This document shows positions 1 through 64,000 of a DNA stretch of 64,000 bases, piece by piece. Under the pieces are notes generated by a model. The model did not search any database, was not told the origin of the DNA, and was given only the letters and a program-made list of their open reading frames with translations. The stretch lies in the NCBI GenBank assembly GCA_016787295.1, contig JAEUUX010000179.1, positions 1-64,000 on the forward strand, written 5' to 3'. How positions within the stretch are numbered: the first letter of the stretch is position 1; each line of letters starts with the position of its first letter. A program made the position numbers and the translations under genes. The stretch comes from Chitinophagales bacterium. Lineage in GTDB: Bacteria > Bacteroidota > Bacteroidia > Chitinophagales > UBA2359.

Positions 1-32
1 ACAATGCCAAATACGCCTATATTGTTACTTGC

Positions 33-3000
33 TTATTGAATAATAACTAATTTCTCGACCTTGCTTTCTGAGGATAACTTGCAATAGTAAATCCCGCTAT
101 TCAGGTAGTTAGTGTTTATCCAAGTATTCTGCCCATTAATATGTTCTGATTTTACCAATCTGCCGTTTACGTCATAGATATACAAGGTTTCGGGGGTCGT
201 AAAGTTATTGACAGATAGCGTAAAGCCGTCATTGGTGGGATTGGGCGAAATTTTGAACGAACTATTTGAAATTACATCAGACAAATAGTTCCCTTTCTCT
301 CCTTCAATATTCCGCACATAATCAAACCCAAAGTAAGTAGCCAAGGCACTTTCGGCAAGGGTTTGGTGACGACTATTGCGCTGACGGCTATACTGTTCAA
401 GGATAGATTTGGTGGGAGTCATGCGTCCGCCTGTATTGCCCTGTAACTCGTTGAGAATGGCAATATAGATGTTCTTAAACTCGGTGTTTTCTGCATCGTT
501 GGGCAACATATCGAGCAGTTCGCGGGCGTGTGCATATTCGCCACGGTCGGCGTAGGTGCCTACCAAAAGGCGAATAGCCCAGTCGGTATTCAGGCAATCC
601 AAGAGGTTCAATAGGCTGTCTGTTTGGTCGGTGTCCAACATACGGCTGATGGCTGCCAGCAAATTGCTATTGCTTGTATTGGTATTCGCACAGCCCTGAA
701 TGGGGTCTTCATAAGGAGGGAAAGTAATGGTGCAAGAGGTATTGTACACAGGTGTTGGGCTACCTAATACAACATTGCAACCTTGAGCATCAATAATAGC
801 CGCATTATTTACATTTTGTGGCAGGCTTTGGGGGCTATTATCTGTTCGGAGGGTGAGTTTGTTGCTGGTACTAAAGAACGTATTGCCCGATTCAATATAG
901 ATATGCTCGCCCGTTGCAGGAAGCGTGGGCGCTCCATAGATATAATGGAAGTGGTTGCGAAGGGCTTTGCTACTTTGTTCAGGGTCACAAGCTCCCTGCG
1001 GGTCTAATTGTGCTGAGGTATCAAAATACCAGTCTTTTTGGCAGGCATCATAGCTATTGCATTGCATTTGAAGGAGGCGGTCATTATTGGAGAATCGGGT
1101 CGCTTCTTGAAATCTGCCTGTAAACTCGTTATTCTTCACATTGGTTGGATAAGCCGTATAAAAGGTATTATCGGCTATTAAACCCCGTGCATAGCTACTG
1201 TTTTGTGCCGCAAAAAAATCGTTATCTAAAACGTGTACTGACTTAGAACCAAACAGATTGACACCATAAGCATCAACGGTAGATGTTCCGCTGGGGATAT
1301 TGAACTGGTTGTGTTCTATTTTTCCTCCCACCACATTGTTCATCGTCACCCCTTTGGTCACATTATTAAAATAGTTGTTGACAACCTGAACCGCTTTGAT
1401 GGTCGTTAAGGTATTGTAGGCATCAATACCTTTAAAAAGGTCTTGAAAGATATTGTTACTTTGGATATACACCTTGTCGTTGGTAATGCGAATACCCGTA
1501 CCGCGGTCTTCTCCTGATAGGTTTTCGGTGGTAAACAGGTTTTCTTCTATCAATAAAGTTGGCGTACTGCTGGAGCTATTGAGGCTAATGCATCCATATT
1601 TTTGGGTAGTGGGACAAACAAAAGGCTCTGTTTTTTTGAATTCACAGTGCGTAATAACGCTCCGTTGCACACCACCTTGAAGAGCAGTTGTCACATTTTG
1701 CATTCCCATTTTGATATCCAAAAGGTTATTGCGGAAATTAGCATCAGAAGCGTAAATAATACCACCCGCTACAATAAGCGTCAATCCACCCGAAGTAGAA
1801 GTGCTTTGAGAGGCTACGGCTACTTTGGCATCTCGAATAGTCCCTTCGGTTTCGATTCGCACTATGCCGTGGTTGGTACTTCCGTTGGCTAAATAAGTGG
1901 TGGGCGATGGGTGAGCCACTTGCCAGTCTCCATCTACCACTACCCCTCGCCAGCAGGTATTGGAGCAGGCATCGCCGCGTAAAACGCTATTTTCTTTCAA
2001 GAACAAAACTGCATTTTTAGCCACATCAATACCTGCGTTTTCGCCTACCATTTCAACAGTTGTGCTGTTTTTTATGATTAGTCGCTTTCCATTGGGTATA
2101 ATTACCTTGCCTGCCACGCGTATACTACTGAGTGGGCTATCCCATGTCTCTATATCTCCTACTCTATTGCCTAAGGCAGGAGTCGTGGTACCGACGATGT
2201 AGTCACCCGAGAAGTCGACTGGTTGGATTTGGTTGGAAGAGACGGTTTGTTGGACGGTGGTGGTGCAAGTATGCGGATTTCCATCAATATCGATACCCAC
2301 CATGGAGGCTGTGGCAGTATAGACACCCGCTTGGTTCACGCCTATAGTAGCTGGATTATTAACAGAAGTTGTTCCTGTCGCTCCTGTTGACCAGGTCACA
2401 GGGAAACTGTTGGTTCCTTGTGTTGTAAGTTGTAATGTCGTAGCACAATCGGTCACTAAGGTGTTCATAGCAACATTGGGAGCAGGATAATGGTCTAACC
2501 AAAGTGCTGCATATCCTGTACAACCATTGGCATCGGTTACAATTACATTGCGTATTCCCGCACCAGAGGTAGCCCCATCAATGTGTAAAGTCGGTGATGT
2601 TCCGAGTATTTCGTCAGGTGTAATTGGCGGAGTGGGATCCAAAACCCAAGTAAAACTACTGTAAGGTGTGGTTGTTGACAAATCAATGCTGGTGTTACTA
2701 CAAAACGCATTGGAAGGCGGATTGTTGGATTGTATAGTCGGGTTTGGACTATCATGTACTATTATATTTCCAGTATCACTTGCCGTACAGCCATTGGCTG
2801 CCGTAACCGTAACAGTATAGACTCCTGACCCACTTGGATATATGATAGTTGTTGGAGTAGTAATGCCATTTGACCATGTTTGAGCAATAGCAGTATTGCC
2901 TGTTGTTGTATAGCCTAAATTATATCCCAGAGGATTCTGTCCGAACGTATCTTCGCCGCAAAAAACAGCATCTGGCACAGTAACATGTACGGCGGGGGTT

Positions 3001-4412
3001 TTTACAACTATGCGGTCTGTGCCTGTACAGCCCGCACTATTAGTAACAGTAACCGTATAAGTGCCTGGTGTCGAAACTGTAATAGTAGGCGTTGTTGCTC
3101 CATTTGACCAAGCATAACTAGCAGTGCTCCAATTAGAAGAGGAACTGAGCGTTGTGCTAGCACCTTGATCTATACAAATAAAATCTTCATTGCCACTATT
3201 GCCAACGGTACAAGTGGTTAAATAGGGGTTTTGTCCATTAATAGCTGCCTCTATACCCGTACTCACCACAATTGTAGGGCGGTTATTAATGTAGTTATGT
3301 ATAGCATTGATCTGTGATTGGGTAAAAGCATGTCCATAAAAATGTCCCCCTGCATAATTCATAACATTGTTATCTATTTCTATAGGTTCGTTACAAGCCC
3401 GGAATCCCATAGGATTTGTAGTAGCTAAGGTTGGATCTGTCCACAAATGGTTGCAATCATTACAAGGTGGAGTATCCTCGGTGTTATCTGGGTTGTACCA
3501 TGGGCCAGGGGCATTCCATGCTACTGGATTATAATTGGAATTACAAGCATCGTTATAATCTCCATCACCACTAGTACTAGGTGGAACAGTAATATCTGTT
3601 ACATTGTGATTTTCATCAAAGAACAAACAGTCATTACAATTTGTTGAAGGGCAACTATACCTGAAGAAATTATGGTTCAGTCCCATAGCATGTGATAACT
3701 CATGCAAGGCAGTACCAGCTGAACAAAGATCACAACCAGTACCTAGATAAGAATAAATTAATCCATAACCATAACTAGGTCCAGCAGAGTATCCACCACA
3801 ACCACTACCAAGTGAACTAACAATTAGCGTTAAAGCGTTACTAGCCAATGTAACACCAGCCGGGTTTGTAGCATTCGGAGCATATTGGATGGATCCTAAA
3901 ACAAAACGAAAACCAGGATCGGGAGCTGGAGGAGGCATGGTCCATGTCCACCCATCAGGTTCATAATGCGGGGTGCCGTATGTAACATTTGCCTCAGGCG
4001 AATAATACAGCCAACCATTACCTATATTCATAGGAATGTTGTGTGACAGCAGATCATTCATTCGGATAATTATGGCATTAGAATAATCTAATCCTGTGTA
4101 GTTTGGTCCGATGGGAGAGCTTGTGGCGGTATGGTTGCCTGATCCAATAAAAGCAACATTTACACGAATATACTTCAAACATGCCCAATCAGGTGGTTTG
4201 CTGTAATTTATAGCAGCACTAGCAGGATCGTTAGAAAAATCTGTGGTGCAAGAGAAATCTTGTTGACTCCAGACTATATGACTACTTCCAATCATAGTAC
4301 AAAGAATGAAGAACAACAATTTACTTCCTACCCTAATCTGCAATAGGGCAAAATAAATAGCGTTACTCAAATAATTCATAACAATAAAAATAAGGTTGGT
4401 TATAATAGCCAT
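33..4412 (-). CDS. Secreted M43-like metalloprotease with beta-helix region and T9SS sorting domain
   Basis: A 1459-aa secreted protein. A hydrophobic signal segment lies near residues 30-50 and ends in VWSQQ. A zinc-binding metzincin motif HELSHAMGLNH sits at about residues 237-247, and a Met-turn-like VMNYAGG at about 350-356. Together these match the M43 (pappalysin/cytophagalysin) peptidase family. Next come Gly/Thr-rich Ig-like or SprB-like repeats (about 400-720) and a stretch resembling a right-handed parallel beta-helix (about 740-1130). The last 75 residues (ISPNPTNDGF ... SGIYYCKL ... KLVIIQ) are a typical type A T9SS C-terminal sorting domain, so the protein should be exported by T9SS and attached to or released from the surface. 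The start is uncertain: Met12 would shorten the leader. The substrate is unknown. The fusion of a peptidase to a beta-helix is less usual than a plain M43 protein. Confidence 0.85.
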   Translation of the reverse strand: MAIITNLIFIVMNYLSNAIYFALLQIRVGSKLLFFILCTMIGSSHIVWSQQDFSCTTDFSNDPASAAINYSKPPDWACLKYIRVNVAFIGSGNHTATSSPIGPNYTGLDYSNAIIIRMNDLLSHNIPMNIGNGWLYYSPEANVTYGTPHYEPDGWTWTMPPPAPDPGFRFVLGSIQYAPNATNPAGVTLASNALTLIVSSLGSGCGGYSAGPSYGYGLIYSYLGTGCDLCSAGTALHELSHAMGLNHNFFRYSCPSTNCNDCLFFDENHNVTDITVPPSTSGDGDYNDACNSNYNPVAWNAPGPWYNPDNTEDTPPCNDCNHLWTDPTLATTNPMGFRACNEPIEIDNNVMNYAGGHFYGHAFTQSQINAIHNYINNRPTIVVSTGIEAAINGQNPYLTTCTVGNSGNEDFICIDQGASTTLSSSSNWSTASYAWSNGATTPTITVSTPGTYTVTVTNSAGCTGTDRIVVKTPAVHVTVPDAVFCGEDTFGQNPLGYNLGYTTTGNTAIAQTWSNGITTPTTIIYPSGSGVYTVTVTAANGCTASDTGNIIVHDSPNPTIQSNNPPSNAFCSNTSIDLSTTTPYSSFTWVLDPTPPITPDEILGTSPTLHIDGATSGAGIRNVIVTDANGCTGYAALWLDHYPAPNVAMNTLVTDCATTLQLTTQGTNSFPVTWSTGATGTTSVNNPATIGVNQAGVYTATASMVGIDIDGNPHTCTTTVQQTVSSNQIQPVDFSGDYIVGTTTPALGNRVGDIETWDSPLSSIRVAGKVIIPNGKRLIIKNSTTVEMVGENAGIDVAKNAVLFLKENSVLRGDACSNTCWRGVVVDGDWQVAHPSPTTYLANGSTNHGIVRIETEGTIRDAKVAVASQSTSTSGGLTLIVAGGIIYASDANFRNNLLDIKMGMQNVTTALQGGVQRSVITHCEFKKTEPFVCPTTQKYGCISLNSSSSTPTLLIEENLFTTENLSGEDRGTGIRITNDKVYIQSNNIFQDLFKGIDAYNTLTTIKAVQVVNNYFNNVTKGVTMNNVVGGKIEHNQFNIPSGTSTVDAYGVNLFGSKSVHVLDNDFFAAQNSSYARGLIADNTFYTAYPTNVKNNEFTGRFQEATRFSNNDRLLQMQCNSYDACQKDWYFDTSAQLDPQGACDPEQSSKALRNHFHYIYGAPTLPATGEHIYIESGNTFFSTSNKLTLRTDNSPQSLPQNVNNAAIIDAQGCNVVLGSPTPVYNTSCTITFPPYEDPIQGCANTNTSNSNLLAAISRMLDTDQTDSLLNLLDCLNTDWAIRLLVGTYADRGEYAHARELLDMLPNDAENTEFKNIYIAILNELQGNTGGRMTPTKSILEQYSRQRNSRHQTLAESALATYFGFDYVRNIEGEKGNYLSDVISNSSFKISPNPTNDGFTLSVNNFTTPETLYIYDVNGRLVKSEHINGQNTWINTNYLNSGIYYCKLSSESKVEKLVIIQ

Positions 4413-5697
4413 TATTGACTACCATTTGTTACTATTGCAATAATAAATATTTTTTTACATAAAATTTGTTTGAAATTATTATAAACTTATGTGTTTATAA
4501 ATAAAGTTAGTAGTTCGGATAAAATAGAATATATAATCATAAAAATAAAAATACCATTTTTTTATATTTTTATTTTTTTAGTTATATATAGGCATACCAA
4601 AAACTGTTTTTATCAATTTTAATAAGGTATAGTTATAAGCAAATAAAACACAAGAGATTACTTAAAAAAGCTTTTTTTTTAAAAAAAAACTACATTTTTT
4701 TTTGTATAGTATAATATCGCCCCAGAAGTGCTATAGTTATTGCTAATTTTGTGTTGGCAAAAAAGTTTCAGCACAAATGTAGGAAGTTATTGAGACAGTA
4801 TTGTTTTTTTGCTATGTGTCACAAAAAACCTCATACCTTAACAACAAACCACAGCACTTATTCATAGGACGAAGCTAGGGTGTTGTAGCACATTTTCATT
4901 ATAGTTCCTTTAGTATTAAGCTTATTTGAAGGGCGCAAACTTAGCTCTGTTAGAAAAGGTAAAAATGGTGATAGGTAGTGGAAAAATAGAGTCATTTACT
5001 TGTTTAATAATAATTATTATTGTTTGTTTGTGTTGTTTTCTGGTGCAAAGGTATAGCGTTTTTGAGCGGCGGCTTTGGTAAAAAAAAGTAGGTTTATTGT
5101 TTTGTGCTACTTTACATTTGGCAACATTTTTGGGTAAAAACACTTCAAAACAATGAATTTTGAGATTTTTGATACCTAAATTTGCCTTTTTAAGCAATAT
5201 TCCAAGTAAAAAAGAAACCTATATTGTTTTGAGGATTATTATTGCTCAATCTATGGAACTAAAATACAATGCCGAAGGAGAGTAAAGCCGCAATTCAGTA
5301 GTTTCTGAATAGAATTTGATTCACAAAGAAAGAGAATAGCGATTACAACTACTTTAAATCGCTAATTATTATGCGATAACATTGCAAATACGATATATCT
5401 TCCTTTTGATGATGCAAAGGTACGAGGGTTTCACACGCTATCTTTGGTAAAAAAAATGCCAATAATTGTTTAGTGAGTTATCCGAAAGGTGATTTTTTTT
5501 TCTGATTTTTGGTAAATAATTTGCGAGTTTTGTTTGTTGTGTCGAGAAAATTTCGAGTTTTGTTGTTTTTCATTGACCGAAAAATTGGTTGCAACACTTC
5601 CAATAAAATAACATTATAGCAAACATAAACCGGTAAACGCGCATCGCCCGCTAATGAAAAATTTCATTAGCGGGCGAAAACACTATAGTATAATGTA
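4413..5697. other. AT-rich intergenic region without a convincing gene
   Basis: A 1.3-kb AT-rich stretch with long A and T runs (for example around 4670-4705). A 91-codon minus-strand reading frame at 4922-5197 has low-complexity composition and no recognisable domain, and I do not call it. Two loosely similar segments (AAAGGTA ... TTTGGTAAAAAAA) occur near 5047-5090 and 5415-5455. They may be decayed copies of a short repeat. The promoter of the metalloprotease gene presumably lies in the left part, but I cannot place it. Confidence 0.5.
5644..5677 (-). terminator. Perfect 16-bp hairpin downstream of the FGE-like gene
   Basis: TCGCCCGCTAATGAAA and its exact reverse complement are separated by two bases, 20 bp past the stop of the minus-strand gene at 5698. 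The stem is strong, but no good T-run follows it on the minus strand. It may be a 3' stabilising hairpin rather than a classical terminator. Confidence 0.5.
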
Positions 5698-8600
5698 TTA
5701 TCGTGCCAAACGGAAACCTGTGAATGCGTTTTGTTCATCTGGAGCGGTATAATCGCGGCTTGAATAACGGCAGGTTCCTGCTCGATTAGCCCATGAACCG
5801 CCTTTTTTTACCTTATATTGTCCTGTCATAGCGCCTTTGGGGTTCTGGAAATCGGTCATATCTTTGTAATAGGTAGCACTATACCAATCGGCGCACCACT
5901 CAGAGGCATTGCCTGCCATATCATACAACTGTAAATTATTGGGATTTTTTTTGCCTACCTTTTGCGGACGGCTATCAGCATTGTCAACATACCAAGCAAT
6001 ATCAGGAAGTTGGGCATTGGGGGCAGAGGGAAATACCGAATTTCCACTCCCATAACTTGCAGCATATTCCCACTCGGCTTCGGTGGGCAATCTAAATTGT
6101 GTGTTGGTCAATGTGTTTAAATGTTGTATAAAATCCTGCACATCATTCCACGAAACTGAGGTGATGGGACAAGTTTCGCATTTCAAGGTCAACTTCGAAG
6201 GCAAACTACCCATGACAGCTTGCCATTGTTCTTGTGTCACCTCATAACGTCCTATTTCAAACGCGCTTAGATGAACATAATGACGCGGAAATTCGTCTGT
6301 GTTGCAATTCATATACGAATTTCCTGAACACCCCATCTCAAAACCACCCATATCATTTGTAGACAAAGGCGAAATATGCATACCGCTGAAACTAAATTTT
6401 GGCGGTTTGGTTTTTTCTGTGGTACGAACAAACACCATTGTTGACAAAATTTGTCGTATCTTGTCTGATTTAATTAGTTCAATAACGTCCAAGAGTTCCT
6501 TACGAGCTGATGGTGGCAACATGTCGCTTTGGGCGTTTAGTGTAGTCAAAACTTCATCTTGGTTGGGCAACAAGCGATGTGGATTAGCTTGCAACCATGT
6601 TCGCAAATGCCCTAATGCAAGTGACAAGTTACCTTTGTGATATTCGAGAATGAATTTCAAATATTCTTGCTGCATGTTCGACGCAGGATAGATGTAAGCT
6701 AATAATTTTTCGGCTTCTTCCCATTGTCCCGTATTACAATACCAAGAAAATTTGATTATATTGGCTTTGGTTAATAAACTATCTGTTGTGATTTGGGTGA
6801 GTGCTGTTAAATCGGCGATATTGTTTTGTTCAAAATCTAAGGAAAGCAAAGTCTTATTAAATAAAACGGGTTCATAGTTTGGCAAAGCTTTTAGCGCTTG
6901 GTCATAACAGTGTTTTTTGTAATCTATGTATGTTTTTGTTCGGAAATCTTTGTTTTTTTCGGGCAAAAAGAGCTTAATTTCCTCGCCATTTGGCAGTATT
7001 ATATAAGATAAAAAATCGCCAATTTTGTAGCTTTGGGCAGCATGTACAAAAAAACGTGCCGAGTCTTGTTGGGTATACAAAGCATAATACTTACCATTAT
7101 AATAGGCAAGAGGCTGTTTATTGACCCACCAAACGCCCGATGCCAACAAAAAAACCGCCAATAAAGTTGTCACCCAAGCAAATTCTTTTCGCCAAACGTA
7201 TGCTCTATTGCCAAAAAAAGAGCTTCTTAACATTTCAGGTAGGTGTATGGTCATGCTACGAAAAGCAGGACTATGTTGCAATGCAGATGAAGCACCAATG
7301 GCAGCGCTATTTTCTGCCAATTGTTGTATTTCAGAAGCCAATAAGCGTTTTTCGTGTGATTCCTTAGCAGCTCTATGTTGTAAAACCAACAATTTGGCGC
7401 GATAGTCGTTGCGAATAGAATCTGTATTGAGTTGTTTTTGATGATGCAATTGTGTTAATAAATCGATAAGATATGCCAAAATTGCCGACGAACTCGGTTC
7501 ATCTAATCGCAGAATCAACTCTTCACGAATCAAATCAGGAATATAACCTTGTCTGAACCAAGTAAATTGGCTTAATATATACAGATTTTCTGCGCTCAAG
7601 TATGTTCGGTTGGTATGTGTTTGTTCCAATACATTACCCAAAGCCAATGTCAAATCCCATTGCACTTCGGTATATATGGCGCAGGCGCACAAGTACGTAA
7701 AACATTCGGGGGGCAAAGTCAATTCTAATTCATTGACCAATAATTGCACCATTGCACTATCATTACTGTCAATTTGCTGCACTCGGTTTATCCAATGGCT
7801 TATTTTTTGAGAAAGGACGTTTGTTGCAGGCAGATGTTCATAACTTTGTTGCAAATGCGATACGGTGATAGGCGGTGTTTGTTGTTGCTGCTCAAAGCGC
7901 TCCGATATCCAGCCAATAGCTGCCAAAGAAGCAGGCAATAATGGCATTTGCTCTGCTACTTGCAACTCCAATTTGCCCCACTCCACAATAGGCGTGTTAC
8001 TCAATAAAGCATGATATTGCCACAAATTTACTTCGTACAGCGCCTTGTTGGGCAAAGCATTGGTGTCAAAAAACAAAGTAGCTGTTCCAAAAATAAGTAG
8101 ACGATGACCAGGATAACGGCCGTGCAGTGTGGTCAAGTTTTCTTGCTTATTGGCTTGTTGATAAACGCGCAAAATATCTTGGTCATAGTAATATACCACA
8201 CAATATAAATCGCTTTGTTCTAAAGATTCTACTAATTCGTGCAGCCAACGAACATTGTGCGCTCCTTGTGGTTGGTTGGGTAACAGGATTAGATACTCGA
8301 CTGGGCGACTGCGCTGTTGATAGGACAACTGCAACCGACCACCTGCTTCTATTGTAGCACTAATGCTTTGGTCTATATGCAAATCTTTTCCTACTGCCCA
8401 TTCTCGCTGGTGCAAACGTTGTGTAATGGTCTTGAAGTTTGCAGTCTGAAATAAACGATATTTTTGTTTCGGGAATGATAATTGAAAATAAGAATCCCCT
8501 TCTTCGCTCATAGCAATTTGCTGTAAAGACAAAAAAGCATCTTTTTGGTATCGGTAATAACGATATGCCAACAACAAAATAGGCAACAGTAACACCAATC

Positions 8601-9267
8601 CCAAACAAATATAATTGAAATAAACCGACCAATTAGTGACCCACAAATCGTCAATAGATAATGTGATTTCTGAAGGATAGGTAGGTAGCAGATGGTTGTT
8701 GGGAGGTATTTCGGGAGTTTGCTTATTATCGATAACAACTTGTTGTGAAGGTTGTTCTTCTACGACTTTAGGTGGTATATTGTCTGAAGGTTGCTGTATA
8801 GGCAATTGTTGCTCTTGTTGTTGCTTTACTTCTTTGGGTATGTCTAACTGCCAAGAACGCTGTAAATACCAACCACATATACCCATCAACAATACAAATA
8901 GCACCAAAATAGCCCACACATAATTGGACTTTTTAGGTGCTTCGGGAATATGGCGAGAGGTGCTTACTATATGGGCAAACTTATCTTCTGCTACCACACT
9001 TTTCGCAGGCAGTTCATCAGTTCTATATTGCTCAAAATAAGCATTATATTGTTCATAAAACAACTCTTGTTGTTCGGGAGTGTGGGCAAACAAAGGACAA
9101 AGCAAATACTTCAATTCCTTTTGAGACGTATGAGGCGGTAATTCGTTGAGTAATCGACGCAAACGCAAATGTGTATCAACGCCAATCACAAAACCTTGTT
9201 CGCGCAAACGTTCTACAAACTCATCGAACAAAACAAAGGAAGGCAAAAAGTGAGGAGAGGGAGACAT
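5698..9267 (-). CDS. Membrane-anchored protein with C-terminal formylglycine-generating-enzyme (SUMF1/FGE-sulfatase) domain
   Basis: 1189 aa. The N-terminal ~80 residues form a helical domain (VDTHLRLRRLL ... KYLLCPLF). Transmembrane segments follow at about 117-135 and 216-237, separated by a Gln/Pro-rich linker. The middle of the protein is large and soluble, with a third TM segment near 695-715. After a TPR-like helical stretch, the last ~230 residues carry the FGE fold: FEMGC, YEVTQEQW, PVxxVSW-like (CPITSVSWND), FRLPTEAEWEYAA, LYDMAGNASEWCADW, KKGGSW and TGFRLAR. In this family the domain either oxidises Cys to formylglycine, acts in other iron- or copper-dependent chemistry, or is a non-catalytic binding module; I cannot tell which here. 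No sulfatase lies nearby. Multi-domain FGE proteins of this kind occur in Bacteroidota regulatory or conflict loci, so a sulfatase-maturation role should not be assumed. Confidence 0.75.
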   Translation of the reverse strand: MSPSPHFLPSFVLFDEFVERLREQGFVIGVDTHLRLRRLLNELPPHTSQKELKYLLCPLFAHTPEQQELFYEQYNAYFEQYRTDELPAKSVVAEDKFAHIVSTSRHIPEAPKKSNYVWAILVLFVLLMGICGWYLQRSWQLDIPKEVKQQQEQQLPIQQPSDNIPPKVVEEQPSQQVVIDNKQTPEIPPNNHLLPTYPSEITLSIDDLWVTNWSVYFNYICLGLVLLLPILLLAYRYYRYQKDAFLSLQQIAMSEEGDSYFQLSFPKQKYRLFQTANFKTITQRLHQREWAVGKDLHIDQSISATIEAGGRLQLSYQQRSRPVEYLILLPNQPQGAHNVRWLHELVESLEQSDLYCVVYYYDQDILRVYQQANKQENLTTLHGRYPGHRLLIFGTATLFFDTNALPNKALYEVNLWQYHALLSNTPIVEWGKLELQVAEQMPLLPASLAAIGWISERFEQQQQTPPITVSHLQQSYEHLPATNVLSQKISHWINRVQQIDSNDSAMVQLLVNELELTLPPECFTYLCACAIYTEVQWDLTLALGNVLEQTHTNRTYLSAENLYILSQFTWFRQGYIPDLIREELILRLDEPSSSAILAYLIDLLTQLHHQKQLNTDSIRNDYRAKLLVLQHRAAKESHEKRLLASEIQQLAENSAAIGASSALQHSPAFRSMTIHLPEMLRSSFFGNRAYVWRKEFAWVTTLLAVFLLASGVWWVNKQPLAYYNGKYYALYTQQDSARFFVHAAQSYKIGDFLSYIILPNGEEIKLFLPEKNKDFRTKTYIDYKKHCYDQALKALPNYEPVLFNKTLLSLDFEQNNIADLTALTQITTDSLLTKANIIKFSWYCNTGQWEEAEKLLAYIYPASNMQQEYLKFILEYHKGNLSLALGHLRTWLQANPHRLLPNQDEVLTTLNAQSDMLPPSARKELLDVIELIKSDKIRQILSTMVFVRTTEKTKPPKFSFSGMHISPLSTNDMGGFEMGCSGNSYMNCNTDEFPRHYVHLSAFEIGRYEVTQEQWQAVMGSLPSKLTLKCETCPITSVSWNDVQDFIQHLNTLTNTQFRLPTEAEWEYAASYGSGNSVFPSAPNAQLPDIAWYVDNADSRPQKVGKKNPNNLQLYDMAGNASEWCADWYSATYYKDMTDFQNPKGAMTGQYKVKKGGSWANRAGTCRYSSRDYTAPDEQNAFTGFRLAR

Positions 9268-9327
9268 AATCTAAGCATTTGGGGTGATATATGGATTTAA
9301 ATAAAACTTTGATGTGTTTTATCGTCA

Positions 9328-9357
9328 CAAAGATACTGCATTATTTTTGGAAATCAA
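9328..9357 (-). promoter_or_regulatory. Bacteroidota-type promoter for the FGE-like gene
   Basis: On the minus strand a TTG (plus CAA at 9355-9357) is followed after 19 bases by TATCTTTG (plus 9328-9335). This fits the Bacteroidota -33 TTG / -7 TAnnTTTG consensus. It lies about 60 bp upstream of the start at 9267. Confidence 0.55.
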
Positions 9358-9477
9358 ATTATGTTGCGGCAAATGACCGTTATTCCAAACTAATGTTCTA
9401 TTTTGTCGGAAAAAGCTGTTTTTGTGGTATGGGTGTATGGGCTATGGCGTTGCACCAGCAATCAGATTCCATGGCTA

Positions 9478-9660
9478 AAAAAATAACGATATTTTTGTTC
9501 GAATGGCGAAGCGCGTTAGGGATGCGGAGGGTGGCGTTAGCCAGTGCGGAGAGCAACGCAGCACCAAGCGAAGCGAAGCCCGCAGCAGCCCGACCCGCAG
9601 GGAAACGCCCAAAAGAATCAATGCCTTATTATCGAACTTTTAACCCAAATGGAACACTAA
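9478..9660 (-). repeat. Dispersed repeat family A, extended copy
   Basis: The core (9498-9610) begins TTCGAATGGCGAAGCGCG and ends CCCGACCCGCAGGGAAACGCCC. Near-identical cores lie in the opposite orientation at 16373-16487, 32725-32840 and 62063-62177. This copy and the one at 32673-32858 also share both flanks: an AACGATATTTTTG side and a side matching ATTGTTCCATTTGCGTTAAA in reverse. The extended element is therefore about 180 bp. Confidence 0.85.
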
Positions 9661-9670
9661 TACAATTGGC

Positions 9671-10729
9671 TTACCCTTTTGTTGCTGTTGCACGTATTTC
9701 GGACAAAGCCAACAACCATTGCATAGTATCTATTCCGTCGGCATAGTCGTGCAATTGTGGTTGCTGGCTTTTGCCAAACTCCACATATTGGCTTGAGCCT
9801 TGCGGGTTGCCAACAACACATTGTATTTGTTGGTGATGTTCGCCCAACAATTGTTCTATTTCTGTTATGCTGTCATAATACCTATAGTATACTACAGCCA
9901 CAGGTGCTGCCCAACGGTCTTTGGCTTCGGTGAGCAAAACGCAATCACTCTCCCAATGTGGGGTGCGGTCAAGCAGAAAAATGGCGCGATAATGGTCATA
10001 GTTGTTTTTGTATTTGTGGTGTTGTATCACCATTTTTTGCTCATCAATTTGCTGTAGCAGCGGTGCGAAATCGTAGCCTTTGGGTACAAAAAGTTGGGTA
10101 ACATTGCGACACCCCAAGCCGAAATAACTTAACATATCGTTGCTCAAATTGGCTAATTGTGCGGGACTTTCACTGCCGTCCAACACTGCAACAGAGGTTC
10201 GATGTCCACGCAAGAGGTGTGGATAAGGCTGAAAATACTGCTCAAAATAACGATTTGTATTGTCGCTGCCTGTGGCAATAACTGCATCAAACTGTCGCAA
10301 AACCTCGACCGATGTGATACTGCTTTTGCATTCGTCACACAATTGGTACAAACTTTGCACCACAAAAGTCATGAGGGCTTTGTCTTTGGAGGAGTATTTG
10401 ATTTGGGAACGATGCCCGCTCAAAAACACACACAACAAATCATGGAAACCCACCAACGGAATATTGCCTGCCATGACAATGCCAACGGTTCGGACATCGG
10501 AGGCAGCAAGAGGCTGTTGCAAAGCAGAATAGTTGCCCACAAATCGCTGCAAGGCTGCTGCCTGTAGGTAATTATTGGCTATAGCGTGCAACATGGCTTG
10601 CATATTTTCGGGCGTAAACCAAGGATTTTCTCTTTGTGCTTGTTGTTGTGCATATTGCAAATGTTCGTTATTGGCAAGTAATACTTTGCCTAATTCGACT
10701 AAAATGTCGATGCGTTGATCTAATTGCAT
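9671..10729 (-). CDS. Acyl-CoA reductase, LuxC family
   Basis: 352 aa, matching the LuxC-like acyl-CoA reductases of Bacteroidota. The family has an aldehyde-dehydrogenase-like fold and reduces acyl-CoA or acyl groups to aldehyde with NADPH. Visible features are the nucleotide-binding-type stretch VGIVMAGNIPLVGFHD (about 80-95), IKYSSKDKALM, and the region LGCRNVTQLFVPKG with the likely catalytic Cys near residue 207. The protein is shorter than Vibrio LuxC (about 480 aa) but normal for this phylum. It faces a ferredoxin gene 140 bp away on the opposite strand, an arrangement common in Bacteroidota. No luciferase genes are present, so bioluminescence is not implied and the physiological substrate is unknown. 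Confidence 0.8.
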   Translation of the reverse strand: MQLDQRIDILVELGKVLLANNEHLQYAQQQAQRENPWFTPENMQAMLHAIANNYLQAAALQRFVGNYSALQQPLAASDVRTVGIVMAGNIPLVGFHDLLCVFLSGHRSQIKYSSKDKALMTFVVQSLYQLCDECKSSITSVEVLRQFDAVIATGSDNTNRYFEQYFQPYPHLLRGHRTSVAVLDGSESPAQLANLSNDMLSYFGLGCRNVTQLFVPKGYDFAPLLQQIDEQKMVIQHHKYKNNYDHYRAIFLLDRTPHWESDCVLLTEAKDRWAAPVAVVYYRYYDSITEIEQLLGEHHQQIQCVVGNPQGSSQYVEFGKSQQPQLHDYADGIDTMQWLLALSEIRATATKG

Positions 10730-10869
10730 TTGTCAAAAGTTAAAAAAATTGGGTAATAAATCATTTTTGCCCTGCAAAGATATGGCTATTTGTGCAGAAA
10801 GTCTTAACTTTGCACCAAGTTTGTCATTTCGATTTATTATACAACATTTTTTTAACAAAAATTTTCTAT

Positions 10870-11217
10870 ATGGCTATTATGATTGTCGACGACTGCATCA
10901 ATTGCGGAGCGTGCGAACCCGAATGTCCAAATAATGCTATTTATGAAGGTGGCGTAGAATGGTGCTTTGCCGATGGTACTACTGTCAAAGGTTCTGTTGC
11001 TACTTTAGATGGTAATGTAGTTGATGTTAAGACCAAATTTCAACCTATCCAAGAAGATTATTACTACATCACGCCTGAAAAATGTACAGAGTGCATGGGC
11101 TTCCACGAAGAACCCCAATGCGCTGCGGTCTGTCCTGTAGACTGTTGCGTACCCGACCCAGACCATCGTGAAAGCGAAGAAATACTATTAGCGAAAAAAG
11201 CTAAAATGCACCTATAA
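10870..11217 (+). CDS. 4Fe-4S dicluster ferredoxin
   Basis: 115 aa from the internal ATG at 10870, chosen because the family begins MAIMIVDDCINCGACEPECP. An upstream in-frame extension to 10792 runs through promoter-like sequence (TAACTTTG at 10805-10812). Two clusters are predicted. The first uses CINCGACEPECP. The second uses CTECMGFHEEPQCAAVCPVDCC, with the insert between the second and third Cys typical of 7Fe/8Fe bacterial ferredoxins. It is a small soluble electron carrier. Its divergent neighbour is the LuxC-type reductase, which may share its regulation or use its electrons; that link is inferred from synteny. Confidence 0.9.
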   Translation: MAIMIVDDCINCGACEPECPNNAIYEGGVEWCFADGTTVKGSVATLDGNVVDVKTKFQPIQEDYYYITPEKCTECMGFHEEPQCAAVCPVDCCVPDPDHRESEEILLAKKAKMHL

Positions 11218-11239
11218 AGCGCTTTTGCCAGCCTTCAAA

Positions 11240-11292
11240 AAGCACTTATTTTTGTCGAACAAAACTGTGTTGAACGATAAAAATAAGTGCTT
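11240..11292 (+). terminator. Hairpin after the ferredoxin gene
   Basis: AAGCACTTATTTTT pairs with AAAAATAAGTGCTT across a ~25-base loop, starting 22 bp after the ferredoxin stop. It probably ends ferredoxin transcription before the next plus-strand gene. Confidence 0.55.
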
Positions 11293-11337
11293 GTTACATA
11301 TACCAACTACTTAATCCATTTTTTACAAACCAACAAT

Positions 11338-11751
11338 ATGAAAACCCATACGACCAACTATATCAATACCTTTATCGAAGTGGCAGAAGACTGCCCGATG
11401 GAAGTGGCTGAAATCCCCTCTGCGAAAGGTAACAAAAAAACTATTGCCGAAATGCAATATGACATGATAGCCCAAAATCCATATCGATTCACCTCCGACG
11501 ATGTTTTTTTTCAGGTATATGCTGATAGAAACGATTTGACGATGGCAGAATATCCAGCAGCAAAAGAACAATTTTTCTCAAAAGGACAGGCGTGTTTTAG
11601 AGCATCACCCTTGACCAAGCGATATGGTTTTGGCGTACATGCCAACGCAGAAGGGAAAATCGCGATTTTTGGGCGCGAAACAAAAGCCTATGAAGACCTG
11701 CTCAACGACCCAACTGTCACCAAAGTGAAAGCAATGAGAACCTCTAAATAG
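11338..11751 (+). CDS. DUF6157 family protein
   Basis: 137 aa starting at MKTHTTNYINTFIEVAEDCP (ATG at 11338). The in-frame extension to 11287 lies in the hairpin region and is unlikely to be coding. The sequence matches the small cytoplasmic family DUF6157: FIEVAEDCP near the N-terminus, a conserved IAEMQYDMI stretch, SPLTKRYGFGVH, and a short basic C-terminus. There is no signal peptide, membrane segment or known catalytic motif, and the family's function is unknown. It is a single gene with its own downstream terminator, between ferredoxin and a convergent metallopeptidase. Confidence 0.75.
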   Translation: MKTHTTNYINTFIEVAEDCPMEVAEIPSAKGNKKTIAEMQYDMIAQNPYRFTSDDVFFQVYADRNDLTMAEYPAAKEQFFSKGQACFRASPLTKRYGFGVHANAEGKIAIFGRETKAYEDLLNDPTVTKVKAMRTSK

Positions 11752-11777
11752 GTAAGCCTCATCATATAAAAAAAACA

Positions 11778-11807
11778 AACACTTCGCACCAATAGGCACG
11801 AAGTGTT
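11778..11807 (+). terminator. Bidirectional terminator between convergent genes
   Basis: AACACTTCG pairs with CGAAGTGTT around a 12-base loop. A T-run follows on the plus strand, and an A-run precedes it and serves as the T-run for the minus strand. It sits between the DUF6157 gene and the minus-strand metallopeptidase gene. Confidence 0.8.
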
Positions 11808-11848
11808 GCTTTTTTTAAACTATTAAAATCTTTGTTCCAAATTGAAGA

Positions 11849-12535
11849 TTAACGTTCTCTGTTGCGGAACAACATAGAAGCATAGTAGAGCAACGATGCC
11901 AACGAACTTAGCGCAGCAACAACATAAGTAGAGGCAGCCCATTTGAGCGCTGTAAACGCTTTATCTTGATTTGCTCCCAATATGTTTTTGCTTTCTAACC
12001 AACGCAAAGCCCGCGCACTTGCATCAAACTCGACAGGTAGGGTCATAAATGAAAACAATGTGCCAGCAGCAAATAGGATAACACCCAAGAGTAATACAAT
12101 TTTATAACCGCTGAACACCAAGACCATAACACCAATGCTCAACAAAATTTGTGACAAATTGGTACTGATTTGTACCACAGGCACCAATGCCGAACGAAAT
12201 TGCAGGAAAGGATAAGCATTAGCATGTTGTACTGCATGACCACATTCATGAGCAGCAACGGCAGCGGCGGCAACACTATTGGAGTTGTACACCACTTCGC
12301 TTAGATTAACTGTTTTGTCTTGCGGGTTGTAGTGGTCGGTGAGTTGACCCGCCACATGAATTACACGCACATCATTAATATTGTTGTCGCGCAACATTTT
12401 TTCTGCCACTTCGCGTCCCGTCAAGCCAATGGGGATTTGCGAATACTCCTGAAAACGGCGACGCAACATGGTTCCTGCTAATTGACCCAAAAGCATGAAA
12501 CCCATAATGAGCAAATAAATCGGTGACATTACCAT
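11849..12535 (-). CDS. Membrane zinc metallopeptidase (YugP-like)
   Basis: 228 aa of the neutral zinc metallopeptidase family (Zn_peptidase_2). An N-terminal TM segment (residues 3-20) precedes the zinc motif HECGHAVQH at about 96-104, where His96, Glu97 and His100 form HExxH. Two hydrophobic segments follow near 130-165, and another hydrophobic stretch lies near the C-terminus. The family is often annotated as YugP. It is a probable integral-membrane protease of unknown substrate, with the active site inferred to face the cytoplasm. It is monocistronic. Met1 and Met3 are both possible starts. Confidence 0.85.
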   Translation of the reverse strand: MVMSPIYLLIMGFMLLGQLAGTMLRRRFQEYSQIPIGLTGREVAEKMLRDNNINDVRVIHVAGQLTDHYNPQDKTVNLSEVVYNSNSVAAAAVAAHECGHAVQHANAYPFLQFRSALVPVVQISTNLSQILLSIGVMVLVFSGYKIVLLLGVILFAAGTLFSFMTLPVEFDASARALRWLESKNILGANQDKAFTALKWAASTYVVAALSSLASLLYYASMLFRNRER

Positions 12536-12693
12536 TTTTTGTTAAATAGTTTTAAAGAATTAAACAATTATGTGTTTTAGACGCAAAAAATGTCAAAAAG
12601 TAATCTAAATTGTGAAAAAAATTTGCACTTTTTTGTCTATTACATAAACACACATCAAAGCCCAAATGTTTTGTGAATATAGCGCTAAAAAAC

Positions 12694-12722
12694 ACACGCC
12701 CGCTATGATAAGGCAGACGTGT
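12694..12722 (-). terminator. Possible hairpin after the small membrane-protein gene
   Basis: On the minus strand ACACG-TCTGCC pairs imperfectly with GGCGTGT and a run of T follows (GTTTTTTAG). It lies about 20 bp past the stop at 12741. The stem contains a bulge. Confidence 0.4.
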
Positions 12723-12740
12723 ATTTTATTTGAATATAGT

Positions 12741-13214
12741 TTAGTGGAATAGTTGCTGAATAGAAGCTGTAATGTCTATGCCCAAGGCATGGTAGGTGCC
12801 AATGAACAACACACTCCAGAATGTTATGGACGCAAACATATAGCTAAACACTTTTCGTTTATTGTTATACAAACCCATTGCCATCATGCTGCCAACAGGA
12901 ATGCTCAACAAGATGGGTGTTATGAGGGCAATACCTGCCAACCCAAACCGTCGGCGCACCTTAACAATAAAGCGCGTTCGCCAATTGAAATGCACTTTTA
13001 CTGTTTGTGGTGGTTGAAATAAACGATACCACAACATTTTTAAAGCATCGCGCGTATAGCTAAAAAATACCACGCCCATCATGCTACTGGTAATTGCTAG
13101 TATTAACGATTCTCCAAAATTGTAGTCATAATAAAAAATAAGTCCTAATGCCACTAAATACTTAGTGCTACCCCAGCCCATGATGAGCAGAATAGGAAAA
13201 AGATAGGATAACAT
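12741..13214 (-). CDS. Small integral membrane protein, possibly small multidrug export-like
   Basis: 157 aa with about four hydrophobic segments: 1-25, 38-55, 90-115 and 125-145. A basic cytoplasmic loop (FNWRTRFIVKVRRRFG) precedes GLAGIALITPILLSIPVGSMMA. That last stretch resembles the P-rich re-entrant motif of small multidrug-export and DedA/SNARE-associated membrane proteins, but the match is weak. The gene is well conserved in style with its neighbours and monocistronic. Function unknown; transport is a guess. Confidence 0.6.
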   Translation of the reverse strand: MLSYLFPILLIMGWGSTKYLVALGLIFYYDYNFGESLILAITSSMMGVVFFSYTRDALKMLWYRLFQPPQTVKVHFNWRTRFIVKVRRRFGLAGIALITPILLSIPVGSMMAMGLYNNKRKVFSYMFASITFWSVLFIGTYHALGIDITASIQQLFH

Positions 13215-13725
13215 ATTCCATTAAATTTGTTTGTAATAACGGGAAAAATTAAGGGTTCTTGGTTTCTGGCAACAAAGTTAAGCTATTTTTGTGTTATTTT
13301 CAAAATTTTTGCTCTTTTTTTTAAAAAAAAATGCTTATTTTGTTTCATTACAACTTGTTATATGGCTCGAATTTTGTTGTATTTATAACAATAACCTCAA
13401 ACTCCTTGCCAGAATTTGAGGTTTGGGAAATAATAACCACCACAATCAAATAGCTACCCTAACTGTCATAGTGTCGGTTAATTTTTGTTAAATAACTGAC
13501 AAAATAGCAAAAAAACAGACAAAAACATTATTTAACGCTTTTTTTACACATTGGATACAAATTTGCATTGTTTTTTCCAAAAAAAAGCCGTATATTTGCC
13601 TTCATATTACCCCCATAGCCAAAACATAACCCTAAACTGCTAATTTATTTTCTTATCATTGCTTGACCATTCAACCAAGCAACAATGAACAAACATTTCA
13701 TCAACCAAAACATCTCTTTACAAGT
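13215..13725. other. Intergenic region upstream of clpC
   Basis: A 0.5-kb AT-rich non-coding stretch between divergent genes. The only element I can place is the clpC promoter near 13568-13598. An imperfect inverted repeat (ACCTCAAACTCC ... GAATTTGAGGT) occurs near 13392-13424. The ClpC reading frame stays open back to 13663, but those codons resemble leader sequence rather than a ClpC N-terminus. Confidence 0.5.
13568..13598 (+). promoter_or_regulatory. Bacteroidota-type promoter for clpC
   Basis: TTG at 13568-13570, a 20-base spacer, then TATATTTG at 13591-13598. The spacing and -7 box match the Bacteroidota consensus well. The leader to the chosen start at 13726 would be roughly 120 nt. 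Confidence 0.6.
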
Positions 13726-16260
13726 ATGGAAGGTAGATTCTCACCCAAAGTTCGCGAGGTTATTTCCAATAGCCGCGAAGAAGCATTACGGCTCAACAAT
13801 AGCCAAATGACCATCGAACATTTGTTATTGGGCTTGTTGCGCGAATCTGATAACATTGTTATCAAAATATTACAAACGCTTAATGTAGATACTGTAGTGG
13901 TGCGCCGAATCATCGAAGAAGCCCTCTACCGTCCTGCTTTGAGCCCTGTTTCCAATGCCACTACTATGCCCCTTACACGCTCGGCTGAAAAGGTGCTTAA
14001 AATAACCGTCTTAGAAGCCAAAGCCTTCAAGAGCGATGTCATCGGAACAGAACACCTCATGTTGTCTATACTCAAAAACAAAGATAATTTAGCCACAGAA
14101 ACACTAAGTAAATTTCAAGTGTATTACGAAAATTTCAAATCCGAATTAGAGCATATATCGAGTGGCGGCACCGCCCGCCCCAATGTGCAAAATGGTCCCG
14201 AAGGAGACTATTCTGGTAGTGAAGGCTATGACGATGACGAAAATAGCTCCTACCAACAAACCCGAAAGCCGTCCAATGTGAAATCGCGCACACCCGTGTT
14301 AGACAACTTTGGACGCGACATTACCCGCCTTGCCGAAGAAGGTCGCCTTGACCCCATCGTGGGACGCGAAAACGAAATAGAGCGCGTGTCTCAAATCTTG
14401 AGCCGTCGCAAAAAAAATAATCCCATTCTTATAGGCGAACCCGGCGTGGGCAAAACAGCCATTGTCGAAGGACTTGCTTTGCGAATCATACAACGCAAAG
14501 TTTCGCGCGTGTTGTTTGACAAACGCATTGTGATGCTCGACTTGGCTGCCTTAGTAGCAGGTACAAAGTATCGCGGACAGTTTGAAGAACGTATGAAAGC
14601 AATAATGAACGAACTCGAGAAAAATCGCGACGTGATTTTGTTCATCGACGAAATTCATACCATCGTGGGAGCAGGTGGAGCAACAGGCTCTCTCGATGCC
14701 TCCAATATCTTCAAGCCCGCTTTGGCACGCGGCGAATTGCAATGTATTGGTGCTTCCACCTTAGACGAATACCGCCAATATATCGAAAAAGACGGAGCTT
14801 TGGAACGCCGTTTCCAAAAAGTATTGGTTGACCCACCATCTGTGGAAGAGTCTATCACCATCTTGAACAACATCAAAGAAAAATATGAAGACTACCACAA
14901 TGTTAGCTATGCCGACGATGCCATAAAAGCCTGTGTGTTGTTGAGCAACCGTTATGTGACCGACCGATTTTTGCCCGACAAAGCCATTGATGTCCTGGAC
15001 GAAGTGGGCGCACGCGTACACCTCAAAAACATACAAGTTCCCAAAGAAATTGTCGAACTCGAAAAACTTATTGAAGAAGTTAAGGCAGAAAAAAACAGGG
15101 TAGTCAAAAACCAACGTTATGAAGAAGCAGCTCGTTTGCGCGACCGCGAAAAAAGGCTGGGTGAAGACCTCGACCACGCCAAAAAACGCTGGGAAGAAGA
15201 CTCCAAAACCCGCCGCTATCCCGTAGCCGAAGACGACATTGCCGAAGTAGTAGCCATGATGACCGGTATCCCTGTTAAACGTGTGGCACAAAGCGAAAGT
15301 CATCGCCTTATCACTATGGAAGCCGACCTCGCCAAAGTCATTATCGGACAAAACGAAGCCATTAAACAAGTGGTCAAAGCCATTCGCCGCAACCGCGTGG
15401 GCTTGAAAGACCCCAAAAAACCAATTGGCACATTCATCTTCTTGGGACCAACAGGTGTAGGCAAAACCGAATTGGCAAAAGCCCTCGCCCGCTATATGTT
15501 CGACTCCGAAGATGCCCTCATCCGAGTCGACATGAGCGAATACATGGAAAAATTCTCCGTATCGCGCCTCATCGGAGCGCCTCCCGGATACGTTGGCTAT
15601 GAAGAAGGCGGACAACTCACCGAAAAAGTGCGCCGCAAACCCTATTCTGTTGTTTTGCTCGACGAAATAGAAAAAGCACACCCCGACGTATACAATATCT
15701 TATTGCAAGTATTGGACGACGGCATATTGACCGATGGACTCGGACGCAGAGTGGATTTCAAAAACACCCTCATCATCATGACCTCCAACATTGGTGTTCG
15801 CCAACTCAAAGACTTTGGTTCAGGCGTAGGATTTAGTACCGCCGCCCGAAAAGACAACGAAGATGAAACCATGAAAGGCGTGATTAGCAAAGCCCTTAAA
15901 CGCACTTTTGCACCCGAATTTTTGAACCGAATAGACGACGTAATGATTTTCAATCCATTGGAGAAAAAAGAAATCCTACAAATCGTCGACCTCGAACTCA
16001 AAGGTTTATACCAGCGTATGCAGGCAGCAGGCTATATCATCGAACTAACACAACGCGCCAAAGAATTTGTTGCCGAAAAAGGCTATGACCCACAATTTGG
16101 GGCAAGACCACTGCAACGAGCTATCCAAAAACACGTTGAAGATGCCTTAGCCGAAGAACTCCTTTCAGGTAAATTTGCCATAGGAGACACCCTCCTTGTC
16201 GACCTTAGCGAGGAAAACACCATCACCGTCTCCAAAAAAGAACCCGAACTCATAGGTTAA
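13726..16260 (+). CDS. clpC: ATP-dependent Clp protease ATP-binding subunit ClpC
   Basis: 844 aa from ATG 13726 ([13 protein letters not shown]), the usual Bacteroidota ClpC start; the frame is open 21 codons further upstream. Domains in order are: Clp_N double repeat (1-145); an acidic linker; AAA+ D1 with Walker [10 protein letters not shown] near 237 and Walker [10 protein letters not shown]; a UVR-type middle segment ([18 protein letters not shown], about 455-490); AAA+ D2 with GPTGVGKTE near 574 and [13 protein letters not shown]; and the ClpB D2-small C-terminal domain. A VGF tripeptide in the D2 loop ([10 protein letters not shown]) is the expected ClpP-docking loop. The short UVR-type middle domain makes this ClpC, not ClpB. 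It unfolds substrates for ClpP in the cytoplasm. No ctsR/mcsAB genes are adjacent. Confidence 0.95.
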
Positions 16261-16266
16261 TCCAAA

Positions 16267-16307
16267 AAAATTAGCTGAAAGCAAATGTTTCGCTTTCAGC
16301 TAATTTT
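16267..16307 (+). terminator. clpC terminator
   Basis: AAAATTAGCTGAAAGC and its exact reverse complement surround a 9-base loop and end in a short T-run, 7 bp after the clpC stop. A strong intrinsic terminator. Confidence 0.85.
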
Positions 16308-16372
16308 ATGTATATTCCCAGATATATAATCCGCTTTTGTTAGAAAAACAAAGTCATATTTATTTATACTTT

Positions 16373-16487
16373 GGGCGTTTCCCTACGGGTCGGGCTGCTA
16401 TGGGCTTCGCTTCGCTTGGTGCTGCGTTGCTCTCCGCACTGGCTAACGCCACCCTCCGCATCCCTAACGCGCTTCGCCGCTCGAACA
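16373..16487 (+). repeat. Dispersed repeat family A, core copy
   Basis: Starts GGGCGTTTCCCTACGGGTCG and ends GCGCTTCGCCGCTCGAACAA. It is almost identical to the cores at 32725 and 62063 and to the reverse of 9498. The flanks shared by the 9.5-kb and 32.7-kb copies are absent here. Confidence 0.85.
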
Positions 16488-16667
16488 ATGGTGATATTTT
16501 GTGCGTGAAATAATCAACTCGAAGTTGCCAAAATTATTTTATTGTATTTTTTATTTATAAATAGCTGATTTTCTGGCATTTATAAATACTATTTTATTTA
16601 AAATAATTATCAAATTGATAGTTTGTGCAGCCACATAAAAACATTGTATTTCTATTTTAGACAAAAG

Positions 16668-16703
16668 AAATCGGCTATTCTTACTCAAAAGAACAGCCGA
16701 TTT
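16668..16703 (-). terminator. Terminator of the PD40-OmpA gene
   Basis: AAATCGGCTATTCTT pairs with AAGAACAGCCGATTT with one mismatch, about 25 bp past the minus-strand stop at 16728. A T-rich tract follows on the minus strand. Confidence 0.75.
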
Positions 16704-16727
16704 TCTGTTATGATGAAAAATTATACT

Positions 16728-18737
16728 TTATTTCTTTTTCTCGCTCGATAGTATTTTGCCATCGATAGTCATAATAATAGCTTCTGTCTTGCGAGGTAAA
16801 ACATTCCACAAAGAATGTTTGCATTGATTGGCTTCTTCAGCAGAATTAAAATTGCTAAAAACAATCATAGAGCCTTTTTCAGGCATATATTGTATTCTAG
16901 CACGGCTATTAATAGCTGCAAGTTTGTGAAAAGTTTCTGTGTCTACATGTTTAAAAGGACCAATCAACACTTCGTAGCCATCGCGTCTCTGTGTTTTTGA
17001 TTTGCTCAAAGGAGGCGAAACCGTCTCTATTAGGACTGTTGCCGCCTTGTGACCCGATAAGCGGTCTAATTCGGCGCGTCTTTGGTTAGCTTCTTGAGCT
17101 GTTTGGTATTTGCCCACAATAATCACTTTGCCTTTGGGTGTCGTTTCTATTTTAACATTATTGGGCGATAAGTTGTGGTCAAAAAACAAACGGTTGTCCA
17201 AAGTCACAAAAGGACCCAACGCCACCTTATATATAGGATGATTGGCATCGGCAACCATGTCTTCCTCGCGCAAGACAACTTGTCGAATAGGTGGTTGTTC
17301 GTTGTCATTGTTATTTATGCTACGAGCTGTATTGTTGCTTCTGCCTGTTTCCCATGCAAAAATTTGTGGTGCAATACTACCCGAAACAATAGCAAAATCT
17401 ACACGATTATTTTCGTCATGTTTTTCAGGTGGACAATTAATGCCTTCTTTGCAGTAATTGATAGGAAATTTCTCGCCCGACCCGTATGCTACAATTCTTT
17501 CAGTAGGGATGAGTTTGGTTTGAAAATAGTTTTTAATGGCATTGGCACGACGTGTACTTAGCTGTAAATTGGCATCAGCGTCGCCTCTTGTTTCGGTATG
17601 TGCATCAACCTTCAAAATGATATTTGGATTTTGTTGCATGAAATAAACTACCTTATCCAAATCCATTTGCGTTTGTGGCAAAATACGGGAATCTTGAGGT
17701 GCAAAACGGATAGGATGCAATCCCAACGCAGCATTAATTTTATTGTCTTTTTGCAATAAGCTGTAGTCAAAACTCTTAACAAAAAGGGCATTGTTCCCTG
17801 ATTCGGTGCGACTAATGGCTGGCTCGGTATCAGGTGTGTCGTGCTGAATTTCGTTCATCGAAAAACCATAGATATCATAATTAGGCGTATTTTTTTTGCT
17901 ATTTTCTGATATACGGTTGCTACTAAAATAACCCGTTGTGGCAGAAGCCATCACCAACGAGAAATCATCGGCTTTGGAGTTGATAGGTTCTGGAAGGCGA
18001 TTGGCTATGTCCCACTGTCCATTGATCAACCGACTGTAGTATATGTCATATCCACCCAAACTTAAGGCGCTATTAGAAGCAAAAAATAGCGTGCCATCAG
18101 CAGACATAGTAGGATAAATTTCGTTTTTGGGCGTATTGATTTTATCTCCCAAATTAATAGGTTTGCTCCATGCTTCACCGATCCTTTGAGACATATATAA
18201 GTCCATACCTCCGTATCCGCCATTTAGGTCAGCGGCAAAGTAAAGTACTTGCCCATCGGGTGACAAGGCAGGATAAGCAATATTATGAATAGGTTTATTA
18301 AAAACCAACAATGGGCGACTCCACTTGCTGTATTGATATTGCGATTCATATAAAGCCCAAACAGGTTCTTGTTTGTGATTGGCTTGACGCGAACGGGTAA
18401 GTATCATTTTTTTTCCTCGTATAACCGTTGCATTTTCGGGTAAACTGCTATTGATTTCGCTTTTTACCTTTTGAGGTTTGCTATATTTTGAACCAAGGAC
18501 ACTCACCACGTATAAATTAGTATTGGGCATTTCGGCGGGTTTTTCACCCAACGAAAATTGTTTATTACTATGACAAAAATACAATTTGTTTCCTACAAGC
18601 GTAGGCGAAAAAGCTGCTTCTTTGGTATTAAAAGGCAGATTTTTGACTTCATAGTTCATATTTACCAAATTGGTTTGCGCAAAACTATGTAATTGAGAAC
18701 CCAATAGGCATAGAATAGATATCAATAATTTTTTCAT
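16728..18737 (-). CDS. PD40 beta-propeller / OmpA envelope protein with two SPOR-like repeats
   Basis: 669 aa. Signal peptide 1-21 ends in SFAQ. WD40-like PD40 repeats follow (LSPDGQVLYFAADLNGGYGG, MSADGTLFFASN; about 150-280). An OmpA C-terminal domain (about 350-460) carries VDAHTETRGDADANLQLSTR, the YGSGEKFPIN region and NNRVDFAI, expected to bind diaminopimelate in peptidoglycan. The last ~170 residues contain two SPOR-like units (VALGPFVTL ... and VLIGPFKHV ...). It should sit in the periplasm and tether the outer membrane to the wall. OmpA/PD40 proteins of this kind include T9SS PorE, but TPR and carboxypeptidase-regulatory domains are missing, so I do not call it porE. Monocistronic, with a clear promoter and terminator. 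Confidence 0.85.
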   Translation of the reverse strand: MKKLLISILCLLGSQLHSFAQTNLVNMNYEVKNLPFNTKEAAFSPTLVGNKLYFCHSNKQFSLGEKPAEMPNTNLYVVSVLGSKYSKPQKVKSEINSSLPENATVIRGKKMILTRSRQANHKQEPVWALYESQYQYSKWSRPLLVFNKPIHNIAYPALSPDGQVLYFAADLNGGYGGMDLYMSQRIGEAWSKPINLGDKINTPKNEIYPTMSADGTLFFASNSALSLGGYDIYYSRLINGQWDIANRLPEPINSKADDFSLVMASATTGYFSSNRISENSKKNTPNYDIYGFSMNEIQHDTPDTEPAISRTESGNNALFVKSFDYSLLQKDNKINAALGLHPIRFAPQDSRILPQTQMDLDKVVYFMQQNPNIILKVDAHTETRGDADANLQLSTRRANAIKNYFQTKLIPTERIVAYGSGEKFPINYCKEGINCPPEKHDENNRVDFAIVSGSIAPQIFAWETGRSNNTARSINNNDNEQPPIRQVVLREEDMVADANHPIYKVALGPFVTLDNRLFFDHNLSPNNVKIETTPKGKVIIVGKYQTAQEANQRRAELDRLSGHKAATVLIETVSPPLSKSKTQRRDGYEVLIGPFKHVDTETFHKLAAINSRARIQYMPEKGSMIVFSNFNSAEEANQCKHSLWNVLPRKTEAIIMTIDGKILSSEKKK

Positions 18738-19108
18738 CGGGCTTCATAAAAATTAAAGGATTAAAGAAAATACTGGGGTAATAGAATTAGTTAGTGCCAA
18801 AAAAGAAAACCAATTAGAAAATAAAAATGTTGTATTCTGATTTGTGGCAGTAAAAAGACTACAAGTATACAGAAAAAATAGTGCCAAAGTTAAGTTTGCA
18901 CATTCATAGTGCAAAATTTTACGAAGATATGACCTAAATGGACTATTTTGTCATTTTACACAGATGGTTTCTGCCTATGCAAAAAGAACATCTAACAATG
19001 CTGTCTACTATCTTGTACGAAAGTAGTAATAATTATACGAAAAATTAACTCAAAAGTTGCTTTATTGGCAGATTTACAGCCCAAGTTTGCCTATTTTGCT
19101 ATTGTAAT
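18738..19108. other. Intergenic region between divergent genes
   Basis: Contains the promoter of the minus-strand OmpA-type gene at 18885-18914. The right half should contain the folP promoter. A CAAGTTTG at 19083-19090 is only a weak candidate -7 box. No coding sequence seen. Confidence 0.55.
18885..18914 (-). promoter_or_regulatory. Bacteroidota-type promoter for the PD40-OmpA gene
   Basis: On the minus strand TTG (plus 18912-18914) is followed after 19 bases by TAACTTTG (plus 18885-18892), an excellent fit to the phylum consensus. The leader to the start at 18737 is about 140 nt. Confidence 0.6.
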
Positions 19109-19945
19109 ATGTCAAAAATATTGAACATTGAGGGGCGTTTATTAGCATTGAATCGTCCCCAAATTATGGGAATTCTCAACGCCACGCCAGACTCTTTTTA
19201 TACTCAAAGCCGTCAACAAACAGTGCTTGAAGCCTTGCATATAGTCGAAAAAATGATACAAGAAGGCGCTTCGATAGTTGATGTTGGAGGTATGTCGACG
19301 CGTCCGGGAGCGGCTCTCATCAGCCCCGATGAAGAGCAGACTCGCATAATGCCTATTATATCGGCAATTGCTCAACATTTTGGAGAAGCCATATTTATTT
19401 CGGTAGATACCATTTATGGTAGTACAGCAAAAGTTGCTGTAGAAGCAGGTGCGGGTATTATCAACGATATTTCGGCGGGACAATTCGACCCTAATATGCT
19501 GCCAATGGTAGCGCAATTGCGCGTGCCTTACATCTTGATGCACACCACTGACATTCCTGCCCGAATGCAGCAAAAAACCGATTATCCACAAGGTGTAGTC
19601 ACCACAGTATTTCAGTTTTTAGCGCAAAAAATACAACACCTTCGTCAACTTGGCATCATCGACATTGTGCTTGACCTTGGCTTTGGTTTCGGCAAAACGA
19701 CGGAGCAAAATTTCACTTTGTTGCATCATTTAGATAGTTTTGCGGCTTTGGGTTTGCCTTTGTTGGTGGGTGTGTCGCGCAAGGGCATGGTGTGGCGAAC
19801 CCTGCAAATTTCACCCGACGAAGCCCTGAATGGGACAACTGTGTTACATACGCTCGCCATACAGCAAGGTGCCAATATATTGCGGGTGCATGATGTAGCG
19901 GCAGCGCGGCAGGTGGTGGAGTTGATGGAAGTGGGAAGGAATTGA
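19109..19945 (+). CDS. folP: Dihydropteroate synthase
   Basis: 278 aa. It condenses para-aminobenzoate with 6-hydroxymethyl-dihydropterin pyrophosphate in folate synthesis; it is cytosolic and the target of sulfonamides. Signature motifs are MGILNATPDSFY (20-31) and DVGGMSTRPGA (58-68), where Met replaces the more usual Glu of GGESTRPG. Also visible are FISVDTIYG, GAGIINDISAG, LDLGFGFGKTTEQN and LLVGVSRKGM, all expected loops of the TIM barrel. The length is normal for the family. It is convergent with the seven-gene operon to its right, only 21 bp apart, and no other folate gene is adjacent. Confidence 0.95.
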   Translation: MSKILNIEGRLLALNRPQIMGILNATPDSFYTQSRQQTVLEALHIVEKMIQEGASIVDVGGMSTRPGAALISPDEEQTRIMPIISAIAQHFGEAIFISVDTIYGSTAKVAVEAGAGIINDISAGQFDPNMLPMVAQLRVPYILMHTTDIPARMQQKTDYPQGVVTTVFQFLAQKIQHLRQLGIIDIVLDLGFGFGKTTEQNFTLLHHLDSFAALGLPLLVGVSRKGMVWRTLQISPDEALNGTTVLHTLAIQQGANILRVHDVAAARQVVELMEVGRN

Positions 19946-19949
19946 AAAA

Positions 19950-19987
19950 CCCGCGCCTGCCCTTTTTTATTTTTGGGGAGGCGCGGG
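19950..19987 (-). terminator. Terminator shared by folP and the seven-gene operon
   Basis: CCCGCGCC pairs with GGCGCGGG. The right arm lies inside the last codons of the minus-strand RR-TIR gene. On the minus strand the stem is followed by TTTTTC, so it can end the operon; the loop contains a T-run. Confidence 0.65.
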
Positions 19988-20857
19988 GGGATTTAAGAAA
20001 TCTTTAATGACTCGTTTAATACCTTCTGCTACTTCTAAGCATAGTTGGTCATCAGGTTTATCGCTACCATTAACATTAAATAAGTATTTATCATGATCGG
20101 GCAAAGCTTTTAGGTCGCGTAATTTACTACTTTTCCATAAACAAGGTCTTGCTAAAATTGGTATGTTGGTTTTATTGTTACTAAAAAGCTCAACATATTC
20201 GTCACTTGCCAATAAATGACGTGTCAGCCAATGCAATATAATGTCAGACTGATTATAGAGTTGTTGCCATTTGGAAATATTCTCCCCGGGAGAAATTTCA
20301 TGGTATAAATTCATGTCTATATTTTCGTCTTTAAGTTGTTTTTGTATTGTTTGCAATGTTGGATAAAAGTATTTTTCGAAGGAAGATTTGTCCAAATCTG
20401 CATAATTTATAAAAAGGTTGACCCTTTTTCGTTTTAAGTGTTTTTTGATAAAAATACGCCAAGTATTATAGTCATACTCTTGTTTGTACAATTTAAGAAT
20501 CTGTCCATAATTGTTCAAATCGTTTGGAGTAAGTCTATAATGGTCAGGAATAGGTTCATTTGGGGCAAACATGGTAATTAATACAATAGGAATTTGTTGG
20601 TCGCAAACAAACTTATAATCCTCTGTTGCTAAAAACTTAAGTCCATCAGGTTTTCCCGCAAAATCAAAATCCAACAAAATTAGTTCAATTTCTTTGCTTT
20701 CTAATTTTGCTAATTCTATTTTGGAAAGAATTTGATTAGGATGCTGAAGTGTTTCGATAATGAAATCTGCCTCGAAAGTATTTTGGAACGACTCAAGGTA
20801 GTTTGGGTCATCATCAACAAGCAAGATAAAAGGTCTTTTGTTTTGTTGGTTGATCAT
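19967..20857 (-). CDS. Response regulator fused to a TIR-like domain
   Basis: 296 aa, the last gene of the seven-gene operon. Residues 1-135 are a CheY-like receiver: acidic pocket LLVDDDP (Asp15-17) and phospho-acceptor Asp63 in LILLDFDFAG. Residues 146-290 resemble a TIR domain. VNLFINYADLD matches the FISYSHxD strand. It is followed by a ~30-residue spacer, then ISPGENISKWQQLYNQSDIILHWLT and LLASDEYVELF, where Glu223 is in the place of the TIR catalytic Glu. TIR domains of bacteria either hydrolyse NAD+ or act as adaptors, and I infer that phosphorylation may gate this one. It starts 9 bp after the NtrC-like gene. The TIR assignment is by pattern only. Confidence 0.75.
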   Translation of the reverse strand: MINQQNKRPFILLVDDDPNYLESFQNTFEADFIIETLQHPNQILSKIELAKLESKEIELILLDFDFAGKPDGLKFLATEDYKFVCDQQIPIVLITMFAPNEPIPDHYRLTPNDLNNYGQILKLYKQEYDYNTWRIFIKKHLKRKRVNLFINYADLDKSSFEKYFYPTLQTIQKQLKDENIDMNLYHEISPGENISKWQQLYNQSDIILHWLTRHLLASDEYVELFSNNKTNIPILARPCLWKSSKLRDLKALPDHDKYLFNVNGSDKPDDQLCLEVAEGIKRVIKDFLNPPAPPQK

Positions 20858-20866
20858 AGAGAATTA

Positions 20867-22405
20867 TTAGTTGGGTAGATTTAGATTATATGCTGCGCAG
20901 ATATAAGGGTATTGCACAAACAAATCGGGGTGTTCAGCAAAGTTTTTTTTTACCGCATAAAGCAGTTGGTCGGTGTTTTTTAGTAGCTGTTGAGCCGCCT
21001 TTGTTTTTTTTCCCTTGGCATTCATTAAAGCTTGTTCTATGGTGCTTAATTCTATTGTTGCTTGTTGTTGCGCCAATATTTGGGCATTTTGCACAGGGGA
21101 GTTCTCTGCCATATTGGCAGATGTGTGTATAGAATAATGATTAATAGTGGGTAATTTTTGTTGTTGTTCTAAAAACTGCAACAATTCGTCTGTAAGACAA
21201 TCTATAGTGGCTTTTTCTTGTTCTATGATTAAGGCTTTGATGTTCATAGATTTCAGTGCGTTGCGAAATTCGCGCACATTTCCGGGCCAATGATAGCTTT
21301 TTAAAAGCGCTAAACTGGCTTCATCGACAAGTTCTACCAATGGTTTTTGTTGAAAATATTGGCACAATAAATCCAAATCATTTTTTCGTTCCCTTAGTGG
21401 TGGAATATTTATAGTAAAGGTTTTTAACCTTTCATATAGATCTTGCCTAAATTTTTTTTCTATAATAGCCGTTTTTAAATCTACATTGGTTGCGGCAATT
21501 ACTTGCACATCTAATTGTTTTTCTTGCCCACCGGTCGGGCGCACTTTTCCGTCTTCGAGAAACCGCAACAATTTGGTCTGCACTTCGTAGGGCGCGTCAC
21601 CAATTTCGTCTAAAAAAACAATGCCGCCATCTGCTTCTTCCAGAATGCCTTTATGGTCTTTTTCTGCATTGGTAAAAGAACCTTTTTTATGTCCAAATAA
21701 GGTACTTTCGACTAATTTTTCGGGGATAGCAGATAAGTTAATAGCCACAAAAGGTTTGCTTTTTCTACTACCTGTTTCGTGTAAATACTTAGCAGCTACC
21801 TCTTTGCCTACACCTGTTTCACCCAACAATAAAACAGTAACATTGCCCAATTGTCCTACTTTTTCTAATTGTTTTCTTATTTTCACTATTGACTCTGTTT
21901 CTCCTATAAACTGTTGTTTGATGGTAGTTTGGGCTACCTCCTTTTTCAGTTTTTTATCTTTGTGTTCTAATCGTGCTTGGTTGATGTGTCTATTAAAACA
22001 ATCTCTCCAATAACTATAGTCATAGTCGCCTTTGCATAAATAATCTACTGCTCCGTTTTGTATGGCAATAACTACTGTTGAAGTACCGCCATCTCCACTA
22101 ACAACAATAATGGGCGTATTGGGCGCTAATGCCTGAAACCGTTGAATATTGGGCAAACCGTCTTTGAAGTTGCCAAATCCTGCTAAATCCAAGTCTAACC
22201 AGATGGCATCGTAGGTATGTTGGCGCAAATGTTCTTCTGTTTTTTGGATGAGATGTTGTACTAATTCTTTTCCTTTGGGTATATTGTTGGTATTGGTGAC
22301 AACTGTAATCGTAAAGTCAAGTTCAAATGCCCACTGCATTTTTTGTATATATGTATTGTCGTCATCTACAAGAAGTATATAAGGTTTAGGGTGATTTACA
22401 GACAT
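20867..22405 (-). CDS. NtrC-like response regulator (receiver, AAA+, HTH) with altered GAFTGA loop
   Basis: 512 aa. The receiver (1-150) has LLVDDDN (Asp14-16), acceptor Asp71 in IWLDLDLAG, and Lys125. The AAA+ domain has Walker A GETGVGKE (195-202), Walker B GIVFLDEIGD, the LLRFLEDGKVRPTGG region and the WPGNVREF sensor II. The sigma54-contact loop reads GSFTNA (242-247) rather than GAFTGA. A FIS-type helix-turn-helix lies near 455-490 (LMNAKGKKTKAAQQLL). The family activates sigma54 promoters. The loop change may weaken this or indicate a different partner. It overlaps the upstream gene by 10 bp and belongs to the seven-gene operon, where it may control that operon or unlinked targets. Confidence 0.85.
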   Translation of the reverse strand: MSVNHPKPYILLVDDDNTYIQKMQWAFELDFTITVVTNTNNIPKGKELVQHLIQKTEEHLRQHTYDAIWLDLDLAGFGNFKDGLPNIQRFQALAPNTPIIVVSGDGGTSTVVIAIQNGAVDYLCKGDYDYSYWRDCFNRHINQARLEHKDKKLKKEVAQTTIKQQFIGETESIVKIRKQLEKVGQLGNVTVLLLGETGVGKEVAAKYLHETGSRKSKPFVAINLSAIPEKLVESTLFGHKKGSFTNAEKDHKGILEEADGGIVFLDEIGDAPYEVQTKLLRFLEDGKVRPTGGQEKQLDVQVIAATNVDLKTAIIEKKFRQDLYERLKTFTINIPPLRERKNDLDLLCQYFQQKPLVELVDEASLALLKSYHWPGNVREFRNALKSMNIKALIIEQEKATIDCLTDELLQFLEQQQKLPTINHYSIHTSANMAENSPVQNAQILAQQQATIELSTIEQALMNAKGKKTKAAQQLLKNTDQLLYAVKKNFAEHPDLFVQYPYICAAYNLNLPN

Positions 22406-23313
22406 AGAATAGGATTTAGAGTGTTAAAAAAAGCCTTGTCGTAGATATAAATGGCTATAGCTTCGTCAAGTATCGTTCGGATAGTTTGTGTATAGTGGTC
22501 AGGGTGAAGTTCTAATACTTTTTCGCGGTTGAGTGTGTGTATTGGTATAGACATAAAATCACGAATCTTGCCCATTTGTTCTTCTATGGCAGCAACAGCC
22601 GCAAAAAAAGGAGTGAGTTCCAAGTCGCGTTGATGGTGTTTCCAATGATTTTGGAGGCGCTGCCATATACGATGGGTATTATCATTCAAAAATCGGTCAA
22701 CTGTTGTTTGCCAATCGCGTCCTTCTTTCAAATGCCAACATAAGATATTGAAATACATATTTATATCTGACAATGGTTTAGATAGGTTGTTTTCACTTTG
22801 GGATCTTTCGTGTCCTTTTAGGAATATTTTTGTTCTATCTATAGCATCTGTGCCATAGATACGTACTTTTTCGCGCCAAGGATCTTTGTAAGTACCATCT
22901 TCCAACATTTCAAAAGGAAAATCAGCAACATATTGGGCTTCGGTTAAAAAGGTGTTAAAGTCATTTGGTGGGTCAAGCAAATTGATGTAATTAAGCGTAC
23001 CTTCAGGAAGGTAGGTTACTCCTACTAACAGTATTTTCACCTTTGGGCTATGCTTTAATAAATAACGGTGCCAAATAGGCGAAACAACCGAATAATGTAT
23101 TTTTTGGTTATCTTGCCTAAAAAAACGAATAGGATGCGGGATAATAAGGTAGTTTATTTCCGCTAAATTGGTATTTTCACCTAGAAGCACTAATTCGAAA
23201 TTTTGAGTCTGCTTGGTGCAACGAAAATAGTTTTCGAGATGCGCCTGAAACTGTCTGATTTCGTTGGGATAGTTGCCCATACTTTTGGGTGATAGATAAT
23301 GTATTTTTTTCAT
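22396..23313 (-). CDS. Protein of unknown family in the seven-gene signalling operon
   Basis: 305 aa, not recognised. The first ~150 residues alternate hydrophobic strands and helices (ELVLLGENTN, INYLIIPHPIRFF, VKILLVGVTYLPEG), which suggests a Rossmann or receiver-like fold without a receiver's Asp triad. The rest is helical (FNILCWHLKEGRDW, FFAAVAAIEEQMGKIRDF). No signal peptide or membrane segment. Its start overlaps the previous gene's stop in an ATGA (23310-23313), and its end overlaps the NtrC-like gene by 10 bp. Translational coupling with both is likely, so it is probably a real partner in the system. Confidence 0.7.
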   Translation of the reverse strand: MKKIHYLSPKSMGNYPNEIRQFQAHLENYFRCTKQTQNFELVLLGENTNLAEINYLIIPHPIRFFRQDNQKIHYSVVSPIWHRYLLKHSPKVKILLVGVTYLPEGTLNYINLLDPPNDFNTFLTEAQYVADFPFEMLEDGTYKDPWREKVRIYGTDAIDRTKIFLKGHERSQSENNLSKPLSDINMYFNILCWHLKEGRDWQTTVDRFLNDNTHRIWQRLQNHWKHHQRDLELTPFFAAVAAIEEQMGKIRDFMSIPIHTLNREKVLELHPDHYTQTIRTILDEAIAIYIYDKAFFNTLNPILCL

Positions 23314-24383
23314 GGAGCAGAGGTTTGGTTAGAAAGGTGATGATTGTTTTCTTGAAAGAGTTTTCTAAAAGCAGCAAAGTTTTTTTGCAGGACTCTGATT
23401 TGTTCAACCTCAACAGTTTCTTGCTTTGTGGCAGAAAACATATCTATCAGAGCAGGTTTTAGGACTTTAGAGTACATTTCGGATATTTTACGGTCGGTTT
23501 CATCTGTTTCATCTATGTGGTTTACACTTGCCAAAAAATCATCTAATAGGTAGGCAGTAAACCGCTTTTTCTCTAATTCAATAATAGCTTCACGCTCTTT
23601 TTTTAGTTGCGTATATTCGTCATAAGCGGCACTATTGGTGCCTTCGGGTAATTCGTCATACGCTCCCCAAAAGCTTTTGATGCGGTAACACATTTCCTTG
23701 CCTTGTTGGTCGCAGTATTCTTTGAATAGTTTCAAAAATTCCGCTTTGGTATATTGTTCCACACCATCAGGCATAGCGAAATGCGCTAAAACATCAAAAA
23801 GGTCTTGCTCAAATTCTTGAATTTTATGGTCAAATTCGTGTTCATAATGATGCCACACATTGTCAAAATAAGGACTTTTTAGTTTTTGCGTGTTTGTATC
23901 ATAAGTAACTATTTTTTGTTTGGCATCCTTACCTCTACCACTAAAAAAATTATCTGTTTCATCTAAAAACCCCTTTTTTTGACTATTATAGTAAATATAG
24001 TTTGAACCATAACCAAACAAAAATACTTTGCTTACTTTTTTATCTACTTCGTTCATTATATTTACTAAATGTTCGCCTGCATAGTGATTGCCTCTGTGCA
24101 AAAATAAATATATTTCGGGTTGGACATGGCTGTTGTAGAGGTGCTGTATTGTTTCCACCAAAACAGTTTCGGCAGGCTGGAAAATAGAGCAAGCGACCAC
24201 AATAGCTTGTTTATGATAACTGCTTTCGGCTTCATAAGTTTGAAATATAGTCGGGTCATTTTGGGCGATGCGTTTTTTCCACTCTTCGGGTGTTTGTTTT
24301 TGATAAACTTCTGCGTTGATGGGTTGTGTAGCTTCCCATTTCCAGTTAATCAAAATTATTTTGGTTGTTTCGTTACTTGGCAT
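23310..24383 (-). CDS. Protein of unknown family in the seven-gene signalling operon
   Basis: 357 aa, not recognised. N-terminal strands such as KIILINWKW, QAIVVACSIF, EIYLFLHRGNHYAG and KVFLFGYGSNYIYYN suggest an alpha/beta domain of about 160 residues, with conserved-looking His and Gly positions. The C-terminal half is highly charged and helical (LKKEREAIIELEKKRFTAYLLDDFL) and may form coiled coils. No membrane segment is visible, so it is probably cytosolic. It begins 15 bp after the 1036-aa sensor-like gene and overlaps the next gene by 4 bp. It could be an effector or an adaptor; nothing in the sequence decides this. Confidence 0.7.
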   Translation of the reverse strand: MPSNETTKIILINWKWEATQPINAEVYQKQTPEEWKKRIAQNDPTIFQTYEAESSYHKQAIVVACSIFQPAETVLVETIQHLYNSHVQPEIYLFLHRGNHYAGEHLVNIMNEVDKKVSKVFLFGYGSNYIYYNSQKKGFLDETDNFFSGRGKDAKQKIVTYDTNTQKLKSPYFDNVWHHYEHEFDHKIQEFEQDLFDVLAHFAMPDGVEQYTKAEFLKLFKEYCDQQGKEMCYRIKSFWGAYDELPEGTNSAAYDEYTQLKKEREAIIELEKKRFTAYLLDDFLASVNHIDETDETDRKISEMYSKVLKPALIDMFSATKQETVEVEQIRVLQKNFAAFRKLFQENNHHLSNQTSAP

Positions 24384-24398
24384 ATACTAAGCGGGATT

Positions 24399-27300
24399 TT
24401 AAGAGTTCATTAATACTTTTGCAAGGTGATATTTGAGGTCTAAGTCGTCGTTAATGAGTTTAGCGTCTTGTATGGCGTTCATGAGGCTTTCGAGCGGGCG
24501 GAAGGTGCAAATATTAACCCATTTTTGCTCTTTTTCTGCCAATTTGTCCCACCATTCAATTCGTCCGCGCCCCGTGGTGATAACCAAAGTGAAGTGGTTT
24601 TGCAGGTTCTCAATACTTTTTGAACCCAAAATTTGCTCTTCAATAAAACGTTGAATACCTTTTTCGCCATAAAACTGACCATCGTTGTCTTTCATTTTCT
24701 CAATGAAAGCCAAATGCACGACCAAATAATGTAATTTTTCGAAACCTTCTTGTTGTAGTTCTCGCCATGCACTTTCTTCTTCTGCCTGTATGCTACACAA
24801 TAGTACCTTGTCGTAGGTATTGCGTTTATTGGACGAAAGTGTTTGGTGTAAGCGATTGTCAAAAATAGCTATTCGTGTGAACAATACTTCATATAACTCA
24901 CACAAGTCTATGCCAGCAATATGTGCATTTTTTAAAGGTATACTTTTAGTGAAACGCTGTACTAATGTTCCATGACTGCGATAATTGATGATATTTTTCT
25001 CCGAAGAACTTTTGCCTCCGTGTGCAATGCGCAATTCTAAAAGTCCTTTTTTACGTTGTTCAAGATAAAGGTCAAATGCATCATCATTATCTTCTACGGC
25101 TTTAATTTCCGAGCGGTTAGCAAATGTCAATTGATTGTTGTAATATGTAATTCGAGCAATATTGTCTGAGCCTTCATACACATCAACTACTTGACAACGG
25201 TTGCCTTTGTCCCATACTTGCAACCAAGCATAATATGCCTCCGAAGTAGAAGCGAATTGGCTTTCTGCTTTCAATATGCGAGTAATTCCCATGCTTTTTA
25301 GTTCATCATAGCGATGGTGACTTTGGGGTAATAAGACCACTATTTTGAAACGAGCAATGTTTTCCCATTCCAAATTTTCGTTAGCTGTAACATAGTATAC
25401 CTCTTCGCCAAGCCATAAGTGTATATACTTTTTATAATACACTTTGTTAGGTTCGTATGCTTCTTTATTGGTTTCACGAGTAATAAATTCGTCAAAAATT
25501 GTTGGAAATTCTTTTCCGATATCTCTATAAGTGCGCAAACTGAGTTCAAGGTCTACCACTTCCGTTCGTGGGATACTTTCTTCCTTAAGATATGCAGGTT
25601 GTACTGCTGATTTTACCCAAGGATAATAACGTTTATCAACCTCCTCTTCTCGATTTTGCACTTTCGTAAAACTACCTTTGAGCAACATGGCTGCACAAAT
25701 CTTGTCTTGGAGGGTACCGCCAAGACGAGGGCGATAGTCATCATTAATAATATCACCTTCCAAATTATGCAAACGTTCCTCCAAAGTAGTATACTCAATC
25801 TTGGTAGGAAGTTGTAAAGAAACACCTATTTTATAGAGTTCTGTTTTATTGCCATATGTAGGAATATCAGTATTTATAGGGCGTTTGTGGATAGAGATAT
25901 TGAGGCGCAAACCATTTTCTCTAATGCGTTCCATTAAATCCGTATCATCTTTGTGGTGTTTGATATTGCGGATTTCATTTTCTAATATAGTCAAAAAAGC
26001 ATGTTTACCTACCACACCACCGGGGAAAAATACTTGACATTCTTTGAGTTTGGCACTCAAGCGCTCAAAATCTGCTCCTTTTTGAACAAAAAGGCTTTTT
26101 TCTACATCAGTATTTGAATCGACTTGCGACAAGTCAATACTCGCTAAAATACCGTTATAGGTTTTGCCTTCGGTATCTTTTTCAATAATTTTAGTACTAA
26201 AATAGCGTTCCCTTTCATTTCTTTTTTCTTCGCTAAAAAAGGTAATACCAATGTCAATTTTGCGCACTTTTTCGGCATAAGCAATGCTTCCCAAATAAAA
26301 GGGATTACCTATGAAATCTTTCCACAACACATCGTACAACGACATAACTTGTCCCGCAAAATTAGTTTGACGGCTAATAGCATTCCAAAATGCAGCTTTT
26401 TCGTACAAAAATTTGTACAAATTGCCTTGTTCGCGCGACAAACCGCGGCTATCGAGACTTTTGTAATTTTGAGTGTAGTATTGAACAATGGGATTTTGGC
26501 GTATCGCTTCTTCTGTAAGGCTATTTGTATCTATGGCATAAGCAGTCAATTCATTGAACCATGCCGACAAAGTTGTCAAACTATGCGCACTGATATTGTG
26601 TGCAAAACTATCAATAAGAATCGTAGTAATGGCATGGAGGCGATATTGGTCTAACAATTTAAGTGGTAATTCAGTAGCGCTATCTATTCGTTTTTGGTGG
26701 TATACTCCTGTGTGTGTATAATAGCGGGTTAATCCTAAGTCTTGAGCAAAAGGGTTAGTTCTAATGTGTTCTGCTTTCTCTAAAATGGCTATGTCCATAT
26801 TAGCAATATTTTGCACATCATTTAAATCAACACCCCAGCTTAATAAAGCATCTTCAAAAGCTAAAGATATTAATTTTGCCAATGTTTTTACAGTCTGTTT
26901 ATTCTCAAAAATAGGCATATCTTCTTTAGTAAAAATAATATGTGCTACCCCATCAAAAGTACCAAAACCTGCTATAGGAATAGACATAAAGGCATCTTCA
27001 CTTGAGGCAGAAGTATCAAAATAAGGGCTTAATATATGGTATTCGTGTTCTTGAACATCATTATCAAAAGTTCCTTTGTTGTGATAATTTTTAAAATACC
27101 CTGCTAACTTACCTATTTCAATATTTTTTAAAGACAATTTACCTGCATTAAAATCATCTACATACTTAAAACTTTCTATGTTTTTCATATCCCTATCAAT
27201 AACAATTTCTTTTAGCCGAGCCCAATGGGGATCTAATGCCACATTTCTTTGTGAATAATCATCACCAAAACCTTCCAAAATGCGTCTTTGCGTTTCGGTG

Positions 27301-27509
27301 CCAGTATTGATGCTGATGATTTCGTTTGTCCTATAGGCATCTTTGCTTCTGTTGAGTAATGTTAGAATAATAGTAAATCTTCCCTGAGTTTCTGCAATAT
27401 GGAAAATAAGGGCATGCAATCTATCATGAAATAGTTCGGCAAATTCCTGAAAACGAGGAATGACATAATCTAATATGTCAGTGTTGTTATTAAATTTGTT
27501 TTGTTCCAT
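24399..27509 (-). CDS. Large GAF / histidine-kinase-like protein
   Basis: 1036 aa with no membrane segment. Residues ~60-245 look like a GAF sensor domain (AFMSIPIAGFGTFDGVAHII, then a long helix with LAKLISLAFEDALL). A helix near 300 (SFAHNISAHSLTTL) resembles the DHp H-box. Residues ~490-620 resemble a GHKL ATPase: N-box-like TILENEIRNIKHH and G2-like PRLGGTLQDKICAAMLLKG. The classic DxGxG box is not obvious, so catalysis is uncertain. The last ~400 residues match nothing I know and end in an alpha/beta segment with FTLVITTGRG. As the only kinase-like protein in the operon, it is the natural partner of the two receivers downstream. It overlaps the upstream gene by 20 bp. Confidence 0.7.
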   Translation of the reverse strand: MEQNKFNNNTDILDYVIPRFQEFAELFHDRLHALIFHIAETQGRFTIILTLLNRSKDAYRTNEIISINTGTETQRRILEGFGDDYSQRNVALDPHWARLKEIVIDRDMKNIESFKYVDDFNAGKLSLKNIEIGKLAGYFKNYHNKGTFDNDVQEHEYHILSPYFDTSASSEDAFMSIPIAGFGTFDGVAHIIFTKEDMPIFENKQTVKTLAKLISLAFEDALLSWGVDLNDVQNIANMDIAILEKAEHIRTNPFAQDLGLTRYYTHTGVYHQKRIDSATELPLKLLDQYRLHAITTILIDSFAHNISAHSLTTLSAWFNELTAYAIDTNSLTEEAIRQNPIVQYYTQNYKSLDSRGLSREQGNLYKFLYEKAAFWNAISRQTNFAGQVMSLYDVLWKDFIGNPFYLGSIAYAEKVRKIDIGITFFSEEKRNERERYFSTKIIEKDTEGKTYNGILASIDLSQVDSNTDVEKSLFVQKGADFERLSAKLKECQVFFPGGVVGKHAFLTILENEIRNIKHHKDDTDLMERIRENGLRLNISIHKRPINTDIPTYGNKTELYKIGVSLQLPTKIEYTTLEERLHNLEGDIINDDYRPRLGGTLQDKICAAMLLKGSFTKVQNREEEVDKRYYPWVKSAVQPAYLKEESIPRTEVVDLELSLRTYRDIGKEFPTIFDEFITRETNKEAYEPNKVYYKKYIHLWLGEEVYYVTANENLEWENIARFKIVVLLPQSHHRYDELKSMGITRILKAESQFASTSEAYYAWLQVWDKGNRCQVVDVYEGSDNIARITYYNNQLTFANRSEIKAVEDNDDAFDLYLEQRKKGLLELRIAHGGKSSSEKNIINYRSHGTLVQRFTKSIPLKNAHIAGIDLCELYEVLFTRIAIFDNRLHQTLSSNKRNTYDKVLLCSIQAEEESAWRELQQEGFEKLHYLVVHLAFIEKMKDNDGQFYGEKGIQRFIEEQILGSKSIENLQNHFTLVITTGRGRIEWWDKLAEKEQKWVNICTFRPLESLMNAIQDAKLINDDLDLKYHLAKVLMNS

Positions 27510-28716
27510 AATTTTTGTGAATTTTTTTGTAATAAATATTCCAATAACCTATAGTCAACAAGTCTTTTAAAAAAAGTGTTGCTGGATTATTTGGATTGAG
27601 TAAGTTGCCAGCTATTTTTGCTAAATCCCGCCCAATTTGTATGCAAATATCTATAGCTCCACTGTCTCGCAATTCAAGCAGTATTTCCTTTTGAAAATAC
27701 TCAACAATATATTGATTCCTTACAGGATTTTCTAAATAACGATATACCAAACGGCGTGGAGCTTTTAATAAATGCCAAAAAAGCGGTAAAGTTATGTTTT
27801 GATTTTTAAGGTCGCTAAAAACATCGTTTTCATTTTTCCCAATAGTCTCTTTGCCTTCTATGGGAATAATATCTGCTACATCATTCACGATTTGAAACAA
27901 GAACCCATATATCACCGCAAAACGAGAAACGTTTGAATTTGCTTCCTTTAACAATGTACAATTTATTTCAGTTAGCAAGATACATAAAGCTACATTAGTT
28001 AAAAAAATGCGACGAAAGTATAACTGCAAAAAAATATGATGTTCTTGCGGCACGTTTGAAAGCAACGTAACCATAACTAACTCAAAATCTCCAAAGTAGT
28101 CATCAAATAAGTGGTTGATTGAGGAGTCTGTAATTGCAGAAAAACTATTTTTTTTAAAGGCGCTATAATGCCCATAGTTGAGTTCCATTGATTGTCCCAT
28201 ATCCACCAACAAAAAGATTTTTCCTACAGTTTTTTCTATTTTTTTTTTATTATTTTTATCAATGAATTGCATAGTGGTAATATAATCAAACAATAGCTCT
28301 CTTAATACATTGCTAGCGATAATATTCTTTCTAATGGCAGCATTATCAGTTACTTTTGCTTTTTTGTCTATGATTTGATTGTGCAGATACTGTATAGTAA
28401 TAATCGCTTCTGCTATGAATGCTAATTGTTTTACTGTTTGTTGTTCATCTGCACTTAGTTGTCTTTGTTGTTGGTTAGCAATATATTGAGCGGTTTTATA
28501 GATAAGGTAAGACCGTACTCCATGAGTTTGCAAGCGTTTCACTAACAAAAAAAAGTACTGCTTAACTATATCTTCCGCTTCAAATAATTGGTATTTTTCG
28601 CAATATATTTTTTTTAGCTTGCACATTTCTGTTTGTAGTTCAGACATAAGCCATTCCATTTCCGCAAAACGTTTATGGGATACAGAATAATCTAGATTAT
28701 GTCGATACTTTCTCAT
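27490..28716 (-). CDS. Class-I isoprenoid-synthase-like protein, paralog B
   Basis: 408 aa from the ATG at 28716 (MRKYRHNLDY); the frame is open to 28803 inside the previous gene, but the 28716 start gives the same length as its paralog. It looks like a polyprenyl synthetase (all-alpha class-I fold). AIITIQYLHNQIIDKK aligns with the first Asp-rich motif (usual LIHDDVxD), so the first Asp is Asn/Gln. FLFQIVNDVADII aligns with the second (usual FQIxDDxxD), with Asn first. ENDVFSDLKNQNITLPLFW resembles the GxDLxExKxTLPLI stretch of the family. Activity may be changed or lost. It lies 10 bp downstream of paralog A. No other isoprenoid genes are nearby. Confidence 0.75.
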   Translation of the reverse strand: MRKYRHNLDYSVSHKRFAEMEWLMSELQTEMCKLKKIYCEKYQLFEAEDIVKQYFFLLVKRLQTHGVRSYLIYKTAQYIANQQQRQLSADEQQTVKQLAFIAEAIITIQYLHNQIIDKKAKVTDNAAIRKNIIASNVLRELLFDYITTMQFIDKNNKKKIEKTVGKIFLLVDMGQSMELNYGHYSAFKKNSFSAITDSSINHLFDDYFGDFELVMVTLLSNVPQEHHIFLQLYFRRIFLTNVALCILLTEINCTLLKEANSNVSRFAVIYGFLFQIVNDVADIIPIEGKETIGKNENDVFSDLKNQNITLPLFWHLLKAPRRLVYRYLENPVRNQYIVEYFQKEILLELRDSGAIDICIQIGRDLAKIAGNLLNPNNPATLFLKDLLTIGYWNIYYKKIHKNYGTKQI

Positions 28717-28726
28717 ATAGGTAATT

Positions 28727-29956
28727 TTAGGTCTTAAATTTGCGATTTTTAGGTTGTTTTTTATTCTTGTACCACTCCCGATAGTATTTATTCCACTCAC
28801 CAATTTTTAGCATGTCATTTAGTAAAGCGGTAGCTGGATTGGTAGGGTGTAATATTTTGCGTGTATAAACTATAAACTGACGACCAAGTTGAATCGTGGT
28901 TTCCACAGACAAACCATCTTGCAATTCTTGTGCTAATTCAGTTTTAAAATCCTCAATAATATAAGCACATTTTTGTGGATTATTCAAATAACGCCAAATC
29001 AAGCGCTTGGGTTGATGCTGTAAATGTAGTAGCAAGGGCAAAGTAATATTGCAGTTTCTTAGGTCTGAAAAAACGTCATTTGGTTTTTTGGCGACGGTTC
29101 CTTTTTTTGTGTGTACCATGTCTGCTACATCATTCGTGATTTGTAAAATAGCGGAATAACCCACCCCAAAGTAAGCAACAGTATTTCTTAAACTTTGGTC
29201 ATCTACTTTGAATAGTTTACATAAAAGTTGCGCAATAAAAACAAAAAAACAAGTATTTGTTAGAATAGTACGACGAAAATAATGCTCCGCAAAATCTTTT
29301 TTATCTCCCCATTTGTTGTGCAATTGTTGATTAATAATAGGAAAGATGGGAGCCAAATGGGTATCGATGAATTGATTAATTTCGCTATTCGCAGCAACTT
29401 TGCTTGACTGTTCGGCTTGAAAAGAATCATAATGTCCATAATTCAATTCCATCATTTGCCCAATATCAACATACATCAAAATTTTAGCAACCGTATTGGC
29501 AACGTTTGTTCGGTGTTCTGGCGCAATTTTTTCATCAATATAATCAAATAGTAGTTCCCGCAAAATATTGCTTGCCAACAAATTTCGATTGATAAGTTCA
29601 TTCGTTTTTACCTCAAATTTTTGGTCTAAAATTTGATTGTGTAAGTATTGTATAACAATAATAAGCTCGGCAATAAACCCTATCTGCCGCAATAAATCGG
29701 CATAATCGGCTATTGCTTTTTGTTGTTCGTGCAATAGGTATTCTCCTATTTTTTGTGTAAAATAAGACCGAACACCAATTACATCAAAGCGACGATCTAA
29801 TAGAAAAAAACAGTACTTAAAGCTAATATCATCTTCTAATAAATTGTAGCGTTCTTGAAAAAAATCTTTTAAGGCATCTTTTTCTCTTGACAATGCAACC
29901 TTATTTCGCTCCATTTCTAATACGCGCTGGTTGTGGATAGGGTCTTGTGTCTGCAT
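28727..29956 (-). CDS. Class-I isoprenoid-synthase-like protein, paralog A
   Basis: 409 aa, first gene of the seven-gene operon, clearly paralogous to the next gene (shared GVRSY, QYLHNQI, ASNxLRELLFDYI, MELNYGHY, YFRR, NDVADxx, NPATxxL). It has the outline of a trans-isoprenyl diphosphate synthase: IVIQYLHNQILDQK in the position of the first Asp-rich motif, and ILQITNDVADMV followed by NDVFSDLRNCNITLPLLLH for the second. Some acidic positions are replaced by Asn/Gln, so the metal site is partly retained. It may make a small prenyl product, bind one, or be a non-enzymatic relative. The start lies 17-30 nt after the predicted transcription start. No signal peptide. Confidence 0.75.
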   Translation of the reverse strand: MQTQDPIHNQRVLEMERNKVALSREKDALKDFFQERYNLLEDDISFKYCFFLLDRRFDVIGVRSYFTQKIGEYLLHEQQKAIADYADLLRQIGFIAELIIVIQYLHNQILDQKFEVKTNELINRNLLASNILRELLFDYIDEKIAPEHRTNVANTVAKILMYVDIGQMMELNYGHYDSFQAEQSSKVAANSEINQFIDTHLAPIFPIINQQLHNKWGDKKDFAEHYFRRTILTNTCFFVFIAQLLCKLFKVDDQSLRNTVAYFGVGYSAILQITNDVADMVHTKKGTVAKKPNDVFSDLRNCNITLPLLLHLQHQPKRLIWRYLNNPQKCAYIIEDFKTELAQELQDGLSVETTIQLGRQFIVYTRKILHPTNPATALLNDMLKIGEWNKYYREWYKNKKQPKNRKFKT

Positions 29957-29979
29957 GATATTTCGTTGGTTTAGTCATG

Positions 29980-30011
29980 CAAATATACTGTATAAAATGT
30001 GCGTTTTCCAA
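29980..30011 (-). promoter_or_regulatory. Promoter of the seven-gene operon
   Basis: On the minus strand TTG (plus 30009-30011) is followed by a 21-base spacer and TATATTTG (plus 29980-29987). This is a near-ideal Bacteroidota promoter just upstream of the first isoprenoid-synthase-like gene. No sigma54 -24/-12 pair was noticed here. Confidence 0.65.
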
Positions 30012-30130
30012 ATCGAATTTTGTGCCAAATCCTTAATTAAAACATTTTTTTTGTTGTAATACCTAACTCCCTGATTATCAGCGAAATACGAAAATGATAA
30101 TTATCTAATACATAGTCTACAAAAACAAAA

Positions 30131-30170
30131 TACCCGAAAAAATTTCGTCTAAGCGAGATTTTTTCGGGTA
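30131..30170 (-). terminator. Terminator of the aspartate kinase gene
   Basis: TACCCGAAAAAATTTCG pairs with CGAGATTTTTTCGGGTA with one mismatch, about 30 bp after the minus-strand stop at 30198. TTTTGTTTTTG follows on the minus strand. Confidence 0.8.
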
Positions 30171-30197
30171 AAATTTTAGAATTTATGTCACTCTATC

Positions 30198-31466
30198 TTA
30201 GCGAACCACCATTTGAATGGTATGGCGGCTTTTTTGTGATAACAGAATCTCGCGCCCTTCTGTATGTTGTTCGAGGGCTTCGGGCGTATAGTGACGAATG
30301 GTTATAAGCGTGAGCCCTTCGTTTTTATAGACCGTATAATCTTCCTCCAATGCCTCCAATAAGGCTTCGATGCGCATAGGGGTGTTGTCTATACATGCCG
30401 AAAAACTAATCGCCGCATTTTGTGTCAAATTGGTTTTGATGCGGTGGGCAGCAAATAGTTCATAAATATCGCTTAGGTTTTCTTCTGCCATAAACGAAAA
30501 ATCATTGCTGAACACTGATACCAACAACTGATTGGATTTGATGACCACCACAGGCGGCAGTTGTGTGTTGGCAGGAAGCTCGGTTTGCACCACTGTACCC
30601 ACCTCATCGGGTTTTACAAACGAACGCACATACAAAGGAATACCTTTGTTCTGGAGCGGCTTAATGGTTTTGGGGTGAATAACATGCGCCCCATAATAGG
30701 TCATTTCGATGGCTTCGTAATAGGACAAAACAGGAATTTTAACCGTATTCTCCACCAAACGCGGGTCTGCATTCAAAATACCCGGCACATCTTTCCAAAC
30801 CGTCATGCCTTGAGATTCCAAAATATTGGCAAAAACAGCAGCAGTATAATCAGACCCTTCACGTCCCAAAGTAGTTGTAAAACCTTCGGGTGTGCCACCC
30901 AAAAAGCCTTGTGTCAAAGCAATTTTGCCACTCTCCCAAACAGCATGAATAGCAGTTGGTATATCTTTTTCGGTGGTTTTCCATTGGATTTGTCCTTCGC
31001 GATAAGTATTATCCGTATGTACTAAATGGCGAACATCGAGCCATTGGGAAGCAATGTCGACAGTATTTAGATAAGCTGCTACAATTTGCGTGGCTAACAG
31101 TTCGCCCAACGACACAATTTGGTCGTATTCAAAACCATAATTGCTGGTCGCGCCTTGCTGCAAACGGTCTTCTACCACCCGAAAAGTTTGGTTTAGTTGT
31201 TCATACACCGCATTGTTCGCATCGGTCATCAACTCTTGAACAATACTAATATGGTTATTTTTGATAGCGGCTAACAAATCGAGCGCTTGTTGTGTATTTT
31301 TTTGATAGTGGGCGTTGACAACTTCTTCCAAAGCATTGGTCGTTTTGCCCATAGCAGAGACAATAACCACCAATTTTTCACCCGAAAAACCCTTGATAAT
31401 TTGGGCTACGTTGCGAACAGCAGCAGCATTTTTAACAGATGCTCCGCCAAATTTAAAAACTTGCAT
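30198..31466 (-). CDS. lysC: Aspartate kinase
   Basis: 422 aa, a typical length for a monofunctional aspartate kinase. It phosphorylates aspartate with ATP, the first step towards lysine, threonine and methionine. Motifs: KFGGASVKN (5-13), VVIVSAMGKTTN, the SLGELLAT region, and TTLGREGSDYTAAVFA with VWKDVPGILNADPR. A C-terminal ACT region begins at about residue 300 and is the expected site of feedback control. The gene is alone, with its own promoter and terminator and no homoserine dehydrogenase fused or adjacent. Gene symbols differ between species for this family; lysC is used here in the generic sense. Confidence 0.92.
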   Translation of the reverse strand: MQVFKFGGASVKNAAAVRNVAQIIKGFSGEKLVVIVSAMGKTTNALEEVVNAHYQKNTQQALDLLAAIKNNHISIVQELMTDANNAVYEQLNQTFRVVEDRLQQGATSNYGFEYDQIVSLGELLATQIVAAYLNTVDIASQWLDVRHLVHTDNTYREGQIQWKTTEKDIPTAIHAVWESGKIALTQGFLGGTPEGFTTTLGREGSDYTAAVFANILESQGMTVWKDVPGILNADPRLVENTVKIPVLSYYEAIEMTYYGAHVIHPKTIKPLQNKGIPLYVRSFVKPDEVGTVVQTELPANTQLPPVVVIKSNQLLVSVFSNDFSFMAEENLSDIYELFAAHRIKTNLTQNAAISFSACIDNTPMRIEALLEALEEDYTVYKNEGLTLITIRHYTPEALEQHTEGREILLSQKSRHTIQMVVR

Positions 31467-31503
31467 GGATAGGATTGTGGTTTATATGCGTTGTAAAAAG
31501 CCG

Positions 31504-31534
31504 CAAAGGTAGCTATTCTTGGGCAGATGAGCAA
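31504..31534 (-). promoter_or_regulatory. Promoter of the aspartate kinase gene
   Basis: On the minus strand TTG (plus 31532-31534), a 20-base spacer, then TACCTTTG (plus 31504-31511). It lies about 40 bp upstream of the start codon and fits the phylum consensus very well. No leader peptide or attenuator was recognised. Confidence 0.65.
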
Positions 31535-31581
31535 ATAAATGTGAAAAATCCGTTTTTGTGTGATTATTGTGCAAAAAACAT

Positions 31582-31630
31582 ACTATTGTTCCATTTGCGT
31601 TAAATAGTCCGATAATAACGCATTGATTTA
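31582..31630 (+). repeat. Partial copy of repeat A flank
   Basis: Matches only the left flank of the extended repeat at 32673 (ATTGTTCCATTTGCGTTAAA ... ATAACGCATTGATTT). The GC-rich core is missing. Confidence 0.7.
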
Positions 31631-31812
31631 TACTAAATTGAATACAGTATTCGGATTTTGTAAAATGTTGACAGTCGAATAATTGCGGTCACAAAAAACG
31701 CACATCTGCTTACACTATTTTCGTCACCCGAAATAGTGCTGTAGTCGGTCGTTGAGGCATGAAAGTCACAGCTAAACAGACAAAAAACGATAAACTGCCT
31801 CAACGATTGCCT

Positions 31813-31895
31813 ACATTTTGTGGTAGCTAATACAATAAAACAGACAAAATGCCTACGATTTCGCTTGCTACCACAAAATTAAGCAAAGACCACAG
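31813..31895. repeat. Dispersed repeat family C with inverted ends
   Basis: TTTTGTGGTAGC and GCTACCACAAAA are inverted around a ~45-base centre, then AATTAAGCAAAGACCACAG. The same arrangement recurs at 45157-45243 with a different centre, so the ends are conserved and the interior is not. It resembles a small MITE-like element. Confidence 0.65.
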
Positions 31896-32109
31896 CACGC
31901 CGGACGAATCCACTCGAAAAAGAACACCTTTTTTTGCTACTTTTTTGGGTGAGCAAAAAAGTAGAATCACCATTTGATGCTTACGATAATAGTATTTCGA
32001 GGAATGGTAAATTGCTGTTAATTGATGTTGCATTTTGAGACGAGTACGTAACATCATTCATTATCAAATCCGAAAAGTAATTTCAATTCAGTATATCTTG
32101 TTGAGTAGC

Positions 32110-32144
32110 GTTTCTCCGTAGGTAGGGTTTAAACCCTACGGAGA
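32110..32144. repeat. Palindrome built on GTTTCTCCGTAGGG
   Basis: GTTTCTCCGTA-GGTAGGGTTT faces AAACCCTACGGAGAAAC. A partial relative (GGGTTTAAACCCTACG ... GGAGAAACG) lies near 32890-32921. It is not next to a gene end, so it is more likely a repeat than a terminator. Confidence 0.6.
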
Positions 32145-32336
32145 AACAAACAAGTACTGTCACCTGACAAGTTTGATAACGACATTAAAAAGTAGTTTTA
32201 GCTTGTGTTGTTCTAAAAAAATGACAAATGCGAAACAATATTTGATAATGACAATCTGATAAGTACCTTATCAAGGCCTTATTTGTTATTATCCAAACAA
32301 CCCAATTAGCTGACAAGATTACCAGCTCAAAATAAT

Positions 32337-32401
32337 AAAAACCCCGATGGGGTGACACATTATTCGACAAAACATGACATCATTTCACCCCGTCGGGGTT
32401 T
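32337..32401. repeat. CCCCG-type hairpin element
   Basis: AAAACCCCGATGGGGTGACA and TTTCACCCCGTCGGGGTTTA bracket ATTCGACAAAACATGACATC. Two very similar elements occur at 33968-34028 and 34284-34344, where GACGGGG/CTTCGGGG variants keep the pairing. Each arm is itself palindromic (CCCCGTCGGGG). Confidence 0.75.
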
Positions 32402-32581
32402 ATGCCTTTTTTGTTCCGTTTTTTTTGCTATAAACCTATCACCCTTTCAGGGTTTATTTAAATACTTTCTCCTCGTTGCTATTTTCAGAAATACCACTTA
32501 ATAATGTTGCTATCAAAGTATTAACTTGAAGAACTGCTTATGCTATCTCGTGCTATCATATCTTCTCACCACGCGTTGGAC

Positions 32582-32628
32582 AAACCAAAGACATCGGACG
32601 TTTTTAAAACATCCGATGTCTTTGGTTT
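32582..32628. repeat. Perfect 17-bp inverted repeat
   Basis: AAACCAAAGACATCGGA and its reverse complement surround a 13-base loop and are followed by T residues. There is no gene immediately upstream on either strand. It may be an orphan terminator or a short mobile palindrome. Confidence 0.6.
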
Positions 32629-32672
32629 TTGTGAGCTATAAGGTTTCTTTGTGATAGAACATTACAAAGATA

Positions 32673-32858
32673 ACTACTGTTCCATTTTGCTTAAATAGTC
32701 CGGTAATAACACATTGGTTTTTTTGGGCGTTTCCCTGCGGGTCGGGCTGCTGCGGGCTTCGCTTTGCTTCGGTGCTGCGTTGCTCTCCGCACTGGCTAAC
32801 GCCACCCTCCGCATCCCTAACGCGCTTCGCCATTCAAACAAAAATATCGTTATTTTTT
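32673..32858 (+). repeat. Dispersed repeat family A, extended copy
   Basis: Same organisation as the 9478-9660 copy, on the opposite strand: an ACTGTTCCATTTTGCTTAAA flank, a core beginning GGGCGTTTCCCTGCGGGTCG (32725-32840), then a CAAAAATATCGTTATTTTTT flank. The core has scattered substitutions relative to the others. Confidence 0.85.
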
Positions 32859-33014
32859 ACGACACAATAGATAAAACGCAACAGTAGAGCGGGTTTAAAC
32901 CCTACGCTATGGAGAAACGTTAACGATAAGATTAAACTAAAAGACTATCAATGAACCTTGAAGAGGGACAAGGAAAAGCATAAGATTTTATACAAAAACT
33001 CGATGTTTAAGACA

Positions 33015-33047
33015 AACCCTTCGGAGGTTTTGAACCTCCGAAGGGTT
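33015..33047. repeat. Perfect 15-bp palindrome
   Basis: AACCCTTCGGAGGTT and AACCTCCGAAGGGTT around a 3-base loop. It sits between repeat copies, with no gene to terminate. Confidence 0.6.
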
Positions 33048-33066
33048 AAAATCATTAAAAACACGA

Positions 33067-33129
33067 TGGGTTTCGCCCTCCGCATCCCTAACGCGCTTCG
33101 CCATTCAAACAAAAATATCGTTATTTTTT
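33067..33129 (+). repeat. Truncated copy of repeat A
   Basis: Only the right end (GCCCTCCGCATCCCTAACGC ... CAAAAATATCGTTATTTTTT) is present, 210 bp after the complete copy. This indicates partial deletion or duplication. Confidence 0.75.
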
Positions 33130-33161
33130 CCAACAAAATAGATAAAACGGAACACTACTAA

Positions 33162-33779
33162 CTATCGCACCATTATTGTAGCAAGTCCGCTCCAATTGCT
33201 GATGCCATTGATATTGATGGCTCGCACTTGCGCCCAAATCACCGTGCCACGCTCAATGCCACGCAAAAGTGCGCGCGTGCTAAATGCCAAATCGGTGCTT
33301 TGCCATAGCTCTTCACCTTCTTTTCGCCAGCGAACTTCGTAGACGGCAGCATTTGCAACCCCTTTGTATCGCACCAATGCTTCGCCGCTCAATTTGCTAT
33401 CTAATAGGCGAACATTTTCGAGAGTGCTGGGAGGTATGCCGCGTGTAGGTTTTTTGATCAGTTCAAAACCTGTGGCTAAAATACTCGATTCGTTGGTGTC
33501 GGCATGGTCTTCGATGCAACTTGCCCAAAGTACAAGGGTATGCACCAATGCTTTACGAGCTTCGTTTTTGGCAGTTACCGCCAATCTGCCTCTATCGGCT
33601 GCTGCGGCTAATTTTTCTTTATAGGTGGCGATGTTTGTTTTAAACACATCGACCGTCGGGTGAATATTGTCGAACAAGGGAGAATGGGGGATACAAGTAT
33701 CTATTTTCTCTGCTATTGCTAATAGTTTCGCATCGGTTTGTCGAGCAAAGGATTTCAAAATTCGGTTCATAATCGTCAA
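33162..33779 (-). CDS. Fibronectin type III-like domain protein
   Basis: 205 aa. The N-terminal ~110 residues are helical and charged (YKEKLAAAADRGRLAVTAKN, then an ALVHTLVLWASCIEDHA helix). Residues about 115-205 look like a fibronectin type III beta-sandwich (VRYKGVANAAVYEVRWRKEG, AQVRAININGISNWSG). There is no signal peptide. Proteins of this two-part layout are frequent as short hypotheticals in Bacteroidota and their function is unknown. It is the only convincing gene within the 31.5-35.2 kb repeat region, and it stands alone with repeats immediately on both sides. Confidence 0.75.
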   Translation of the reverse strand: MTIMNRILKSFARQTDAKLLAIAEKIDTCIPHSPLFDNIHPTVDVFKTNIATYKEKLAAAADRGRLAVTAKNEARKALVHTLVLWASCIEDHADTNESSILATGFELIKKPTRGIPPSTLENVRLLDSKLSGEALVRYKGVANAAVYEVRWRKEGEELWQSTDLAFSTRALLRGIERGTVIWAQVRAININGISNWSGLATIMVR

Positions 33780-33854
33780 TTATTAATGGTTAATGGGGGT
33801 TTTGGGCAACTAAACGCAAAGGCTTTATGGGTAATTATCAATTGTTAATTGTTA

Positions 33855-34500
33855 ATGCTTGTCTTGAGCAATTAAAGTCCTTAGTTGACAAGATTACCAG
33901 CTCAAAATAATAAAAACCCTGATGGGGTGACACGTTTATAGCTTCAAAATAGCAGAATAATTAACATAAACCCCGACGGGGTGACATTATTCGACAAAAC
34001 ATGACATCATTTCACCCCTTCGGGGTTTATTTACCTTAGCATTTTTACCGTCATCCTTTTTACAATACCACCTAATGTCGTTATCTAATTGTTAATGGGT
34101 GTTTTGAGCAATTAAACGCAAAGGCTTTATGGGTAATTGTTAATTGTTAATTGTTAATTGTTAATGGTTAATGCTTGTCTTGAGCAATTAAAGGCATTAG
34201 CTGACAAGATTACCAGCTCAAAATAATAAAAACCCTGATGGGGTGACACGTTTATAGCTTCAGAATAGCAGAATAATTAACATAAACCCCGACGGGGTGA
34301 CATTATTCGACAAAACATGACATCATTTCACCCCTTCGGGGTTTATTTACCTTAGCATTTTTACCGTTATCCTTTTTACAATACCACCTAATGTCGTTAT
34401 CTAATTGTTAATGGGTGTTTTGAGCAATTAAACGCAAAAACTTTATGGGTAATTGTTAATTGTTAATGCTTGTCTTGAGCAATTAAACGCAAAAACTTTG
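33855..34500. repeat. Two tandem ~300-316-bp units plus a partial third
   Basis: Unit 1 starts at 33855 and unit 2 at 34171 (both ATGCTTGTCTTGAGCAATTA), with a partial third at 34468. Each full unit has GACAAGATTACCAGCTCAAA, a CCCTGATGGGGTGACA element, a long CCCCGACGGGG ... CCCCTTCGGGG hairpin, TTTACAATACCACCTAATGT and runs of TTAATTGTTAATTG. The units differ at few positions, so the duplication is recent. Confidence 0.85.
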
Positions 34501-34601
34501 GTATTATTGTGTGAGTTTGTTTTTTCTTGAAGAAATTTATTACTATGACGGAATAAAAGGACAATAGGTTGCAATTGGATAAATTTTTTTGTTCAATGGG
34601 T

Positions 34602-35084
34602 TATTGTTCGCTTACAATTGATTATTGTTCGCTTACAATTGATTATTGTTCGCTTACAATTGATTATTGTTCGCTTACAATTGGTTATTGTTCGCTTACA
34701 ATTGGTTATTGTTCCCTTACAATTGGTTATTGTTCGCTTACAATTGGTTATTGTTCGCTTACAATTGGTTATTGTTCGCTTACAATTGGTTATTGTTCGC
34801 TTACAATGGGTTATTGTTCGCTTACAATTGGTTATTGTTCGCTTACAATGGGTCATTGTTCCCTTACAATTGGTTATTGTTCGCTTACAATGGGTTATTG
34901 TTCGCTTACAATGGGTTATTGTTCGCTTACAATGGGTTATTGTTCGCTTACAATGCGTCATTGTTCGCTTACAATGCGTCATTGTTCGCTTACAATGCGT
35001 CATTATTCCCTTACAATGGGTCATTGTTCGCTTACAATGGGTTATTGTTCGCTTACAATTGGTTATTGTTCGCTTACAATGAGA
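34602..35084. repeat. Minisatellite: 23 copies of a 21-bp unit
   Basis: The consensus unit is TATTGTTCGCTTACAATTGG plus T, in 23 uninterrupted copies. Variants (ATTGAT, ATTGGT, ATGGGT, ATGCGT; TTCGCTTACA versus TTCCCTTACA) are clustered along the array, as expected from stepwise unit duplication. Reading frames in both directions give heptapeptide repeats such as YCSLTIG, but there is no ATG start with upstream signals and the region is probably non-coding. Confidence 0.9.
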
Positions 35085-35193
35085 TAACAACATTTCATCT
35101 TTTCAGGGTTTATTTGAATGTTTTATTATTGTTGCCATTTTCTGAAATACCACCTAATGTCATTATCAAATTGCTGCGCTTTTGCGCGCAAAA

Positions 35194-35226
35194 AACCCTG
35201 AAAAAGCAAATCGCTTTTTCAGGGTT
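35194..35226 (-). terminator. fabG terminator
   Basis: AACCCTGAAAAAGC and its exact reverse complement around a 5-base loop, 22 bp after the minus-strand stop at 35248. A T-run follows on the minus strand. Confidence 0.8.
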
Positions 35227-35247
35227 AGATAGAGTAGGGGAGAGGGT

Positions 35248-36000
35248 TTAGGTGGTTAAGCCACCACAAACGCTGATGGTTTGTCCCGATACATAACTCG
35301 CCATGTCGGAGGCTAAGAAAACAGCTACATCTGCTACTTCTTTGCCTGTGCCAAAGCGACGAAGGGGGATATTTTCGACAAAAGTGCTTTTGACTTCTGC
35401 ACTTAGTGCGTCGGTCATGTCGGTTTCTATGTAACCGGGAGCAATGGCGTTGCAACGAATTTGGCGTGAGCCGATTTCTTGTGCCACGGATTTGGTGAAG
35501 CCGACAATACCTGCTTTGGAGGCGGCATAATTGGCTTGTCCTGCGTTGCCTTTCAGTCCGATGATGGACGTAATGTTGATGATACTGCCACTTTTTTGGC
35601 GCAACATCTGTTTGAGGCAATGTTTGGTGAGGTTAAAAACGGATTTGAGGTTATTGTCCAACACATCGTCCCACTGTTGCTCGGTGAGGCGGAGCAATAG
35701 GTTGTCGCGGGTGATTCCTGCATTGTTGACCAAAATGTCGATGCGTCCGCATGTTTTGGTGACGGTTTCGACCAATTCGGCGGCTTGTTGGAAGTTGGCA
35801 GCGTCGGATTGGAGGGCGATAAATTGTTGGTTGGGGTATTGTTGTTGTAGTTCTTGTACCAATTGTTCGGCTTTGGCAGCAGAACTGTGATAGGTAAAGA
35901 CTATGTTTGCCCCTTGCTGCGCCATGTTTTCGACGATGGCTTGCCCGATGCCGCGCGAACCGCCTGTAATAAGGGCTACTTTCCCTTGGAGTAATTGCAT
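35248..36000 (-). CDS. fabG: 3-oxoacyl-ACP reductase
   Basis: 250 aa of the short-chain dehydrogenase family. It reduces 3-oxoacyl-ACP with NADPH in fatty-acid elongation. Cofactor motif TGGSRGIG is at 12-19, NNAG at 92-95, and the catalytic set is Ser145, Tyr158 and Lys162 (YAASKAG). A C-terminal SGQTISVCGGL completes the tetramer-forming end. The similarity to FabG (QALSAEVK ... IPLRRFGTGKEVADVAVFLAS) is strong, though a closely related SDR with another substrate cannot be excluded. It is not in a fab operon; sucD lies about 290 bp upstream on the same strand behind a repeat. Confidence 0.9.
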   Translation of the reverse strand: MQLLQGKVALITGGSRGIGQAIVENMAQQGANIVFTYHSSAAKAEQLVQELQQQYPNQQFIALQSDAANFQQAAELVETVTKTCGRIDILVNNAGITRDNLLLRLTEQQWDDVLDNNLKSVFNLTKHCLKQMLRQKSGSIINITSIIGLKGNAGQANYAASKAGIVGFTKSVAQEIGSRQIRCNAIAPGYIETDMTDALSAEVKSTFVENIPLRRFGTGKEVADVAVFLASDMASYVSGQTISVCGGLTT

Positions 36001-36100
36001 TTTTTTGGAAATGTTTTAGGTAAGTAGTTGATGAGTGGGGAGTTAGGGGGGACGCGTTTGGGTGTTGTGTGGCACACACCAAAGGAAAAAGGCAAAACGA

Positions 36101-36207
36101 TTCGAATGGCGAAGCGCGTTAGGGATTGTAAGGGCTGCCGTTAGGCAGGTGCTTGCACCGTAGCGTTAGCGAAGCCCTGTAAAGCCCGACCCGCAGGGGA
36201 ACGCCCA
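36101..36207 (-). repeat. Dispersed repeat family B
   Basis: Has the same ends as family A (TTCGAATGGCGAAGCGCG ... GACCCGCAGGGGAACGCCC) but a different centre: GTAAGGGCTGCCGTTAGGCA and GGTGCTTGCACCGTAGC. A second copy is at 45423-45527 in the same orientation. Confidence 0.8.
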
Positions 36208-36287
36208 AATTAATTTGCTTTTGTTTTTGCGTCTCCTGATGCGGCGTGTTTATTGGTTGTTTAAGCACACATCAAACACCGCACTCA

Positions 36288-37163
36288 TTATTTTTTTAAT
36301 GCGTTGAGCATGGTCACGCCAATAAAAGCGGGAGAGTCTACGACGTGTATGCCGCATTGGCGCATGATTTCCATTTTGGCGGCGGCGGTATCTTCTGTGC
36401 CTCCTACGATGGCACCAGCGTGTCCCATGGTTCGTCCTGCGGGAGCTGTTTGTCCTGCGATGAAACCGACGACGGGTTTTGTGCCGTATTCTTTGACCCA
36501 ATAAGCGGCATCAGCTTCCATGCTTCCACCAATTTCGCCAATCATGATAATGCCTTCGGTGTCGGGGTCTTCCATGAGCAGTTGTACGGCTTCTTTGGTG
36601 GTGGTGCCAACGATGGGGTCGCCTCCGATACCGATACAAGTGGATTGTCCGAGTCCTGCTTTGGTGACTTGGTCGACGGCTTCGTAGGTCAATGTGCCTG
36701 AACGCGAGACGATGCCGATGGTGCCAGGACGGTGAATGAAGCCGGGCATAATGCCGATTTTGGCTTCGCCGGGGGTGATGATACCGGGGCAGTTGGGACC
36801 GATAAGGCGACAACTGGGGTGACGCAATACATAAGTTTTGGCTTTTACCATGTCTTGGACAGGAATGCCTTCGGTGATGCAGACGATTACGCCAATGCCT
36901 GCATCGGCTGCTTCCATAATGGCATCGGCAGCAAAAGCAGGGGGTACAAAAATGATAGAGACGTTGGCACCGGTTTGTTGTACGGCTTGTTGGACGGTGT
37001 CGAAAACGGGGCGGTCTAAGTGGGTGGTGCCACCTTTGCCGGGCGTGATGCCGCCTACTACCTTAGTACCATATTCTATCATTTGTGAGGCATGGAAAGT
37101 ACCTTCGTTGCCTGTGAAACCTTGCACGATAACGCGCGAATGTTTGTTGACTAAAACACTCAT
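36288..37163 (-). CDS. sucD: Succinyl-CoA synthetase alpha subunit
   Basis: 291 aa. With the beta subunit SucC (not in this window) it interconverts succinyl-CoA and succinate, forming a nucleoside triphosphate, in the TCA cycle. The N-terminal CoA-binding Rossmann domain has [15 protein letters not shown]. The ligase domain has [18 protein letters not shown] and [13 protein letters not shown], in which His248 is the phosphohistidine. The length matches the family. It stands alone without sucC, as is common in Bacteroidota. A VOC-type gene lies to the left on the same strand. Confidence 0.95.
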
Positions 37164-37233
37164 GTTTGTATGTTAATTTTTGTATTTTTGGGGAAGATGG
37201 ATAAAAGTGGGTGATGGGAAAATGATGGGTTGA

Positions 37234-37590
37234 TTATAGGCTTTGTCCAAATGTGAGTAGGTTATTATCGGGGTCTAAGAGCGAAAACTCTCTTTGTTGC
37301 CATGGTCGGTCGGCTAAATGTCCTGCGGGGTGTATGGCAACTTTTTGGTTGAGTAGGTTTTTGTATAGTTGGTCGATTTGGTTGGTTCGGATATATACTT
37401 GTCCGTAGTTTGTTTGAGGGTCGAGGTTCTCGTATAGGAAAAAATGGATTTGAATGTTATCTTTTTCGATGATTAGATAGTTGTCATAGTCGGCACCTGT
37501 GAGGGTATGAAAACCCAATTGGCGAACATAAAAGTCGCGGGTGATGTTTTTGTTGCGCATGGGCAACTTGGGATTGATGGTGGTTAGCAT
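37234..37590 (-). CDS. VOC (glyoxalase/bleomycin-resistance) family protein
   Basis: 118 aa. One vicinal-oxygen-chelate half-domain pair with the look of bleomycin-binding proteins: NITRDFYVRQLGFHTL at the start, IIEKDNIQIHFFLYE, YIRTNQIDQLYKNL, and REFSLLDPDNNLLTFGQ at the end. The family includes metal-dependent enzymes and drug-binding proteins that act as dimers in the cytosol. The substrate cannot be read from sequence. It follows sucD by 70 bp in gene order, but a shared function is unlikely. Confidence 0.85.
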   Translation of the reverse strand: MLTTINPKLPMRNKNITRDFYVRQLGFHTLTGADYDNYLIIEKDNIQIHFFLYENLDPQTNYGQVYIRTNQIDQLYKNLLNQKVAIHPAGHLADRPWQQREFSLLDPDNNLLTFGQSL

Positions 37591-37691
37591 TTGGGAGGTA
37601 TTGATTTTTTTGAATTATACTGAATTGAAAATACTTTTCGGATTTTTACTCGCCCTGCAACAGCAACAAAAAAAGGTGTTCTTTTTTTCGG

Positions 37692-37940
37692 TTAGTATAA
37701 ATACAAGAAATAGTCGTCATATTTGGCACTTTTTCCTGTGATAGGATTAATATCTAAACGTTGTGCTTCTACAGTAAAACCTTCAACAAATGCGGCACGC
37801 ACATCTACGAAGTTTTCGTAATCATTTAGACTCTTTGGTTCGAATGCTTTCCATTTTCCAATCCAATAAGAACCGAAATCATAGAACCTAATTTTTATTT
37901 TACGATGGGACACATAAAAGTAACGATAACTTAGTTTCAT
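37692..37940 (-). CDS. Small protein downstream of the restriction-modification gene
   Basis: 82 aa, not recognised. It is rich in aromatic residues (MKLSYRYFYVSHRKIKIRFYDFGSYW, about a third Tyr/Phe/Trp/Lys) and shows beta-strand character with no signal peptide. It overlaps the end of the restriction-modification gene by 4 bp in an ATGA, which suggests translational coupling and a role beside that enzyme, perhaps as a control or inhibitory protein. That role is inference only. Confidence 0.55.
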   Translation of the reverse strand: MKLSYRYFYVSHRKIKIRFYDFGSYWIGKWKAFEPKSLNDYENFVDVRAAFVEGFTVEAQRLDINPITGKSAKYDDYFLYLY

Positions 37941-40603
37941 AACAAGATTTGGTTAGAAAAATGGTTTTTGAACTGCTGTATTTCGTTTTTTAAGTTAATT
38001 TGTTGTTGCTTGAGTTGTAACCACCGCTCTACTATCTGGGTTTGTACTTCTATATCGGGCAAAGGAATCTCTAATTCACCCAACAAATCGAAGGTTAAGT
38101 TTTGGCGCACGGAACCTGATGTTGTAGCTCGTAAAAAACGATTGTACCAATTTGATGACAATACCAAGTATACATAATCATTGAGTATTGTTTCTTTTAC
38201 ACCAAAAACTATATAGGCAGGACTGATATAGTAACCATCAAACTCGTCATCAATAATCCCAATAGAACCTACGTTCACTCGATATGGATTGAATACCAAT
38301 TCTTCTTTTCGTACTTTTTTGTAGGCTTGGTTAAATGTTTCTCCTTTTTGAGTTAAATTTAAGTAAACACCTTCGCGATTGGTTACGCCCAAGATACAAA
38401 AATATTCTTCTGGATAGTTGAATAATTTTACTTTCTCGTTATGTTCATAGATATGGTCTTTTAGTTTTACTAAAGGGAAATTGGTTTGGAGTTCATAGAG
38501 GTAGTTTTTTGCATCCCAACGCACCAAATTACTGTACTGTACGATGGCTAATTTATCATCGTAGACAGTTTGTTGTTCAATAAATTGTCTGTATAATGTG
38601 GTTACTTTGGGCAAATCGTTATCAGCTATTAGGTCTCCTGTTGCATTAATGCCTACTTTATCTACATCAAACATAAAAATAGGGTAATTAAATGCTTTTT
38701 TTGCTCTGCTTCTGCCTTCTTGCTGCACCAAAACCTCAAGTTCTTTGAGACGTTTTTGAGCTATTTTTTTTTGTTGTTTTAGCTTTTCGTTCGCAACTTT
38801 AAAAGATTCGTCATTTTCGAAATCTTTGGGGTTTAATTTGGCGGACAGTGTTTGGGCTATATTATTACGTTCTTCGGTTTGCTCGGCATAAACATTGTTT
38901 TTTTGTTCTTGCAATACATTGTCCCAATTGTCTTTTTCGGCGGCGCTAAACTTTTGCCAAAATAGTAAACTGCAATTTATGTCGGCTCCACTTGACAAAA
39001 AAGTTTCTCTCGGCAAAGAAACAGTAGCAAGAATACGACCATTATCTTCTGCAAATTCTCGGACATATTTTTCTTGTGGATTATTGAATAAACCATTGGG
39101 TAATACTACTCCTACCTTGCCTTTTTCTTTCAACAAATTCATACAACGTTCAAGAAATAAAACTTGTGTGGTAATACTTTCGCTTTTGGGCAATTGAAAG
39201 GCTTTGAGGAGGTCTCCTGTGGTTTTCATGCCGAAGGGTGGATTAGTCAATATGCAATCGAATTTGTTGTCGGATATTTCGCCTACATTTACGAAGCCAT
39301 CGTGGTGATAAATGCCGCCGTGTCCGTCACCGTGCATAATCATGTTCATTTTGGCAGTACGTGCTGCTCGGTCATTGGCATCAACACCAAAAATACTGTG
39401 TTGTGCCAAATGGTATAGGCGTGAATGTGGGTTTGTGATGTCGCTATCTTTTTCTAATTGTTCGAAAAGCGCTAATATTTGTGTATTTTTTTCTGTTTCG
39501 CTCAATGTGGCATGGTGTTCGATAGCAGATTTTTTTTGCAGGTATTCGGTGTTGAGCGATTCGTGAATTTGTGCTTGTACTTTTTGGAAAAAACGAATCA
39601 AAAAACCACCACTACCACAAGCAGGGTCACAAGCAATTTGTCCTTCTTGTGGCTGTAGCATATCAATCATAAAATCTACAATAGGACGTGGCGTGAAAAA
39701 TTGTCCTAACGAGCTGCGCAAAAAAGTATCGCTTAAAAAGTTTTCGAAAGCAATACCTTTGGTGTCGACCGATGTTTCGGATAGGTTGTATTTTTCTAAT
39801 CGTTGAACAATAGCCTTGATGCTGGTGTTACTAAGGATTATCTTTTCATCGGATTTAAATATTTGACTTTTTCCAAACTCGCGCTTAGTTTTGTCAAACA
39901 TATCCTGCAAATAATCAGGATTATACCGTTCGGCGGTTTCTACCCAGTCTAAGCTGAATATATTTTGATGTTTTTGTGCTTTCAGGTTTCTTTCGGCATA
40001 GACTTTCATGAACAAAATTTTGGCAATTTCGTCAAATGCCAAAGTAGGGTCTAATTTTTCGTTGTTGCGAATGATATTATGGCAGGCTTTTAACACCTCT
40101 CTAAATTCTCCTTGTTTAAAAGTTTTTAGTTTCGCGAATAGGTTTTCGATTTCTTTATCGCTGGCATTGACAGCAGGGATATCTTCAATTTCCTCACGAT
40201 AGCCGGGTGATTTGTCTTTTTTTACGCGCCAAAATTTGGTTTCCAAGCTATTGTGTGTCACAAAAAAGGGGGCGTTATGGATTCGAGCATACAGTTCGCC
40301 CTGTAGATAATCTCTTTCTGTGATAATCACACTTTCTGCCTTGCATTCGACCACAATAAGCGGATTATTGTTTTTTTGTATGTCTTCGACACTACGGTAT
40401 ATGACAATATCGGCTCTTGCTTGTGCAGAACCCCTTCCTGTCAAATTTTCCTCTTCCAGCATTTGTTCCAAAGCATAGCCATAATGATTGACCAAAAGCA
40501 CTACAAATTGCTGTCTAACAACCTCTTCTGGTTTCTTGACTAACCATTTTTTGCGAATATGGCTAAAGACTTTACCATCTTTTTCTAAAAATTCGAGCGT
40601 CAT
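37937..40603 (-). CDS. Single-chain restriction-modification enzyme: nuclease, N6-adenine methylase and specificity domain
   Basis: 888 aa from the ATG at 40603 (MTLEFLEKDGKV); the frame is open to 40696, but that extension does not fit the family. Residues 1-190 are a type I HsdR N-terminal-like PD-(D/E)xK nuclease domain (Asp65 in ARADIVIY, Glu86-x-Lys88 in IVVECKAE). An HsdM-like N6-methylase follows, with DPACGSGGFL (motif I, near 328) and TNPPFGMKT (motif IV, near 454), then a coiled-coil (EKLKQQKKIAQKRLKELEVL). The C-terminus (~690-888) is a single HsdS-like target-recognition domain ending LPDIEVQTQIVERWLQLKQQQ. The layout corresponds to type IIG or combined type I-like enzymes that cut and methylate in one protein. 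The recognition site is unknown. Confidence 0.85.
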   Translation of the reverse strand: MTLEFLEKDGKVFSHIRKKWLVKKPEEVVRQQFVVLLVNHYGYALEQMLEEENLTGRGSAQARADIVIYRSVEDIQKNNNPLIVVECKAESVIITERDYLQGELYARIHNAPFFVTHNSLETKFWRVKKDKSPGYREEIEDIPAVNASDKEIENLFAKLKTFKQGEFREVLKACHNIIRNNEKLDPTLAFDEIAKILFMKVYAERNLKAQKHQNIFSLDWVETAERYNPDYLQDMFDKTKREFGKSQIFKSDEKIILSNTSIKAIVQRLEKYNLSETSVDTKGIAFENFLSDTFLRSSLGQFFTPRPIVDFMIDMLQPQEGQIACDPACGSGGFLIRFFQKVQAQIHESLNTEYLQKKSAIEHHATLSETEKNTQILALFEQLEKDSDITNPHSRLYHLAQHSIFGVDANDRAARTAKMNMIMHGDGHGGIYHHDGFVNVGEISDNKFDCILTNPPFGMKTTGDLLKAFQLPKSESITTQVLFLERCMNLLKEKGKVGVVLPNGLFNNPQEKYVREFAEDNGRILATVSLPRETFLSSGADINCSLLFWQKFSAAEKDNWDNVLQEQKNNVYAEQTEERNNIAQTLSAKLNPKDFENDESFKVANEKLKQQKKIAQKRLKELEVLVQQEGRSRAKKAFNYPIFMFDVDKVGINATGDLIADNDLPKVTTLYRQFIEQQTVYDDKLAIVQYSNLVRWDAKNYLYELQTNFPLVKLKDHIYEHNEKVKLFNYPEEYFCILGVTNREGVYLNLTQKGETFNQAYKKVRKEELVFNPYRVNVGSIGIIDDEFDGYYISPAYIVFGVKETILNDYVYLVLSSNWYNRFLRATTSGSVRQNLTFDLLGELEIPLPDIEVQTQIVERWLQLKQQQINLKNEIQQFKNHFSNQILL

Positions 40604-40746
40604 ATTTATAGTTATAAAGGTAAGCGTTTTGGGTGTTTTTTGTATTATGGCTGTTGATGTATGCTTATTTACCCAAAACCAGTTTTTCAGCCGCAAAAGT
40701 ACGCCCTTTTTTGGTTTTTTGGTAATACGATAAGCATAAAAAAATA

Positions 40747-40780
40747 ATTAGGCGACAAACGGTCTTGCTTATCGCCTAAT
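40747..40780 (-). terminator. Terminator of the acyl-CoA dehydrogenase gene
   Basis: ATTAGGCGA pairs with TCGCCTAAT around a 16-base loop, just past the minus-strand stop at 40804, followed by TTATTTTTTT on the minus strand. Confidence 0.75.
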
Positions 40781-40803
40781 GGTGGAAGGTGGTGACACGT
40801 TGT

Positions 40804-41943
40804 CTAAGACAAGACGTTGCGTGCTATAACAATGCGTTGTACTTCTGACGTGCCTTCATATATTTGTGTAATTTTGGCATCTCGCATCAGGCGTTCGACG
40901 TGGTATTCCTTTACATAACCATAGCCGCCATGAATTTGAACGGCTTCGATGGTGTGTTTCATGGCTGTTTCGGAGGCGAACACCTTTGCCATAGCAGCGG
41001 CTGTGCCATAGGGTAGGTGTTGGTCTTTGAGGTAGGCAGCTTTGAGGCAGAGCAGGCGTGCGGCTTCGATGTCGGTTGCCATATCTGCCAATTTGAACTG
41101 AATGGCTTGGTGTTGCGAAATTTCTTTGCCAAAGGCTTTGCGTTGTTTGGCATAAGCGAGCGAGAGTTCAAAAGCTCCAGAGGCAATGCCCAAAGCTTGG
41201 GAAGCGATGCCGATGCGTCCGCCATCGAGGGTTTTCATCGCAAATTTGAAGCCAAAACCGTCTTCACCAATGCGGTTTTCTTTGGGTACTTTCACATCGT
41301 TGAAGATGATAGAGTGCGTATCGGAGCCACGAATACCCAATTTGTTTTCTTTGGCACCCACCGCAACGCCCGGCGAATTGCGTTCGACAATAAAAGCATT
41401 GATACCTTTGTGGCGTTTTTCGGGATAGGTTTGTGCAATGACCAAATAAATGCCTGCGTGTCCGCCGTTGGTAATCCAGTTTTTGGTGCCATTGAGGAGG
41501 TAATAGTCTCCCATATCTTCGGCGGTGGTGCGTTGTTGTGTGGCGTCGGAGCCAGCTTCAGGTTCGGACAAGCAAAAAGCCCCAATCGTTTCGCCACTTG
41601 CCAAAGCAGGTAGGTATTTGCGTTTTTGTTCTTCGGAGCCAAAGGTCTCCAAACCCCAGCACACCAAAGAATTGTTGACCGACATGGCAACAGAACAAGA
41701 GGCATCAACTTTTGAAATTTCCTCCATTGCCAAAACATACGAAATCGTGTCTAAGCCGCTACCGCCATATTCGGGCGAGACCATCATGCCCATAAAACCT
41801 AATTCTCCCATGCGGCGAAGCAATTCTGTGGGGTGTTTTTGGTGTTCGTCGCGCTCGATAACGCCCGGTTTGCATTCGTTTTGGGCAAAGTCGCGAGCGG
41901 CTTGTTGTATCATGATATGCTCTTCGGTTAGTTGGAAGTTCAT
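40804..41943 (-). CDS. Acyl-CoA dehydrogenase
   Basis: 379 aa from the ATG at 41943 (MNFQLTEEHIMIQQAARDFA); the frame runs to 42012 but the extra residues are a hydrophobic non-family stretch. It is an FAD enzyme that oxidises acyl-CoA to 2-enoyl-CoA in beta-oxidation or branched-chain amino acid breakdown and passes electrons to ETF. Motifs: GAFCLSEPEAGSDA, LNGTKNWITNGGHA, YAKQRKAFGKEISQHQAIQF, QIHGGYGYVKEY, and IYEGTSEVQRIVIAR, where Glu is the likely catalytic base. The chain-length class looks short-chain or butyryl-CoA type but is not fixed by these motifs. The gene is alone. Confidence 0.92.
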   Translation of the reverse strand: MNFQLTEEHIMIQQAARDFAQNECKPGVIERDEHQKHPTELLRRMGELGFMGMMVSPEYGGSGLDTISYVLAMEEISKVDASCSVAMSVNNSLVCWGLETFGSEEQKRKYLPALASGETIGAFCLSEPEAGSDATQQRTTAEDMGDYYLLNGTKNWITNGGHAGIYLVIAQTYPEKRHKGINAFIVERNSPGVAVGAKENKLGIRGSDTHSIIFNDVKVPKENRIGEDGFGFKFAMKTLDGGRIGIASQALGIASGAFELSLAYAKQRKAFGKEISQHQAIQFKLADMATDIEAARLLCLKAAYLKDQHLPYGTAAAMAKVFASETAMKHTIEAVQIHGGYGYVKEYHVERLMRDAKITQIYEGTSEVQRIVIARNVLS

Positions 41944-42288
41944 GTCTATGGTAATAATTTTAATAAGTAAGTAGATAAAAGCGGGCAGTATAATGGCTAA
42001 TAAATGCTGCAAAGGTAGTCAATATTTTTGAGATGTAAAGGTTTATACAAAAAAAATGTAGGACAAAGGTAGCTTTTGGACAAATGGTGACGTTTGTGCA
42101 ATAATAAATAGACAGGAAATGGTGCTATAACTGTGGTTTTTGTGGGTCAAACCACCAAATGCCACTATAATAAGTAACTTTGTGGCGAAATTTTGTATCT
42201 TTCTACGTCTTAATCCGTTACACTAATTACACAACTATATACAACAAACACAAAAAAAGCGTAACTTTGCACCCCAAAAACACCATAA
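41944..42288. other. Intergenic region between divergent genes
   Basis: About 345 bp. It holds two minus-strand -7-like TACCTTTG boxes (plus 42010-42017 and 42064-42071) without well-placed -33 partners, and a plus-strand TAACTTTG at 42262-42269 just before leuS. Nothing else is visible. Confidence 0.5.
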
Positions 42289-45069
42289 ATGGAATATAAT
42301 TTTACTGCCATAGAAACAAAATGGCGCGAGCGGTGGAAGGCAACCGAATTATATAAGGTAAATAACTACTCCACTAAACCCAAGTACTATATTTTGGACA
42401 TGTTTCCCTATCCATCGGGAGCGGGTTTACATGTTGGTCACCCATTGGGATATATTGCTACAGACATTATAGCACGCTACAAAAACATGAAAGGCTACAA
42501 TGTGTTGCATCCCATGGGCTTCGATGCCTTTGGTTTGCCCGCCGAACAATATGCCATCGAAACAGGCGTACACCCAAGCGATTCAACTAACAAAAATATA
42601 GAAAGATACCGCCAGCAATTGGATTTATTAGGGTTTAATTATGACTGGTCACGCGAAGTAATGACTTGCGACCCTGATTATTACCGCTGGACACAACAGA
42701 TTTTTATATGGTTTTTTGAACATTGGTACGACACCCGCACCCAGACTGCCCGCCCGATTAGCGAATTGGAAGAACAATTTAATCGTAATGGTAGTTATGG
42801 TGTTCATGCAAATTGCGCCCCACATGAACCATTTAGCGCAATACGGTGGCGAAAAATGCCAAAATCTACCAAAGAACAAATGTTGATGCACTACCGTTTG
42901 GCATACCTTTCGCACGCCGACGTGTGGTATTGTCCTGCTTTGGGTTGTGTATTAGCCAACGATGAAGTGAAAGATGGTCTGTCGGAACGCGGCGGACATC
43001 CTGTCGAACGCCGAAAAATGACACAGTGGTTTTTGAGAATCACCGCCTATGCCGACCGCCTATTGCGCGACTTAGATAGTATCGATTGGCCCGATTCGAT
43101 GAAAGAAACCCAACGCAATTGGATTGGACGCTCCGAAGGAGCCAGTTTGTGGTTTCCTATTGCCGACTCAGACCAGAAATTTGAAATTTTTACGACCCGC
43201 ATAGACACTATATTTGGTGTGACTTTCATGGTTTTGGCACCCGAACACGACTTGGTAGCCCAAATCACCACACCCGAACAAAAAGAAGCTATAGATACGT
43301 ATGTCAGTTGGGTGAAATCGCGCTCCGAAATAGAACGCCAAGCTGCCAAAACAGTTAGCGGTTGCTTCACTGGCGCGTATGCCATAAATCCGTTCAATAA
43401 TACCAAAATTCCTATCTACATCAGCGAATATGTGTTGGCGGGTTATGGCACGGGTGCTATCATGGCGGTGCCAGCCGACGACGACCGCGACTATGCTTTT
43501 GCACAACATTTTAAACTACCCGTTATTGATATTATCAACAAAAGCAACTATCCTGGTGCCACCAAAAAAGACAAATTGGGTGTACTTTTCAATTCTGCTT
43601 TTTTGAACGGATTGCCTGTTCCCGAAGCGATTAAAGTGGCGCTCGAATATGCCGAAGACAATGAATTGGGCGAAAGAAAAATTAACTACAAATTGCGCGA
43701 CATGGGCTTTGGACGACAACGCTACTGGGGCGAACCGATACCTATTATCTACAAAAGAAGCAAAAGCAACTACGTCACCATACCTGTACCAGTCAAATCC
43801 AAAAGCTTACCTATTGTGCTGCCCGATGTTAAGAACTACAAACCTCGCTCCGATGGCAAGTCTCCTTTAGCCAATTTGGAAGCGTGGAACGAAAATGGTT
43901 TTCCCTTAGAAACCGACACCATGCCCGGCTCGGCAGGTTCGAGTTGGTATTTTCTCCGCTATATGGATACTACTTGCGAAACCGATTTTTGCTCTCCCAG
44001 CGCTTTGCAATACTGGGAAAACGTTGATTTCTATCTTGGTGGTGCAGAACATGGCACAGGACACCTCTTGTATGCTCGTTTTTGGCACAAATTTTTGTAC
44101 GATTTGGACAAAGTCAATACCCTTGAACCGTTTAAAAAGCTGGTGAACCAAGGTATGATACAAGGACGTTCGAGTTTTGTGTATCGCATCAAAAATACCA
44201 ATACTTTTGTCTCCCATTCTCTAAAAAATCAATACGATACCACCGAATTATATGTCGATATTCGCTTTGTCGAAAACGATATTTTAGATATAGAAGGTTT
44301 TAAGGCTTGGCGTGAAGATTATCACAATGCCGAGTTTATTTTTGAAGCCGATGGTACTTACAAATGTGGTTGGGCGATAGAAAAAATGTCGAAATCCAAA
44401 CATAATGCAGTCACTCCCGACGATGTTGTTGCTAAATATGGTGCCGATTGTTTGCGTTTATACGAAATGTTTTTGGGACCTATTGAGGATAGCAAACCTT
44501 GGAGTACAGACAATATTGCTGGAACAGCTCGCTTTTTGCGCAAATTTTGGATGTTGTTTGCCATCGACGAACAGGGACAGCCCCACCTAAGCAACGAACA
44601 ACCCACTGCCGCAGAATGGAAAGTGTTGCACCGCACCATCAAAGCGGTAACAGACGACATAGAGCGTTTTTCTTTGAACACTTGTGTCAGCCATTTTATG
44701 AAATGCGTCAATGATTTGAGTGACCTTAAATCGCACAACCGCATTATCCTTAGCACTTTGGTGCGGGTGATGAGTCCTTTTGCACCTTTCATCACCGAAG
44801 AATTGTGGGAGCGTTTGGGTAATAATACAAGTGTATACCAAGCCGATTTTCCTGTTTTTGAGGCTCAATATATGGTCGAAGATACGATTAATTATCCTAT
44901 CCAAATCAATGGGAAATTGAGAGGTACTATCGATTTGCCCGCCGATTTTGATGCCGAACAAGCACAGAATGCCGCTTTAGAAAACGAAGCGGTGAAGAAA
45001 AACATAGATGGTAAAACCCTCAAAAAGTTTGTGTTTGTCAAAGGCAAAATTATTAATATTGTGGTGTAA
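42289..45069 (+). CDS. leuS: Leucyl-tRNA synthetase
   Basis: 926 aa class-I synthetase. The HIGH signature is HVGH at about 48-51 in FPYPSGAGLHVGHPLGY, and KMSKS is at about 697-701 (IEKMSKSKHN). The CP1 editing domain (about 230-470) contains FTTRIDTIFG and the GTGAIMAVPADDDRDYAF region with its editing Asp residues. The leucine-specific domain and anticodon-binding helices follow, and the C-terminus ends IDGKTLKKFVFVKGKIINIVV, as in bacterial LeuRS. An inserted segment of about 80 residues (around 630-690, SSFVYRIKNTN ... FIFEADGTYKCGW) lies before KMSKS and is commonly seen in Bacteroidota LeuRS. A cytosolic, essential, single gene. Confidence 0.97.
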   Translation: MEYNFTAIETKWRERWKATELYKVNNYSTKPKYYILDMFPYPSGAGLHVGHPLGYIATDIIARYKNMKGYNVLHPMGFDAFGLPAEQYAIETGVHPSDSTNKNIERYRQQLDLLGFNYDWSREVMTCDPDYYRWTQQIFIWFFEHWYDTRTQTARPISELEEQFNRNGSYGVHANCAPHEPFSAIRWRKMPKSTKEQMLMHYRLAYLSHADVWYCPALGCVLANDEVKDGLSERGGHPVERRKMTQWFLRITAYADRLLRDLDSIDWPDSMKETQRNWIGRSEGASLWFPIADSDQKFEIFTTRIDTIFGVTFMVLAPEHDLVAQITTPEQKEAIDTYVSWVKSRSEIERQAAKTVSGCFTGAYAINPFNNTKIPIYISEYVLAGYGTGAIMAVPADDDRDYAFAQHFKLPVIDIINKSNYPGATKKDKLGVLFNSAFLNGLPVPEAIKVALEYAEDNELGERKINYKLRDMGFGRQRYWGEPIPIIYKRSKSNYVTIPVPVKSKSLPIVLPDVKNYKPRSDGKSPLANLEAWNENGFPLETDTMPGSAGSSWYFLRYMDTTCETDFCSPSALQYWENVDFYLGGAEHGTGHLLYARFWHKFLYDLDKVNTLEPFKKLVNQGMIQGRSSFVYRIKNTNTFVSHSLKNQYDTTELYVDIRFVENDILDIEGFKAWREDYHNAEFIFEADGTYKCGWAIEKMSKSKHNAVTPDDVVAKYGADCLRLYEMFLGPIEDSKPWSTDNIAGTARFLRKFWMLFAIDEQGQPHLSNEQPTAAEWKVLHRTIKAVTDDIERFSLNTCVSHFMKCVNDLSDLKSHNRIILSTLVRVMSPFAPFITEELWERLGNNTSVYQADFPVFEAQYMVEDTINYPIQINGKLRGTIDLPADFDAEQAQNAALENEAVKKNIDGKTLKKFVFVKGKIINIVV

Positions 45070-45156
45070 AGAAAAGATAATTAGGTAAACTGCTATGGGT
45101 TTATCTGTTTATTTGCTCCACATCACCAACAACTATGAATTGCCTATATAATGCTA

Positions 45157-45243
45157 AAATTTTGTGGTAGCTATACAAAATAAGGCAGACTGAATGTCTG
45201 TAATTTTGTTTGGCTACCACAAAATTAAGCAAAAACCACAGTG
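45157..45243. repeat. Dispersed repeat family C, second copy
   Basis: ATTTTGTGGTAGC and GGCTACCACAAAATTAAGCA are inverted around ~45 bases that include GACTGAATGTCTGTAATTTT, then AAAAACCACAGTG. Ends and trailing sequence match 31813-31895. Confidence 0.65.
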
Positions 45244-45422
45244 TTGTAGGTCAAGTTTAGTTAAAAAATCTTTTTTTTATGTCTTTTTTAGGTGATTAAA
45301 GAAGATAAATCAGTATTTTTCGTTTTAGCATCGCAACATTGCAAATTAGAGAAGATAATGCTGTGCTGTTGCATAAAAAGATAGTATTTGGGGGTGGTTC
45401 ACAAAAAAGTTGTGGTTTTTTG

Positions 45423-45527
45423 TCGAGTGGCGAAGCGCGTTAGGGATTGTAAGGGCAGCCGTTAGGCTGGTGCTTGCACCGTAGCGAAGCGAAGCCCTGT
45501 AAAGCCCGACCCGCAGGGGAACGCCCA
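45423..45527 (-). repeat. Dispersed repeat family B, second copy
   Basis: TCGAGTGGCGAAGCGCGTTA ... GACCCGCAGGGGAACGCCC, with the same middle as 36101-36207 except for a small internal difference (GTAGCGAAGCGAAGCCC here, GTAGCGTTAGCGAAGCCC there). Confidence 0.8.
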
Positions 45528-45623
45528 AAAAATAATTAGAAAAATACTATTTTTTTGTTTTTTTAGGACTATAGCTATTGTTTATATTTGCTCGAAAACT
45601 CTCATACCGTTTAACTATTTAAT

Positions 45624-46178
45624 ATGGCAAACTCCCAATATTCTGACCAAGAAATTTTAGACCTTTTTAAGAACGAGTCCACTAAGGAGCGCGGGTTCAA
45701 TGTGTTGGTGCGCAAATACCAAGAAAAAATATATTGGCATGTCCGTCGATTGGTTATCGATCATGACGATGCCAATGATGTAAGCCAAAATGTGTTTATC
45801 AAGGTTTGGAACAATTTGGACAAGTTTAAAGAAAATTCGCAGTTGTATACGTGGCTCTATCGCATTGCGACGAATGAAGCCTTGACGTTTTTGACGCAGA
45901 AAAAACGCCGCGATTCTTTGCCTTTGGAGACCGAAGACTACGATTTGGCAGAACAATTGGCTGCCGACCCTTACTTTGAGGGCGATGACCTACAGGTTCG
46001 TCTCCAGAAAGCTATTGCCTCATTGCCCGAAAAACAAAGGGTGGTGTTTTTGATGCGCTACTACGATGAGGTGAAATATGAGGATATGTCGGCGGTTTTG
46101 GACACTTCGGTCGGGGCTTTGAAAGCTTCGTATCATCATGCTGCGAAAAAAATCGAAAAATATCTTACCGAATCTTAA
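45624..46178 (+). CDS. ECF RNA polymerase sigma factor (sigma-70 family)
   Basis: 184 aa. Region 2 (about 20-90) has VRKYQEKIYWHVRRLV, DHDDANDVSQNVFIKVWNNL and YTWLYRIATNEALTFL. Region 4 (about 130-180) has LPEKQRVVFLMRYYDEVKYEDMSAVLDTSVGALKASYHHA, a helix-turn-helix. No region 1 or 3, so it is an extracytoplasmic-function sigma factor. It heads a run of three plus-strand genes with a membrane protein and a periplasmic Spy-like protein, the usual layout in which the second product restrains the sigma factor. No target promoter can be read from sequence. Confidence 0.92.
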   Translation: MANSQYSDQEILDLFKNESTKERGFNVLVRKYQEKIYWHVRRLVIDHDDANDVSQNVFIKVWNNLDKFKENSQLYTWLYRIATNEALTFLTQKKRRDSLPLETEDYDLAEQLAADPYFEGDDLQVRLQKAIASLPEKQRVVFLMRYYDEVKYEDMSAVLDTSVGALKASYHHAAKKIEKYLTES

Positions 46179-46268
46179 ACCAAAGACCTTTTTGCACATC
46201 TAAGGTACGAGGGCGACGATAATGCCCGTGTTTTTATTATTTTTTACCAATCCAACTAAACTAATGAC

Positions 46269-47444
46269 ATGCGACCCACTATACATCCTGATATACGCAA
46301 CGAATTGTTGGAAATAGCGCCTACTTTGGCGAGCATGGAAAGGCTTAACCCGTTTAGCATTCCTGCTCAATATTTCACCGAAATTGCCGATAACTTGGTG
46401 GCAATCTGCCAAGATGAGTCGCCTATCGGTGCTGCTTTGGGGGCTATTGGCAACGACAATCCTTTTTGTGTGCCTATACGTTTTTTTGCAGACCAAAACG
46501 AACTTATTGCACTACAAACTTATAAAGCTCAAGAATTGGCAGGCAATTATGTTTTTCCATATCCTGTTCAAAAAGCTTTTAGCGTTCCGCCTGCTTATTT
46601 TGAGGAACTATTCGAGGCTATTATGTGGCAAACACAAGCCGATGCAATGCCCAAAGAAAAACGATGGACAACCATTGATGCTATTGCAAAACAAGCCGCT
46701 TTTACTGTTCCTGATGCTTACTTTGAGGAGTTTGAAGAAAGTTTGATGCTACAAATCGGACAAAAAAATGAACGTGCATTAAACCTTCCACCCCAAACGG
46801 GATTCAAAGTACCAGATAACTATTTTGACGATTTTGCTACAAACATATTGGCAAAAGCAAAAGCTACTCCTGCAACAAATGCCGAAACGAATCCTGCAAC
46901 GGCTTTGGAGAGAGCGGGTAAAGACGCTGGCTTTGCGGTGCCATCTTCTTATTTTAAACGTGCTGCCCAAGAAATTATGGAGCGCATACGCCAAAAATCG
47001 GAGGAGAACGAAGCAAAAACGGGCGGCAAAGTGGTACAGATGCAACCACAACAACCCGAACAACGCAACGAATTGCGCTTGTTGGTTCGTTATGCCTTAG
47101 CTACGGCTGCGATGTTTGCTTTTGTGGTGTTGGGTTTGCAATTTTTTAATCAACCCAACGAAGATATGACGGCAATGGAAACGACCGCTGAACAGCCAAA
47201 ATTTGCAAGCAATGAAACAACGGCTAACAAATGGTTGCAGATGTCGGAAACAGAATATCAGCAAGCCTTGCAAGACCTATCGGTCAAAGACGTTAGGGCG
47301 TATGTTGATGCCAATATTGACGAATTTGATAGCGAAGAAATAGAGGAAATGTACCTCAATAGTCCGAAAACGGAGGAAACCACCGCCGAAGACCTTAACC
47401 TCGACCGCGCCGCTATCGAAGCGATGTTAGAAGACCTCGATTAA
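46269..47444 (+). CDS. Single-pass membrane protein with six VPxxYF repeats, putative anti-sigma factor
   Basis: 391 aa. The N-terminal ~230 residues carry six spaced motifs of the form (G/A/P)F-x-VP-xx-YF: NPFSIPAQYF (27-36), NPFCVPIRFF (64-73), AFSVPPAYF (103-111), AFTVPDAYF (144-152), GFKVPDNYF (178-186) and GFAVPSSYF (221-229). A TM segment lies at about 270-293, and the C-terminal ~100 residues are acidic (SEEIEEMYLNSPKTEE). Just after the sigma gene and before a periplasmic protein, it probably regulates the sigma factor, with the repeats in the cytoplasm. It has no standard zinc anti-sigma motif, so the role is inferred from position. Confidence 0.7.
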   Translation: MRPTIHPDIRNELLEIAPTLASMERLNPFSIPAQYFTEIADNLVAICQDESPIGAALGAIGNDNPFCVPIRFFADQNELIALQTYKAQELAGNYVFPYPVQKAFSVPPAYFEELFEAIMWQTQADAMPKEKRWTTIDAIAKQAAFTVPDAYFEEFEESLMLQIGQKNERALNLPPQTGFKVPDNYFDDFATNILAKAKATPATNAETNPATALERAGKDAGFAVPSSYFKRAAQEIMERIRQKSEENEAKTGGKVVQMQPQQPEQRNELRLLVRYALATAAMFAFVVLGLQFFNQPNEDMTAMETTAEQPKFASNETTANKWLQMSETEYQQALQDLSVKDVRAYVDANIDEFDSEEIEEMYLNSPKTEETTAEDLNLDRAAIEAMLEDLD

Positions 47445-47468
47445 TCAACCCTATATAAATAATTCTAT

Positions 47469-47846
47469 ATGATGACCCTAATCAATAAACTTCATCTTTA
47501 TATATTCATAGCTTGTTTGGTGTGTGGCGTTTCTTTTGCCGCCGCCGCTCAAACAGGTGGTAGCAACCAAGACTTAGAGTCGTTGCGCATTGCTTTTATT
47601 ACCAAAGAACTACACCTTAATACTTCCGAATCTCAAAAATTTTGGCCCATCTATAACGAGTATTTGAAAGAGTTGAAACAACTGAAAAATGCCGATGAAG
47701 GAGCCGATTTGGAAGAAGCAAAAGTGGCACTGCGTAAAAAATATGCAGACAAGTTTAAGGCAGCAGGTATGGCAGAAACCAAAATTTCGGAACTGCCCAA
47801 AGCAGAAAAAGAGTTCAAGAAATTTTTGCTCGACAAATTGCACTAA
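47469..47846 (+). CDS. Periplasmic Spy/CpxP-like sensor protein
   Basis: 125 aa. Signal peptide 1-27 (IFIACLVCGVSFAAAAQ). The mature part is helical and highly charged, with FITKELHLNTSESQKFWPIYNEYLKELKQL, the LTxxQ-like pattern of Spy/CpxP-type proteins in Bacteroidota. It lies 24 bp after the anti-sigma-like gene, so the three form one unit. It may sense envelope stress or bind unfolded or metal-stressed proteins. Confidence 0.75.
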   Translation: MMTLINKLHLYIFIACLVCGVSFAAAAQTGGSNQDLESLRIAFITKELHLNTSESQKFWPIYNEYLKELKQLKNADEGADLEEAKVALRKKYADKFKAAGMAETKISELPKAEKEFKKFLLDKLH

Positions 47847-47896
47847 ACCCCACCGAACACTACTGATCGATATATATGCTTCATGATTTACAAAAT

Positions 47897-47921
47897 GTCG
47901 CAACCTGCTTTGGGTTGCGGC
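47897..47921 (+). terminator. Terminator of the sigma/anti-sigma operon
   Basis: GTCGCAACC pairs with GGTTGCGGC around a 7-base loop, followed by TTTTTGTTTTT, about 50 bp after the last stop. Confidence 0.8.
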
Positions 47922-47973
47922 TTTTTGTTTTTGGGGGAGTCTTGGTTGTTGGATAGATTTTTCGCGAAAATCC

Positions 47974-48747
47974 TCACAAGCCCAACCGATTATTAGCAGC
48001 CTCACGTCGGATTTCTTTCAAAAATTCGGACGCAAAAATAAAATCGTTGAGCAATTGATTATCGTTGTGTAGCACATCTTTGTTGGAGCCTTCCCATGCC
48101 TTGAGACCTTGATGCAAAAACACCACTTTGCCATTGATACCAATCACCGAGTTCATGTCGTGGGTGTTCATGATGGTGGTGATATTAAATTCGGTGGTAA
48201 TTTCTTCAATCAATTTGTCTATTAACAAAGACGTTTGTGGGTCGAGTCCAGAGTTGGGTTCGTCACAAAAAAGGTATTGAGGATTTAACACAATGGCGCG
48301 GGCAATGCCGACGCGTTTCATCATGCCGCCGCTGATTTCGCCGGGATATTTTTTGTGTGCGCCCACCAAATTAACCCGCTCTAAACAAAAATCTACGCGG
48401 TCTTTCTTTTCTTTGGCGGTCATATTGGTGAACATATTCAGCGGAAACTGTACGTTTTCCTCTACTGTCATAGAGTCGAACAAGGCAGACCCTTGAAACA
48501 ACATGCCAATTTTCATGCGAATTTGTTTTTTTTCTTTGATAGAAAGCTCTGTAAAATCTGTGGTGTCGTACAGAATGTGTCCACTATCTGGTTCGAAAAG
48601 TCCTACTAAACATTTCATAAACACCGTCTTGCCCGACCCGCTTGTGCCAATAACCATATTGACTTTGCCTGTTTCCAGAACGGTAGAGATGCCTTTGAGA
48701 ACTTGTTTATCGGCAAAAGATTTGGTGATATTTTGAACCGTTATCAT
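47974..48747 (-). CDS. ABC transporter ATP-binding protein, MlaF-like
   Basis: 257 aa. Walker A GTSGSGKT near 33-40, Q-loop in GMLFQGSALFDS, signature ISGGMMKRVGIARAI, Walker B YLFCDEPNSGLDP and a THDMNSV switch His. It resembles MlaF, the ATPase of the phospholipid-trafficking Mla system, and the YxxxPNSGLDP region is typical. Its operon also has two MlaE-like permeases upstream, but I see no MlaD (MCE) or MlaC/B-like gene beside it. It energises lipid movement between the membranes; the direction is not fixed by sequence. Confidence 0.88.
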   Translation of the reverse strand: MITVQNITKSFADKQVLKGISTVLETGKVNMVIGTSGSGKTVFMKCLVGLFEPDSGHILYDTTDFTELSIKEKKQIRMKIGMLFQGSALFDSMTVEENVQFPLNMFTNMTAKEKKDRVDFCLERVNLVGAHKKYPGEISGGMMKRVGIARAIVLNPQYLFCDEPNSGLDPQTSLLIDKLIEEITTEFNITTIMNTHDMNSVIGINGKVVFLHQGLKAWEGSNKDVLHNDNQLLNDFIFASEFLKEIRREAANNRLGL

Positions 48748-48882
48748 AACAATATTATGGAATGTTTTTGTTTTTTTAAAAAATTTAATTGATACCTAAA
48801 TTTCGCCTGATTGTTAGGGTATAGAAAAATCTGCTACTTTGCGAATAAGCAACATGAATTGGTGCTGTGAAAAAATGTTTGT

Positions 48883-49617
48883 CTAAGTGAGCAGTAAAGT
48901 AATAAAATAATCGAACAAAATGATAAAAATACTGCCTAAAACCACAGCTCTTGTGCTGGCTTTGCCTATTTCTATTGCGCCACCTTTGACAAAATAGCCC
49001 TGATAACAAGCAATAGAGGCTACCAAAAAGGCGAAAACTGTCGATTTGACCATCATAATAAATACGTTGTAGGACTTGAACATATACATCAACCCTTTTT
49101 CATACATGGCAGGAGATATGCCCGTATTGACGGCTGCCAAATAGCCACCAGATACTCCCAAAAAAGCAGCAATAATAATCAATGGCGGCACGATTAAGAC
49201 TGCCGCCCAAATTTTGGGACCCAAGAGGTAGTTGCGGCTATTCACTCCCATTATTTCGAGTGCATCTATTTGCTCGCTGATGCGCATAGTGCCTAATTCG
49301 CTAGACAAGTTTGACCCCACTTTGCCTGCCAATAATAAGCCCGACAAGGTTGGTGCCAACTCGATGATGACTGAGTCGCGAATGATGAAACCCAAAATAT
49401 AAGGAGGTAGAAAAGATGTGTCTAATTGATAGGCAAATTGAATGGCTGTTACTGCACCCACAAACAAAGAAATAATGCCAACAATAAGCAAAGAACCCAC
49501 GCCAATATTGTTCATTTGGCGAAAAATCTCTTTTCCATACATATATTTGTTGTCGGGGCGCGTGAACAAATCTTTTAGCATGACCATATATCTGCCAAAG
49601 TGTTCCAATATATTCAT
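48883..49617 (-). CDS. MlaE-family permease, second paralog
   Basis: 244 aa from ATG 49617 (MNILEHFGRYMVML), chosen to match the paralog. The frame is open to 49653, which would overlap the previous gene by 20 bp. About five hydrophobic segments are present, with the family core AYQLDTSFLPPYILGFIIRDSVIIELAPTLSG and GKVGSNLSSELGTMRISEQIDALEIMGVN. The core is an ABC permease of the Mla/Ttg2 type in the inner membrane. It follows another MlaE gene and precedes the MlaF-like ATPase after a 135-bp gap. Such ABC units usually use two copies of one permease; two different ones may form a heterodimer. Confidence 0.88.
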   Translation of the reverse strand: MNILEHFGRYMVMLKDLFTRPDNKYMYGKEIFRQMNNIGVGSLLIVGIISLFVGAVTAIQFAYQLDTSFLPPYILGFIIRDSVIIELAPTLSGLLLAGKVGSNLSSELGTMRISEQIDALEIMGVNSRNYLLGPKIWAAVLIVPPLIIIAAFLGVSGGYLAAVNTGISPAMYEKGLMYMFKSYNVFIMMVKSTVFAFLVASIACYQGYFVKGGAIEIGKASTRAVVLGSIFIILFDYFITLLLT

Positions 49618-49633
49618 AGTATTGTTGGGGCTT

Positions 49634-50374
49634 TTACAAAAGAATTTCTGCAATGATGTAATCAGAAACCAAAATCAAAATGTCGGACAATACAACGGCT
49701 CTTGTACTCGCCTCGCCAATTTGTATGGCACCACCTTTGACCGTATAGCCCTGATAACATGCAATAGATGATAAAACGAACGCAAAAACAGCTCCTTTGA
49801 CAAACATCATTGTTACATTGTAGGGCATGAAAAAGGCATGAAGACCGCGTTCATAGTCGCCAAAACTTGCCACACCTGTAGCCAAAACAGCGATTAATCC
49901 ACCCAAAATACCTAATATTGCCGACAAAATAATCAGCGAAGGCACTGTTATGAATGTGGCTAAAACTTTTGTACCAATCAGATAACCGGGGGTATTTACG
50001 CCCATGATTTCTAAGGCATTAATTTGTTCTGAAATGCGCATATTGCCCAATTCGCTCGCCATATTTGACCCTACTTTGCCTGCCAACATCAAACAAGTCA
50101 TAGTCGGAGCCATTTCGATGACCATAGTGTCGCGGACGATATAGCCCAAATAGTATAGCGGAACAGCAAACTCTTGGACTTGATAGGCGAATTGTAAAGC
50201 CGTTACCGCACCAATAAATATCGATACCACTCCTACAATAGGAATAGATTCGATACCAACGGCGTTCATCTGCCGAAATAATTCGTTCCAATACATACGA
50301 AAATTTTCGGGACGATGGAAAATTTGGGCAAGCAACGTCACATAACGCCCAAAATGTTCTAAATTTTTCAGCAT
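49634..50374 (-). CDS. MlaE-family permease, first paralog
   Basis: 246 aa, paralogous to the next gene (LEHFGRY, FRQMN, VGxxxSIFIGAVTALQFAYQ, APTMTCLMLAGKVGSNMASELGNMRISEQINALEIMGVN). Five or so membrane spans. It heads the minus-strand Mla-like set of two permeases and an ATPase. It is convergent or divergent with unrelated genes on both sides, so the set seems complete without a substrate-binding MCE protein. Confidence 0.88.
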   Translation of the reverse strand: MLKNLEHFGRYVTLLAQIFHRPENFRMYWNELFRQMNAVGIESIPIVGVVSIFIGAVTALQFAYQVQEFAVPLYYLGYIVRDTMVIEMAPTMTCLMLAGKVGSNMASELGNMRISEQINALEIMGVNTPGYLIGTKVLATFITVPSLIILSAILGILGGLIAVLATGVASFGDYERGLHAFFMPYNVTMMFVKGAVFAFVLSSIACYQGYTVKGGAIQIGEASTRAVVLSDILILVSDYIIAEILL

Positions 50375-50577
50375 CTTATTTTGAAATCTTGATGACTAAG
50401 AAAAAATGAAATGGATATGTAATTTATTGCGGTACTGTGTTGTTGATTTGTTAGATATTGGCAATTATTGTCGTTGTTCATTCTTTTATGCAATCTCCAA
50501 AAGTTTTTGTTGCGATATTTTTTTATTACTTTTGCGTAATTTTGAGCCAAATTTAAAGAACAATTAATTTTTGAGCT

Positions 50578-50895
50578 ATGAAATCGTATCAATTTGGGCT
50601 TTTTGTGGTATATGCTTTGATTACTTTCTATCTTTTATACCAATCCGTTTTATATCTTTTTGTGTATTTTGCTAACAAAAAATTAGGATATGAGGAGTCT
50701 TTTCGTACTCCTTTGTTGTTTATTGTTGTTGCTTTTTTGTCGTCAGCTATTACGGCATCTTCTTATTTTTTACTGAAAAACAATCCTGATTTTGTGATAG
50801 GAAACGTCATTTTATTTGCTCCAATAGTTATTGCTGTGGCAATAATATTGTGGACTATTTTCCTAATTATAGCTTCGGGCGGACGGTGGAATTAA
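50578..50895 (+). CDS. Small membrane protein of unknown function
   Basis: 105 aa with three hydrophobic segments: about 5-28 (FGLFVVYALITFYLLYQSVL), 42-62 and 72-98. It has few charged residues, no signal cleavage site and no domain I know. A possible promoter (TTTTTG at 50504-50509, 17-base spacer, TACTTTTG at 50527-50534) supports it being a gene. It is convergent with the DUF3592 gene. Confidence 0.6.
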   Translation: MKSYQFGLFVVYALITFYLLYQSVLYLFVYFANKKLGYEESFRTPLLFIVVAFLSSAITASSYFLLKNNPDFVIGNVILFAPIVIAVAIILWTIFLIIASGGRWN

Positions 50896-50957
50896 CGAAA
50901 AGTCAGTAAAAATGACAAAAGTAGTATCAACCTTTGGGAATTTACAACCAAAACTAC

Positions 50958-51374
50958 TCAAAGTAGTTCTTTAATCAACGATGGAATACCTATTAGCGAA
51001 AAAATAATCCCAAAAACGCCCAAAACAGTTGGTATTATCCATTCATCTTTGCCTTCCATCAAAATATCATCAGGTTTATCCTTAGAATACCAAATTTTTA
51101 TGGTTTCTCCAACCTGAAACATGGGAGGCGTGGTATAGGTGGTAGAATAGAAAGTACGAAGACTGTCGTTGTAGTCTTTGTATTGAATAATAACTGCTCG
51201 AGCTGTTGTGGATTTAATTTGTTTTTTTTCATAATGTCCAATGACCAAAGCAGTTGTTTCGATGCCTTGTTTTTTTAGCTGACTATGTTTGTTCCAAATG
51301 TTGTATCCTATGGCGCTACAGACGATTCCGACCAAAGAAAATGCAGCAAAAATAGTTACTAAAAATTTGTCCAT
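50958..51374 (-). CDS. DUF3592 domain membrane protein
   Basis: 138 aa. N-terminal TM (5-26), a soluble beta-rich middle (ETTALVIGHYEKKQ, AVIIQYKDYNDSLRTFYS, FQVGETIKIWYSKDKPDDIL) and a C-terminal TM (about 112-133). This is the two-TM DUF3592 pattern, with its GxxVxVxYxPxNP-like segment here as GETIKIWYSKDKPDDI. Its function is unknown. It has a plausible Bacteroidota promoter just upstream. Confidence 0.8.
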   Translation of the reverse strand: MDKFLVTIFAAFSLVGIVCSAIGYNIWNKHSQLKKQGIETTALVIGHYEKKQIKSTTARAVIIQYKDYNDSLRTFYSTTYTTPPMFQVGETIKIWYSKDKPDDILMEGKDEWIIPTVLGVFGIIFSLIGIPSLIKELL

Positions 51375-51388
51375 CTACTTTTTTAGGA

Positions 51389-51422
51389 CAAAGGTACGCT
51401 TTTTATTGCATTTTGTTTACAA
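51389..51422 (-). promoter_or_regulatory. Possible promoter for the DUF3592 gene
   Basis: On the minus strand TTG (plus 51420-51422), a 23-base spacer, then TACCTTTG (plus 51389-51396). The spacer is at the long end of the range. The -33 element overlaps the stop of the polysaccharide deacetylase gene. Confidence 0.4.
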
Positions 51423-52136
51423 TGTTTCGAATCGGAAGCCTTTTGCCGAAAAATATTCTAATGTTCTGGGCAAGGCATATTGTAGGCGCGGAAAAGCTTT
51501 TTGACTATCGTGGAACACAATAATAGTACCATTTTGTGTGTGTTGCAGCACGTTTTGCCAGCATTGTTCGCCGCTAATTTGCTCATCAAAATCGCCACTC
51601 AACACGTCCCACATGACGATGGTTTGTATATTGGGAATGGTTTTTTCGTGCAACAAAAGCCGAATTTGTTGGCGCGTAATTTTGCCATATGGCGGTCGGA
51701 ACAGCGGACTATGTATCACCGAATCGGCTTGTCGAATATCGGTCATGTATTCATTAAGCCGCACCTGCCAACCGTTGTAGTGCTGTTGGGTGTGGTTGCC
51801 AATTTGGTGTCCTGCTTGACCGAGTTGTTCGAACAATTGGGGTTGTGCCTCAACGTTTTTGCCAATACAAAAAAAGGTAGCTTTGGCATTATATTGAGCC
51901 AATTGCCCCAATACCCAAGGCGTTACGACAGGCGTAGGTCCGTCGTCAAAGGTGAGATAAAGCACCTTGTCGGAGCGGTTTTTGTTCCACAACAGATCGG
52001 GATAGACCCATTTTTTGACCACAAAAGGCACAGTAATTGGATACCACATATAACACAGAAAGATTATTCCACTAAAAAGCAGCAAAAATACTACTATCCT
52101 TTGTAATTTTGGGGTTATAGAGTTAAAAAATGGCAT
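51417..52136 (-). CDS. Polysaccharide deacetylase family protein (CE4/NodB)
   Basis: 239 aa. An N-terminal TM anchor at about 12-35 makes it membrane-bound, facing the periplasm. The NodB domain has YLTFDDGPTPVV with the catalytic and metal-binding Asp pair, ATFFCIGKN, and QIGNHTQQH with the metal His residues. RPPYGK and IVMWDVLSGDFD complete the motif set. The substrate is probably peptidoglycan or another N-acetylated polysaccharide. It follows the TPR-PD40 gene on the same strand behind a terminator, so it is likely transcribed separately. Confidence 0.88.
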   Translation of the reverse strand: MPFFNSITPKLQRIVVFLLLFSGIIFLCYMWYPITVPFVVKKWVYPDLLWNKNRSDKVLYLTFDDGPTPVVTPWVLGQLAQYNAKATFFCIGKNVEAQPQLFEQLGQAGHQIGNHTQQHYNGWQVRLNEYMTDIRQADSVIHSPLFRPPYGKITRQQIRLLLHEKTIPNIQTIVMWDVLSGDFDEQISGEQCWQNVLQHTQNGTIIVFHDSQKAFPRLQYALPRTLEYFSAKGFRFETL

Positions 52137-52210
52137 TTTTTTTGTTGGGTATCGCTATCATTAGTAGAAAAACGTGACATTGTTCTTTTAGAGGGAAGAT
52201 ATTAACATTA

Positions 52211-52243
52211 AAAGGCTGCCTTTTGTTCAAAAAGGCAGCCTTT
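52211..52243 (-). terminator. Terminator of the TPR-PD40-SPOR gene
   Basis: AAAGGCTGCCTTTT pairs with AAAAGGCAGCCTTT around a 5-base loop, 25 bp after the minus-strand stop at 52268. Confidence 0.8.
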
Positions 52244-52267
52244 ATTTGGGTATTTAAAGATTGAGTA

Positions 52268-54388
52268 TTATTTTTTTTGATATTCAAGAATATCGCCTTC
52301 ATAACGTGTTCCATCGATATAGCCTGCTACGAAAGCGTTGCGATAACCACGACGTTTCATCTCAGAGCAAATGGTTTGTGCTATGCTAAAGTCTTCATAA
52401 TTTCCTGTTGTATAACGCACCAAACCTGACGGAGCAATTTCTGTTGTAATACTGCGGTCTTTCACACGGCTGAAAAACGCATTTTTTGAAGGAATAGCTT
52501 GTTGAAAAGCGCCAATTTGTACTCTATAAACAACAGCAGAGGTGTTTTTGAGTACATTTGTACCTGCTTTATAAGTAACATCTGCGGTTAGGTTATCAGT
52601 GTTAGCATGCTTATCTTCGTCATACAAAGATTTTACACTATTATGTTCGGGTGTGGTTGTGAGGGCATCTTGTTTTTTGATTTTGCTAATTAAAATAATA
52701 TTAGCATTAGTTTTGCCATTGGCTGCCACTGTGTTTACGATTTTATAATCTTCTACACGCGAACCATCTATTTTAGAAACAGTGTAGTTTTTCCCCGCCT
52801 CGACCCAGAAAGAAAAAGAACCACTGTCATTAGTAATTTGGTCTATGGTAATTTTCGGATTTTTGGTATCAACTATGCGAACTTGTGCGCCCGAAACGCC
52901 CTGATGTGTTACTTCATCTACCACGATTCCAGTAATAGAATATGGAACTCTATCCATCTCCGTAAAACGAGTATAATTTTCCACAACTTCAGCAGGCATT
53001 ACTTTCTCAACCACAATAGGTTCTGCTGGTGTAATTGGTATGTACTGTGTGCTGGAATTAGAATTTGCAGCAGGCGTTGCATAATCAGTAAAATGGCTTG
53101 GTGTTCTTGTGTCTTCTTGCGCGAACATTGCTTCTTTGAGGTGGAAACTTGCTGGCATGGTGACAATATAGATATCTTCGTTGCCCAAGCGATTGCTTGT
53201 TAAATAAGCGGTTGTTTTATTGGCAGACAGAATAATTGCTAATTCATCTTTGGGAGTATTGATAGGATATTTTAGGTTTTCGACGTTCCAATCTTCGCCA
53301 TATGGAGTTGCCATAAAAACGTCAAAACCACCTATGCCGCTTCTGCCATCTGACGAAAAATAGAGTGAACCGTCGGCATGGATGCTCGGAAACATTTCAT
53401 CGCCGCGCGTATTAACACTTGCACCCAAATTAACAGGATCTGTCCAACGCCCGCTCACCCATTCGCTTTTCCAGATGTCTTTGCCTCCTTCGCTGCCCAT
53501 AGGCATATCAGAGACAAAATATAAGGTTTTGCTGTCGGCAGATAAGGCGGGATGCCCAAACGAATAATTTTCGTCACAAAAAGACAAAACTTCCCCCTCT
53601 GTCCAATGGTCTTTTTCCCAGCGTGACTCGAAAATTTGTAGGTGAGCCACACCCGAATGGCGCGCTTTTTTGCGAGGCACATTGCGCGTAAAATACATAA
53701 CATTGCCCGCCGAGTTAAAAGTCACAGGTCCTTCATGATAGGGATTGTTACTTTTACCCGGAATAGGTTGTGGCAATGACCAAATATTGCTGATTTTTTC
53801 GGTATAAAAAATATCGGCATAAGTTTCTTCGCGGCTCACTGCTTTTTTGGGACGGAATGAGCTGAACGCCAACTTGTTTTCGTGTTGCCAAAAAGTGGGA
53901 GCTAAATCACCTTGAGGTGAGCTAAAATTGGCGCGCTTGATTTGATAACTTGCCGAATCAGCATAAAATTGTGCTATGTTTTTGCACGCATCGATAAAAG
54001 ATTCTGTACGTAAATCTAAAGAACCTTTGGTGGTTTGTTGGTAGGCGCGAAACCACTCGAGGGCTTCGCCGTATTTGGAAAGTCCCATCAAACAACGTGC
54101 GTAGTAGTATTTTAAAAGGTCATTTTTGGGGTTTGCTTTAATTGCTTTGGGATACCAATAAGTTGCCTTTTGGTTGTTGCCCAATTGACGATAACAGTCA
54201 GCAATACGCTCTAATGCTTGCATGTTTTTCTTGTCATCGTCCAAAACTTTTTTGTATAAATCGGCAGCGCCAGCAAAATCAAATTGTTCATACAATTCAT
54301 CTGCTTGACGCAAATCGCCTTGGGCAAAGCTCATGTTGCTTCCCCAACAGCAAATAACAATGAAAAAAAATAATTTAAAGCGGATCAT
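52268..54388 (-). CDS. PorE-like envelope protein: TPR, PD40 propeller, carboxypeptidase-regulatory and SPOR-like domains
   Basis: 706 aa from ATG 54388 (MIRFKLFFFIVICC); the upstream 36 codons lack a signal peptide. A signal peptide ending in SFAQ is followed by TPRs (about 25-140: LYEQFDFAGAADLYKKVL, ALERIADCYRQLG), PD40 repeats (about 160-430: LSADSKTLYFVSDMPMGSEGG, IHADGSLYFSSDGRSGIGG), a carboxypeptidase-regulatory-like beta domain (about 480-560: SITGIVVDEVTHQGVSGAQV), and a C-terminal SPOR-like domain (about 625-700: VYRVQIGAFQQ). T9SS PorE has the same order but ends in OmpA. Here a peptidoglycan-binding SPOR-like unit replaces it, so a T9SS anchoring role is plausible but unproven. 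Confidence 0.82.
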   Translation of the reverse strand: MIRFKLFFFIVICCWGSNMSFAQGDLRQADELYEQFDFAGAADLYKKVLDDDKKNMQALERIADCYRQLGNNQKATYWYPKAIKANPKNDLLKYYYARCLMGLSKYGEALEWFRAYQQTTKGSLDLRTESFIDACKNIAQFYADSASYQIKRANFSSPQGDLAPTFWQHENKLAFSSFRPKKAVSREETYADIFYTEKISNIWSLPQPIPGKSNNPYHEGPVTFNSAGNVMYFTRNVPRKKARHSGVAHLQIFESRWEKDHWTEGEVLSFCDENYSFGHPALSADSKTLYFVSDMPMGSEGGKDIWKSEWVSGRWTDPVNLGASVNTRGDEMFPSIHADGSLYFSSDGRSGIGGFDVFMATPYGEDWNVENLKYPINTPKDELAIILSANKTTAYLTSNRLGNEDIYIVTMPASFHLKEAMFAQEDTRTPSHFTDYATPAANSNSSTQYIPITPAEPIVVEKVMPAEVVENYTRFTEMDRVPYSITGIVVDEVTHQGVSGAQVRIVDTKNPKITIDQITNDSGSFSFWVEAGKNYTVSKIDGSRVEDYKIVNTVAANGKTNANIILISKIKKQDALTTTPEHNSVKSLYDEDKHANTDNLTADVTYKAGTNVLKNTSAVVYRVQIGAFQQAIPSKNAFFSRVKDRSITTEIAPSGLVRYTTGNYEDFSIAQTICSEMKRRGYRNAFVAGYIDGTRYEGDILEYQKK

Positions 54389-54862
54389 AACAAGGAGATT
54401 TAAACAAGTTGGGTAATTATACTCATAAACCACAAAAACCACACCAAAGTTTAATTTGGTAGGAAGTAAAACTGTTTTTTTATTTTTTTGTGACAAAATT
54501 TTCTCTCTACATGCTATTTTTGTATCAAATAACTTGGTTTTTTAGCACATTACTAATCAAGTCGGTTTTAAAATTATACATTGCACTTTATTCCAAATCA
54601 TAAGTTTTTATTATACAACAACTAAGCCGAAAAGTGTATGTTACAACATTAATGCTGTCCTTTTTTTAGGACAATTTTGCAAATCACTATACACAATAAG
54701 GAAAGTGGGTCTGAAAAAAAATTTTTTCTTATCCAAAAAAGTTCGTAGTTTTGCCGCTTTGATTATAAGAACGACTGACCGTCTTGTAGAAATTTGGCTT
54801 ATTCTCAAACAAAGATACTAAAATTTTTTTTTTTCACCCAAAAACTTACCTATTTTAAGCCG
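54389..54862. other. Intergenic region between divergent genes
   Basis: About 470 bp, AT-rich. The right half has a TAGTTTTG at 54746-54753 that may be the -7 box of the M32 peptidase gene, but no good -33 TTG is at the right distance. The reading frame of the peptidase gene extends back to 54794 from a TTG, without family-like residues. Confidence 0.45.
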
Positions 54863-56353
54863 ATGAATGCTTATCATCAATACTGTGAATGGCAACAAAA
54901 AATTGCCGATGTGCATAATGCCATAGCAGTTTTATCTTGGGACCAAGAGACCTATTTGCCCGAAAAAGGAGCTAAACATCGTTCCCAACAAATTGCAACC
55001 TTGTCGGGTATTGCTCACGAAATAGCGACAGCTCCTACTTGGGGCGAGTTGCTCCACGATTTGCAAAACAATTCACACCTCAGCGAATGGGAACGCTGCA
55101 ACGTGATAAAAACGGCAGATGATTATGAACGACAAAGCAAATTCACTACCGATTTTGTGATGCGCGAGTCCAAAGCGATTGCCGATGCCTATCATGCTTG
55201 GATGCACGCCCGCCAAGCCAACGATTTTAAGGTCTTTGCACCTGCCCTTACGACAATTGTGGACATTAAGCGCGAAACCTGTCATATCATGGGTTATGAC
55301 GAACACCCCTACGACGCTTTGTTACACGAGTATGAACCACAAGGAAAAACGTCGGTCATTACCCCATTATTTGAATCTGTTCGTAGTCAGTTGGTCGATT
55401 TTGTGCAACAAATAGCCCAACAACCACAAGTAGAAGATTCGTTTTTGTATGACCACTACCACAAAGACGCACAATGGGAGTTTGGCTTGGAATTGTTGGA
55501 GCAAATGGGCTATGATTTTCAAGCAGGCAGACAAGACAAATCAACACACCCTTTCACAACAAGTTTTTCGCCTTTGGACGTTCGTGTAACGACCCGCGTG
55601 AACGAACACGACCTAAATGAAATGACATGGAGTTGTTTGCACGAGGGCGGACATGCACTATACGAACAGGGTTTAAAACCCGAATACTATGGCTTGCCAA
55701 CAGGTAAAGCAGCTTCGTTGGGCATTCATGAATCGCAATCCCGTTTGTGGGAAAACAATGTGGGACGTTCCTTGCCTTATTGGAAAGCTAATTTCAAACG
55801 TTTGCGAGGTATATTTCGAAAACAATTGAAAAATGTAGGTTATTTTCAATTCTATAAAGCAATTAATAAGGTAGAACCATCTTTAATTCGCACAAGTGCC
55901 GATGAACTAACGTATCATTTTCATATCCTTATCCGATTTGAGATAGAAAAAGCACTTATCGAAGGCAAAATTGAGGTGAAAGACCTTGCCGAGATTTGGA
56001 ATGCCAAATATCGCGAATATTTGGGTATTGATGTTCCTGACGACAAACATGGTGTTTTGCAAGACATTCATTGGTCGCACGGTAGCTTTGGCTATTTCCC
56101 AACTTATTCGTTAGGTAGTTTTTATGCCGCACAATTTTTTGCAGCCGCTCAACGCAGTATCCCAGACCTCAATAGTCAGATAGAAGCTGGCAAATTGGGC
56201 GAATTATTGGCATGGTTGCGCACCAATATCCACCAATATGGCATGTTGTATACGTCGGAAGAATTGTGTCAAAAAGTGACAGGCGAGCCACTCAATTTTG
56301 ACTATTTTATGCAATATGCGCGCGAAAAATATGGAGCAATTTATGGACTTTAA
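54863..56353 (+). CDS. Carboxypeptidase M32 (Taq-type metallocarboxypeptidase)
   Basis: 496 aa starting at MNAYHQYCEWQQKIADV. Family landmarks are LSWDQETYLPEKGAKHRSQQIATLSG near the N-terminus, DVRVTTRVNEHDL, the zinc motif HEGGHALYEQG near 260-264, GIHESQSRLWENNVGRS, and HWSHGSFGYFPTYSLGSFYAAQ near the C-terminus. It removes C-terminal amino acids from peptides in the cytoplasm. No signal peptide is present and the length fits the family (~500). Divergent from the PorE-like gene; YraN follows downstream. Confidence 0.93.
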   Translation: MNAYHQYCEWQQKIADVHNAIAVLSWDQETYLPEKGAKHRSQQIATLSGIAHEIATAPTWGELLHDLQNNSHLSEWERCNVIKTADDYERQSKFTTDFVMRESKAIADAYHAWMHARQANDFKVFAPALTTIVDIKRETCHIMGYDEHPYDALLHEYEPQGKTSVITPLFESVRSQLVDFVQQIAQQPQVEDSFLYDHYHKDAQWEFGLELLEQMGYDFQAGRQDKSTHPFTTSFSPLDVRVTTRVNEHDLNEMTWSCLHEGGHALYEQGLKPEYYGLPTGKAASLGIHESQSRLWENNVGRSLPYWKANFKRLRGIFRKQLKNVGYFQFYKAINKVEPSLIRTSADELTYHFHILIRFEIEKALIEGKIEVKDLAEIWNAKYREYLGIDVPDDKHGVLQDIHWSHGSFGYFPTYSLGSFYAAQFFAAAQRSIPDLNSQIEAGKLGELLAWLRTNIHQYGMLYTSEELCQKVTGEPLNFDYFMQYAREKYGAIYGL

Positions 56354-56486
56354 TCGCATTGTAACTTTGCTCATTATGCAATACAACTAACAAATTTTCT
56401 CCAAATTAATCGACCATAACTGTCTGATAATCAGGTTCTTATGTAAATTTGGAGAAAATTTTAACCCTTAAAATAGACTTACCTAC

Positions 56487-56861
56487 ATGGCAGAACATAA
56501 CGAATTTGGCAAAAAAGGCGAACAAGTTGCTGCTCAATTTTTGGAGAAAAAAGGCTATGAAATTTTAGCCACCAACTGGCGTTTCAAGCAATGGGAGTTG
56601 GACATTGTTGCACAACCCAAAGGCAAAAAAACTATTGTCTTTGTGGAGGTGAAGGCTCGTCACACCAACTATTTTGGTTATCCTGAAACATTTGTGACCA
56701 AAGCCAAACAGCAATTAATTGCCAAAGCTGCTGCCGTGTTTTTAGACCAAAATGGCTTGAATGATGCGCCTGTGCGGTTTGATATTATTGCTATTACGGT
56801 TACACCTGAAGACACACATATTCATCATATCGACGATGCTTTTTTTCTGTATGCCAAATAG
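56487..56861 (+). CDS. YraN family protein (UPF0102), nuclease-like fold
   Basis: 124 aa. GKKGEQVAAQFLEKKGYEIL at the N-terminus and ELDIVAQPKGKKTIVFVEVKAR in the middle give the D-x(n)-E-x-K pattern of a PD-(D/E)xK nuclease fold, as in all UPF0102 members. The biological role is not settled; a DNA-processing function is the usual suggestion. It begins 130 bp after the M32 gene and ends before a shared terminator. Confidence 0.9.
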   Translation: MAEHNEFGKKGEQVAAQFLEKKGYEILATNWRFKQWELDIVAQPKGKKTIVFVEVKARHTNYFGYPETFVTKAKQQLIAKAAAVFLDQNGLNDAPVRFDIIAITVTPEDTHIHHIDDAFFLYAK

Positions 56862-56886
56862 GTTTTATTACTCGACTCCCAAAAAA

Positions 56887-56917
56887 ACGTCCTACATAGT
56901 GTTAAACTATGAAGGAC
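56887..56917 (+). terminator. Bidirectional terminator between yraN and the PorP/SprF gene
   Basis: CGTCCTACATAGT pairs with ACTATGAAGGACG (one mismatch) around a 5-base loop, with T-rich tracts on either side for both strands. Confidence 0.8.
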
Positions 56918-56955
56918 GCTTTTGTTTTTTGTCTTGTTTTTTGAGAAAAACTATA

Positions 56956-57891
56956 TTAGAAAAAACGTGGACTCAATACATTTTCGTTTGTTTTGCCATC
57001 GTTATCTTTGCGACGAAGGTCAAAACCTATCATTATCTCGTGCGAACCATTGCTATAGTCGGCTAATCGGCTGAGGGTAATGTCGTAGGCATAACCAATA
57101 CGCAAACCGTTTTTAAATTCGTAGGCAGTATGCAGGTTCATGCCGTCTTGGGTGTGATAACCTGCTCCTATCCAAAAACTGTTAAATAACAAAGCTGTTA
57201 AATTCAAATCAACTTCAACCGGTGAATGTGTAGCTGCCTTGAGCAAAACGGTGGGGCGCAAAGTAAACTTATCGCTAAACGTGTGGGCATAGCCACCACT
57301 CACAAAATAGTGGCGCTCTTGTTTGGACAATTGCTGTAGGTTGTCAATATTGCCTTTTAGCAAACGCGGGGCTGCTGCACCAACAAAAAAGTTTTTGGCA
57401 TAGTAATAAGCACCTAAACCAAAATTAGGCGCTATTTTTTTCTGTATAGTGGTGGCATTAATAGCAGGGTCGTTGGTGTCGACAATGTCGTCGCTGCTAA
57501 GAAGTGACCAATCGGAACTGTAGGCACTGATACCTGCTTGCAAACCCAAAGAAAGTTTTGCGTTTTCTTGAATAGGTATGTGATAGGCATAACTACCATA
57601 AACGTTGAATCTGTTATGGATACCTATTTTGTCGTTTTCTAAGTATAGACCTACTGCCATATGCGAGGCGATAGGGCTATGGGCGCTCAAAAAAATATCG
57701 CGCGGCGCTCCGTCTATGCCTGCCCATTGGTAGCGATATAGCCCCAAACAGCTAAGAGCTTCGCGTGAACCTGTATAAGCAGGGTTGTACAACAATGGAT
57801 TGTACATATATTGGGTGTACTGCACATCTTGTTGAGCAAAAGAAGCAAAGGTGCAACAACACACCAAAATAGCGGTAAGTATTTTTTTCAC
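56956..57891 (-). CDS. Type IX secretion system membrane protein, PorP/SprF family
   Basis: 311 aa. Signal peptide 1-20 (ILVCCCTFASFAQ), then the family hallmark QDVQYTQYMYNPLLYNPAYTGSR, a strand-turn-strand outer-membrane beta-barrel pattern (WAGIDGAPRDIFLSAHSPI, GVGLYLENDKIG type), and a C-terminal sequence typical of the family (GLRIGYAYDITLSRLADYSNGSHEIMIGFDLRRK). PorP/SprF proteins sit in the outer membrane beside T9SS and help export or anchor adhesins such as SprB. No large SprB-like gene is directly adjacent; many Bacteroidota carry several orphan copies. Confidence 0.92.
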   Translation of the reverse strand: MKKILTAILVCCCTFASFAQQDVQYTQYMYNPLLYNPAYTGSREALSCLGLYRYQWAGIDGAPRDIFLSAHSPIASHMAVGLYLENDKIGIHNRFNVYGSYAYHIPIQENAKLSLGLQAGISAYSSDWSLLSSDDIVDTNDPAINATTIQKKIAPNFGLGAYYYAKNFFVGAAAPRLLKGNIDNLQQLSKQERHYFVSGGYAHTFSDKFTLRPTVLLKAATHSPVEVDLNLTALLFNSFWIGAGYHTQDGMNLHTAYEFKNGLRIGYAYDITLSRLADYSNGSHEIMIGFDLRRKDNDGKTNENVLSPRFF

Positions 57892-58070
57892 GGAAATAAT
57901 TTTTGGGAAATTCGATAGGTAAGGTAAAGTTTATTTAACAAAAGCAAGCTGCGCTGCCATAGCAACGCATCGTGGAGTTATGACGGTTAAAGTGCTATGG
58001 GGTCACTCTTGATTTGACAGCAAAAAACATGAGAAACATGCAAAATAGTTGCATGTAGTTTGTATGATGA

Positions 58071-58439
58071 TTAGAATTGGCTAAATAAAATTAACAACAA
58101 TGTTACTATACTTGGCAAGGCTTGTACAAAAAAGATTTTTTTGTCGGCTGTTAGCGCACCAAAAATGCCCGCTACAGCTATGCAAGATAAGAAAAAAATG
58201 GCGATATTGTGTTTCCAAATAGTGTTGGATATAAAAAATGTCCAGATGAGTCCTGCTGCTAAAAAACCATTGTATAACCCTTGGTTGGCAGCCATACTTT
58301 TGGTTGGAGCAAACAGTTCTTTGGGAAAACTTTTGAAAACTTTTTTTCCACGTGTTTCCCATGCAAACATTTCGAACCAAAGTATGTATAAATGAAATGC
58401 AGCAATGGCTCCTATTAATAGGTTGATGATTAATTCCAT
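58071..58439 (-). CDS. DUF1304 family membrane protein
   Basis: 122 aa with four hydrophobic helices: 1-25, 48-72, 76-95 and 98-120. The family signature is AFHLYILWFEMFAWET near the N-terminus and KSMAANQGLYNGFLAAGL after it. DUF1304 proteins are small integral-membrane proteins of unknown function. It is the next gene upstream of the coiled-coil gene's stop, on the same strand, with a 46-bp gap. Confidence 0.88.
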   Translation of the reverse strand: MELIINLLIGAIAAFHLYILWFEMFAWETRGKKVFKSFPKELFAPTKSMAANQGLYNGFLAAGLIWTFFISNTIWKHNIAIFFLSCIAVAGIFGALTADKKIFFVQALPSIVTLLLILFSQF

Positions 58440-58485
58440 AATATTGTAATGGCAAAAACTTTAAATGCTCACTTTCTTGATAGTT

Positions 58486-59358
58486 TTATGGCAAAGAAAT
58501 TCCTGAAAATTTTTCTTTATCATAACCCAAAGTAGTGATGATGTGTTTATAGTCACGGTTTAGTTCGCGATATTGTTTTAATTGTTCTTCTAATTGTTGT
58601 TGTTTTTCTATGAGTTGCAGATTGCGTTTTCGTAACGTATCTATTTCGTTTTTTTGTTGTTCATGTTGTTGTTGCGATTCTTCATAACGTTTTTTGTAGC
58701 TACCCAAACTGTCGGTACTAATTTGCAAAGCGGTTAGTTGCAAAGTTGTTTCGTGAACTTTATTATACAGTTGTTTGCGCTCTATTTCTATGTGCTGTAG
58801 TTTGTTTTGCAGTTCGGTTTCTTGAAAAACAGCTATTTCATTGTCTTTTCGTAAGCGCGAAATTTCGGCAAGTAAATTAGAATAATCTTGTGTTTGGTTT
58901 TGTTGGTTGTTAAGCATTTTATTTTTTTCTGCCAATTCGTTTTGTGCTGTTACCAATTCAAACTCTATGCGCCGAAGATTGGCGCGTTCTTCCTGCACTT
59001 GTTGTTCAGCAGTTCTAATTTTTTCGTTTTGTTCCTCAACCCTTTGTTTATAGGTTTCTAAATAGTCTATTTTAGCTTGTTGTGTACTTGCTTCGCGTTG
59101 TGCTTCTTCCAATTTGGTTTGTAACTCAAATTGTCCTTGCTGCAAATCGGTGATTTGTTGTGTATACTCTTTGGTTTCTGATTCGTATTTTCCGTTTTTA
59201 GACAAAAGGTAGTTATATTTGCTGCGTGTTTTTACCAAATTTTGCGATGCCTCAGCAGACGAGTGTTCTAATTGTCTAATTTTGTGGCGCAACGATACCC
59301 ACACCAACAAAGCTGTGATACCCAGCAAGATTAGGATTTGTAATATGTGAATCAACAT
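58486..59358 (-). CDS. Membrane-anchored coiled-coil protein
   Basis: 290 aa from ATG 59358 (MLIHILQILILLGITALLVW). An N-terminal TM helix (3-22) is followed by about 240 residues of coiled coil rich in Gln and Glu (LEEAQREASTQQAKIDYLETYKQRVEEQN, LRKRNLQLIEKQQQLEEQLK). No other domain. The upstream in-frame codons to 59418 are not needed. It sits in an envelope gene neighbourhood between DUF1304 and OmpA genes on one strand, and may organise envelope complexes. Function unknown. Confidence 0.7.
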   Translation of the reverse strand: MLIHILQILILLGITALLVWVSLRHKIRQLEHSSAEASQNLVKTRSKYNYLLSKNGKYESETKEYTQQITDLQQGQFELQTKLEEAQREASTQQAKIDYLETYKQRVEEQNEKIRTAEQQVQEERANLRRIEFELVTAQNELAEKNKMLNNQQNQTQDYSNLLAEISRLRKDNEIAVFQETELQNKLQHIEIERKQLYNKVHETTLQLTALQISTDSLGSYKKRYEESQQQHEQQKNEIDTLRKRNLQLIEKQQQLEEQLKQYRELNRDYKHIITTLGYDKEKFSGISLP

Positions 59359-59497
59359 GTTTTGAATTGTTTTTTTGTATAATAATACCACAACATTTTC
59401 GGGTAAGGCGCTCACCACTTACAAAAAAAATTAGGGAGAGACTATCCCAATAGAAGGGTTTGTTACAGGCATCTACTTCAATTATTGTACCACTATT

Positions 59498-60379
59498 TTA
59501 GCGAACAAATATATCGACACGGCGATTGTTTTGTTGTCCTATGGCTGTTGTATTGTCGTCTATGGGTTGGTTTTCGCCGCGCGAATCCACAATGATTTTG
59601 CTGGGCGAAATGCCTATATCCAGCAATAATTGTTGGATAGTTTCGGCTCGTTTGCGCCCCAATTTGATATTAGTCGTATAACTATCGTCATTATCAGCAT
59701 GACCGACCAAGTATATTTTTTTATTGGGATAGGTTTCTGTTAGCTGTTTAAGTTGTTGAAAGTATTGGAGTTGGTATTCGCTAAGGGTGAATTTGGTATT
59801 TTTTTTCTCAAATGTCAGCCTAAGTGTATCATTTAGCAATTGTTGTATGCGAGCGTTGTCGAGGGTATATTGTGGTATAACTGTCATTTGTATTGCATTG
59901 AACAAAGTATCCTGAAAAATAATAGGTTGGTCTTGCTGGGCTATTTGCGTAAGAACCAAACTGTCCAACAAAATACTGTTACCTATTTCTATTTTGCTCA
60001 AATGTCGCAGATGTTTTATAAAAAGGTCACGCAATGTTTGGGCGCGTTGTTGAGCCAATTGTGGTGTTTCATTAGCGGTATGATATGCCGTTATTTTCAG
60101 TTGTTGTTTAGGGTTTTGCAACAAATAATGCGCCACAGCATCTATATTTGTTTGTTGTGTGGTAGATATAGGCAAATCGCTCTGTTGCAATTTAAAGGTC
60201 AATGGTTTATCGAAGCGCATCAATGTATCGTCATTAACCATTATGTAGGAATCAGGAATGGGTGGGCGTTTTCGCAAACAGCTACAGTTATGGTAATGCA
60301 GTTCGCATGTATACCAATATACTGCAAACAACATCCAAACGGCAATCAGCCAAGGTAATATGCGATGGAAAGAAGCCAT
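59498..60379 (-). CDS. OmpA family protein
   Basis: 293 aa. A signal or anchor helix at about 7-24 (ILPWLIAVWMLFAVYW), then two related OmpA-type segments. The first, about 55-110, is weak (LTFKLQQSDLPIS ... KQQLKITAYHTANETPQLAQ). The second, about 190-293, is a clear C-terminal domain with YPNKKIYLVGHADNDDSYTTNIKLGRKRAETIQQLLLDIGI, DSRGENQP and NNRRVDIFV. It should bind peptidoglycan in the periplasm. The duplicated domain is unusual but known. It lies between the coiled-coil and SPOR genes. Confidence 0.85.
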   Translation of the reverse strand: MASFHRILPWLIAVWMLFAVYWYTCELHYHNCSCLRKRPPIPDSYIMVNDDTLMRFDKPLTFKLQQSDLPISTTQQTNIDAVAHYLLQNPKQQLKITAYHTANETPQLAQQRAQTLRDLFIKHLRHLSKIEIGNSILLDSLVLTQIAQQDQPIIFQDTLFNAIQMTVIPQYTLDNARIQQLLNDTLRLTFEKKNTKFTLSEYQLQYFQQLKQLTETYPNKKIYLVGHADNDDSYTTNIKLGRKRAETIQQLLLDIGISPSKIIVDSRGENQPIDDNTTAIGQQNNRRVDIFVR

Positions 60380-60449
60380 AAAAAATTAGAAGAATCAAGG
60401 TATTTAATAACTACGGCAATAAACATGCCTAAAGTGCTTACATGCCTAA

Positions 60450-60483
60450 AATTCTCCATTCGTTGCAACACAAATGGAGAATT
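60450..60483 (-). terminator. Possible terminator of the HU-CCDC81/SPOR gene
   Basis: AATTCTCCATT pairs with AATGGAGAATT around a 12-base loop, about 20 bp after the minus-strand stop. Only three T residues follow, so it is weak. Confidence 0.5.
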
Positions 60484-60504
60484 CTGGCTCGATGCCCTAT
60501 TTGT

Positions 60505-61824
60505 TTAGTTGTATTTGAGTACCCATGAGTCTGAATTATACTGTTTTTGTGCTTTATTGAAAACAGTTTTTACATCACTAATTTTACCCGATTTAACATA
60601 GATACCCGCTCTGAAATAACCCGATGTGGTTTCGAGCAAATGCACATCTTGTCCGTCTTTGCGCAACGTTCCTATCAATTTTTGAGCATTAGCTTTGCTT
60701 TTGAAAGCACCCGTAATCACATAAAAACCTTTGGGATCACTCGAACTAACATACTCATTGGTTTTAGATTTCATTACGCGCAAACCCTCTATCACTTCTA
60801 CGCCTCCGCCACTACTTTTGTCTGTGGTGGTGGTAGCAGGTGTGGGTATTTCTTTTTGAGGTGCAGGAGCAGGTGTGCGAGCGCTAACAGTATCCGTATT
60901 AATAGGTTCGGTAGGCGATGACGTAGCCGCAGTGGTATCCATTGTCGTAGTTTGTTGTGTGGTAGAATCCGCCAAAGCGGGGTCGGGCGTTGTATATGTT
61001 TCGGGTTGTTGTTCTGCTACCTGTTCGGTGCCGGTGCCGAAGATAAAGCTAAATGGCTTGCGGTTATACCAAGGTCGGTCGGTTTCACCACCCATTTGCG
61101 AAATACCCCAAAACACCAAGAACAGCAACAACAAAGGAATCAACCATTTGATCCACGACTCGCTTTCTTTGCTGCGTGTAGTAGTCGAATTATAGACCGT
61201 CCCTCCCGCACTTGTCGCACTACTATTGCCCGACAGTACCTCCGAAATACTTTTTGTATTGTTAGCTGTTTCGGTTGTCACAATAGGCGGAGGTGTGTTT
61301 AAGCTATTGGCAGCCACGCCCACCACTGTTTCCTCTGCCACTTCATCAGCAACCAATTTGCGAGATTCCGTTGTAATAGCAGGTGTTGGAACATTGCTAT
61401 CGCCACTTGGTATCTTAACAACCGTCAAACCAAATGTATCCACAGCAAAATTGGCATTTTCGGCAAGCGTAAATTGTGTCACTCCATCTTGACGTTTCAA
61501 ATAACCAATACCTTCCAATTGAATGGCTTCGCCCGTAGCCAATCGGGCATTAGCAGCCGCTACCCAATCTTTCAAAGATTCCTCCGCTACCTGAAGAGGA
61601 ATTTTTTCTACGCGTGAAATGTGTCCTGCCATCAAACCATCATTAACTTTGATGCGTTCATTAAAACTAACAATTTTGGCAGGAGGAGTAATCACTCCTT
61701 TAGCAGAATCTACCGTTGCACTCTTCCAATGCGTGCTAAACATGCCCAAGTCTGGAATAATAATAGTGCTATACTCGTATAGTAGAGCGCCGATGTATTT
61801 GGCTATATCGTTTTGTAAATTCAT
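60505..61824 (-). CDS. HU-CCDC81-like and SPOR domain membrane protein
   Basis: 439 aa. Residues 1-140 are the prokaryotic CCDC81-type HU-like pair (IAKYIGALLYEYSTIIIPDLGMFSTHWKSA; LKDWVAAANARLATGEAIQLEGIGYL), common in Bacteroidota proteins of this layout. A TM helix near 224-240 (WLIPLLLLFLVFWGI) and a Pro/Thr-rich periplasmic linker follow. The C-terminal ~75 residues are a SPOR domain (FYVITGAFKSKANAQKLIGTLRKDG) that binds glycan strands lacking stem peptides, usually at the division site. The cytoplasmic HU-like part may contact DNA or other proteins; that is not established. Confidence 0.88.
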   Translation of the reverse strand: MNLQNDIAKYIGALLYEYSTIIIPDLGMFSTHWKSATVDSAKGVITPPAKIVSFNERIKVNDGLMAGHISRVEKIPLQVAEESLKDWVAAANARLATGEAIQLEGIGYLKRQDGVTQFTLAENANFAVDTFGLTVVKIPSGDSNVPTPAITTESRKLVADEVAEETVVGVAANSLNTPPPIVTTETANNTKSISEVLSGNSSATSAGGTVYNSTTTRSKESESWIKWLIPLLLLFLVFWGISQMGGETDRPWYNRKPFSFIFGTGTEQVAEQQPETYTTPDPALADSTTQQTTTMDTTAATSSPTEPINTDTVSARTPAPAPQKEIPTPATTTTDKSSGGGVEVIEGLRVMKSKTNEYVSSSDPKGFYVITGAFKSKANAQKLIGTLRKDGQDVHLLETTSGYFRAGIYVKSGKISDVKTVFNKAQKQYNSDSWVLKYN

Positions 61825-62311
61825 ACAAACAGTTGATTTGGATTAAAAATTATGCGATAAACACCCCTAAAGGCGCGCAAAGTTAGCGTTTTTTATTGAT
61901 TAATTACAGTTATGCACTACATTCATCAAGAAATCTTAGCAAATTCTTTATTTTTTTGCGTTATCATCGCGTTCAACCCACAAAATCACCCCAATTCTCA
62001 TACCCAATATCTCCAACACCGCCCACTATCATACATTTCAGCATTCATAACATAATTTATTTGGGCGTTTCCCTACGGGTCGGGCTGCTACGGGCTTCGC
62101 TACGCTTGGTGCTGCGTTGCTCTCCGCACTGGCTAACGCCACCCTCCGCATCCCTAACGCGCTTCGCCATTCGAACAATTTTATCCAATCCTATTTTTTT
62201 TTCACAAACCCCTCAAAAAAAAACACAACAATAAATTTTTTTGACTAAATAGTTGGTAATTCCAACAAAAAGCCGTACCTTTCTGAAAAAATACCAAATT
62301 TACCAATTTAC
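61825..62311. other. Intergenic region with repeat A
   Basis: About 490 bp between divergent genes. A minus-strand TAACTTTG (plus 61878-61885) may be the -7 box of the HU-CCDC81 gene. A core repeat A copy lies at 62063-62177. The sequence before the lipoprotein gene is AT-rich with no clear promoter. The 112-codon plus-strand reading frame at 61896-62234 runs through the repeat and is not a gene. Confidence 0.55.
62063..62177 (+). repeat. Dispersed repeat family A, core copy
   Basis: GGGCGTTTCCCTACGGGTCG ... GCGCTTCGCCATTCGAACAA, nearly identical to the 16373-16487 copy. It lacks the flanks of the extended copies. Confidence 0.85.
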
Positions 62312-62878
62312 ATGTCTTTCTTTCGTCTAAATCTGTTACTAACTTATGCTTGTTTACACATCTTTGCCCTTTGGTCGTGTCAACCCGACACCCCCTCCAC
62401 CACCACGAGCAAAACCTTCTTTTCGGTTCCCGACTTTGTAGCTGACCAAACCCAATTCCTCCAACAACAAAAAATACAATTGGACAAACAGCTACACATC
62501 AACCAACAAAAAGAACAACAACACATTGTACAACCCAATTGGGAAAAAGAATTGGCACTCTTTGCCAATACCGACATCAACAAAGCCGCTTGGCGCGATA
62601 GCTACCAAAAAGATAGCAACTTTGTGGTACAAGACAGCCTGTGGCACATCGACTATACCGCCCGCGACCCACACCTGCGCACCCAAAAAATCAGCATTCA
62701 ACGCCATCAACAAAACCTCCATTCTCTTAGCATACACAACCAAGTCAACAACCTATTCTATAGCCTAGACGAACGTTTGGCATATCAACCCAACAAAGGC
62801 TACCAAATTGTCAGCGTCCAGAATATTGTTCTATTAAAAGCCGATACCCTGCGCCTCGATGCTCAATTTGTGAAATAA
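62312..62878 (+). CDS. Putative lipoprotein of unknown function
   Basis: 188 aa. An N-terminal hydrophobic segment ends in a lipobox-like LFALWSC (IFALWSCQPD; Cys at about 23), so it is probably an outer- or inner-membrane lipoprotein. The rest is Gln-rich and hydrophilic at first (QQQKIQLDKQLHINQQKEQQH), then has beta-strand character (WHIDYTARDPHLRTQKISI, YQIVSVQNIVLL). No family was recognised. It lies 82 bp before the start of the ENKGQW protein on the same strand, with different apparent function. Confidence 0.65.
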   Translation: MSFFRLNLLLTYACLHIFALWSCQPDTPSTTTSKTFFSVPDFVADQTQFLQQQKIQLDKQLHINQQKEQQHIVQPNWEKELALFANTDINKAAWRDSYQKDSNFVVQDSLWHIDYTARDPHLRTQKISIQRHQQNLHSLSIHNQVNNLFYSLDERLAYQPNKGYQIVSVQNIVLLKADTLRLDAQFVK

Positions 62879-62960
62879 ACAAACCAACAACACCCTTGTC
62901 AAAAATACACAATAACACCCCCAAAACATCAAAAAAATATTAACCATAATACCTTTTCCC

Positions 62961-64000
62961 ATGATGAAAAAGTTACTTCTATTGTGGTGTTGCTATTCTA
63001 TAGCACCCACACTTCATCTATTGGCTTGTGAAGGCAATCCGCCCACCTATTTGTCTTTCATCGAAAACAAAGGACAATGGCAAGCACCCATTCAATACCA
63101 AGTAGAACTCAACAATGCCCGTTTGTATCTCGAAAACAATCGTTTGACCTATTTATTGATGCACACCGACGACATCAATACTATCCACGAAGCACACCAC
63201 ACAGGCGCCGATTTGAGCAATTTTGCTTTGCGATGCCATGCCTACCATGTTAATTTTGTCAATGCCAACAATGTTGTACCCGCTGCCACCTGCCAAGAAA
63301 CACGCTACAATAACTACTACCTTGGTAGCGACCCTGCACGCTGGAAAAGCCATGTTGGTATCTTTAACCAAACAGATTATACCAATATCTACAATGGTAT
63401 CGACATGCGCCTATATGGTGAAGACGGACGTATTAAGTACGATTTTATTGTGGCGCCCAACGCCAATCCGCAACAAATCCTCCTTCAATACGAAGGGGTA
63501 GACAATATTAGTATACAGCAAAAAAATCTACATATCCAAACATCAGTCAACACACTCATCGAATTGCAGCCGTATGTATACCAATATATCAATGGTCAAC
63601 TCACCGAAGTTGCAGCCGAATATGTATTAAATGGTAACGAATTGTCTTTCCATTTCCCCAACGGCTACAATACCGACTATGAACTCATCATTGACCCCGA
63701 AATTGTTTTTGCCACCTATACAGGCTCTACTACCGACAATTGGGGCTTTACTGCCACCTACGACAGTGACGGACACCTCTATGCAGGTGGATCTATTTTC
63801 ACAGGGGCAGGTTATCCCACCACTGTGGGCGCTTTTCAGGTTAACTTTGGCGGTGGCGAAGCAGCAAGCTATGGCGGAGGTAACGACATTGGTATAACCA
63901 AATTTACACCCGACGGTAGCAACCTCGTTTTCTCTACCTATCTCGGAGGAAACCGCGACGAAATTCCCGAAAGTTTAATCGTCGACAAAGATGGCAACCT
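62961..64000 (+). CDS. Secreted ENKGQW/SBBP-repeat protein, N-terminal part (cut by the window edge)
   Basis: Open from ATG 62961 to the window edge (about 346 codons), continuing beyond it. Signal peptide MMKKLLLLWCCYSIAPTLHLLA; then FIENKGQWQAPIQYQVE, the N-terminal mark of a large Bacteroidota family (DUF7948-type), with DRVGWK-like RWKSHVGIFNQTDYTNIYNGIDMRLY and DFIVAPNANPQQI. From about residue 250, SBBP-like beta-propeller repeats begin (ATYDSDGHLYAGGSIF, ITKFTPDGSNLVFSTYLGGN). Such proteins usually end in a T9SS sorting domain; the end is not visible here. It probably serves as a large surface or adhesive protein exported by T9SS. Confidence 0.85.
   Translation, partial: MMKKLLLLWCCYSIAPTLHLLACEGNPPTYLSFIENKGQWQAPIQYQVELNNARLYLENNRLTYLLMHTDDINTIHEAHHTGADLSNFALRCHAYHVNFVNANNVVPAATCQETRYNNYYLGSDPARWKSHVGIFNQTDYTNIYNGIDMRLYGEDGRIKYDFIVAPNANPQQILLQYEGVDNISIQQKNLHIQTSVNTLIELQPYVYQYINGQLTEVAAEYVLNGNELSFHFPNGYNTDYELIIDPEIVFATYTGSTTDNWGFTATYDSDGHLYAGGSIFTGAGYPTTVGAFQVNFGGGEAASYGGGNDIGITKFTPDGSNLVFSTYLGGNRDEIPESLIVDKDGN

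Follow-up and report, generated by a model that had tools for sequence, protein, structure and literature searches.

Genomic context of the array

The window (the whole 64,000-nt stretch of DNA analysed) contains a tandem array of 21-bp units in the neighbourhood of fabG-like, succinyl-CoA-ligase-like and amino-acid-kinase genes (Table 1). An ORF at 33-4412 of the same contig carries a sorting domain of the T9SS, a system typical of Bacteroidota, to which the genome is assigned on this ground. A further gene of the window (37937-40696) encodes a DNA methyltransferase-like protein, with a best NCBIfam match (MADS2 methyltransferase) below the cut-off and a C-terminal stretch resembling a specificity subunit; judged by these similarities, the gene probably represents a type I restriction fusion. 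The left flank of the array has 75 matches in its own genome, and the array is therefore set in repeat-rich intergenic DNA. The sequence-only reading had placed other tandem repeats next to it, and two neighbouring repeats confirm this, a direct duplication of 316 bp and a 7-bp array. The duplicated module with its GC-rich hairpins (ACCCCGTCGGGGT) represents a large dispersed repeat family of this genome. A search of Rfam with the region 31500-36000 returned no matches.

Table 1. Features around the 21-bp array (window coordinates)
Position	Strand	Feature	Evidence
33162-33779	-	205-aa ORF, left neighbour, about 0.8 kb from the array, without Pfam match	ORF list, Pfam
33832-34467	.	316-bp direct duplication (two copies) bearing GC-rich hairpins; member of a dispersed intergenic repeat family	TRF and genome matches
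34134-34172	+	Heptamer array TAATTGT, 5.6 copies	TRF
34582-34602	+	Degenerate unit-length flank, possibly a decayed first unit	7/10 arm positions matching
34603-35085	+	21-bp array, 23 units: dyad ATTGT-TC[G/C]CTT-ACAAT and 5-nt variable spacer	TRF, cut at the dyad
35194-35226	-	Terminator-like stem-loop between fabG and the array	Folding; not flagged by consensus scan
35248-36000	-	fabG-like short-chain dehydrogenase gene (PF13561), right neighbour, read towards the array	Pfam

Structure and variation of the array

TRF places the array at 34594-35081 (period 21, 23.2 copies, 94% matches, 0% indels), and a cut at the dyad yields 23 full units from 34603 to 35085. Both agree with the sequence-only reading (23 copies of 21 bp at 34602-35084), and the lack of indels bears out the perfect register that it had described. 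A chance origin is ruled out for an array of 23 copies of 21 bp free of indels. Each unit combines a nearly invariant 16-nt dyad with a variable 5-nt spacer. Counted over all 23 units together, the ten arm positions show a single change, and the only variable position of the loop is altered in 3 units. Altogether 7 of the 21 columns vary, comprising all five of the spacer and two of the 16 in the dyad. The probability that all five spacer columns would fall among seven variable ones at random is 0.001 (hypergeometric), a figure that has to be read with the dyad/spacer boundary set post hoc and the duplicated units non-independent.

All four variants that had been described as arranged in blocks are present, albeit not all as blocks. 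ATTGAT fills units 1-3 and ATGCGT fills units 17-19, each as a solid block; ATTGGT, mostly in the left half, and ATGGGT, mostly in the right half, are distributed more loosely and alternate in the middle of the array. The array closes with ATGAGA. Since shared variants lie in contiguous blocks, the copies would have arisen through replication slippage or unequal exchange, by which such arrays probably grow. The earlier proposal of growth by unit duplication is likewise compatible with the data, as a non-coding minisatellite fits every test run. Promoter-like matches in nearly all units amount to one 9-of-12 match copied by the tandem structure and were given zero weight. Overall, the array is a genuine non-coding minisatellite, and an ordinary one when taken singly.

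Coding potential

The unit length is a multiple of three, and the array might accordingly code for a protein of seven-residue repeats. As anticipated from the letters, several frames are free of stops: four of six in the consensus, and three of six across the whole TRF array, where they open ORFs of 154-194 aa with the putative repeat peptides CSLTIGY, IVRLQLV or TNCKRTI. On the other hand, in any of the six frames only 1 or 2 of the 8 variant types are synonymous, so that purifying selection is apparent in no single reading frame of the array, and one frame gains two stops through the variants. Pfam searches with the array ORFs gave nothing above the curated cut-off apart from REST_helical (27.1 vs 27) on a minus-strand ORF, which is a coiled-coil-like chance match. 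The array sequence is also missing from 59 relatives (see below). The repeat protein was rejected on the mostly non-synonymous variants in all frames and the outcome of the Pfam search, and we regard it as extremely improbable. The sequence-only reading, which took the array as non-coding and its frames as open by chance, holds: no frame displays protein constraint, and homologous arrays elsewhere have other flanks. The same array in distant relatives, combined with translation, had been named as the finding that would point to a real protein; it is absent from every relative searched.

Distribution of the array sequence

When 59 further genomes from the same family and order were searched with the array sequence, none gave a match at E 0.001 or better. 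The sequence is thus found in one of the 60 genomes searched, its own, the genus being represented by this species alone. Within this genome, the 16-nt core also occurs on four other contigs (C78, C241, C69 and C151) with different flanks. The array on C78 has 15 units, of which 13 match a 15-nt pattern exactly and 2 deviate from it at one or two positions. All four arrays lie directly at the end of a contig or close to it, which makes the number of units in each uncertain; from their orientation, one may guess that the ends of C69 and C241 are two halves of one array. A phage search with the array returned no matches, and the dyad pair was not found in the viral contigs scanned.

A 21-bp period in the non-coding arrays of the genome

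Array periods were counted in the window and 60 stretches of its own genome (850,223 bp in total; TRF, period of at least 10, at least 2.5 copies). Twelve of the first 20 stretches had been picked for repeat matches (C14, C26, C32, C46, C52, C67, C70, C78, C83, C102, C119 and C135), and the remaining 40 were taken in numerical contig order, skipping contigs already sampled. All of them start at a contig start, which biases the sample towards arrays that break assemblies. Arrays were assigned as coding or non-coding by a crude ORF rule, which may miscall some arrays in short ORFs. Rows of 150 and 444 bp were counted as non-coding and are probably coding, and a 147-bp row looks CRISPR-like. A CRISPR-like look was noted on contig C83 (L111, 4622-6723), where the repeats GTAGCAACCCTTTTCCACTATCAGAATGGATTGTGAC are spaced by about 74 bp.

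Among the 39 non-coding arrays, the period is 21 in 19, an exact multiple of 21 in 30, and at most 1 bp off such a multiple in 35. The 23 coding arrays show a different picture, with multiples of 3 in 22 and multiples of 21 in 6. The same spacing is prominent where a 10-mer recurs in non-coding DNA: 1048 of 3540 identical pairs are 21 bp apart, compared with 1 pair at 20 bp and 96 pairs at 22 bp. After masking of the arrays, 22 of 463 close 10-mer repeats have the 21-bp spacing. The arrays are mostly unrelated to each other in sequence. Clustering of 58 array rows yielded 28 families, in 21 of which the shortest period is a multiple of 21; the chance of this is 1.5e-22 (assuming 1 in 21) or 7.6e-13 (1 in 7), under simple nulls and for a biased sample. 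The clustering was by single linkage (18 rows became chained together, reducing the number of families) and included flank loci of earlier matches (L002-L005, L017-L045), with some places taken twice. Longer periods of 42, 63, 84, 126 and 168 bp are also seen; some of them (42, 63) contain a 21-bp sub-period, which is absent from others (126, 168 and one 42). For example, the non-coding arrays of contig C20 (L101, 14465-19505) have periods of 126, 168, 126 and 336 bp; each period is a multiple of 21, with no 21-bp sub-period. Periods of an odd number of helical turns (31-32 and 52-53) are absent among the sampled non-coding arrays of this genome.

Six non-coding arrays, with periods of 29, 36, 21 (2.5 copies), 158, 14 and 16 bp, came from 419,602 bp of 16 genomes that belong to the same family but to other genera. 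At the level of the order, 132,913 bp from two genomes contained non-coding arrays of 14 and 24 bp. Within the sampled part of the family, the 21-bp lock is therefore no general feature. This locked length is a stronger fact than the array itself.

Relation to described repeat classes

According to the sections consulted of the 2021 paper by Subirana and Messeguer (PMC8161180), tandem repeats with a constant length of 20-21 or 52 nt occur in many bacterial groups and are generally non-coding, with variable, species-specific sequences. The authors note that 20-21 nt equal two helical turns, propose a nucleoid protein or small RNAs, and state that a characteristic short sequence occurs in most arrays of a species. 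In the same sections, Bacillus, Cyanobacteria and Actinobacteria are named, and the word Bacteroidetes is absent from the paper; neither "21 nt" nor "21 bp" appears in the sections consulted of their 2019 survey (PMC6749651).

The present genome resembles this class, insofar as those sections describe it, in having many arrays of one length with differing, species-specific and mostly non-coding sequences, the class being scattered over distant groups. One length of about 20-21 nt prevails in most of its non-coding arrays (19/39 at exactly 21, 30/39 at multiples), several sequence families coexist (28 from 58 rows), and non-coding status was assigned from the mostly non-synonymous changes for the window array and by the simple ORF rule for the others. 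The genome differs in being a Bacteroidota draft, in its additional periods of 42, 63, 84, 126 and 168 bp, and in having no demonstrable short motif common to all arrays. Among the 23 array units compared, the best 5-mer (CAAAA) occurs in 11, which does not exceed background (p 0.16 vs background windows). Overall, the window array and its genome can be classified, with a probability of about 0.6, as a new case of the described "constant size, variable sequence" tandem repeats of 20-21 nt. In this sense the genome, rather than the single array, which is ordinary by itself, appears as a clear new case.

Several other systems share some of these features. Borg repeats, as described in the sections consulted of PMC9879509, also form many genome-specific arrays of unrelated units that often end contigs and are nearly absent from relatives, similar to the genome-specific burst of arrays observed here. 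However, their units are perfect and A-biased, whereas those of the window array vary at 7 of 21 columns. Only 14-38% of intergenic Borg units are divisible by three, and those sections report no length lock. About half of the Borg arrays lie within ORFs, and Borgs are archaeal extrachromosomal elements; the window belongs to a bacterial contig with a T9SS domain. The varying units and the bacterial contig exclude Borg-type repeats. The array shares with CRISPR arrays the regular direct repeats and the combination of a conserved and a variable part. It lacks the unique spacers of about 30 nt between direct repeats: at a period of 21 bp, the variable part of 5 nt is too short for a spacer, and its variants recur between units.

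Heptamer repeats have a unit of 7 bp, whereas the 21-bp units of this genome are without a consistent 7-bp substructure; for 7.0-bp phasing inside the units, p was 0.03 for AA/TT, 0.007 for AA and 0.21 for TT, among 20 tests. Cyanobacterial STRR reportedly also belong to the heptamer repeats. The nearest parallel to the TAATTGT array, located 0.4 kb from the 21-bp array, is provided by the TAACTGA heptamer repeats, which the sections consulted of PMC4679880 describe as intergenic tandem arrays in some Bacteroidetes.

Possible causes of the shared length

The question posed by the described class is why repeats of unrelated sequence within a genome should share a period of 21 bp. This Bacteroidota genome, with 30 of 39 arrays at multiples of 21 and relatives in other genera lacking the lock, makes a sharp case for tracing the protein or repair step responsible. 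As 21 bp correspond to two helical turns, a DNA-binding or nucleoid protein would meet every unit from the same side, and the arrays may persist owing to such phased binding. We favor this explanation only tentatively, at less than even odds. Within the dyad sequence family, ATTGT...ACAAT would be the protein contact, with the 5-nt spacer free to vary. The lack of a clear dyad or shared motif in the other arrays, of AA/TT phasing and of odd-turn periods counts against phased binding, the last because helical phasing alone would also allow such periods. The dyad enrichment in other arrays is small (mean arm 3.33 vs 3.03 in shuffles, 18 arrays), and an arm of at least 5 is present in 7 of 23 array units vs 15% of background windows; the dyad as a general cause of the arrays of this genome is not supported by these arm-length comparisons. 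AA/TT phasing at 10.5 bp inside the units is absent (p 0.40). The individual dinucleotides are inconsistent, AA alone being positive (0/400 shuffles) and TT alone negative (p 0.77), and with 20 tests in all nothing was built on A-tract phasing.

The main rival is duplication in measured steps of 21 nt, with mutation rather than function setting the length. Tandem duplications of about 21 nt would come from a step of replication or repair specific to the lineage, e.g. one with a fixed stagger or loop size, and slippage would then expand them into functionless arrays. This would account for a fixed length combined with sequences unrelated between arrays and sharing no evident motif, for the sampled relatives of other genera lacking the lock, and for the variant blocks inside arrays. 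On the other hand, fresh two-copy duplications are not plentiful (the 22 of 463 close repeats that remain at 21 bp after masking), the dyad of the window array is conserved relative to its spacer, and, in the sections consulted of PMC8161180, the 20-21-nt size recurs in distant groups. We consider this process unlikely, albeit a serious contender. An assembly or sampling artefact could be suspected, given that many arrays end contigs, that overlaps of about 141 bp occur between contigs (C151 and C78), that every stretch begins at a contig start and that 12 of the 60 were picked for repeat matches. Nevertheless, the window array lies inside its contig, spans 483 bp and shows ordered variants; the lock reappears in the 40 stretches sampled by contig number and is absent from sampled relatives with similar contig size, and a loop in the assembly graph would favor no single period. 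An artefact is therefore highly improbable.

Transcription of the arrays into small regulatory RNAs of hairpin form, in keeping with the small RNAs proposed for the class (PMC8161180, sections consulted), would agree with the folding of two 89-nt array pieces, which as single-stranded DNA form more stable folds than their shuffled versions (z -3.9 and -4.2). This fold, however, follows from the repeated dyad, which is missing from most other arrays. Moreover, the terminator-like stem-loop stands between fabG and the array, and Rfam has no match; a small-RNA role appears very improbable.

Dyad arrays in other genomes

A scan of genome contigs for the ATTGT-N6-ACAAT dyad occurring twice in succession at 21 bp produced 51 stretches, 27 of them with at least 5 successive units and 11 with two units only. 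They come from Planctomycetaceae, Prevotellaceae, Odoribacteraceae, Tannerella, Treponema, Chitinophagaceae, Pedobacter, Hormoscilla and others, and their loops and spacers vary by genome. Many of the MAG series involved are presumably termite-gut sets. Since the scan preselected this dyad and used a single pattern, it shows wide occurrence, not that the dyad is special. The control read backward gave 0 matches in 9 of 9 genomes, which were picked for having matches. A functional cause common to these arrays across phyla, namely a widespread protein that polymerises on DNA at a two-turn step and prefers this dyad, is very improbable in our estimation; if it existed, the 21-bp dyad arrays would be nucleoprotein scaffolds.

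Among plasmids, 4 of 72,556 records match, all from Enterococcus faecalis and with repeats spaced 24 bp. In one of them (LR962148.1; L217, 600-680) the repeats TTGTTCCCTTATACA, at this 24-bp spacing, are like the core of the array unit and possibly represent iterons. We read the plasmid repeats as resembling the array by chance or in an iteron-like manner. In small samples of four genomes from the dyad scan, the non-coding periods were 21, 41 and 42 bp in G061, a single one of 45 bp in G060, a single one of 11 bp in G064, and none in G062. One of these genomes (G060) alone has 46 dyad-array matches. In three arrays from Odoribacteraceae (L074, L080 and L081) the loop is TCCGGA or CCCGGG, and the palindrome is retained.
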